Assembly: GCF_001437155.1 (NCBI RefSeq)
Contig: NZ_JQAR01000025.1
Location: 1 to 34,453, forward strand
Length of the DNA stretch: 34,453 nucleotides
Direction: 5' to 3'
Source: Liquorilactobacillus mali
Lineage (GTDB): Bacteria > Bacillota > Bacilli > Lactobacillales > Lactobacillaceae
Program-made: the position numbers and the translations under genes
In this document: positions 1 to 34,453 of the stretch, piece by piece
How the letters are laid out: each line of letters opens with the position of its first letter
How positions within the stretch are numbered: the stretch's first letter is position 1
The notes under the pieces: generated by a model
What the model was told of the DNA's origin: nothing
Databases searched by the model: none
The model's input: only the letters and a program-made list of their open reading frames with translations

Positions 1-102
1 AAATTCGGTTTCTCGTCCTATTTGCTTATACAGAGGCTAGTTATGTCACAGCCTCGTACTATCACTTCAGGTACCAGAATTTTCTTATTTTTCAACAAAA
101 AC

Positions 103-168
103 AAAAAAAAGAAACCACCTGTGAAATATGTGCGATTATCGCAAATTTCACTGCAGTTTCTTTTTTTA
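103..168. terminator. Bidirectional intrinsic terminator
   Basis: An A-rich run precedes GAAAC...GTGAAAT, which pairs with ATTTCAC...GTTTC, and the hairpin is followed by a run of eight T. The structure is symmetric enough to act on both strands. It lies just downstream of the minus-strand membrane protein gene ending at 173 and most likely ends that transcript. Confidence 0.7.
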
Positions 169-172
169 ATTA

Positions 173-538
173 TCATAAGGTAATAATTATAGATAATACT
201 ATATATGTGACTCCTATGATTGAAGCACTTTTACCGACTTTACTAAAATGAATCGGTTGATTTTTTATACTCCCAACTTCTCGCACATTTATTTTAGCTT
301 GTTGGTACTCATCGTCGGTTTCACCTTTTTTCTTATGTTTAAACCAGCCAGCCAATAAATGCGCACCTAGCAAGATATCAACAATCATTACGCAAATGGC
401 TGCTAACCCTACCATAAACAAAATATTAGAAATCATAATTTTGTCTATGCCCAATGCAGCCGTACCCATCAGTATAATTCCAACTAACTGAATAGCCGTA
501 ACACTTTTAAAATAATATTTCTGTTTGAATCGGTTCAT
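173..538 (-). CDS. Small membrane protein of unknown function
   Basis: 121 residues that I do not firmly recognise. It shows two hydrophobic segments near the N-terminus (about residues 14-34 and 36-62), a charged cytoplasmic-looking middle (HKKKGETDDEYQQ, about 68-82) and a third hydrophobic segment at the extreme C-terminus (about 105-121). A member of a DUF3899-like family is possible but not shown. It follows the lipoprotein gene by 15 nt on the same strand, so the two are probably co-transcribed and end at the hairpin at 103-168. The start is preceded by GGATGG, a fair ribosome binding site. Function is unknown. Confidence 0.6.
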   Translation of the reverse strand: MNRFKQKYYFKSVTAIQLVGIILMGTAALGIDKIMISNILFMVGLAAICVMIVDILLGAHLLAGWFKHKKKGETDDEYQQAKINVREVGSIKNQPIHFSKVGKSASIIGVTYIVLSIIITL

Positions 539-553
539 CTAGTTTCCATCCAT

Positions 554-1531
554 TTAATTAATATTTGTGTATTCTCCAGTAAGTTCATCAGCTTTTTGGA
601 CTTTTCCAGTTGCGTAGTCGTACTTGTACATGCCCTTTAAGTTAGAAACATTTACATTGTCTGGGCTAGTGTGTCTAATTTCAATCTGATATGTGTTGTC
701 ATCTAGCTTCGTAACATAATATTGATCTCCTGCCTCCTGTGGGATTCCTGTTAATGTTCGAAATTTCGTTAAAATTTGCGTATCTGACAACTCCGCAACT
801 ACCGACGAAACCTGACTATTCGTTGCACTGCTAATTGAGCTTCCAGTCTGACTAGCATAAGTTGAACTGACAATTTTAGAACTTCGTGCATTAGTGTAGC
901 CGCTGTTTGTTGCCTGACTAGTTGATTTTGCCTGAGACGCAACACTTTGATTTTGTGCAGCTGCTATCTTTTGCTGATAGCTTTTTGCTTTTTCCTGATA
1001 GGAAGCCACAGCTTGATACTTACTAGATAATGCCATTAAAGTTTGATAGCTTCCCCCGGCTTCAGAATATTTTCCTGCATCGTAGTATGCAACCGTTTCA
1101 TTATAATAGATTTTTGCAAGCTTAACAGCTTGATATTCTTTCTGCACAGCATTGATTTGTTTGACCAACTTATCTGGTTTCTTAACTTTAGCTAATTGTT
1201 GCAATTTTTTATCTGCCTTAGATAATTTGTTTTCAGTCACTGCTCTTTTAGCAGAAAGCAAATTACCAAGATTTTTGTATAACACTTTAACTTTCTTGTT
1301 TCCGGCATTTTTTGCAATTACTTTTGATAGCTCGCTGTATGCCTGTTGAGGAGTCCCCTTATCAAGGTAATTTAAGGCCTTCGTATAATGAGACTCAACC
1401 TGTTCTGTTGTCATTGAAGAACTACTGCTGCTACTGTTATTGTCATCACTATTTGCAGAACATCCAACCGCTACAGTTGCTAACAAGGTCAAAGCTGCTC
1501 CCCAAAAGGCTTTTCTCAATCTTATTCTCAT
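554..1531 (-). CDS. TPR-like cell-surface lipoprotein
   Basis: 325 residues. A basic, hydrophobic signal peptide ends in AVGC with the lipid-acceptor Cys at position 24, although the -3 residue is Ala rather than the usual Leu. After a Ser/Asn linker, residues 45-195 form an alpha-helical, TPR-like region rich in Lys and Ala (YLDKGTPQQAYSEL, YYDAGKYSEAGGSY). A Ser/Thr/Gln-rich, low-complexity linker (about 195-250) leads to a compact C-terminal module (about 252-325) with aromatic and charged residues. I infer an outer-face anchored protein that binds a partner through helical repeats. Ligand and pathway are unknown. A strong GGGAGG site precedes the ATG, and an extended -10 (TGTTATAAT) lies about 50 nt upstream. 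It is probably co-transcribed with the small membrane protein gene downstream. Confidence 0.7.
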   Translation of the reverse strand: MRIRLRKAFWGAALTLLATVAVGCSANSDDNNSSSSSSSMTTEQVESHYTKALNYLDKGTPQQAYSELSKVIAKNAGNKKVKVLYKNLGNLLSAKRAVTENKLSKADKKLQQLAKVKKPDKLVKQINAVQKEYQAVKLAKIYYNETVAYYDAGKYSEAGGSYQTLMALSSKYQAVASYQEKAKSYQQKIAAAQNQSVASQAKSTSQATNSGYTNARSSKIVSSTYASQTGSSISSATNSQVSSVVAELSDTQILTKFRTLTGIPQEAGDQYYVTKLDDNTYQIEIRHTSPDNVNVSNLKGMYKYDYATGKVQKADELTGEYTNIN

Positions 1532-1609
1532 AATTGCTGCCTCCCTACTAATTATTATGCTCCCTACAAAAATTATAACATGGTAAGTATCATTTAGTAT
1601 TCAACTGAT

Positions 1610-2377
1610 TTACGATTTCTTTGGATTATTTCCTTTATTTGTTTTAAAAACCGTTATCTCAATCGTTACCCAGATAACTAACACCACTGAAATTGCAGCA
1701 TAGATTACCAACATTGTCTCGCTTGCAAAAATTTTAGAGTTTGCGTAATAACCAAAACTGGCATCTAATTTTGAAATCAATATGAATAATGCTAGATTAC
1801 CGCCAAACATACCGAAAAATAGCGTATTAAATGTCATCCCCATGATTTGCAATCCAATATTTCTGCCACTTGTTCTCAATTCCTGTGCTGTTTTGGCTGC
1901 CCCCTGTTCAATTATTTCCTCCATCCCACTTGCAACAGCAATTGCTGCCTCAGCAATCGCCCCAAGTGTGCTTAAGATTGTCGTTGCGATCGCAATCGAA
2001 GCAAAATTTACACCAATTGCGACATTGAAAGCTTCAATTTCTTCTGACTGTTCATTACTGAATCCATATATCTGCATCAAATAATTCATTGGGATGATCA
2101 ACAGTATCATTACCGCTAAAACAAGTAAAGTCGATATAAAAGCTGTATTCGTCTGTGACTCATTATTATTGCCAACATAAATAATGATTGCAAGAATTGA
2201 TATCCCAGTAAACATCATTACAAAAACGGGCGGGAAGCCACCGGCAATCAAAATAACTGTTAAAAAGAGTAGCCCAAAGTTGACAATTAGTGTAAAAAAG
2301 GCTGACAAGCCTCTTCTTCCACCACTTAAAATCATTAGTAAAGCCAAGATAATTATCAGAGCCATTATTGTGTTCAT
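1610..2377 (-). CDS. YibE/F family membrane protein (short partner, YibF-like)
   Basis: 255 residues, almost entirely hydrophobic with roughly six membrane segments. An early GGRRG motif (residues 19-23) and a conserved-looking stretch, NFASIAIATTILSTLGAIAE, then VASGMEEII, match what I know of the YibE/F family. The family is widespread in Firmicutes and often encoded as adjacent long (YibE) and short (YibF) genes; its biochemical role is not established. The start lies one base beyond the stop of the longer paralogue, so the pair is translationally coupled. No strong terminator was seen between this gene and the lipoprotein gene. Confidence 0.85.
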   Translation of the reverse strand: MNTIMALIIILALLMILSGGRRGLSAFFTLIVNFGLLFLTVILIAGGFPPVFVMMFTGISILAIIIYVGNNNESQTNTAFISTLLVLAVMILLIIPMNYLMQIYGFSNEQSEEIEAFNVAIGVNFASIAIATTILSTLGAIAEAAIAVASGMEEIIEQGAAKTAQELRTSGRNIGLQIMGMTFNTLFFGMFGGNLALFILISKLDASFGYYANSKIFASETMLVIYAAISVVLVIWVTIEITVFKTNKGNNPKKS

Positions 2378-2378
2378 T

Positions 2379-3473
2379 TCATGCTCTACTCCTTTCTAAC
2401 GACCAAGCGGCAAATAAACTTGCTGCCGGAATTACTAATGCTATTCCAATTCCACTAATCACAGCTTGCAGTAACCCCAGTGACATAGTCCATGAAAAAG
2501 TATACCCGATCGTATTCTTGGTTCTGAAATAGAGAACAGCCATTGTAAAAGTTTCAGCAAAGAAAATCAACAGCAGCACGTTTATCAGCGGCCCCATAAT
2601 ATCTTTGCCGACTTCCCTTCCTGAGCGATAAAGTTGCTGAAATGAAACTTCTGGCTGACTGCGCTTTAACTCAAATAATGTCGACACAATATCCGTTGCT
2701 GCATCCATAACTGTTCCCAATAAGCCAATCAAGGTCGCAGATAGAAATAATTGCTTTGGTTGTTGTGTGGCAAAATCCAACGCCTCATAATGCATCCCAT
2801 TATCCTGCGTCAGCCACATGACACCCACTGAAATAAGCAATGCAAGAGCTGTACCACTAAAAATTGCCGCAAAGGTGACCACAAATTGCCTATTAATACC
2901 AACTATTATAGCCAACGTTATTGCTGTGAAGATAATCGCACTGACCGCAAAAATTATAAAAAAGTTTGTAATATTCCAGGAAACATCAAGCTGCACAATT
3001 ATTAAGAACAATACAAAGTTAATCAAAACACTTATAATCGTCCTCACTCCATCAATCTTCATCACCATAAATAAAAGACATACCATTATCCAACACATCA
3101 TAAACAGATAGGTATCCCGTTTATAATTTAGCGGGGTCACTTCAAATTTACCGTTATCATGATTAAGTGTGACAAAAAGCTGCTGACCCTTTTGATACTT
3201 TTGGCTCAATCCTCCAGATGCGGTATATGTATTCTGAAATTTAAATTTTTCTCCTTTTTTCTTGCTGTTCAGAAGTATTCCATAGACTGTCTGATCAGTT
3301 TTTTTATCATGGTTTCCATATTCGTCTGAGGATTTGAATGTTTTTCCTTGTTCAACTCGTGTAACCTGCAAAATTGATTGCTTATATAAAAAAGCATCAT
3401 GCGTTGATACAATAAAAATTATAATTGCTCCCAAAAGCAAAATAATACATTCAAAAAAAAGCTTTTTTTTCAT
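2379..3473 (-). CDS. YibE/F family membrane protein (long partner, YibE-like)
   Basis: 364 residues from the preferred start. The reading frame opens 15 codons earlier at 3518, but the ATG at 3473 (MKKKLF) has an AAGAGAG ribosome binding site 8 nt upstream and gives a proper N-terminal membrane anchor. After the first hydrophobic segment there is an extracytoplasmic domain of about 100 residues (ILQVTRVEQGKTFKSS... to FEVTPLNY), then about seven membrane helices. Near the end of the membrane part, VMDAATDIVSTLFEL and SGREVGKDIMGP correspond to similar stretches in the neighbouring YibF-like protein. The family function is unknown; transport has been suggested. It is divergent from birA. Confidence 0.85.
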   Translation of the reverse strand: MKKKLFFECIILLLGAIIIFIVSTHDAFLYKQSILQVTRVEQGKTFKSSDEYGNHDKKTDQTVYGILLNSKKKGEKFKFQNTYTASGGLSQKYQKGQQLFVTLNHDNGKFEVTPLNYKRDTYLFMMCWIMVCLLFMVMKIDGVRTIISVLINFVLFLIIVQLDVSWNITNFFIIFAVSAIIFTAITLAIIVGINRQFVVTFAAIFSGTALALLISVGVMWLTQDNGMHYEALDFATQQPKQLFLSATLIGLLGTVMDAATDIVSTLFELKRSQPEVSFQQLYRSGREVGKDIMGPLINVLLLIFFAETFTMAVLYFRTKNTIGYTFSWTMSLGLLQAVISGIGIALVIPAASLFAAWSLERSRA

Positions 3474-3568
3474 TTCGTACTCTCTTTTCTTATTACTTTG
3501 GTAAAAGATACCATTCATAACACTTTTTTGAAAGAAACAATCTATTTTCTTAAAAGAAAAAAGACAAT

Positions 3569-3597
3569 TTGAAAACTTCGACTTTACTCTTTATAAT
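3569..3597 (+). promoter_or_regulatory. birA promoter
   Basis: TTGAAA (3569-3574), a 17-nt spacer and TATAAT (3592-3597) form a good housekeeping promoter about 34 nt upstream of the preferred birA start. The transcript would have a very short leader. No BirA-type biotin operator palindrome was recognised around it. Confidence 0.65.
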
Positions 3598-3630
3598 TTA
3601 TACTAAACAATACTAAGGATGGCACACTTT

Positions 3631-4599
3631 ATGAATAATACACAAAAAGTTCTAGAGCTCCTGTCAGATTCAACCAATTACCTCTCTGGCGAAAAAATCG
3701 CAAGTGAGGTTGGTATCTCGCGGACAGCAGTCTGGAAAATTGTTAAAAATCTACAAGATCTGGGTTATCCAATCAAAAGTAAAATGCATTCCGGTTACTA
3801 TTATGAAGATAACAATAAGCTCAATGAATTTATTATCAAAAAGAATTTACCCACGAATCTTAAAAATATTGCTTTCGAACTTCACGATTCGCTTAATTCA
3901 ACTAATATAAGGGCAAAAGAAATTAGTGCAAGTCAAGTTGACTCGCAGCCTTTAATAATTATCAGCGATCAACAGACCGGAGGCTATGGTCGTTATGGAC
4001 GCTCCTTTAGCTCACCTAAAACAACTGGAATTTATATGAGTATCTTGCTAAAGACGCAATCGGAAGAATTAAATCCCGGATTATTAACAACCGCCACTGC
4101 TCTTGCTGTAGCACGCACAATTGAAAAAAATCTAGGTGTTGCTACTCAAATAAAGTGGGTAAACGATGTCTTAGTAAATCAGAAAAAAGTTGTTGGAATA
4201 CTAACTGAAGCAGTTAGTGATATTGAAAGTGGCTCTATCAACCAAGTGATTATTGGTATTGGAATCAACTATCTATCTGATATTTCCCTTTTCCCGCCCA
4301 AAATTCAAGAGCGTGTCGGTACTTTGCGAGAATATGTTGAACAATCACACCTATCTCGTAACTACTTCATCGCACAATTATTAGGTGAATTTTTTACACT
4401 CTATTCAGATTATCAATCAGGCGATTTTATTGATGAATATAAAGAAAAGTCATATCTTATTGGAAAGAAAGTCACAATTACCCAAGGAGAAAAGAGAGTT
4501 AACGGAGTTGTTGCTGATATTGATAAAAAGGGACGACTCGTCTTACAGGATGGAACTATTCTTTACTCTGGTGAAGTTACAAAAGTACGTTTAGCTTAA
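3631..4599 (+). CDS. birA: Biotin-protein ligase / biotin operon repressor
   Basis: 322 residues. It joins biotin to a lysine of acetyl-CoA carboxylase or pyruvate carboxylase carrier domains via biotinyl-5'-AMP. Residues 1-60 are a winged helix-turn-helix (LSGEKIASEVGISRTAVWK), so this is the bifunctional, DNA-binding class. The ligase core carries GGYGRYGR (117-124, the biotin/adenylate loop), KWVND (175-179) and KKVVGIL (185-191). A small SH3-like C-terminal domain follows. An upstream in-frame ATG at 3619 is rejected as start because the AAGGATGG ribosome binding site overlaps it; the site sits at normal distance from the ATG at 3631. It is a monocistronic gene with its own promoter and terminator. 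Confidence 0.93.
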   Translation: MNNTQKVLELLSDSTNYLSGEKIASEVGISRTAVWKIVKNLQDLGYPIKSKMHSGYYYEDNNKLNEFIIKKNLPTNLKNIAFELHDSLNSTNIRAKEISASQVDSQPLIIISDQQTGGYGRYGRSFSSPKTTGIYMSILLKTQSEELNPGLLTTATALAVARTIEKNLGVATQIKWVNDVLVNQKKVVGILTEAVSDIESGSINQVIIGIGINYLSDISLFPPKIQERVGTLREYVEQSHLSRNYFIAQLLGEFFTLYSDYQSGDFIDEYKEKSYLIGKKVTITQGEKRVNGVVADIDKKGRLVLQDGTILYSGEVTKVRLA

Positions 4600-4600
4600 A

Positions 4601-4677
4601 AAAGTGCCTCAAAAATTGGAAATCTTCGTACACTGATTTACAGTGATCGTAAGGAACCAATTTGAGACACTCTTTTA
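4601..4677 (+). terminator. birA terminator with nested hairpin
   Basis: GTGCCTCAAA...ATTGG pairs with CCAATTTGAGACAC, followed by TCTTTTATTTT. The loop of about 35 nt contains a second hairpin, CACTG-ATTTA-CAGTG. It begins two nucleotides after the birA stop codon. Confidence 0.7.
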
Positions 4678-4680
4678 TTT

Positions 4681-4820
4681 TAGGGCTAGTCAAAAGTTAA
4701 ATTTTAATCTAACTCTTCTATTATTCCATAAGTCAAAAACATCCGTCCAGTCTCGAATCACTTACGGCAAAGCACTCGCTTATGTTCGTAAAACGGCGTT
4801 AGCGCCCAAATTTTACCTAC
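4681..4820 (+). repeat. Dispersed intergenic element, copy A
   Basis: A degenerate palindrome (GGGCTAGTCAAAAGTT / ATTTTAATCTAACTCT, 4682-4717) is followed by a tail with TTCCATAAGTCAAAA (4724-4738), TCTCGAATCACTTACGGCAA and GCGTTAGCGCCCAAATTTTACC. The same order of motifs recurs at 8436, 12527 (reverse), 19071, 28307 and 34343 (reverse). With the birA terminator and the hairpin at 4861-4962 it fills the 373-nt gap between birA and nagB; no gene is seen there. Confidence 0.6.
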
Positions 4821-4860
4821 TTGAGTCACACTACCTTTTAAGTACTGACTTTTTATTTAA

Positions 4861-4962
4861 ATATGGGCCATAAGGCAGTATACTTATGCTCTTTGACTTT
4901 AGGGTCGGAGAATGTGTTGCCCTTTAGTATTTGAACACAAGCTACTGGCTTATAGCCCATAT
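4861..4962. repeat. Long imperfect inverted repeat between birA and nagB
   Basis: ATATGGGCCATAAGGCAGTA (4861-4880) is complementary at 18 of 20 positions to 4943-4962, separated by 62 nt that hold a weaker inner AGGG/CCCT pairing. As RNA it would form one long hairpin just downstream of the nagB stop codon. It has no clear U-tract on either strand, so a classical terminator role is doubtful. Confidence 0.55.
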
Positions 4963-4972
4963 CGCTAATTAA

Positions 4973-5680
4973 CTATTTTTTTAACTTAGCTGCAGCTGCT
5001 TCATCAACAATAACAGTAACATTTGGATGCTTCTGCAAGACACTCGCAGGACATTCCTCAGTCACAGGTCCTTCAATCATTTTCGCAATTGCATCAGCCT
5101 TATTGTCTCCAAAAGCCTCTAGTATTATACTTTTAGACTTCATTATTGATCCAATCCCCATAGAGTATGCATACTTAGGTACATCTTTTTCATCCTCGAA
5201 GAAACGCGCATTTGCCGCAATCGTTGAAGGTGTTAAAGCAACTTTATGAGTTGTTAGATCAAAACTTGAACCTGGTTCGTTGAATCCAATATGCCCGTTG
5301 CGTCCAATTCCTAACAACTGCAAATCAATTGGATTATCAGCAATCACTTTATCATACCGCTTAACTTCCTCTTCGGCATCTGCTGCATCACCCTGTGGTA
5401 AATAAGACTTTTTGAAAGGCTTAAACTCAAACAGGTTTTTCTCCATATAATATCGGTAGCTTTGCTCGTCAGCTGGTTTTAAGCCAACATATTCATCAAG
5501 GTTAATAGAAATACATTTTGAAAAATCAATCTTACTCTTCACGAGATGTTGATAAGTTGTCACAGGCGTACTTCCAGTTGCTAATCCAAAAACCTTTGCA
5601 CCGTTCACACATGCATCATAAAAAAGTTTGCTTGCTTTCTTTCCACCTTCGGCACTATCTTTAACAATAATGATATTCAT
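4973..5680 (-). CDS. nagB: Glucosamine-6-phosphate deaminase
   Basis: 235 residues. It converts glucosamine 6-phosphate to fructose 6-phosphate and ammonia, feeding amino sugars into glycolysis. Family signatures are FGLATGSTP (31-39, phosphate binding), NLDEYVGL with catalytic Asp62, and [14 protein letters not shown] with His130 and Glu135. Length matches the short Firmicutes form. An upstream ATG at 5695 is rejected because it lies inside the ribosome binding site (ATGGAGG), which is correctly spaced for the ATG at 5680. It stands alone, convergent with birA, and two cre-like sites upstream suggest CcpA control. It opposes the GlmU/UDP-GlcNAc synthesis branch also encoded in this window. 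Confidence 0.95.
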
Positions 5681-5790
5681 TTTAATTACCTCCATTTTTT
5701 AGTACAGCTTCATTGTAATTGGGCTATACCAAAAAAGCAAGTAACTAAAAAAGTAAGTTTGCCTCATTTACTTTATAATCGTAACATATC

Positions 5791-5824
5791 TGTAAGCGCT
5801 TGTAAATATTTAAAAGCGTTTATA
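5791..5824 (-). promoter_or_regulatory. Two cre-like sites upstream of nagB
   Basis: TGTAAGCGCTTGTA (5791-5804) matches the catabolite-responsive element consensus TGWAARCGYTWNCW at 13 of 14 positions, and TAAAAGCGTTTATA (5811-5824) at 12 of 14. They are 20 nt apart, about 110-145 nt upstream of the nagB start, in the expected promoter area. I infer CcpA binding. Confidence 0.55.
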
Positions 5825-5880
5825 AGTCATTTTAAGTATTTGATTGTAAAATATAACCCGGACCTGCTTATTAAACACGC

Positions 5881-5908
5881 AAAAGCCCTAGTTGACAACT
5901 AGGGCTTC
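5881..5908 (-). terminator. Intrinsic terminator of the YczE-like gene
   Basis: AGCCCTAGTT (5884-5893) and AACTAGGGCT (5897-5906) form a perfect 10-bp stem with a 3-nt loop. On the minus strand it ends in TTTT, 10 nt after the stop codon of the gene at 5918-6598. Confidence 0.85.
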
Positions 5909-5917
5909 CATGCTAAA

Positions 5918-6598
5918 TTAAATATCTAATTTGCGATGCTTCAACGAAGGCAATACTCTCCGGTCGGCTACTCCAACAAAATATCCTTGAAATAACAGTG
6001 AGAACACCGTTCCAACATTAACAGCAAAAATTTGCCTATTACTAATCACAGTGATAATGATAGCTGCTATTGGAATAAAGAATGATGCCAACTGTGCAAC
6101 AACGGGATTCCCTCTGAAAAATTTAAAACGAATAATCTGCATCATATCGTCACAGGGATGCAGAATTAAGTTCACTCTCTGATAGATAGAAATTGCTGTC
6201 GCAATGCAGATTATACCTACACAATCCAAAACCACTCTAATAGTTAACGGTAAATTTCCAATTCCTAGAAGGACAAACTCTCGTGATAACAATCCCACAA
6301 GATATGCAAATGAAAACATAAAAATCAAATACCCCGCAACTCGTCTAGGTGAAATTTTTCCAACCAAGACTAAATTCACGATAATGGCAAAAATTCCTTC
6401 CAATACAAGAACAAAACTTAATGGTATCAAAGTCGCATGTGCAATATTAACTGCAGCTGCAGTCCATAAAGCACTGCCTAGATTCAATGAAACTGTTAAT
6501 GCATTTCCAAAACTATTTAAGATAATTGAAAAAATAAAATATCCTATCATCAAAGGCATATCGTGATGATAAGCATTTATAACTGGTTGTTTTTCCAT
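5918..6598 (-). CDS. YczE/YyaS/YitT-like integral membrane protein
   Basis: 226 residues with five to six membrane segments. Features typical of this group are an N-terminal helix followed by ALTVSLNLGSALWTAAAVN (about 33-51), a middle ISPRRVAGYLIFMFSF segment, YQRVNLILHPCDDMM (about 139-153) and the C-terminal NVGTVFSLLFQGYFVGV. The family is common in Firmicutes and its function is unknown; some members sit beside regulators or transporters. The ribosome binding site is weak (GAGGT about 16 nt upstream of the ATG), so the start is less sure than the frame. It is transcribed divergently from the GNAT gene and ends at a strong terminator. Confidence 0.75.
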   Translation of the reverse strand: MEKQPVINAYHHDMPLMIGYFIFSIILNSFGNALTVSLNLGSALWTAAAVNIAHATLIPLSFVLVLEGIFAIIVNLVLVGKISPRRVAGYLIFMFSFAYLVGLLSREFVLLGIGNLPLTIRVVLDCVGIICIATAISIYQRVNLILHPCDDMMQIIRFKFFRGNPVVAQLASFFIPIAAIIITVISNRQIFAVNVGTVFSLLFQGYFVGVADRRVLPSLKHRKLDI

Positions 6599-6767
6599 GG
6601 CTATTTACGTAACTACCTCACTAAATATATTATGTTTGAACTTACAGATTATCTTACTTTATCCTCTCTAATAGTTCAATCTCTTTTTATCAAAAAACTA
6701 GTATCCATTCTTGTTTATTACAAATAATGCGTTTAGAATGATTAGAAAAAAGAAAGAATGTGACTAG

Positions 6768-7355
6768 ATGACTACTCCTGATATTAAACTAAGATTGGTA
6801 AAGTTAGAAGATGCACCTGCACTTTTACATATCTATCAGTACTATGTTCAACAAACTGCAATTACATTCGAGTATGATACCCCTTCTGTCAAGGAATTTG
6901 AAAAACGAATATCTACTATTTCCCTTAAATATCCTTACCTAATAGCTTACACAGATAATAAAATTCTGGGATTTGCATATTTGAGCGCCTTTCATCCGCG
7001 TGCGGCATATATCTGGGCTGCGGAAATCTCTATTTATCTATCCCATGATGTACAGCATCACGGCATTGGCACATTGCTATACAAGGAGCTTGAGAAAATA
7101 GCTGCCGCACAAAACATTCTAAACATTAATGCATGCATAAGTTTGCCAAAAACTACTGATCCGCACCTTCCAATGACAAGTATCTATTTTCATGAAAAAA
7201 ATGGATTCAAGAAAGTTGCTCATTTCCACGATGTCGGATACAAATTCAATACTTGGTTTGATATGATTTGGATGGAAAAAACAAGTAGTTCTCATCCAAC
7301 ACCCATGAGCCCTTTTATTCCATATTGCGATATTAAGAACGATTTTTACGCTTAA
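6768..7355 (+). CDS. GNAT family N-acetyltransferase (phosphinothricin-acetyltransferase-like)
   Basis: 195 residues. It is expected to move an acetyl group from acetyl-CoA to an amine in the cytoplasm. The N-terminal KLRLVKLEDAPALLHIYQYYV and FEYDTPSVKEFEKRI follow the Pat/YncA-type pattern. The acetyl-CoA site is VQHHGIGTLLYKELEKIA (motif A), followed by SIYFHEKNGFKKVAHFHDVGYKFNTWFDMIWMEK, the usual motif B and C-terminal strand. About 20 residues beyond the usual end are unexplained. The ribosome binding site is weak (AGAAAG). The substrate cannot be told from sequence: an amino acid, amino acid analogue or methionine derivative are family precedents. Confidence 0.85.
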   Translation: MTTPDIKLRLVKLEDAPALLHIYQYYVQQTAITFEYDTPSVKEFEKRISTISLKYPYLIAYTDNKILGFAYLSAFHPRAAYIWAAEISIYLSHDVQHHGIGTLLYKELEKIAAAQNILNINACISLPKTTDPHLPMTSIYFHEKNGFKKVAHFHDVGYKFNTWFDMIWMEKTSSSHPTPMSPFIPYCDIKNDFYA

Positions 7356-7365
7356 TCCTTAATTA

Positions 7366-7393
7366 TTACAAATTACTTTGCAAGTGATACAAT
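7366..7393 (+). promoter_or_regulatory. Promoter of aldo/keto reductase gene
   Basis: TTACAA (7366-7371), a 16-nt spacer and TACAAT (7388-7393), followed by AAGGAGG about 16 nt later. A separate promoter fits the 68-nt gap after the GNAT gene. Confidence 0.5.
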
Positions 7394-7423
7394 AAATACA
7401 TGATAAATTAAGGAGGTTTTCTA

Positions 7424-8383
7424 ATGAGTGAAAATGTTTTATTTAATCAAGGTCAGGCAATTTCAAGTAAATATGATTTTAGCAAAACATATCTTTCGGC
7501 AGAACTTTTTAAGAAGAAGAATGGTAATGGGCCCGAGCCATCCGTTAATCAACCAGAATTAATAACATTAAGAGATGGAAATGAAATCCCATTGATTGGA
7601 TTTGGAACATATACTCTTACTGGAGGATCTGGTGTTAATACAATGATGCAGGCGTTATCGACCGGCTATCGCGCGCTTGATTCAGCCGTTAATTATGAAA
7701 ATGAAGGCGCTGTTGGCGAGGTTATCCGCAGGTCTAGTTTAAAGCGCGAAGACCTTTTCATAACTTCAAAATTACCTGGACGCCATCAAAAATTTGACGA
7801 GGCAATCACAACAATTCAAGAATCACTGTTTAGGATGCATCTTGACTATTTCGATCTTTATCTAATACATTGGCCTAATCCGCTTGAAGATCATTACGTG
7901 GAAGCATGGCAGGCTCTAATCGAAGCACAAAAGATGGGCCTTATTCGTTCAATCGGTGTTTCTAACTTTCTTCCTGAACATTTAGAAAGACTTGAAAAAG
8001 AAACTGGTGTATTACCGGTCGTAAACCAAGTTGAACTTCATCCTTACTGGTCTCAACCTGAGCAACGCAAATTCGATAAAGAACACGGTATCTTCACACA
8101 GGCCTGGAGTCCCCTGGGTCGTGCAAATGCCGTTTTACACGATGAAACAATTAAAAAAATTGCTGAAGCTCATCATAAATCAATTGCACAAGTTATCTTG
8201 CGTTGGGAACTTCAGCTTGGCGTGGGTGTCATTCCAAAATCAAGTTCTGCAAAACGACAATTTGAAAATTTGGATCTCTTTAACTTTGAATTATCAGATG
8301 AGGAAGTCTCCTCAATATCAGCACTTGACAAACCTGATGGACGAACAAATAATCAAGATCCTGCAGTATATCAGGAGTTTTAG
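7424..8383 (+). CDS. Aldo/keto reductase (AKR5-type)
   Basis: 319 residues, a cytosolic NADPH-dependent reductase of aldehydes and ketones. The catalytic tetrad is visible: Asp86 (ALDSAVNY), Tyr91, Lys116 (ITSKL) and His149 (LIHWP). SIGVSNF (176-182), NQVELHPYWSQ (201-211) and the cofactor loop IPKSSSAKRQFENL (270-283) complete the pattern of the 2,5-diketo-gluconate reductase group. About 45 extra N-terminal residues precede the usual first strand (ITLRDGNEIPLIGFGTY); part of this resembles an arm seen in lactobacillar homologues, and the AAGGAGG site 8 nt before the ATG supports the long start. The substrate is not predictable. Confidence 0.92.
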   Translation: MSENVLFNQGQAISSKYDFSKTYLSAELFKKKNGNGPEPSVNQPELITLRDGNEIPLIGFGTYTLTGGSGVNTMMQALSTGYRALDSAVNYENEGAVGEVIRRSSLKREDLFITSKLPGRHQKFDEAITTIQESLFRMHLDYFDLYLIHWPNPLEDHYVEAWQALIEAQKMGLIRSIGVSNFLPEHLERLEKETGVLPVVNQVELHPYWSQPEQRKFDKEHGIFTQAWSPLGRANAVLHDETIKKIAEAHHKSIAQVILRWELQLGVGVIPKSSSAKRQFENLDLFNFELSDEEVSSISALDKPDGRTNNQDPAVYQEF

Positions 8384-8435
8384 ACTTACTGCTTATTTTT
8401 TCTTTATAAATTAACCATAATTATTTACACTCACT

Positions 8436-8483
8436 AAAAGAGGAGCTAGGTCAAAAGTTAACTTTTGGCCCAGCCCCTCTTTT
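8436..8483. terminator. Terminator palindrome of repeat copy B
   Basis: A 24-nt arm (AAAAGAGGAGCTAGGTC...AAAAGTT) pairs with AACTTTTGGCCCAGCCCCTCTTTT with four wobble or mismatched positions. It has A- and T-runs at both ends and lies in the convergent gap between the aldo/keto reductase gene and prs, so it can end both transcripts. Confidence 0.75.
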
Positions 8484-8550
8484 ATTCTTAATAAAAATGT
8501 TCTGTAAGTTGAAAATCTTCGTCTAACCTCAGATTTTACCGACTTATACC
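8436..8550 (+). repeat. Dispersed intergenic element, copy B (shortened)
   Basis: The palindrome is followed by TTCTGTAAGTTGAAAATC, TTCGTCTAACCTC and AGATTTTACCGACTTA. Compared with the other copies the middle of the tail (the GAATTACT...GTTAGTACTC part) is missing, as if deleted. The tail lies downstream of the aldo/keto reductase gene. Confidence 0.55.
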
Positions 8551-8601
8551 AATATTACTAATACATCACAATATTTTTAGCTGTCGTTTTCCTCAATACT
8601 C

Positions 8602-9576
8602 TTAAATATTATGGAACCTATTTTTAAACAGCGGACTTACTGATTTGTTTTCATGGATTCGCGTAATTGCGTCCCCAATCAATGCCCCAACTGAAACTTG
8701 AACAAGTTTATCAATACGCTTTTCTTCAGGTAGCTTGATCGAATCAGTAACCACCAACTTTTTAATAGGTGAATTCTCAATACGTTCAATAGCTGGACCT
8801 GAAAGTACCGGATGCGTAGCACACGCGTAGACTTCAGTTGCACCAGCATCCTTTAAAGCTTGAGCAGCCAACGTAATTGTTCCAGCAGTATCAATCATAT
8901 CATCAATTAAAATACATTTCTTACCGTCAACTGAACCGATAATATTCATAATCTCAGCAACATTAGCTTTAGGACGACGCTTATCAATGATAGCAATTGG
9001 AGCTTTCAGAAATTCTGCCAGCTTACGTGCCCTTGAAACTCCACCGTGGTCAGGCGAAACGACAACAGCATCTTTTTCAAGACCATTTGTTAGGAAATAG
9101 TCTGCTAGTAATGGAGCTCCCATTAAATGATCCACCGGGATGTCAAAGAATCCCTGAATTTGGGCTGCATGTAAATCTAGAGCAACAACCCGAGTAGCAC
9201 CGGCCTTCACCAACATATCAGCAACCAGCTTAGCCGTGATTGGCTCACGTGGTCTTGCCTTGCGATCTTGTCTAGCATACCCATAATAAGGAATTACGAC
9301 ATTAATGACAGATGCACTAGCACGTTTAAGTGCATCAATCATGATTAACAACTCCATCAAATTATCATTGACTGGAGCCGAAGTCGACTGAATTATAAAG
9401 ACTTCATCTCCGCGAATACTTTCTTCAATATTAATACGAATTTCACCGTCACTAAAACGGTCAACAGATGTTTTACCTAAAGTCACACCAACAGCAGCAG
9501 CAATTTTTTCTGCTAAGGGCTTGTTCGAATTCAAAGCAAATATTTTAAGCTTCGGATCAGCATATTGTTCAGACAT
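8602..9576 (-). CDS. prs: Ribose-phosphate pyrophosphokinase (PRPP synthetase)
   Basis: 324 residues. It makes phosphoribosyl pyrophosphate from ribose 5-phosphate and ATP for purine, pyrimidine, NAD, His and Trp synthesis. Seen here: the N-terminal [19 protein letters not shown], the ATP region [22 protein letters not shown], the [11 protein letters not shown] metal site, the [13 protein letters not shown] flexible loop and the PRPP-binding [13 protein letters not shown]. An ATG 12 nt further upstream (9588) is rejected because it sits in the ribosome binding site (ATGGAGG), which is placed correctly for the ATG at 9576. It follows glmU by about 80 nt, the order seen in Bacillus. PurR is encoded just upstream in the same direction. 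Confidence 0.97.
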
Positions 9577-9657
9577 GATAGCCTCCATTTTTCTATTTCT
9601 CTATAACAATACTATTCATTTCTTACAATAAAATCAAGATTAATAATGGATTTATCA

Positions 9658-11070
9658 TTAAATATTTTTATGCGTACTCATTTCGGCCTTCTCAGCAGCA
9701 TCCGCAACTGGATAATGGTCAAAATAACCTTTTTTATTTACTTGTCTTCCACGAGCAATCGCCATGTCATGTGCATCAATATTGTTCGTAATTGTTGAAC
9801 CTGCAGCAACGTACGCATGATCAGCTACTTCAAGTGGTGCAATCAAATTAGACCCACTTCCGATGAAAGAGTAATCACCGACATTGGTATGATGCTTGTT
9901 GATGCCATCATAATTTACAAAAATAGTTCCACAGCCAACATTTATATTTTTGCCTAGAGTGGCATCACCAACATAGGTCAAATGTCCGACCTTCGTATTC
10001 TCACCAATTTCAGCCTTCTTAACTTCGACAAAGTTGCCAATATGGACATTTTTACCGATTTTAGCAGCAGGTCTGAGATGACTATATGGCCCAATATTGC
10101 TTCCTTCAGCCATCGTTGATTCTTCCAACAGTGAGGCAGTCACAGTTACATTATTTTCAATTACTGTATCCCGAATTTCAGAGTGTGCTCCAATAAAACA
10201 ATCTTCTCCAATAACTGTTCTTCCCTTTAAAACAACACCTGGCTCTATCACTGTATCCCTGCCTACTTTTACATCAACATCAATATAAGTCGTTTGTGGA
10301 TCAATCAGAGTCACACCATTTTTCATATGTTTTTCATTGATACGCTGTCTCATCAACTTATTTGCTTGAGCAAGAGCAACACGATCATTGACACCCATTG
10401 ACTCATCAAAGTTTTTCATCTTATAAGCGGCTATCACTTTACCAGCATTTTTAAAAATTTCCATAACATCTGTCAGATAATACTCGCCTTGAACGTTATC
10501 ATTTTTGACCTGATGCAGCGCCTCAAATAATTCTTTATTATCAAAACAATACACTCCTGTATTGATCTCTGTAATTGCCGTTTCCTTTTCGTTTGCATCT
10601 TTTTGTTCAACAATCTTCTCTACAATTCCTAATTCATTGCGTACAATTCTTCCATAACCAAACGGTTTGGGTGCTTCTGCTGTCAAAACAGTTGCAACAG
10701 CGCCCTTTTGTTCATGATATTCAAATAACTCAGAAAATGTTTGTGCCGTGAACAACGGTGTATCACCACATACAATTAGTGTGACTCCATCTTTGTCTTT
10801 CAATAATTCTTCAGCTTGCAGTACCGCATGGCCTGTCCCTAGCTGTTTAGCTTGAAGTGCATATTTCGTCCGCTTTCCCAATCTCTTCTTCACATCTTTT
10901 GCACCATGCCCGATAATTGTAACAATTTCATCCATCTTATTTTCTTCAACCTGTGATAATACATGTTCAACCATTGCCTTACCGCAAACTGGATGTAGCA
11001 CCTTGTACAACTTAGATTTCATTCTTGTTCCTTGCCCCGCAGCAAGAATCACTGCAAACTTTGAAGTCAT
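9658..11070 (-). CDS. glmU: Bifunctional N-acetylglucosamine-1-phosphate uridyltransferase / glucosamine-1-phosphate acetyltransferase
   Basis: 470 residues. It carries out the last two steps to UDP-GlcNAc, the precursor of peptidoglycan and wall polymers. The N-terminal pyrophosphorylase domain has [22 protein letters not shown] (10-31), and QLGTGHAV and CGDTPLF further on. The C-terminal half (about 250-440) is a left-handed beta-helix made of hexapeptide repeats ([44 protein letters not shown]), with [13 protein letters not shown] and the acetyltransferase part near the end. Full length for the family. Ribosome binding site GGAGA. It has its own candidate promoter and is probably co-transcribed with prs. 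Confidence 0.97.
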
Positions 11071-11108
11071 CTTAAAATCTCCTCTGATTAAACCAAATTT
11101 TCTCTATA

Positions 11109-11138
11109 ATCATAACCTAAGTGACGTAAAACGTGCAA
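11109..11138 (-). promoter_or_regulatory. glmU promoter
   Basis: On the minus strand TTGCAC (11133-11138), an 18-nt spacer and TATGAT (11109-11114) lie about 40 nt upstream of the glmU ATG, downstream of the purR terminator. This makes glmU-prs a separate unit from purR. Confidence 0.5.
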
Positions 11139-11187
11139 CTACTCTTACTAATTAAATCATTGATGCTTTCTCTCGCACATTTTTATA

Positions 11188-11233
11188 ATAAAAAAGTTCT
11201 GAAAAAATCAGTCTTCACTAATCTCTCCAGAAC
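11188..11233 (-). terminator. purR terminator
   Basis: On the minus strand GTTCTG...CAGAAC encloses a 26-nt loop and is followed by TTTTTTATT. The stem is short and the loop large, so strength is uncertain; the position, about 40 nt after the purR stop, fits. Confidence 0.55.
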
Positions 11234-11270
11234 TCCTTTTTTTACTTTTTTATCTGTTTGATAAGTCAAC

Positions 11271-12110
11271 CTATTTTGATGGCGTACCAAAAACTTTTTC
11301 GAGATAATTACCCGCACTGACATGAATCGTCTTGTCCAATGTATTCACCTTATCCACTTTCAACAATGATGTATATTCATCAATCATTCTATGGCCCTCA
11401 AAAGTTGCTTCAGCAAATACAGTAATTCCAACTAATTCAGATTCAAACTCTTCAATCATGCTCTTCATCCCATTGACGGTTCCACCGCCTTTCATGAAAT
11501 CATCAACTACTAAAACATGCGAACCTCTCTTCAAACTTCGCTTTGATAATTCCATCTTTTCAATTCGTTCGCTTGATCCAGACACATAATTGACCGAAAC
11601 CGTTGAACCCTCTGTAATTTTAGAATCTCGACGTAAGATTACAAACGGAACATTTAAATAGCTTGAAACACTTTGTGCAATCGGAACACCTTTAGTTGCA
11701 ACAGTCATAACTGCATCAATTTGCTTATCAAGATACTGACGAGCAATTACGCGTCCCACTTGACGTAAAACGTCTGGTCTACCCAGTAAATCTGAAAGAT
11801 ATACATATCCTCCTGGTAAAAGGCGATCCTGTTCTGACATTTCGGTCATCATAGATCCAATAAAATCACGACATTCTTCTTCACTGATAGACGGAATAAA
11901 TCTTGCGCCGCCCGCAGCTCCAGGAATAGTTTCTAAAATACCAATTCCACGACTCTTGAATGTTCGTTTTACGATTGCTAAGTCTTCACTTATTGATGAT
12001 TTTGCAGATTCATAACGTTCAGCAAAATATGTCAAAGAAATTAATGTATGCGGTCGCTCAAGCAAAAAACGAGTCATATCAATTAAGCGATCGCTTCTTC
12101 TTGTTTTCAC
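11271..12110 (-). CDS. purR: Purine operon repressor PurR
   Basis: 279 residues. A Firmicutes DNA-binding regulator of purine genes that senses PRPP. The N-terminal winged helix (RRSDRLIDMTRFLLERPHTLISLTYFAERYESAKSSISEDL, given here only as the region 4-45) is followed by a phosphoribosyltransferase-like domain with the PRPP loop VLVVDDFMKGGGTVNGM near residue 200. That domain binds PRPP as effector rather than acting as an enzyme. It starts at GTG with AGGGGGA nine nucleotides upstream. In Bacillus subtilis purR directly follows ispE; here they are 7 kb apart with argGH and an aminotransferase operon between. No clear PurBox pair was identified. Confidence 0.95.
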   Translation of the reverse strand: MKTRRSDRLIDMTRFLLERPHTLISLTYFAERYESAKSSISEDLAIVKRTFKSRGIGILETIPGAAGGARFIPSISEEECRDFIGSMMTEMSEQDRLLPGGYVYLSDLLGRPDVLRQVGRVIARQYLDKQIDAVMTVATKGVPIAQSVSSYLNVPFVILRRDSKITEGSTVSVNYVSGSSERIEKMELSKRSLKRGSHVLVVDDFMKGGGTVNGMKSMIEEFESELVGITVFAEATFEGHRMIDEYTSLLKVDKVNTLDKTIHVSAGNYLEKVFGTPSK

Positions 12111-12362
12111 TCTTTATTCCCCCTACTTGTATCTCTTTATTAGAGTAATGCCCTAAAAATAATCTACCCAACATTATAAATCATTTTACGTAATTTGAAT
12201 AGTTTTTTTATCATTTTTATTAAAATTGTTCGCATTTAATGCTAAATTTTAATTTTTATACGAATCACACTTGATTACTATTCATTATTTTCTAACATTC
12301 GGTTTTAGTAAGTTCACATTTTTCACAATTTTAAGAATTAGTATCCATAAAAAAAGAGAGTT

Positions 12363-12527
12363 TGACATGAATTGGTAAAACTTGAGTACTAATACGAAAT
12401 TGCAAACATAGCATGTACTTTCCTATAAGTAATTCGAAGTCGGAGAATTTTGACTTATGGAACACTTCTTCCTGAAATCAACAAAAAACTAGGTCAAAAT
12501 ATAACTTTTGACCCAGCTCCTCTATTG
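12363..12527 (-). repeat. Dispersed intergenic element, copy C (reverse)
   Basis: Read on the minus strand, the palindrome (AGCTGGGTCAAAA / TTTTGACCTAG) is followed by GTTCCATAAGTCAAAAT, TCTCCGACTTCGAATTACTT, ATAGGAAAGTACATGC and ATTAGTACTCAAGTTTTACC. It is the longest tail of the family. Together with AT-rich DNA that shows nothing recognisable (12111-12362) it accounts for the 469-nt gap upstream of purR. Confidence 0.65.
12485..12527 (-). terminator. Terminator palindrome after the PfoR-like gene
   Basis: On the minus strand GAGCTGGGTCAAAA pairs with TTTTGACCTAGTTTTTT around a short loop, about 55 nt after the stop codon of the gene at 12580. It is the palindromic head of repeat copy C and probably ends the aminotransferase operon. 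Confidence 0.65.
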
Positions 12528-12579
12528 ATTCGTATAATTGTGTTTCAACTATGAATAAGCCTCTAGAATTTCTTTCTGC

Positions 12580-13626
12580 CTACTTAATATCTAGCAACAC
12601 ATCTTCCGGTTTAATCCATCCCAACCGTTTGATGAAAATGTACCGTGAAACATATGCCAATAGCACAGGTAAGATTACGAAGATAAGTGCTAGGATAATA
12701 AAACTCATTATGTTTTTATCCATTCCTGCATATGCTGCCATGGGTCCAATTAATCCACTGAATCCAAATCCTGCACTCATCGAATTGCCTCCAATGTGTA
12801 GAAGTGCTCCAATGAATCCCATGATACCCGCATTAATACAGACCGGCAGGAATAACAATGGTTTCTTTAACATATTACCCATTTGAATCTTTGGTGAACC
12901 AATAAAGTGTGCGAAACTTGTCCCGATTGGATTTACAGAACTCCCATAAACTGCCAGCATGAAACTCCCGGCTGTAATTCCTAAGTTAGCTGAACCTGAA
13001 CCAATTCCTGCTAATCCAATCGCAGTTGCGATCCCTACAGAACTAATCGGGGATACGATTAGGACCGCAAAGCAAATTCCCATCAACGTTCCCATTAATA
13101 ATGGCTGTAAGCTAGTTATGTTACTAATAATCATTCCAATTGTCGTTGCAATCATCCTAACGTAGGGTAAAATGGCCAACCCAATTCCTCCAGCTATAAC
13201 AATCACTAGTAAAGGCAACAGTAACATAGTAAAGTCCTTTAGACGATTACCAATCAACAATGCAACCCAAACGGCAAGTGCTATTGTTAAACCAGTGTTG
13301 ATGATATCACCCGTTCCTTTCAAAATGAATGTCCCATTACCCGGCTGCATTACTCCAGAACCGACCATTGCCGCGATTGCTACTGCAGAAATCTGGATTG
13401 GATTGAGTTTGAAGTATAAGGATACACAAACACCTGTAATGACAGGAAGCAGACTCATTGCAAAACTTGTCATCATAATAATTGTAGTTGCATATGGGAA
13501 AAAGCCTTTGATGGCTGTCATTAACTGTCCTACTAAAGCCGACGGAATTAGAGCAACCACAACTCCTAAACTAATCCCATTTAAAATATTCATTGTGTAT
13601 TCTTTACCAGAAATTCTTGTTTCCAT
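12580..13626 (-). CDS. PfoR-like / PTS EIIC_2-type membrane protein without EIIA or EIIB
   Basis: 348 residues with about nine or ten membrane helices. Long Gly/Ala-rich helices, GSGVMQPGNGTFILKGTGD (about 89-107) and YGSSVNPIGTSFAHFIGSPKI (about 224-244) fit the EIIC_2 group of PTS-like permeases that includes clostridial and streptococcal PfoR. No phosphorylation domain is present in or near it, so sugar PTS activity is doubtful. The gene starts 26 nt after the hydroxyacid dehydrogenase and is third in an operon headed by an aromatic-type aminotransferase under a Phe/Tyr-codon leader. I infer a role in moving an aromatic amino acid or its keto or hydroxy acid; this is a hypothesis from context only. 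Confidence 0.75.
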   Translation of the reverse strand: METRISGKEYTMNILNGISLGVVVALIPSALVGQLMTAIKGFFPYATTIIMMTSFAMSLLPVITGVCVSLYFKLNPIQISAVAIAAMVGSGVMQPGNGTFILKGTGDIINTGLTIALAVWVALLIGNRLKDFTMLLLPLLVIVIAGGIGLAILPYVRMIATTIGMIISNITSLQPLLMGTLMGICFAVLIVSPISSVGIATAIGLAGIGSGSANLGITAGSFMLAVYGSSVNPIGTSFAHFIGSPKIQMGNMLKKPLLFLPVCINAGIMGFIGALLHIGGNSMSAGFGFSGLIGPMAAYAGMDKNIMSFIILALIFVILPVLLAYVSRYIFIKRLGWIKPEDVLLDIK

Positions 13627-13652
13627 TTTTTATTCACTCACCCTCTGTTTTT

Positions 13653-14639
13653 TTAAGATACTTGGTGTTCGCTCTTCTTGCCATCAAGAATCATTACCAC
13701 ATCATCTAAGCTGATATCTACCATATTCTGAACTGCAATATTTGTAAAAAAGCCGACATGTGGGGTCAAAATTACATTATCCATTTTGCGTAACTTAATA
13801 AGTTGCTGACTTGGTAATTCTTTATTTTCCAAATTAAAATTAAAGAAGTTCTCTTCTCCTGTCAGTGTATCAAGTGCAGCTCCCGCTATTTCTTTTTGTT
13901 CCAGTGCCTCTATCAATGCATCCGTATCCACCACGGGGCCGCGGCATTCATTTACTAAATAAGCTGTTGGTTTCATTAAGGCCAACTCATCTTTACCAAT
14001 CAAGTTGAACGTTGAAGGGTTTAAGTCAACATGCAAACAGATTACATCTGCATTTTGTAATACTTCTTCTTTCTTCATATAGGTAACAAATGGTTTAAGC
14101 TCTTCTCGTTCAACTAAGTCATGTGCAATCACTTTTGCTCCTAATGCATTAAATATCTTGGCCGTTGTCCCACCAATCCGTCCAGCTCCGATGATTCCTA
14201 CCGTAAGTGAATGGATTTCAGCTGCCTGCAACCCTGCCCATCTGAAATCTTGTTTTGCTGCTCTCGCATCAAAAATTTCAAGCTTGCGAATTAATCTCAT
14301 TGTATGTGCTAGCGCCAACTCAGCAACTGATCGTGGAGAATAGGCTGGTACATTAGTGACAATAAGGTTATTTTTTCTAGCTGCATCAAGATCGATTACA
14401 TCAAATCCTGCTGTTCTTGTCGTAATCTGCTTTATTCCAGCTGCTTTTAGTGCTGGGTAAACTTCTGCCTCAACTTTACTGCGTTGTTGAATAACGATTC
14501 CATCATAACCCACTAATTCAGATACATGATCTGGATGAAGTTCCCAATCAACAGTATCAATCTGAATATTGTTTCTTTTTGCCCACCCTTCAATAGCAGC
14601 CTTTTCATCGTCTCTCACACTCATCATCAAAATTTTCAA
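13653..14639 (-). CDS. D-2-hydroxyacid dehydrogenase (D-lactate / D-hydroxyisocaproate type)
   Basis: 328 residues. NADH-dependent, reversible reduction of 2-keto acids to D-2-hydroxy acids in the cytoplasm. The Rossmann motif GIIGAGRIG is at 148-156. Catalytic residues are Arg233 (VNECRGPVVD), Glu262 or Glu263 (TLTGEENFF) and His294 (LTPHVGFFT). The NVPAYSPRSVAELALAH stretch (96-112) is typical of this branch, which includes phenyllactate- and hydroxyisocaproate-forming enzymes of lactic acid bacteria. It starts at TTG, seven nucleotides after AGGAGGG, which overlaps the stop of the aminotransferase gene three nucleotides away; the two are translationally coupled. Context suggests aromatic or branched 2-keto acids such as phenylpyruvate rather than pyruvate as substrate. 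Confidence 0.9.
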   Translation of the reverse strand: MKILMMSVRDDEKAAIEGWAKRNNIQIDTVDWELHPDHVSELVGYDGIVIQQRSKVEAEVYPALKAAGIKQITTRTAGFDVIDLDAARKNNLIVTNVPAYSPRSVAELALAHTMRLIRKLEIFDARAAKQDFRWAGLQAAEIHSLTVGIIGAGRIGGTTAKIFNALGAKVIAHDLVEREELKPFVTYMKKEEVLQNADVICLHVDLNPSTFNLIGKDELALMKPTAYLVNECRGPVVDTDALIEALEQKEIAGAALDTLTGEENFFNFNLENKELPSQQLIKLRKMDNVILTPHVGFFTNIAVQNMVDISLDDVVMILDGKKSEHQVS

Positions 14640-14642
14640 CTT

Positions 14643-15821
14643 TTAGCCCTCCTGATTTTCTTTGACATACACTGCCAAGCGTTTCATTGCTTCTACGATA
14701 TCTTCCATACTTGCTGCATAGCTGATTCTGATGTAGCCTTCACCACCAGGTCCAAAGCTGCTGCCGCTGATAACAGCTACTTTCCCCTTTTCCGCCAAAT
14801 CATAAATAAACTTCTTATCGTCCTGAATCAAGCCTTCCGGAATCTTGGCAAATAGATAAAATGCTCCGTCTGGTTGTGCACACTCAAAACCAAGGTTCAC
14901 CAACTTATCAAGTAAATAATCTCTACGTTTCTGATATTCTTTTTTCATTGTCGGGCCATCATCAAAACCATTTGCAAACGCTTCGGCCGCCGCCTTTTGT
15001 GTCATTGTTGACGTTGTGGTAATCGTAAATTGATGTACTTTACCCAATTCTGCTGTGATTTCTTTTGGTGCACACATTACGCCTATTCTCCACCCTGTCA
15101 TAGCATGAGACTTGGAAACCCCATTAAGAAGAATTGTTTGTTCGCGTAAACTATGAACCATTGATGCATGCTGCCCCTTGTAGTTGATCTCACTATAAAT
15201 TTCATCACAAATCGCAAAAATTGGTTTATTTCTAAGTACCTCTGCCAATCCATCCAGTTCTTCCTGTGTATACGTAACACCAGTTGGATTAGATGGATAA
15301 TTCAACACAACTGCCTTAACAGAATCTCCATGTTCCTTGAGCGTTGCCTTCAAATCTTCAGGTGTCAACTTAAATCCTGTCTTAGATGTGTTTACAAAAA
15401 TTGGTGTTGCCTGATTCAAAATTGTGATTGCAATGTATAATGGAAAAATTGGTGTTGGAATAATTACTTTATCACCTGGGTTAAGGATTGACGTAAGTGC
15501 AGTATAAATTGCCTCTGTTGCTCCATTTGTCACAATAATTTCACTTGCAGGATCGTAGTGTTGATCATACTTTGCAGAAAGAAAATGTGATGCAGCTTCT
15601 AATAACTCTGGAATACCATTAGACGGAGCATAATGACTTTGATTGGCCTCAATGCTCTTGATTGCAGCTTGCTTAATGTGCTCTGGGGTTGCAAAATCCG
15701 GTTCCCCCATCGTAAATTTGATTATTCCCGGAATTTTTGAAGCAAACTCATCGAATGAACGTATATCTGATGGTTGTAGCATTGCAAGTTCCTTCTTCAT
15801 ACTTTTGACAAGTGATTCCAT
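14643..15821 (-). CDS. PLP-dependent class I aminotransferase, probably aromatic (AraT-like)
   Basis: 392 residues, the length of lactococcal AraT. It exchanges an amino group between an amino acid and 2-oxoglutarate. Seen: the start of the fold GIIKFTMGEPDF (32-43), YAPSNGIPELLEAA (64-77), NYPSNPTG with Asn178, CDEIYSEINY with Asp206 and Tyr209, and the PLP lysine Lys237 in GVSKSHAMTGWRIG, then the carboxylate-binding Arg near GEGYIRISYA. First gene of a three-gene operon. Substrate choice rests on its leader, which encodes FYYFYFF before a terminator, and on the adjacent D-hydroxyacid dehydrogenase. The ribosome binding site is AAGGG, ten nucleotides upstream. PatA-type specificity cannot be excluded by sequence alone. 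Confidence 0.88.
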   Translation of the reverse strand: MESLVKSMKKELAMLQPSDIRSFDEFASKIPGIIKFTMGEPDFATPEHIKQAAIKSIEANQSHYAPSNGIPELLEAASHFLSAKYDQHYDPASEIIVTNGATEAIYTALTSILNPGDKVIIPTPIFPLYIAITILNQATPIFVNTSKTGFKLTPEDLKATLKEHGDSVKAVVLNYPSNPTGVTYTQEELDGLAEVLRNKPIFAICDEIYSEINYKGQHASMVHSLREQTILLNGVSKSHAMTGWRIGVMCAPKEITAELGKVHQFTITTTSTMTQKAAAEAFANGFDDGPTMKKEYQKRRDYLLDKLVNLGFECAQPDGAFYLFAKIPEGLIQDDKKFIYDLAEKGKVAVISGSSFGPGGEGYIRISYAASMEDIVEAMKRLAVYVKENQEG

Positions 15822-15871
15822 ACTAAAACATCCCTTCTATATCTATTTTCCTAAACTATTTGCAAACAATA

Positions 15872-15910
15872 TTAAAAGCCTGCAGACTTGATTCATAAGT
15901 CTGCAGGCTT
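15872..15910 (-). terminator. Attenuator terminator (segments F:G)
   Basis: On the minus strand AAGCCTGCAGACTT (15910-15897) pairs perfectly over 14 bp with AAGTCTGCAGGCTT (15889-15876) around the loop ATGAATC, then TTTTAATATT. It lies about 50 nt before the aminotransferase ATG and 230 nt downstream of the leader ATG, so it interrupts the operon's own transcript. The U-run is only four long. Confidence 0.85.
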
Positions 15911-16068
15911 GGTTTCACATCAGCATTATCATTTTTCTTGCTTTAGGCCAAACAGACTCTTTAATTGACATCTGTGTGGCTTGCTAAAATTGCTAGCAAA
16001 ATAACTCTTATCTTCCTCACAGGTGCATAACACTTTACCTACGTGTCTGCACCTGATTCCTTAATCAG

Positions 16069-16140
16069 TTACAAACACTCGTGAAAAAAATAAAAGTAAT
16101 AAAAATTATTCAATTGTGCGAGTCTATTAGAATTAACCAT
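16069..16140 (-). CDS. Leader peptide with seven consecutive Phe/Tyr codons
   Basis: 23 residues, too short for routine gene finding. It begins MVNSNRLAQ, carries FYYFYFF at residues 13-19 (codons TTT TAT TAC TTT TAT TTT TTT, positions 16104-16084) and ends HECL. The ribosome binding site AAGGGG lies nine nucleotides upstream of the ATG, and a consensus promoter ends about 32 nt upstream. The stop codon lies inside the first pairing segment of the downstream RNA structure. The composition parallels the pheA-type leader peptides of enteric bacteria. The peptide itself probably has no function; its translation rate is the signal. T-rich DNA encodes Phe easily, so the start site, Tyr codons and position carry the argument rather than the Phe count alone. 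Confidence 0.78.
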   Translation of the reverse strand: MVNSNRLAQLNNFYYFYFFHECL

Positions 16141-16171
16141 AATTAAAATCCCCTTAAAATTGAATAAGTAA

Positions 16172-16200
16172 AATATATCTTACTAATCAATAGCTGTCAA
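16172..16200 (-). promoter_or_regulatory. Promoter of the aminotransferase operon
   Basis: On the minus strand TTGACA (16195-16200), a 17-nt spacer and TATATT (16172-16177): a near-consensus housekeeping promoter. The predicted start near 16165 gives a leader mRNA whose first ribosome binding site belongs to the leader peptide. The 603-nt gap between the aminotransferase gene and argG is filled by this leader, a hairpin at 16270-16334 and the argG promoter area. Confidence 0.8.
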
Positions 16201-16269
16201 CCGTTTTTACATTATTTTCACATATAATTTCAATTTATATTTTCGAATTTTAATTCTGTTGTTGAAAAA

Positions 16270-16334
16270 AAGCTTGTCCTATTATGAATATATTCGTTTT
16301 TAAAAGCATATATATTCATAATAAGGCTTTTTTT
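16270..16334. terminator. Symmetric terminator-like hairpin between divergent promoters, with ARG-box-like arm
   Basis: CCTATTATGAATATAT pairs with ATATATTCATAATAAGG over about 15 bp with one bulged A and a loop of about 15 nt. The plus strand continues CTTTTTTT, the minus strand GCTTTTTTT. No gene lies upstream on either strand close enough to need ending. The right arm holds AGCATATATATTCA (16305-16318), one mismatch from the ARG-box pattern TGNATWWWWATNCA, so part of it may be an ArgR operator. Confidence 0.6.
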
Positions 16335-16342
16335 AGGTTTTT

Positions 16343-16372
16343 TTGTAAATATTATTGCATTTTAAGTATATT
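16343..16372 (+). promoter_or_regulatory. Candidate argG promoter
   Basis: TTGTAA (16343-16348), an 18-nt spacer and TATATT (16367-16372), about 50 nt upstream of argG. The -35 box is weak (4 of 6). It would place the hairpin at 16270-16334 upstream of the start rather than in the leader; an earlier promoter would instead make that hairpin an attenuator. Confidence 0.35.
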
Positions 16373-16424
16373 GATGTTAAGGTTTAGTCAATCAAAGATA
16401 ATCAACATTTAGGAGGATTAGAAA

Positions 16425-17660
16425 ATGGATAAAGAAAAAGTTGTTTTAGCATATTCAGGCGGTCTTGATACTTCCGTTGCAATTGCTTGGTTGAAGAACA
16501 AAGGCTACGATGTTATTGCCTGCTGTATTGATGTTGGTGAAGGCAAGGATTTAGTCAAAATCAAACAAAAAGGATTTGAAGTCGGTGCAGTTGAATCAAT
16601 CACAATCGATGCAAAAGAAGAATTTGCACAAGAATATGCATTGATTGCTCTCCAGGGCCATACTTATTACGAAAACAAGTATCCGTTAATATCTGCACTT
16701 TCTCGTCCTCTGATTGTTAAAAAACTAGTATCAGTCGCTAAAGAATATGGAGCAACTGCAATTGCTCACGGCTGTACAGGAAAAGGTAATGACCAAGTAC
16801 GTTTTGAAGTTGGAATCCACGCACTTGCACCTGAAATGAAAATCGAAGATCCAATTAGAGAATGGCATTGGTCTCGTGAAGAAGAGATTCAATACGCTGA
16901 AGATAACAATATTCCCGTTCCTATTAATAAGAAAAGTCCATATTCAATTGATGAAAATTTATGGGGTAGAGCAAATGAATGTGGTATTTTGGAAGATCCT
17001 TGGGCTAGTGCACCGGAAGATGCTTATGACCGGACAGTCGCTATAGAGGATGCTCCAGATACAGCAACTACAATTGAAATTACATTTGAAAATGGTGTCC
17101 CTACGCACTTAGATGGTAAATTCTATCCTCTCTCAGAATTAATTATGAATCTCGACAAGATTGCTGGAGCACATGGAATTGGAAGAATCGATCATATTGA
17201 GAATCGTTTGGTGGGTATCAAATCACGTGAAGTTTATGAATGCCCAGCCGCAACAGTTTTGATGAAAGCTCATAAAGACTTAGAGGACTTGACTTCAGAA
17301 CGTGATCTTGCTCATTTCAAACCAGTTATTGAGCAAAAGCTGAGTGAAATTATCTACAATGGTTTGTGGTTTTCTCCAATTATGCCCGCTCTAACTGCTT
17401 TCTTAAAAGAATCACAAAAAAATGTTTCAGGTACCGTTCGTGTTAAATTATTCAAAGGAAATGCAATTTGCATGGGACGTAAATCACCAAATTCCCTTTA
17501 CGATAAAAACCTTGCAACATACACTTCAGCTGATGAATTTGACCAAGAAGCAGCAGCAGGTTTCATTAAATTATGGGGACTACCATCTCAGGTATATGCT
17601 CAAGTACAGCAAAAAGATAAGAAAACCGAAACAATGTCAATTCCCAGTGAGGTCAAGTAA
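16425..17660 (+). CDS. argG: Argininosuccinate synthase
   Basis: 411 residues. It joins citrulline and aspartate with ATP to argininosuccinate, the penultimate step of arginine synthesis. The N-type ATP pyrophosphatase P-loop AYSGGLDTS is at 9-17, and [15 protein letters not shown] and [13 protein letters not shown] are recognisable family blocks. Full length. AGGAGG lies eight nucleotides before the ATG. argH begins 2 nt after the stop codon, so the two form an operon. The absence of other arginine genes in the window is compatible with lactobacilli that make arginine from citrulline. Confidence 0.97.
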
Positions 17661-17662
17661 TT

Positions 17663-19051
17663 ATGGCAAACGGTAAACTTTGGGGTGGACGCTTTTCAAA
17701 TCAAAGTGCTGCTTGGATAGATGAGTTCGGGGCTTCAATCGGCTTTGATCAAGAAATGGCACATGAAGACCTTGAAGGCTCTATCGCACATGCACAGATG
17801 CTCAAAAAAACAGGTATCATCCCTGCAGAAGATGCCGCTAAAATAATAGCTGGATTGCAAGATATTCAGGAAGACTTGCATAATAATCAGCTTGAATTCA
17901 AGACATCGCTAGAAGATATTCATATGAACATCGAGACCATTTTAACAGCCAAAATTGGTTCCGTTGCGGGTAAATTGCATACCGCCAGAAGTCGTAATGA
18001 TCAGGTTGCTACTGACTTACATCTTTATCTGAAGAACCGCCTTCCAGAGGTTATTGCAGTCATTCATGACTTACAGGTAGTTTTGGTGAAAAAAGCAGCA
18101 GTAAATGTTGAAACGATTATCCCAGGATACACACATCTTCAGCATGCACAGCCCATCTCTTATGCTCATTACTTACTAGCTTACTATGAGATGTTGCAGC
18201 GCGATATTGAGCGTTTTAATTTCAATATTAAACACACTGATATTAATCCACTTGGAGCAGCTGCGCTAGCCGGTACTACTTTTCCAATTGATCGCGCATA
18301 TACAACTGAGCTTTTGGGTTTTGAAACACTTTATTCGAATTCGCTTGATGCTGTTTCTGATAGAGATTTTGTCTTAGAATTTCTAAGCAATGCTTCAATT
18401 CTAATGATGCACCTATCGCGTTTTTGTGAGGAAATTATTCTCTGGTGCAGTTATGAATTTGGGTACCTAGAGTTGGACGATAGCTACTCCACAGGAAGTT
18501 CTATTATGCCTCAAAAAAAGAATCCAGATATGGCGGAACTTATTCGTGGAAAAAGTGGTCGTGTCTTTGGTCATCTCCAATCGCTTTTGACAACAATGAA
18601 GGGTATTCCTCTTGCTTATAACAAGGATATGCAGGAAGACAAAGAAGGCGTTTTTGATACTGTCAAAACACTTATTCCAAGTCTTAAAATCTTCACTGGA
18701 ATGGTTGAAACCCTAAAGATTAACCAAGATAAGATGTTGCATGCAACCGAAAGAGACTTTTCAAATGCTACAGAATTTGCAGATTATCTTGCAAGCAAGG
18801 GAATGCCTTTCCGCCAAGCACATGGCATTGTGGGGGGATTGGTCTTAGAAGGAATTCAATCATATAGAACTTTGCAGGAGATTCCATTCTCAAAACTCAA
18901 ACAGATTTCTCCTCTGATTGAAGAAGATATTTACGATAAATTAACTTCAAAACAAGCAGTTTCTCGGAGAAATTCATTTGGAGGAACAGGCTTTGAACAA
19001 GTAAAAAAACAAGTTGAACTTGCTGCAAAGAAACTTAACATCAACCTTTAG
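17663..19051 (+). CDS. argH: Argininosuccinate lyase
   Basis: 462 residues. It splits argininosuccinate into arginine and fumarate; homotetramer of the fumarase/aspartase superfamily. Signatures: [12 protein letters not shown] (108-118), HLQHAQP with the catalytic His161, and the superfamily signature [12 protein letters not shown] (278-289) on the flexible catalytic loop. Its ribosome binding site (GAGG) lies in the last argG codons, giving coupling to argG. A perfect 18-bp palindrome 20 nt downstream ends the operon. Confidence 0.97.
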
Positions 19052-19070
19052 AGATGTTATCATCTGCAAA

Positions 19071-19107
19071 GAAAGAGACTAGGTCAAAATTTGACCTAGT
19101 CTCTTTC
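19071..19107. terminator. argGH terminator, perfect palindrome
   Basis: Two 18-nt arms, GAAAGAGACTAGGTCAAA and its exact complement, flank a single central A. It is the head of repeat copy D and the least degenerate palindrome of the family. It can work in both directions between the convergent argH and ispE. Confidence 0.85.
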
Positions 19108-19232
19108 TTAATCTCGAACAATTATTGTGCTCCACAATTCAAAATTTTCAGTCTAAGTTGAACTATTTGCATCAGGATATATAGTTGAGACCTTAATTAC
19201 CTGCACCAATACACAAGTTTTACTAACTTATG
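19071..19232 (+). repeat. Dispersed intergenic element, copy D
   Basis: The perfect palindrome is followed by TCCACAATTCAAAATTTTCAGTCTAAGTTGAACTATTT-like motifs (described by position 19132-19176) and ACACAAGTTTTACTAACTTA (19211-19230), matching the order of tail motifs in copies C and E with more divergence. The rest of the 348-nt gap up to ispE (19233-19399) shows nothing I recognise. Confidence 0.5.
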
Positions 19233-19399
19233 TTATATTGAATTTCTGGACACACGTTCTTGCTAAATATTTAAATTTCTAAAATAACTATGTATAATCA
19301 AGGGAATATGCTAACAAAAAACTTTAGCGCATATTACCACTTATTGTGCGCTCCTTCTAACCCATAAGTTATCCTTCTCATGCGCAAGACAATCGCTTA

Positions 19400-20260
19400 T
19401 TAGTCTAAGTTACACGGACGAACAAGGTAAACCTCATCACAGAATCCTTTGAGGCTGTTATAAACATGCTGCGCCCGCGACATTTTTGAGCACAAACCAA
19501 AAACGGTTGGGCCACTACCCGTCATTTGAGCTGCTTGTGCACCAAAGGAAATCATCTTGTCTTTTATCTTTGCAACTTCAGGAAGTTCCGCAATAGTTAA
19601 GTCTTCCAAAGTATTCCCCATTGCTTTGAAAAGCCTCATGGGATCCCTTTTTTTAATTGATTCAACAACTTCATCGACATTTTGATGAGAAAGTTCAGAG
19701 TATGATATTTTTTTCAAAATTGTAGGTGTTGAAACACTGGCGCGTGGCTTTGCGATAACAATCCACATTGATGTTAATTCCCCCAGTGGAGTTATTATTT
19801 CCCCTTTGCCAGTCACCAATGCAGTTTCACTGAACACACAAAATGGCACATCAGAATCAATTGTTAACCCGATTTTTGCCATTTCCGTTCGTGTTAAGTT
19901 CAGCTTCCACATCTTATTTAAACCTCGCAAAACAGCCGCCGCATCCGCGGAGCCTCCTCCCATCCCGGCCGCAACTGGAATATTTTTCTTTATCTTGATT
20001 CGTACTCCTTGATGACCTGCAAACAATTGCTGCATCTTCTTGGCAGCTTGGTATGCCAAATTTCGCTGATCCTGCGGTAAGAATCCCGCATCCGTTTCCA
20101 CCTGTATGCCTGTTATATCGCTAGCAGATTCAATCTTGACATAATCGGCTAAATCTATTGCAGTCATGACCATCCGCCACTCTGGACTGCCATCAAGATT
20201 ACGAAATGGAGTATCTAAAGATAAATTAATCTTGGCTGGTGCCTTTTCAATTATCTCCAT
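19400..20260 (-). CDS. ispE: 4-diphosphocytidyl-2-C-methyl-D-erythritol kinase (IspE)
   Basis: 286 residues, GHMP kinase fold. The N-terminal KAPAKINLSLDTP (6-18) and the ATP-binding PVAAGMGGGSADAAAVLRGLN loop are diagnostic, as is the C-terminal MTGSGPTVFGLC. The enzyme phosphorylates CDP-methylerythritol in the non-mevalonate isoprenoid pathway. Oddly, the window also holds mvaA of the mevalonate pathway; many lactobacilli keep an ispE-like gene in this syntenic place without a complete MEP pathway, so its actual role here is uncertain. The ribosome binding site is AGGTGA. It is separated from veg by a terminator. Confidence 0.93.
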   Translation of the reverse strand: MEIIEKAPAKINLSLDTPFRNLDGSPEWRMVMTAIDLADYVKIESASDITGIQVETDAGFLPQDQRNLAYQAAKKMQQLFAGHQGVRIKIKKNIPVAAGMGGGSADAAAVLRGLNKMWKLNLTRTEMAKIGLTIDSDVPFCVFSETALVTGKGEIITPLGELTSMWIVIAKPRASVSTPTILKKISYSELSHQNVDEVVESIKKRDPMRLFKAMGNTLEDLTIAELPEVAKIKDKMISFGAQAAQMTGSGPTVFGLCSKMSRAQHVYNSLKGFCDEVYLVRPCNLD

Positions 20261-20331
20261 CTTGTCACCTACCCAAATGTTTTAATCTCATTATACTTAA
20301 AAATATTGCATCTTGAAAAGACTTTTTGTAT

Positions 20332-20362
20332 AAAAAAAAGCCTTGCAATAATCCACAGGCTT
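20332..20362 (-). terminator. veg terminator
   Basis: On the minus strand AAGCCT...AGGCTT encloses a 12-nt loop and is followed by a run of eight T, 30 nt after the veg stop codon. Confidence 0.8.
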
Positions 20363-20391
20363 GATTCTTAAATCCAATCTTAAGTTATATA

Positions 20392-20634
20392 TTAAACTCC
20401 TTCACTAAAATCAAGCTCAATATTTTTTGTGAGGACGTCCGTATAACTATAAGAAACTCTTTCAAAAGCATTCTCTTCTTGGTTCAGGTCGACTACAAAA
20501 ACTGCTGGGTAGGTCTCACGTAATATTCCATGTCGCCTTACTGTCTTTTTTCTACCAGTTTGTGCGACAACAGTTAAATTCTCTCCGATACAACTATCAA
20601 GCTTACTTTTGATTGTAGCTAGTGTTAATGGCAT
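20392..20634 (-). CDS. veg: Veg family protein
   Basis: 80 residues. GRKKTVRRHGILRETYPAVFVVDL and FERVSYSYTDVLT match Bacillus Veg, a small cytoplasmic protein that promotes biofilm matrix gene expression there; its function in lactobacilli is not settled. A GTG at 20643 also opens the frame, but the AGGAGAGG ribosome binding site abuts it and is properly spaced for the ATG at 20634, giving MPLTLATIKSKLD. The gene keeps its ancestral place between rsmA and ispE. It has a near-consensus promoter overlapped by an inverted repeat, so it may be strongly expressed and regulated. Confidence 0.93.
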   Translation of the reverse strand: MPLTLATIKSKLDSCIGENLTVVAQTGRKKTVRRHGILRETYPAVFVVDLNQEENAFERVSYSYTDVLTKNIELDFSEGV

Positions 20635-20649
20635 TGTCTTCACCTCTCC

Positions 20650-20688
20650 TGTGAAACATATTGTATCATAGTTTCACAAGAATTGCAA
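20650..20688 (-). promoter_or_regulatory. veg promoter overlapped by a perfect inverted repeat
   Basis: On the minus strand TTGCAA (20683-20688), a 17-nt spacer and TACAAT (20660-20665). TGTGAAAC (20671-20678 region) and GTTTCACA (20650-20657) are perfect 8-nt inverted arms, 13 nt apart, around the -10 box. They could be an operator or, if the start is upstream, a 5' hairpin. A second extended -10 (TGGTATAAT) lies about 30 nt further upstream. Confidence 0.65.
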
Positions 20689-20728
20689 TTATACCACAAC
20701 GCATATAATAATTTCAACAATAAAAACA

Positions 20729-21625
20729 TTATTTTTCAATGATTTTGGCTTCAGATAATTTGTTTGCAAGTGAAATAAATTCATCAATACTGAGTCTTTC
20801 TGCTCTGATTTGCGGCGAGATTTGCAAATCGGCTAAGACTTGTTTTATCTTTTCTCTTACCTCGGAATCTTTCCCGTAAATTCCTTGTAGATTATTCCAT
20901 AAACTCTTACGCCTGTGTGCAAAGCAACCTTTGACAAGTGAAAAAAACTGTTCTTCTGAATAAGGCTCTAGATGCTTTTCCTGCAATGGTGTGAGGACAA
21001 CAATCGCAGAATCAACATTAGGTTGGGGAATAAAAACTGTCCTTGGAACTATAAACGCCGTCTTGCATTCCATTTGATACTGAACCCTAGTTGTCAGTGC
21101 CCCATAATCCTTGGTACCAGGCTGTGCACTTAACCGATTAGCTACTTCTTTTTGCATCATTACCACAATTGCTGAAAAAGCTATTTTTGTATCTAGCAAG
21201 TGCATGATGATTGGGCTAGTAATATAATATGGTAAATTGGCAACAACTTTGATAGGATGTTTCCCATCAAAATTATTCTTAATTAATTCTTCCAAGTCAG
21301 CTTTCAAGATATCTTGCAAGACAACCGTTACATTATCATATTGCCCCAATGTCTCACCCAGCACTGGTATTAATTGTTCATCAATTTCAATTGCCAACAC
21401 CTGATGTGCTACCTTAGCTATCTGCTCAGTCAATGCTCCTATGCCAGGACCCACTTCAATCACATCATCGTTTTCTGAAACATCTCCTGCCGCAACGATT
21501 TTGTGCAGAATATTGATATCTGTCAGAAAATTCTGACCTAAACTTTTTTTGAAGTTGAGGCCATATGTTTCCATAATTGCACGAGTACGCACTGGCGAAG
21601 CAATCTCTGGATTTTCATTCTTCAT
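20729..21625 (-). CDS. rsmA: 16S rRNA (adenine1518/1519-N6)-dimethyltransferase
   Basis: 298 residues (also called KsgA). It dimethylates two adjacent adenines in the 3' hairpin of 16S rRNA using SAM, late in 30S assembly. Seen: KKSLGQNFLTD near the N-terminus, the SAM motif DVIEVGPGIGALTEQIAK, ending of motif I and the catalytic NLPYYITSPI. The C-terminal helical domain carries KGCFAHRRKSLWNNL. The frame opens at 21646, but GGAGA is spaced nine nucleotides from the ATG at 21625 (MKNENPEI), which I prefer. It overlaps the end of rnmV by 11 nt, implying translational coupling. Confidence 0.96.
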   Translation of the reverse strand: MKNENPEIASPVRTRAIMETYGLNFKKSLGQNFLTDINILHKIVAAGDVSENDDVIEVGPGIGALTEQIAKVAHQVLAIEIDEQLIPVLGETLGQYDNVTVVLQDILKADLEELIKNNFDGKHPIKVVANLPYYITSPIIMHLLDTKIAFSAIVVMMQKEVANRLSAQPGTKDYGALTTRVQYQMECKTAFIVPRTVFIPQPNVDSAIVVLTPLQEKHLEPYSEEQFFSLVKGCFAHRRKSLWNNLQGIYGKDSEVREKIKQVLADLQISPQIRAERLSIDEFISLANKLSEAKIIEK

Positions 21626-22178
21626 TTTGTCCATTCTCCATTTCATCTAATGCGCTCTTAAGTTGTTCTGGTGTAATTTGAAACAAATTAAGCCTGTTAT
21701 ATAGCTGCTTGCCATTTGTATATCCGATTTTCAAAGTCTCACCCAATAAGGCTCTTTTCTTTTTGGCAGTCGGACCAGCTAATAAGCCAAGATCTCGCAA
21801 ATCTTCTCTAGTAATTAAGGGTTCAGAGTCGGGAACTTCTGTATACAAATTAGATAAAGCTTCCTTGATTGCCTCGACAGATGCGTGCTCTACGCCTAGG
21901 CTCCCCTTTGCACTAGGTGCTGCATCTTTCTTGTTCAAAAAAGCATGCTTAACTCCAGGAACTTCACGTGTAATAATATTACGGATCTTCTCGCCAGAAA
22001 AATCAGGATCAGTAAAAACAATCACACCTCTAGTCTCTTGCAGTTTCGCGATTTGTTCAACCGTTTCATCGCTAATTGCAGAGCCACGTGTCTCAAGCGT
22101 ATCTGCATTGACAGCCAGCTTGATTCGTTTTGTATCATCTTTGCCTTCAACAACTAGAACTTCTTTTATTTTCTTCAT
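21615..22178 (-). CDS. rnmV: Ribonuclease M5
   Basis: 187 residues. It matures the ends of 5S rRNA in low-GC Gram-positives, with ribosomal protein L18. The TOPRIM domain is plain: VVEGKDD with Glu11, and VFTDPDFSGEKIR with Asp57 and Asp59. The C-terminal part (about 110-187) contains the GLLAGPTAKKKRALLGETLKIG block typical of the family. Overlaps tatD by 4 nt and rsmA by 11 nt. Its substrate, a 5S rRNA gene, lies at the end of the window. Confidence 0.95.
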   Translation of the reverse strand: MKKIKEVLVVEGKDDTKRIKLAVNADTLETRGSAISDETVEQIAKLQETRGVIVFTDPDFSGEKIRNIITREVPGVKHAFLNKKDAAPSAKGSLGVEHASVEAIKEALSNLYTEVPDSEPLITREDLRDLGLLAGPTAKKKRALLGETLKIGYTNGKQLYNRLNLFQITPEQLKSALDEMENGQNEE

Positions 22179-22942
22179 TTTATACCTAAAATCTCCATTG
22201 TATTTTGATATGTTTGTTTTGCCAGAGTAGCTGTCTCAATTCCTCTTAACCGTGCCAAATATTCGAGCGTATATCTTGTATATCCTGGTTCATTTTGCTT
22301 TCCCCTGAAAGGAACAGGTGCCAAATAAGGTGCATCAGTTTCCACCAGAATTCTATTCAACGGTGTTGCCATGAAGGCTTCACGTACCTCTGCTGCATTT
22401 TTAAATGTACTAACACCACTATACGAGAGATTCATCCCCAAGTCTAAAAACTTTTTCGCCCAAGCTGCATCACCGTTAAAACTATGCATGATTCCACCAA
22501 TTGAGCCGACATCCTCGTCCTTCAGAATTCGATAAACATCATCAAAAGCATCCCGATTATGAATCGTAACTGGAACATTCATCTCATGCGCTAAGCGCAG
22601 CTGAGCTCGAAATACATCTTGTTGCAGTTTATGCTCAACGGTACAGTGATAATCAAGGCCAATTTCTCCAAGTACATTCAGCCTTTCTACACCGAGATCT
22701 TCCTTAATTTGTTTTACATATCCTTCATCAAACTTTTCTGCATCTTCTGGATGACATCCGACAGCACCATATATCTGTGGATAAGTACTGATCAATTTCT
22801 TTAATTTTTCTGTGCTATTTTTATCGTACCCAACGACTAACATTGCCGTAACATCTAAAGCCGCTGCTCTTTCAATAACATCTGGAATATCATTGTCAAA
22901 CTGTGGTGCATTTATGTGTGTATGTGAATCAAATATTTCCAT
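22175..22942 (-). CDS. tatD: TatD family metal-dependent hydrolase / DNase
   Basis: 255 residues, TIM-barrel metallohydrolase. His7 and His9 (DSHTHI), Glu in NVLGEIGLDYH, His in VPVTIHNRDAF, His in GIMHSFNG and Asp in LVETDAPYLAPVPFRGK are the metal ligands of the family. Substrates are thought to be DNA 3' ends, deoxyribonucleotides or D-amino-acid-tRNA; Bacillus YabD is the direct counterpart. Length is normal. It overlaps rnmV by 4 nt (ATGA) and follows metG after 68 nt with a weak hairpin between. Confidence 0.93.
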   Translation of the reverse strand: MEIFDSHTHINAPQFDNDIPDVIERAAALDVTAMLVVGYDKNSTEKLKKLISTYPQIYGAVGCHPEDAEKFDEGYVKQIKEDLGVERLNVLGEIGLDYHCTVEHKLQQDVFRAQLRLAHEMNVPVTIHNRDAFDDVYRILKDEDVGSIGGIMHSFNGDAAWAKKFLDLGMNLSYSGVSTFKNAAEVREAFMATPLNRILVETDAPYLAPVPFRGKQNEPGYTRYTLEYLARLRGIETATLAKQTYQNTMEILGIK

Positions 22943-22961
22943 ACTTTCTCCTTTACCAACA

Positions 22962-23000
22962 AAAAGAAGTCAATCCCACAAAAATCGTGAAAAAGACTTC
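22962..23000 (-). terminator. Weak hairpin between metG and tatD
   Basis: GAAGTC...GACTTC with a loop of about 23 nt followed on the minus strand by TTTTT. The stem is only six pairs, so partial termination at most. Confidence 0.4.
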
Positions 23001-23010
23001 ACTTGTGCCT

Positions 23011-25083
<2,073 letters not shown>

Positions 25084-25169
25084 TTATGACCCATTTTCCT
25101 TATTTAAATTAATTGTTAATTATTGCAAGTATATCATATTTTATGATATCAAATTTAAAAAATTACAAA

Positions 25170-26123
25170 TTAGCGTTTTAGATATGGTATTTCAAACTTA
25201 TCAAAAAAATCTGCAACTCTCATCCCATATAAATCCTTGAAAAACTTATCTGAATTTACTTTTGGGGCAGTAATTACAAATGAATTTTGTTCGTTGTATA
25301 TACCCAGACCAATATATGCTGGCTTGTCTTGATACACATCATTCATTTGTGAATTTTTAATGTTGAAGACTTGTCGAACCTCTAATTTTAACTGACGCTC
25401 ACTAACTACAGGTGTCAGGGTAACAAATTCACGCAGATTCATTCCCATCAGTCCCAACTCATCTAGGCATTCATCAAATTGAGTAAATACACGAATTACT
25501 GCACGATGAATTCCCTGCACTCCAGCTAAATCTTTTTTGGTTGCAGCCTCGAATAATTGTCTAGCAGCATGATAAGCACGCGGATAGTTTTCCTCAAAAA
25601 CAACTGCAACTTTCTGAACTTCTTTCCCAAAAAAGACAAGTGCATCAAATAACTGCACTATTCTTAAAACCATCACGTTATCTACTTCAGTCTCTGGCTC
25701 TGGTTTAAGTGTTTCCGTTATACCCTTCAAGTACAAATCTTGAATTTTTTCGGAGAAGAGTCCCATTTGTCGCTGCATATCGTATATTTCAAAGTGTAAG
25801 ATCGTATTATATAATTCAAAACCCGTTGCAAGAAAGTTATTATCCAAGTTCTGATTTTTAGTAGTCAGGTTAAAAATAATCTCTGGCACATTGTTAATTC
25901 TTACAAGTAAATGCAGCAACTCGTGAGTAAGAGTGTAATCAGGGCAAGTAGTGTCATTTACTTCAATTACCAAGTCTCCACCGCTCAAGTATTGTTGAGC
26001 TTGATCATGTCTGATAAATCCAGCTTTTTCATCTTTATAGATAACTTTAATCTCGTTTGGGAATCCAATTCTAGCCTTTTTTAACAAATCCTTTGTCTGT
26101 TCATTCAAGCTGACTTCAGTCAT
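25170..26123 (-). CDS. IpaB/EvcA-annotated family protein with HExxH motif
   Basis: 317 residues. Lactobacillar homologues are usually labelled 'IpaB/EvcA family', a name of doubtful meaning. Residues 51-75 read VIEVND, then TLTHELLHLLV with His67-Glu68-x-x-His71, the zinc signature of gluzincin-type metallopeptidases. The rest is mostly helical with acidic stretches, ends in a strand-rich C-terminal part, and has no signal peptide or membrane helix, so it should be cytoplasmic. The ATG lies inside the last codons of mvaA (8-nt overlap), so the two are co-translated. Peptidase activity is inferred from the motif only; a third zinc ligand is not obvious, though Glu103 (ATGFELYNTI) is a candidate. 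Confidence 0.7.
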   Translation of the reverse strand: MTEVSLNEQTKDLLKKARIGFPNEIKVIYKDEKAGFIRHDQAQQYLSGGDLVIEVNDTTCPDYTLTHELLHLLVRINNVPEIIFNLTTKNQNLDNNFLATGFELYNTILHFEIYDMQRQMGLFSEKIQDLYLKGITETLKPEPETEVDNVMVLRIVQLFDALVFFGKEVQKVAVVFEENYPRAYHAARQLFEAATKKDLAGVQGIHRAVIRVFTQFDECLDELGLMGMNLREFVTLTPVVSERQLKLEVRQVFNIKNSQMNDVYQDKPAYIGLGIYNEQNSFVITAPKVNSDKFFKDLYGMRVADFFDKFEIPYLKR

Positions 26124-27387
26124 TTTTATCCTTCTTTCGATAATCTCTCAATATTTTTTTTGCGCTGTCTGCGTCGCGCTTACCCGCTTGCAGCATTCTA
26201 TCAACTATCGCATCTTCTTCTGTTGCATCAGCACCTGCCGCTATAACCAGTGATTTAAGCTGCAGCCTCATGTGTCCCTTTTGAATTCCTTCTGACACTA
26301 ATGCTAATAAGGCTGCCAGATTTTGTGCTAATCCTACTGATGCGATAATACTTTCAAGTTCCCGTGCGCTTGTAATTTTCATCAATTTCTGATTAACACT
26401 GACTAAAGGTACAATGCTAATTGAGCCTCCTACAAAGCCCACAGGCAGTGGCAATTCTAATTCTCCAATCAAGTAGCCACCACTCAACTTCCATGTGCTT
26501 AATCCCTTGTATTGACCATTTCTGGCCGCATATGCATGTGCACCACTCTCAATAGCACGCCAATCATTGCCGCTTGCCATTACAACTGCATCAATCCCAT
26601 TCATAATTCCTTTATTATGCGTCGCGGCCCTGTAAGTATCTAATTGTGCTACACGACCTGCTTGGGCAATTTTTTTTGCAATAATTTCACCTGAAATCCC
26701 ATTTTTGGATAATAGTTCAAATGGAATTTTGCAGGTTGCTCTTGCAAGACACTCAGTTGCGTAATTCGACAAAATCGACATTAGCACTTGTTGGTTTAAC
26801 GTCTCTTCAAGTTCCTTGGCAACAGCTTCTAACATTGTATTGATCATGTTAGCCCCCATTGCTTCTTGCACATCAATTGCAATATCAATTGCCACTAAAT
26901 CTTTTGCAAGTATTCGTGTTTTCAACCAGCGTGCTCCACCACCACGTCTTTTAAGTGAAGGATGGGCTCGATCAGCTACTGACAAGAGATTCTTCGTTAA
27001 TCCCTTAATCTCCATGATCAATTTTTTTGAATCTTCAATGTTCTCTAAAATAATCTGTCCAATCATTAGTCTTTCACTGGTGCTCGCTACAAAGCCACCC
27101 GCCTTAGCTACAATAGACGCTCCATGACTACTGGCGGCAATTACTGACGGCTCCTCTGTAACCATCGGAACTAGATAGTCTTTATTGTTTACTAGATAAT
27201 GAAATGCAATTCCTTCAGGATAGCTATAATCAGTTATATAGTTTTCTATCATTGTGTCACCTAGAAATCTATTTTGAGCAGAATTTTTCAAAATCTGTAT
27301 CTGATCTTTTGTCAGTTTCTCATTCTGACTGATAAGATTTATTCGTTCTTTCCATGGCTTTTGATAAAATTTCCCATAATTTTGCAT
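26116..27387 (-). CDS. mvaA: Hydroxymethylglutaryl-CoA reductase, class II
   Basis: 423 residues. It links HMG-CoA and mevalonate; in lactic acid bacteria the class II enzyme works in mevalonate synthesis for isoprenoids, undecaprenyl carriers and quinones. Seen: ENYITDYSYPEGIA (48-61), the catalytic Glu79 in VTEEPSVIAASS, EAMGANMINTM, the lysine region HNKGIMNGIDAVVMASGNDWRAIE with the catalytic Asp, and His in KGHMRLQ near the C-terminus. AAAGGAAG precedes the ATG. It overlaps the HExxH gene downstream and is divergent from the binding-protein-like gene. Confidence 0.96.
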   Translation of the reverse strand: MQNYGKFYQKPWKERINLISQNEKLTKDQIQILKNSAQNRFLGDTMIENYITDYSYPEGIAFHYLVNNKDYLVPMVTEEPSVIAASSHGASIVAKAGGFVASTSERLMIGQIILENIEDSKKLIMEIKGLTKNLLSVADRAHPSLKRRGGGARWLKTRILAKDLVAIDIAIDVQEAMGANMINTMLEAVAKELEETLNQQVLMSILSNYATECLARATCKIPFELLSKNGISGEIIAKKIAQAGRVAQLDTYRAATHNKGIMNGIDAVVMASGNDWRAIESGAHAYAARNGQYKGLSTWKLSGGYLIGELELPLPVGFVGGSISIVPLVSVNQKLMKITSARELESIIASVGLAQNLAALLALVSEGIQKGHMRLQLKSLVIAAGADATEEDAIVDRMLQAGKRDADSAKKILRDYRKKDKND

Positions 27388-27483
27388 TCCTTATCTTCCT
27401 TTATCCTAATATTTTGCACAAAACTTGTTCTTTCATTATATAATAATATCTATCAACACCACAAAGGGGTAACGTTTTTTATT

Positions 27484-28239
27484 ATGAATAAAAAAACTTC
27501 TATTTTCAGAATTATCATTGGCTTATTTATCTGCTTATTTTTTCTGTTTTTTTTAATTGTTCACTTCCATGCCGTTAAGAATAGTACCCAAGAAAAATTG
27601 ACAGTTGCTGTCGTTAAGGATTCCACTGAAAATAAAAAAATATTGACATTTAACAAAAAAATTGGCGTTGCCATTGGGAAAAAACTTAAGAAAAAGGTTA
27701 TTTTAAAAACTGTAACTGCCACAACTGCAATGCAAAACAAACAAAAATATTCTGTAATCATTGGACTACATAAAAAGTCAATGAACAAACAGGAAATCAA
27801 ACATTCACTTGTGTATCTCTACGTTCCCAATGAATTAGTATCACTTAAGGACAAAGGACTATCAAATCTATCAGCAACAACCAAAAAAATATCGATTGTC
27901 AAAAATATTGATTATCCTCAAAGTCTTGCCCTTTCAGGTATCAAACTCCATTTTGAACGTGAATCTTCCGCTGCTGATGCAATCAATTCGGTCATGACAA
28001 AAAGAACCAGAGCAGCAATTGTGAGCGCACTAGATTATACTGCATTGACATCCAAAAATATCGATTACTTAGAAAATCTTAAGACCAATCAGGCAACTCC
28101 TCCAGTTTCATCTCAAGCCTACTATCTCTATATTAATAAAGATGCCAGTACTAAAAAAGCTTTTACTTCATTTCAAGGGTCACAGGAACTTGCAAGACTA
28201 TCTTTTAATATTCTAGGACAAGACTACACAAAGCAATAG
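27484..28239 (+). CDS. Membrane-anchored solute-binding-protein-like protein
   Basis: 251 residues from the ATG at 27484. The frame is open back to 27274, but that part runs over the mvaA start and encodes no plausible protein. An uncleaved hydrophobic anchor (about 10-30, rich in Phe, Ile and Leu, no lipobox Cys) is followed by a domain beginning KLTVAVVKDSTENKK. The strand-like segments and the two-lobed order (VIIGLHKKS, LVYLYVPNELVS, AAIVSALDYTAL, YLYINKD) vaguely recall type 2 periplasmic binding proteins, but I do not recognise a family and no transporter genes are adjacent. The ribosome binding site AAAGGGG is rather far (about 14 nt). Function unknown. Confidence 0.6.
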   Translation: MNKKTSIFRIIIGLFICLFFLFFLIVHFHAVKNSTQEKLTVAVVKDSTENKKILTFNKKIGVAIGKKLKKKVILKTVTATTAMQNKQKYSVIIGLHKKSMNKQEIKHSLVYLYVPNELVSLKDKGLSNLSATTKKISIVKNIDYPQSLALSGIKLHFERESSAADAINSVMTKRTRAAIVSALDYTALTSKNIDYLENLKTNQATPPVSSQAYYLYINKDASTKKAFTSFQGSQELARLSFNILGQDYTKQ

Positions 28240-28306
28240 CAATTGCTGTTATATAGATATCATGAATATATTCCAATAAGCACAATTCAATTAATATAAT
28301 AGTAAA

Positions 28307-28350
28307 ATATAGGGGCAGGTTCAAAATTAAATTTTGAACTGCCCCTATAT
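28307..28350. terminator. Terminator palindrome of repeat copy E
   Basis: ATATAGGGGCAGGTTCAAAAT pairs with ATTTTGAACTGCCCCTATAT with one bulged G and a TAA-like loop. It lies 68 nt after the binding-protein-like gene and is convergent with ppx. Confidence 0.7.
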
Positions 28351-28449
28351 TATTCTGTATAAATATGTTTCATAAGTAAAGATTTTTCGTCTAATTTCGA
28401 ATTACTCACAGCAAGTTTCGCGTTAGTACTCAAATTTACAGCTTACACC
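28307..28449 (+). repeat. Dispersed intergenic element, copy E
   Basis: After the palindrome come TTTCATAAGTAAAGAT, TTCGTCTAATTTCGAATTAC, TCACAGCAAG and GCGTTAGTACTCAAATTTAC (28420-28439), the clearest statement of the tail. Apart from this element the 317-nt gap before ppx holds nothing I can name. Confidence 0.65.
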
Positions 28450-28556
28450 GCACTTTCTCTGCCGCATTAATTTTAACTACATTTATCGTGCAATGAAGAT
28501 TATTGTGTGAATGCTATTTCAATTCAACTTTTCAATCCTAAATTTTTTCAACAAAG

Positions 28557-29498
28557 TCATATTTTCTTTTTATCAACCATCTCATACAGAAGGCCTTCGC
28601 GCACGCCGCTCTCAGAAAAAACTATTTTTTTACTGTCCAAGCGCTTAAGCAACACCTCAAGTGGCGTCATTCCACCAAGAATTATATCAGAACGAGCTTC
28701 TTCCATTCCCCTGATGTTCAAACGTTCCTTCGTAGAATATTCCAATAGATTGGCATAAATCCTCTTAAAATCAGCAACATCTAATTCAAAGCCATGAATG
28801 TTATCCAAATCTGCGAAACCTTCCTTAGCTCTTTTAATTCGGGCAACAGTCCTATTGCATCCTCCTAATAAAACTAATGGTAAGCCCTTTGCCTCATTCA
28901 ACCATGATAAACCATCAAACAGTTTGCTACTAAAGCTCTTGAATGCTTTCAAACTTTCTTCGGGCAAAGCACCATTTTGACAGAATTGTTCGCTTAAACT
29001 TACAGCGCCGTAAGGTAAGCTAATAGAATGCATCAATTGCCGTTTTTTTACAATGGCAAGCTCCACACTTCCACCGCCCATATCTACAATCATGAAGTCT
29101 TTGATAGGCAGCGTTGAGATAACACCTAAATAATCATAGTAAGCCTCATCATTTCCAGATAAAACATGTATCCGCGAGCCAGTCAAAGCCAAGATCTCAT
29201 CAATAAATTCTTGACTATTAGTTGCCTCACGAACCGCAGCTGTTGCAATTGACAAAACCTGATAGTCAGGATAGGTCTGATAGACACGCTTAAAATACTT
29301 GATTGCTTGAATAGTTCTCTTGATAGCTCCTGGGGATAATCTTTTTTGTTCTTCATTACCCATTCCCTCAGCAAGTCGTGTCGTTTCTTTCAATCTCTTT
29401 ACTTCAGCAAATCTATGTCCATTATCAATTTTTTCCATCCTATTAATCGATAGCCGAACTGAATTAGAGCCAAAATCAAGAACTACCAAATTCTTCAA
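28557..29498 (-). CDS. ppx: Ppx/GppA family exopolyphosphatase / guanosine pentaphosphatase
   Basis: 313 residues, actin-like ATPase fold. The N-terminal phosphate loop NLVVLDFGSNSVRLSI (3-18) and the second loop MIVDMGGGSVELAIVK are diagnostic; IATAAVREATNSQEF follows the family pattern. It degrades polyphosphate chains or pppGpp. The C-terminal HD-like domain of longer Ppx proteins is absent, as in the short Gram-positive form. It starts at TTG with a strong GGAGGGG site. It lies 37 nt after trpS, so it probably shares the T-box-controlled transcript in part. Confidence 0.9.
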   Translation of the reverse strand: MKNLVVLDFGSNSVRLSINRMEKIDNGHRFAEVKRLKETTRLAEGMGNEEQKRLSPGAIKRTIQAIKYFKRVYQTYPDYQVLSIATAAVREATNSQEFIDEILALTGSRIHVLSGNDEAYYDYLGVISTLPIKDFMIVDMGGGSVELAIVKKRQLMHSISLPYGAVSLSEQFCQNGALPEESLKAFKSFSSKLFDGLSWLNEAKGLPLVLLGGCNRTVARIKRAKEGFADLDNIHGFELDVADFKRIYANLLEYSTKERLNIRGMEEARSDIILGGMTPLEVLLKRLDSKKIVFSESGVREGLLYEMVDKKKI

Positions 29499-29535
29499 AC
29501 AAATCCCCTCCAGCTTTATTCATCACTTGTCAAAA

Positions 29536-30549
29536 CTACTTGAAATAGTTAACACCGATTGCAGCCCTAACTTCACTTAGAGTCTGTCCTGCTACCGCAT
29601 TGGCACGAGCACTACCTTCTTTTAAGATATCATATACGGAAGGAATGTCTTTGGCAAATTCTGCACGTCTTTCTCTTATTGGTTTCAATTTTGCCTCAAG
29701 AACATCATTTAAATATCTTTTTATTTTGACATCCCCTAGTCCACCAGCTTGATATTCTTGTTTTAATTGTGCAACTTTTTCTTTATCCTCATCAAAAACA
29801 TCTAGATATGTGAATACCATATTACCTTCAATCTTACCTGGGTCCTCTATATGGACATGATCAGGATCCGTATACATTGACATAACTTTCTTCCTTAAAG
29901 TGTCTGCATCATCTGAGAGATAAATACAGTTATTCAATGATTTACTCATCTTCGCGTTACCATCCAATCCAGGTAATCTGCCAGCGCCCTTTTCAGGGAA
30001 AACTCCTTCTGGTTCAACTAGGATTTCTTGACCATAAATCGTATTAAAACTTCTGACAATTTCACGGGCCTGTTCAATCATTGGTTCCTGATCATCGCCC
30101 ACTGGTACAAGATTAGCTTTAAAAGCCGTAATATCTGCAGCCTGGCTCACTGGATAAACAAAGAAGCCCGCTGGGATAGAACGCTCAAAATTTTTCTGCT
30201 GAATTTCTGCTTTCACTGTAGGGTTGCGTTCCAAACGAGAGACTGTCACTAAGTTGAGGTAATATGTTGTCAGTTCAGACAAGGCAGGAATTTGTGATTG
30301 TACAAAAATAGTTGATTTTGCAGGGTCAATCCCAACAGCTAAGTAATCAAGGGCTACCTCGATTAATGACTTACGAATTTTTTCTGGATCACGTGCATTA
30401 TCTGTGAGTGCTTGCTGGTCAGCAATCATGATGAATGTATTATAATCGCCTGTATTTTGTAGCTTAACACGACTTTTCAAGGATCCAATATAATGTCCAA
30501 TATGAAGCTTTCCTGTTGGTCGGTCTCCTGTTAAAATTGTCTTCTTCAT
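29536..30549 (-). CDS. trpS: Tryptophanyl-tRNA synthetase
   Basis: 337 residues, class I synthetase. [16 protein letters not shown] (8-23) holds the HIGH motif and [11 protein letters not shown] the KMSKS motif; [15 protein letters not shown] and DNARDP are typical of bacterial TrpRS. A TTG two codons upstream (30555) also opens the frame, but the AAAGGGG site is spaced nine nucleotides from the ATG at 30549. It is preceded by a T-box leader and terminator, so expression should rise when tRNA-Trp is uncharged. Confidence 0.97.
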
Positions 30550-30569
30550 TATCAATTACCCCTTTCAAA

Positions 30570-30767
30570 ATAAAAAATCCCATCGCTAAAAATAGCAATA
30601 GGACGTAACTAAGCGCGGTGCCACCTATCTTGCAGTATAAACTGCCTCTCATTACAACATATATTTCATTAATTTACATTCTCCCAGTCCAATTCGTTTG
30701 ACATTGCATCTCTCAACCGTTCAATGCATCTCTGTTAGAGTCAAACTACTACCTGATCATCGAATAA
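30570..30767 (-). promoter_or_regulatory. T-box riboswitch of trpS
   Basis: The minus strand holds the T-box core AGGTGGCACCGCG (30626-30614), then a terminator TCCTATTGCT / AGCGATGGGA with TTTTTT (about 30604-30570). Upstream is a stem I candidate with the long GTTTGAC/GTCAAAC pairing, followed by GAATTGGACTGGG, which contains Trp codons (TGG) in a fitting place for the specifier; which TGG is read is not certain. Uncharged tRNA-Trp would stabilise the antiterminator. Confidence 0.88.
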
Positions 30768-30771
30768 GATT

Positions 30772-30801
30772 ATTTTACCGCAAAGCCTTTATTAAAGTCA
30801 A
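30772..30801 (-). promoter_or_regulatory. trpS promoter
   Basis: On the minus strand TTGACT (30796-30801), an 18-nt spacer and TAAAAT (30772-30777), just upstream of the T-box leader. Confidence 0.65.
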
Positions 30802-30875
30802 AAGCTTCTTACGTTGTTGTCTTGCCTTGTTTGTGATAACATTATTCTCTACTAAAGAATAAAAGGGAGATTCTA

Positions 30876-33146
30876 TTGGGTAAAGAAAGAAATTTCGAAC
30901 AAAAAAGAGTTGATACAGTTGTTGGTAAGATAGAGGAATCACTCTTGAAAACTCAGCATGAATATAATAAAGCACGCACTGAGCGCTCATCTGTTGAGAA
31001 AAACTATGTCCAGAATGCTAAAATCAATACATTTGAAGTTGATGATCAAATGGAAACCAACGCTGAAGTTCAGCAGCAGAAACAATTAATCGCAAAAAAT
31101 GTAGAAACTGAAAAGATTTTAAGCAGGCAGATTCATCTTCTATCCGATTTGAAGGACTCTCCTTATTTTGGACGGATAGACATCCATGAAAAAGGGGAAA
31201 CCTCTCCCGAAACGCTCTATATTGGGACATCCTCCTTCAATGATGACATGGGGAACTTCTTGATCTATGATTGGCGTGCACCCATTTCAAGTATTTACTA
31301 TAATGGGACACTTGGAACCGTCAGCTACACTACGCCCATGGGAGAACAAGAAGCACAACTATTGAAGAAAAGACAGTTTAGAATTCAAGCTGGAAAAATT
31401 ACTAATATGTTTGACACCAATGAGACAGTTGGTGATGAACTTTTACAGGAAATGCTTGGTGAACAAAGCGATGAATATATGAAAAACATCGTAGCTACCA
31501 TTCAGAAGGAACAAAATGACATAATTCGTGATACCACACATGATCTGTTAATTGTCCAAGGTGTTGCTGGCAGTGGAAAAACTTCGGCAATTTTGCAACG
31601 CATCGCATTCCTTTTATATCACAGCCGCTCTGATTTAAGCGCAGAACAAATTGTCTTGTTCTCACCCAATCTGTTATTCAGTCATTATATTTCAGAAGTC
31701 CTTCCTAGTTTAGGTGAACGAAATATGCGCCAAGTAACTCTTGCCGAATTTTTTGCTCAACGCTTTGAGGGTTTAAAAGTTGAAACCCTTTTTGATAGCT
31801 TCGAGAAAAAAAGTTCGTCTTCTGTTAACACTGAAATAACGATCAAAGAAAATGCTGATTTTATGCGTAAAATCAAAGAATATGTAACAAAATTAGACAG
31901 TTCTCACATCTTCTTTAACGACTTGATTCTCGTTGACCAAGTTATTTTCTCAAGTTCTGAAATCAGAGCACTATATTCCAAGCTTCCCGCAGCACAGCCA
32001 CATCACATGCGGTACTTTGAGCTTAAAAATATTCTTATTAAAGAATTAAAAAAGAAAATAAAAAAAGAGTTAAATGCCCAATGGGTACTCAAAAAGATAG
32101 ATAGCTTAACGGAAGAAGAATATCATTCACTTCTGGGCAATTATCAACGGGGCCGTTTTGAAGACGTTGAGGCTGAGATAAACTACCTTAGCAACAAAAT
32201 TGTCAGTGCTAAATTTGAACCAATCTATGAAGCAATCTACAATAATTATTTCATAGATGTATATCACCAATATAGTGAATTTTTGAAAGAAGTATTATCA
32301 GATGATGTTGCAAGATTCAATAATGAACTAGAGTACCACCGTATCCGACTGGAAGATTGTGCTCCAATTTTATATCTGCGTGATCAAATAACTGGCGAGG
32401 GACAAAATCATTCAATTCAGCATCTTTTTATAGATGAGATGCAGGATTATTCACTTGCGCAGATGTACTATTTACACACAGCCTTTCCAAATGCACACCT
32501 TACCCTCTTAGGTGACAGTGAACAAGCTTTATATCATGAGATTCAACCACCTCAGGAATTAATGAAGAATCTCAAACAAACAATCAACCCTAAAAGAGCT
32601 AGGATGATCGAGTTAAACAAAAGCTATCGTTCGACTTTTGAAATTACCTCGTTCATGAAGGCATTATTGCCTGATGGTGACAAAATTCAGGCTTTCACCC
32701 GCTCCGGCTCATTACCAAAATTAGTACTGACCGATGAATCAAATACTATTTCAAAACTCTTGATAGAGGCGAAACTACTGCTCAAAAAGAACGAAACGGT
32801 AGCTATAATTACGAAGGATATCGCAACATGTCAAGTATTATTAAAATCCTTCAAGGCTAAGGATGCACCAACACTCATTACAAATAATGATCGCTCACTG
32901 CCAAAAGGGCTTGTCCTTTTACCTATTTACCTTGCAAAAGGGCTTGAATTTGATGCAGTAATTGCTTTTGAGGTTTCCCAGAATAATTTTGCAGATGATT
33001 CTTCCCGTGGGGTTCTATACACAATCTGCTCGAGGGCAATGCATGATCTAGTTTTAATTAGTGTTAAGGGGGTCTCAAATCTTATAACGACTATTCCTAG
33101 TGGACTCTTCACCATCGAACAAGACATTACATTTAAACAAAAGTAA
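30876..33146 (+). CDS. helD: HelD-type RNA polymerase recycling ATPase (UvrD/Rep helicase family)
   Basis: 756 residues. HelD proteins bind RNA polymerase and use ATP to release stalled or post-termination enzyme from nucleic acid. The N-terminal coiled coil (about 5-90, EQKRVDTVVGKIEESL) is the arm that enters the secondary channel in studied homologues. IYDWRAPISSIYY (129-141) precedes the Walker A GVAGSGKT (229-236); LFIDEMQDYSLAQ is the Walker B region, LTLLGDSEQAL a Q/III-type motif, and LAKGLEFDAVIAFEV motif V. It starts at TTG with AAAGGGAG six nucleotides upstream. Divergent from trpS. Confidence 0.93.
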   Translation: MGKERNFEQKRVDTVVGKIEESLLKTQHEYNKARTERSSVEKNYVQNAKINTFEVDDQMETNAEVQQQKQLIAKNVETEKILSRQIHLLSDLKDSPYFGRIDIHEKGETSPETLYIGTSSFNDDMGNFLIYDWRAPISSIYYNGTLGTVSYTTPMGEQEAQLLKKRQFRIQAGKITNMFDTNETVGDELLQEMLGEQSDEYMKNIVATIQKEQNDIIRDTTHDLLIVQGVAGSGKTSAILQRIAFLLYHSRSDLSAEQIVLFSPNLLFSHYISEVLPSLGERNMRQVTLAEFFAQRFEGLKVETLFDSFEKKSSSSVNTEITIKENADFMRKIKEYVTKLDSSHIFFNDLILVDQVIFSSSEIRALYSKLPAAQPHHMRYFELKNILIKELKKKIKKELNAQWVLKKIDSLTEEEYHSLLGNYQRGRFEDVEAEINYLSNKIVSAKFEPIYEAIYNNYFIDVYHQYSEFLKEVLSDDVARFNNELEYHRIRLEDCAPILYLRDQITGEGQNHSIQHLFIDEMQDYSLAQMYYLHTAFPNAHLTLLGDSEQALYHEIQPPQELMKNLKQTINPKRARMIELNKSYRSTFEITSFMKALLPDGDKIQAFTRSGSLPKLVLTDESNTISKLLIEAKLLLKKNETVAIITKDIATCQVLLKSFKAKDAPTLITNNDRSLPKGLVLLPIYLAKGLEFDAVIAFEVSQNNFADDSSRGVLYTICSRAMHDLVLISVKGVSNLITTIPSGLFTIEQDITFKQK

Positions 33147-33298
33147 TTTTTTATTATTGTTAGTTCAACTAAAAATCAAGTATTGACCTTTTAATAGTAT
33201 TATTATACTGCCTTTTCAAGCATATAGTTATATCTATCACGCTTAAGGTCTTGCATTTAATAATGCGATATAATATACTATTTTAGTCAGTATTTGTT

Positions 33299-33371
33299 GC
33301 CACTTTAGCTCAGTAGGTAGAGCACCACCATGGTAAGGTGGGGGTCACCGGTTCAAATCCGGTAAGTGGCT
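33299..33371 (+). tRNA. tRNA-Thr (anticodon GGT)
   Basis: A full cloverleaf: acceptor GCCACTT/AAGTGGC, D arm GCTC...GAGC, anticodon stem CCACC/GGTGG with the loop ATGGTAA (anticodon GGT, reading ACC and ACU), T arm ACCGG-TTCAAAT-CCGGT, discriminator T. CCA is not encoded. A TTGACC...TATACT pair about 100 nt upstream and TATAAT at 33269-33274 are possible promoter parts. Confidence 0.95.
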
Positions 33372-33397
33372 TGCATGTGTTATATCATATCGTGAAT

Positions 33398-33443
33398 AAA
33401 GGACTGCAAAGAATTTAATTTTATTTTTCTGTGGTCCTTTTTA
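33398..33443 (+). terminator. tRNA-Thr terminator
   Basis: AAAGGAC (33398-33404) pairs with GTCCTTT (33434-33440), extended by CA/TG, with a loop of about 25 nt and TTTTTATTT, 27 nt after the tRNA. Confidence 0.7.
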
Positions 33444-33577
33444 TTTATGTTTAATTTGTATATGTAACTTTTTATCAAATTTATTTGCTGTTTTGAGAAG
33501 AACTTCTCTTTTTATTATCTCCACGCCTGATATTATTAAACAATAAATATATCAAGCAGAATGGTGGCGTTAATAGC

Positions 33578-34168
33578 ATGGCAAATTCTTTAGATAATAA
33601 AAGTATAACTGAACAAATTTTAAGTATTAGGAACACTAATAATAATGAAGATTTTCAAAAATTATTTTTACAATACCGTCCACTTGTTTTAAGCTCAATT
33701 AATCGCTATCATTTTAGATTTTATGAAATAGATGATCTGTTGCAGGAGTCAAGAATTGTTTGTTATCAAGCAGTTCTAGCATATAATATCGACGGAAAAA
33801 TTACATTTGGCAAATTTTTCCAGCAAAGTTTGCTTAACTGTTTTTGCAGTATTTTGCGTAAAGAAAGTGCGACAAAACGTCAGGCAGATAGATTTGCTGA
33901 ATCTTTTGAAAATATTTTAGAAACACAAGGTGAGTACTATTCAAAATCTGCAATTTCCAATATTTCACCTGAAAATACAGTTATCATTAATGAGGCCGTT
34001 AATAGTCTGCCCTACTTGCTTTCAGATTTTGAATATCATGTTTTTTCATTACTTTATTTTAAACATCAGTCTCCAGAAGCAATTGCCATTTTGCTTAAAG
34101 AACCTCAAAATAAGGTTAATCGAGCTGTTAATCGTTGCAAAAATAAGTTAGCGGAAGAACTTTTTTGA
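33578..34168 (+). CDS. ComX/SigH-like alternative sigma factor
   Basis: 196 residues. Region 2 is visible at about 25-95 (FLQYRPLVLSSINRYHFRFYEIDDLLQESRIVCYQAV is the region 29-65; the acidic DDLLQE matches core-binding helix 2.2), and a region 4-like helix-turn-helix at about 145-190 (FEYHVFSLLYFKHQSPEAIAILL). There is no region 1 or 3, as in Bacillus SigH and streptococcal ComX. In lactobacilli such proteins are linked to competence genes, often latent. The ribosome binding site is weak (GGTGG). It lies alone, convergent with the rRNA operon end, and no ComR/ComS-like regulator is seen in the window. Confidence 0.78.
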   Translation: MANSLDNKSITEQILSIRNTNNNEDFQKLFLQYRPLVLSSINRYHFRFYEIDDLLQESRIVCYQAVLAYNIDGKITFGKFFQQSLLNCFCSILRKESATKRQADRFAESFENILETQGEYYSKSAISNISPENTVIINEAVNSLPYLLSDFEYHVFSLLYFKHQSPEAIAILLKEPQNKVNRAVNRCKNKLAEELF

Positions 34169-34210
34169 TTCTTTGTTTTATGTATCATTTTTTTATAAAA
34201 AGAGCAGTAG

Positions 34211-34343
34211 AATTAAGTACTAACTGGAAGCGCACCATGTTCCTTACAGTTGTGTTATTCAAAATTCTTGCTTATAAAACTAGCTTATTTATGGAGACAA
34301 AAAAGGATTAGATTAAAAGTTATCTTTCAATCTAATCCTTTTC
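34211..34343 (-). repeat. Dispersed intergenic element, copy F (reverse, divergent)
   Basis: On the minus strand the palindrome is followed by TATAAGCAAGAATTTTGAATAA, CTGTAAGGAACATG and CAGTTAGTACTTAA, in the same order as in copy C. This is the most diverged copy and lies downstream of the 5S rRNA gene. Confidence 0.45.
34301..34343 (-). terminator. rRNA operon terminator
   Basis: AAAAGGATTAGATT pairs with AATCTAATCCTTTT over 14 bp with a loop of about 13 nt, with T-runs on both sides. It begins five nucleotides after the 5S 3' end on the minus strand. Confidence 0.8.
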
Positions 34344-34348
34344 ATTTG

Positions 34349-34453
34349 CACGGCAACGACCTATCCTCGCAGGGGGCGATCCCCCAACTACTATCAGCGC
34401 TAAGAAGCTTAACTTCTGTGTTCGACATGGGAACAGGTGTATCCTTCTTGCCA
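34349..34453 (-). rRNA. rrf: 5S ribosomal RNA (5' end outside the window)
   Basis: The complement reads GGCAAGAAGGATACACCTG, then CCCATGTCGAACACAGAAG, TTAAGCTTCTTAGCGC and GATAGTAGTTGGGGGATCGC, the conserved 5S sequence of lactobacilli, ending near 34349. About 105 of about 117 nt are present. The rest of the rRNA operon should lie to the right of the window. Confidence 0.95.

Follow-up and report, generated by a model that had tools for sequence, protein, structure and literature searches.

The window studied here is a stretch of 34,453 nucleotides from Liquorilactobacillus mali, taken at its full length. On its minus strand a promoter, a Shine-Dalgarno sequence, a short open reading frame (ORF) with a run of aromatic codons, a series of complementary segments and an intrinsic terminator precede genes for a class I aminotransferase, a D-2-hydroxyacid dehydrogenase and a PTS_EIIC_2 membrane protein (Table 1). 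The predicted ORF, with its ribosome-binding site, sits between the promoter and this operon. It opens MVNSNRLAQLNNFYYFYFFHECL with the ATG at 16140, AAGGGG lying nine bases 5' of it, and closes with the TAA at 16071-16069 of the minus strand, while the aminotransferase ORF starts at 15821, 3' of the terminator. The original prediction for this DNA had described a near-consensus promoter, AAGGGG, an ATG, 23 codons with seven consecutive Phe/Tyr codons, a stop codon inside an RNA pairing segment and a 14-bp terminator before the first structural gene, and all of these are present where it placed them. In an alignment of the genus the TTGACA of the promoter is invariant in 14 of 14 species and AAGG(A/G)G is likewise found in all 14; promoter-like sites as a class are not enriched in the window over shuffles (4 against a mean of 3.9). 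One 14-pair terminator was found in the window against a mean of 0.2 in shuffled sequence, and the fold of the leader RNA has a z of -5.69 relative to shuffles, none of 100 being as good.

Table 1. Features of the leader and the operon behind it (positions in the window).
Feature	Positions	Strand	Basis
Promoter, TTGACA-17 nt-TATATT	16172..16200	minus	11 of 12 consensus letters
Shine-Dalgarno sequence of the leader ORF, AAGGGG	16150..16155	minus	sequence
Leader ORF, 23 codons and stop TAA	16069..16140	minus	sequence and conservation
Segment 1, aromatic control codons FYYFYFF	16084..16104	minus	seven consecutive Phe/Tyr codons
Segment 2, holds the stop codon, pairs with 3	16069..16080	minus	chain search, alignment
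Segment 3, pairs with 2 or 4	16043..16053	minus	chain search, alignment
Segment 4, pairs with 3 or 5	16018..16028	minus	chain search, alignment
Segment 1', complement of the aromatic codon run	16005..16020	minus	98.2% of cells paired, 14 species
Segment 5, pairs with 4 or 6	15968..15980	minus	chain search, alignment
Segment 6, pairs with 5 or 7 (antiterminator)	15947..15958	minus	chain search, alignment
Segments 7 and 8, intrinsic terminator with U tract, 14 pairs	15876..15910	minus	terminator search
Class I aminotransferase, first structural gene (PRK07309-like)	14643..15821	minus	profile and structure matches
D-2-hydroxyacid dehydrogenase, second gene	13653..14639	minus	profile and structure matches
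PTS_EIIC_2 membrane protein, third gene	12580..13626	minus	domain match

The best NCBIfam match of the aminotransferase is PRK07309, at 553 bits just under the 576-bit cut-off, and its nearest structures are a putative amino acid aminotransferase (4my5) and an aromatic aminotransferase (1dju). The dehydrogenase is closest in structure to a D-lactate dehydrogenase (4xkj) and also matches D-2-hydroxyisocaproate dehydrogenase (1dxy). The neighbouring argG and argH run in the opposite direction to the leader operon. Just upstream of argG, on the plus strand, there is a long hairpin followed by a T run (window 16265-16335; -23.7 kcal/mol for 16256-16345), which is possibly a terminator or an attenuator of argGH.

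Orthologues of the aminotransferase are present in all 14 genomes of the genus that were examined and the leader stands ahead of 14 of the 14. Among 200 loci with relatives of the aminotransferase it was found upstream of 70, its frequency following the identity of the aminotransferase: 14 of 14 at 70% or more, 10 of 11 at 62-70%, 32 of 45 at 58-62%, 14 of 45 at 54-58% and none of 85 below 54%. Three of the 70 loci repeat another locus, leaving 67 distinct leaders; ATG is the start codon in all 70, and the peptides are 18 to 30 residues long. Leaders occur in the named genera Leuconostoc, Pediococcus, Loigolactobacillus, Secundilactobacillus, Lactiplantibacillus and Sporolactobacillus, and in two genomes of other families of the order (L037 and L235). 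Homologous leaders thus retain the ORF, and their recurrence, with drifting flanks, in every one of the 14 species of the genus and at 70 of the 200 loci argues that the leader is not a chance feature. It was not found ahead of six aminotransferase paralogues within the genus (L181-L186), ahead of the orthologues of genus g62 in family f2 (six loci) or of family f3 (seven loci), or in Enterococcus plantarum (L068).

The first search covered 700 nt of upstream sequence, and a longer search in loci of at least 50% identity added L022. With the positions of the core [YF]-Y-F-x-[FY]-F numbered c1 to c6, its pattern required aromatic residues at c3 and c6 and restricted the residues at c1, c2 and c5. 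It was escaped by L010 (Leu at c3), L164 (Cys at c5), L022 and L289, whose diverged or displaced leaders were noted by eye: SRFALWYFR in L010, SFYFWCFG in L164, and L022 and L289 (SFYFYFAWY). A loose pattern gave nine matches in 20 control loci, of which that in L235 is a leader, that in L251 has an ATG without a Shine-Dalgarno sequence and the rest lack a fitting ATG. The leader of L235, on the reverse strand of a locus chosen as a control, is of the short type that lacks segments 3 and 4 (MSNSLKLKQANFYYFWFFTIDL), with AAAGGG nine bases 5' of its ATG. No second leader emerged from the own genome of L. mali, where the pattern matched 11 times (5 forward, 6 reverse) against 3 and 6 times for a reversed control pattern; judged by the frames of all 11 matches and by what surrounds four of them, the known leader alone seemed genuine. 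A search of plasmids with the leader gave no match. Searching whole genomes with the commonest core yielded 49 places in 48 of 201 family genomes, the reversed pattern yielding 4; judged by position, 32 of the 49 are leaders of the aminotransferase, and two of the other 17 (L281 and L282) look like leaders, that of L282 sitting at a contig end.

Across the 67 distinct leaders the aromatic core is kept while the flanking codons drift. The counts are Tyr 41, Phe 24, Leu 1 and His 1 at c1; Tyr 62, Asn 2, Ser 2 and Trp 1 at c2; Phe 67 at c3; Trp 45, Arg 9, Tyr 7, Lys 3, Ser 1, Gly 1 and Leu 1 at c4; Phe 47, Tyr 18, Arg 1 and Leu 1 at c5; and Phe 66 and Trp 1 at c6, where only the c4 count is unbiased, the search pattern overstating the fixity of the other five positions. 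Codons are nearly fixed at c2 (TAC in 59) and c3 (TTT in 62) and vary synonymously at c5 and c6. Within the genus codons -11 to -5 before the stop are aromatic in the 14 species, except for one Leu at -11, and positions -16 to -22 each take six or more residues. The aromatic codons were predicted to be kept in orthologues while flanking codons drift, and the upstream alignment bears this out, the N-terminal codons drifting and c4 being the exception within the run. Their description as Phe/Tyr codons needs amendment, since the run is kept but c4 is most commonly Trp and also takes Arg, Lys, Ser, Gly and Leu. With Trp the commonest residue at c4 (45 of 67), all three aromatic amino acids are therefore represented in the run.

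Asn and Leu at positions -13 and -14 are also fixed in the genus. The bases 5' of the leader's Shine-Dalgarno sequence (TATTCAATT, window 16166-16158) are complementary to the Gln-Leu-Asn codons (AATTGAATA, 16115-16107), so that a hairpin may enclose the ribosome-binding site of the leader in its loop. The complementarity holds in the genus; several genera have it and others lack it, and it perhaps accounts for the fixity of -13 and -14.

A short segment 3' of the stop codon is complementary to seven bases of the run, which reach from the end of c2 to the last base of c4. In this test, which took in 66 of the 67 distinct leaders, all seven bases were paired in 56 of the 66, against 33% in shuffled post-stop regions. 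The c4 classes fit their own partners (CTTTTAT:ATAAGAG, CTTTCGC:GCGAAAG, CTTTCGT:ACGAAAG, CTTTAAG:CTTAAGG and CTTTGGT:GCCAAGG), and three leaders of the genus with Trp at c4 that were inspected have six of the seven bases paired. The diagonal of the c4 class matrix is 128, compared with 96.2 (sd 7.7) in permutations, none of 20,000 being as high, although as the sequences are related this is not a strict probability. Within the genus the change between Tyr and Trp (UAU/UGG) is compensated in the 1:1' stem, with an A-U pair in five species, G-C in seven and G-U in two. The aromatic run thus seems, from this co-variation, to serve as control codons and as one arm of an RNA stem at once, and the residue at c4 is apparently free because it is held by the RNA pairing and not by its amino-acid class.

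Nascent peptides can themselves arrest the ribosome, as in the TnaC and Erm leaders, and here the peptide might do so at or near the stop codon on binding an aromatic ligand, with the same RNA switch downstream. The core is more fixed than a simple run of control codons needs, an L-N pair lies shortly 5' of it in 42 of 70 leaders, and such an arrest would leave the sign of control as it is, since segment 2 is masked while a ribosome sits at the stop. The Gln-Leu-Asn stretch is, however, absent before the core in Lactiplantibacillus (L063) and Leuconostoc (L064 and L066), and its codons in the genus are complementary to bases immediately 5' of the Shine-Dalgarno sequence. Moreover, c4 takes seven different residues and tracks RNA complementarity, which fits codons and RNA better than a peptide motif. 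The conservation pattern would therefore seem to speak mildly against a TnaC-like arrest, and we regard this explanation as unlikely.

Between the leader stop codon and the aminotransferase gene a hairpin below -10 kcal/mol followed by a U tract is present in 68 of the 70 leaders, and 26 of 210 shuffled regions have one; the two leaders in which the finder gave no terminator under -10 kcal/mol are L029 and L163. Upstream of it lie chains of mutually exclusive complementary segments, which were first read by eye and then found again by a search in 28 examples; the search was anchored near the stop codon and at the terminator arm and left the intervening windows free. With the long and short classes assigned by eye before scoring, 31 of the 33 short-type leaders scored best at exactly three links (median z of the class 6.2 against shuffles), and of the 29 long-type leaders 15 did so at five links and 11 at six (median z of 5.3 for both). 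This scoring covered 62 of the 70 leaders, leaving aside L163, for which the finder gave no terminator, the duplicates L063, L151 and L157, and L030, L037, L062 and L158. The expected attenuator anatomy, with a terminator and antiterminator pairings that exclude it, is thus present, with the chains scoring well above shuffles, and is refined to a relay of several stems. In L012 the later segments have quite different letters in the same pairing order, and in the Sporolactobacillus leader L062 the 5:6 hairpin itself appears, by reading only, to be the terminator. By reading, the stop codon falls inside the first switching segment in nearly all leaders inspected, L040 being the exception. There the conserved TGA of segment 2 is out of frame, and the ORF continues to a later stop outside the segment.

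In the alignment of the genus the 2:3 and 4:5 stems are nearly invariant and so show little co-variation. The share of paired cells is no more than 65.7% for one half of 6:7 and 75.3% for 5:6, and these within-genus pair counts say little because most pairs are invariant. In 14 short-type sequences from several genera 95.7% of cells are paired and two pairs have changed on both sides, which 113 of 500 shuffles also reach. Kinship among the sequences means that neither shuffle nor permutation counts are strict probabilities.

A short hydrophobic peptide kept in many species might alternatively be a functional small protein, with the terminator an ordinary operon terminator. At 18 to 30 residues, with a drifting N-terminus, a terminator separating it from the aminotransferase in 68 of 70 leaders and a relay complementarity far above shuffles, this is the least probable of the readings that we weighed.

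The strong structure of the leader RNA would also suit an element that works without translation, such as a T-box, a riboswitch or a protein-bound attenuator, the ORF being fortuitous, and the same genome has 33 T-box matches elsewhere, nine of them over the cut-off. No Rfam family matches the leader at its cut-off in the window or in 20 further loci, and the nine weak matches in the window that fall below their cut-offs are mostly to microRNA and snoRNA families, none to a T-box. The start codon, the Shine-Dalgarno sequence and the frame are kept while codons drift, and the stop codon lies, L040 apart, in the first switching segment of nearly all leaders inspected. A translation-independent element is thus very improbable. 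A T-box or other Rfam element at the leader was rejected on the same scans. Replacement of the leader by a T-box in orthologues that lack it was also rejected: an Rfam scan of 20 loci, comprising 19 leader-less by the pattern (including L010, L164 and L022 with their diverged or displaced leaders) and the leader-bearing L152, gave only five tRNAs. Elsewhere in the window (30596-30769, minus strand) there is a T-box match that scores 73 bits, short of the 93-bit cut-off, and lies 5' of the ORF at 29536-30555.

We therefore favour a ribosome-mediated transcription attenuator as the function of the leader, and put the probability of this at roughly 85%. The leader ORF would be translated while RNA polymerase makes the leader RNA. 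When charged Phe, Tyr or Trp tRNA is scarce, the ribosome would slow on the aromatic run, opening the 1:1' stem and leaving segment 2, with its stop codon, free; 2:3, 4:5 and 6:7 could then form, no terminator would arise and the operon would be transcribed. When aromatic amino acids are plentiful, a ribosome reaching the stop would cover segment 2, so that 3:4, 5:6 and 7:8 form, 7:8 being the terminator, and the operon would be off. Without translation 1:1' would keep the early segments apart from 5, and termination would again be expected. The short types, with segments 3 and 4 absent, would follow the same logic (2:5 and 6:7 against 5:6 and 7:8). As the long and the short types differ by the segment pair 3/4, the parity of the chain, and therefore the predicted sign of control, is unchanged. 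Slow decoding of c1 to c5 is the step that would leave segment 2 free, and the anatomy therefore predicts that the operon opens when charged tRNA for Phe, Tyr or Trp runs short.

To compute the effect of ribosome position, each leader was folded up to the terminator loop with the bases under the ribosome masked, once for a ribosome stalled at c2 and once for one at the stop codon. The readout was the pairing of the 5' arm of the terminator with upstream RNA, in 68 of the 70 leaders (L029 and L163 being left out). The difference, stalled minus stop, exceeded 0.2 in 16 leaders and fell below -0.2 in one of the 68, compared with 15 and 14 of 204 for shuffled sequences; at a looser limit of 0.1 there were 26 for and 7 against, compared with 42 and 39 of 204. 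In a first version of the simulation the stalled value was above that at the stop in 47 of 68, by more than 0.2 in 11, and was below -0.2 in none. The clearest responses come from short types, with values of 1.00 stalled and 0.15 at the stop for L172 and 0.92 and 0.45 for L096, and in these the sharp change falls between c5 and c6. Most long types hardly respond in the equilibrium fold (0.43 to 0.57 stalled and 0.40 at the stop for the leader of the window), which would fit a relay governed by the order of synthesis and not by equilibrium. An opposite lean is seen in L062, L008, L034, L009, L171 and L033. For several short types the folding predicts that stalling at c6 has the effect of a ribosome at the stop, although Phe occupies this position in 66 of 67 leaders.

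Leader-peptide attenuation is textbook knowledge in enteric bacteria, as in the pheA, pheST and trp leaders of Escherichia coli, and is rarely reported in Firmicutes, where T-boxes dominate. Like the E. coli leaders, that of L. mali has a short ORF with control codons, a stop codon in a pairing segment, alternative stems and an intrinsic terminator. It differs in that the lactobacillar run mixes Phe, Tyr and Trp codons, in the longer relay of the long types, in its occurrence in Lactobacillales and in an operon made up of an aminotransferase, a 2-hydroxyacid dehydrogenase and a membrane protein. The enteric his attenuator, with its segments A to F, provides a precedent for long relays and shares with the present leaders more than three mutually exclusive stems between codons and terminator, although amino acid, taxon and sequence are different and the lactobacillar relay varies in length among relatives of one leader. 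Leader attenuation has reportedly been proposed for the branched-chain operon of Lactococcus lactis, also a lactic acid bacterium, with other amino acids and in another family and operon. The T-box riboswitch (RF00230) binds tRNA directly and has no leader ORF; it too senses amino-acid shortage in the same bacterial group and controls a terminator, as the leader would do, whereas the leader has an ORF and no T-box was detected at its locus.

Leader peptides in Firmicutes are described for histidine, at hisS and hisZ in bacilli (PMC2965389, in the part of the text available) and in the his operons of the Bacillus cereus group, five Eubacteriales and six Erysipelotrichales (PMC9413887, likewise in part), and according to the available part of the latter T-boxes are the commonest his control in Lactobacillales. 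These share leader-peptide attenuation in Firmicutes with the present system and, in the portions available, concern histidine only. Among the matches listed by a literature search, with most subscription papers outside its scope, there was no description of a leader peptide at this operon. The suggestion that a peptide-based aromatic attenuator is unusual in this group and perhaps undescribed holds within that literature, with the refinement that leader peptides, though rare in Firmicutes, do occur there, as the His leaders show. Leader-peptide attenuation is known; the family, the taxon, the mixed aromatic codons and a change of relay length that preserves parity appear new within the literature searched. 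A widespread aromatic leader family in lactobacilli would show that leader peptides and T-boxes coexist in one genome, given the 33 T-box matches, and would offer a natural series of relay switches in which to follow how attenuators evolve without a change of sign.

The genes behind the leader likely convert aromatic amino acids, keto acids and aryl-lactates into one another. A search for prephenate dehydratase found it in 19 of the 201 family genomes and in none of the eight among them that belong to the genus, while of the 14 genomes of the genus 12 have prephenate dehydrogenase and 13 have chorismate synthase. Synthesis of Phe as the sole role was therefore rejected, synthesis of Tyr or salvage of keto acids fitting better. 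With the dehydrogenase and the synthase present and the dehydratase not found, the aminotransferase probably carries out the last step of Tyr synthesis and is able to recover aromatic keto acids as well. For such a role induction on shortage makes ready sense, less so for the production of aryl-lactates. A relative of the D-2-hydroxyacid dehydrogenase lies directly 3' of the aminotransferase in 41 of the 47 leader loci with enough 3' DNA (one counted twice), compared with 6 of 89 other loci; these six are L010, L022 and L142, from genomes with diverged or displaced leaders, two Bifidobacterium loci and one of Periweissella (L075).

The third gene has relatives in 24 leader loci and in six others; many of the leader loci stop short of the gene or inside it. 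In L281 (380-800) the leader directly heads a free-standing PTS_EIIC_2 gene whose product is 42% identical to that of the window, which hints that the membrane protein handles aromatic compounds. In L022, and in L289 from the genus of L022, it heads PTS_EIIC_2 followed by the aminotransferase. We lean, if only slightly, towards a broader account in which a single ancestral aromatic leader peptide in Lactobacillales and their neighbours has held on to its codons through a rewiring of the RNA into relays of 4 to 6 mutually exclusive stems; the relays would differ by entire segment pairs, so that parity and the sign of control stay constant. It would head whichever gene of the module comes first, be it the aminotransferase, the D-2-hydroxyacid dehydrogenase or PTS_EIIC_2, and would mark the PTS_EIIC_2 protein as a transporter of aromatic amino, keto or hydroxy acids. 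The leader gives a first testable control for the aromatic operon and points to a function for this orphan protein.

In bifidobacteria an amino acid transaminase adjoins the aromatic lactate dehydrogenase and aryl-lactates are made (PMC8556157, in the part available). The adjoining transaminase and dehydrogenase resemble the present operon, whereas the two Bifidobacterium loci among ours (L069 and L070) have no leader of the L. mali kind. They share a short aromatic-rich ORF that lies some 230 to 150 nt 5' of the aminotransferase and has AGGAGG ahead of an internal ATG (MQGTRFTYWWHGFDL). No intrinsic terminator was found for this ORF, which is perhaps an independent leader.
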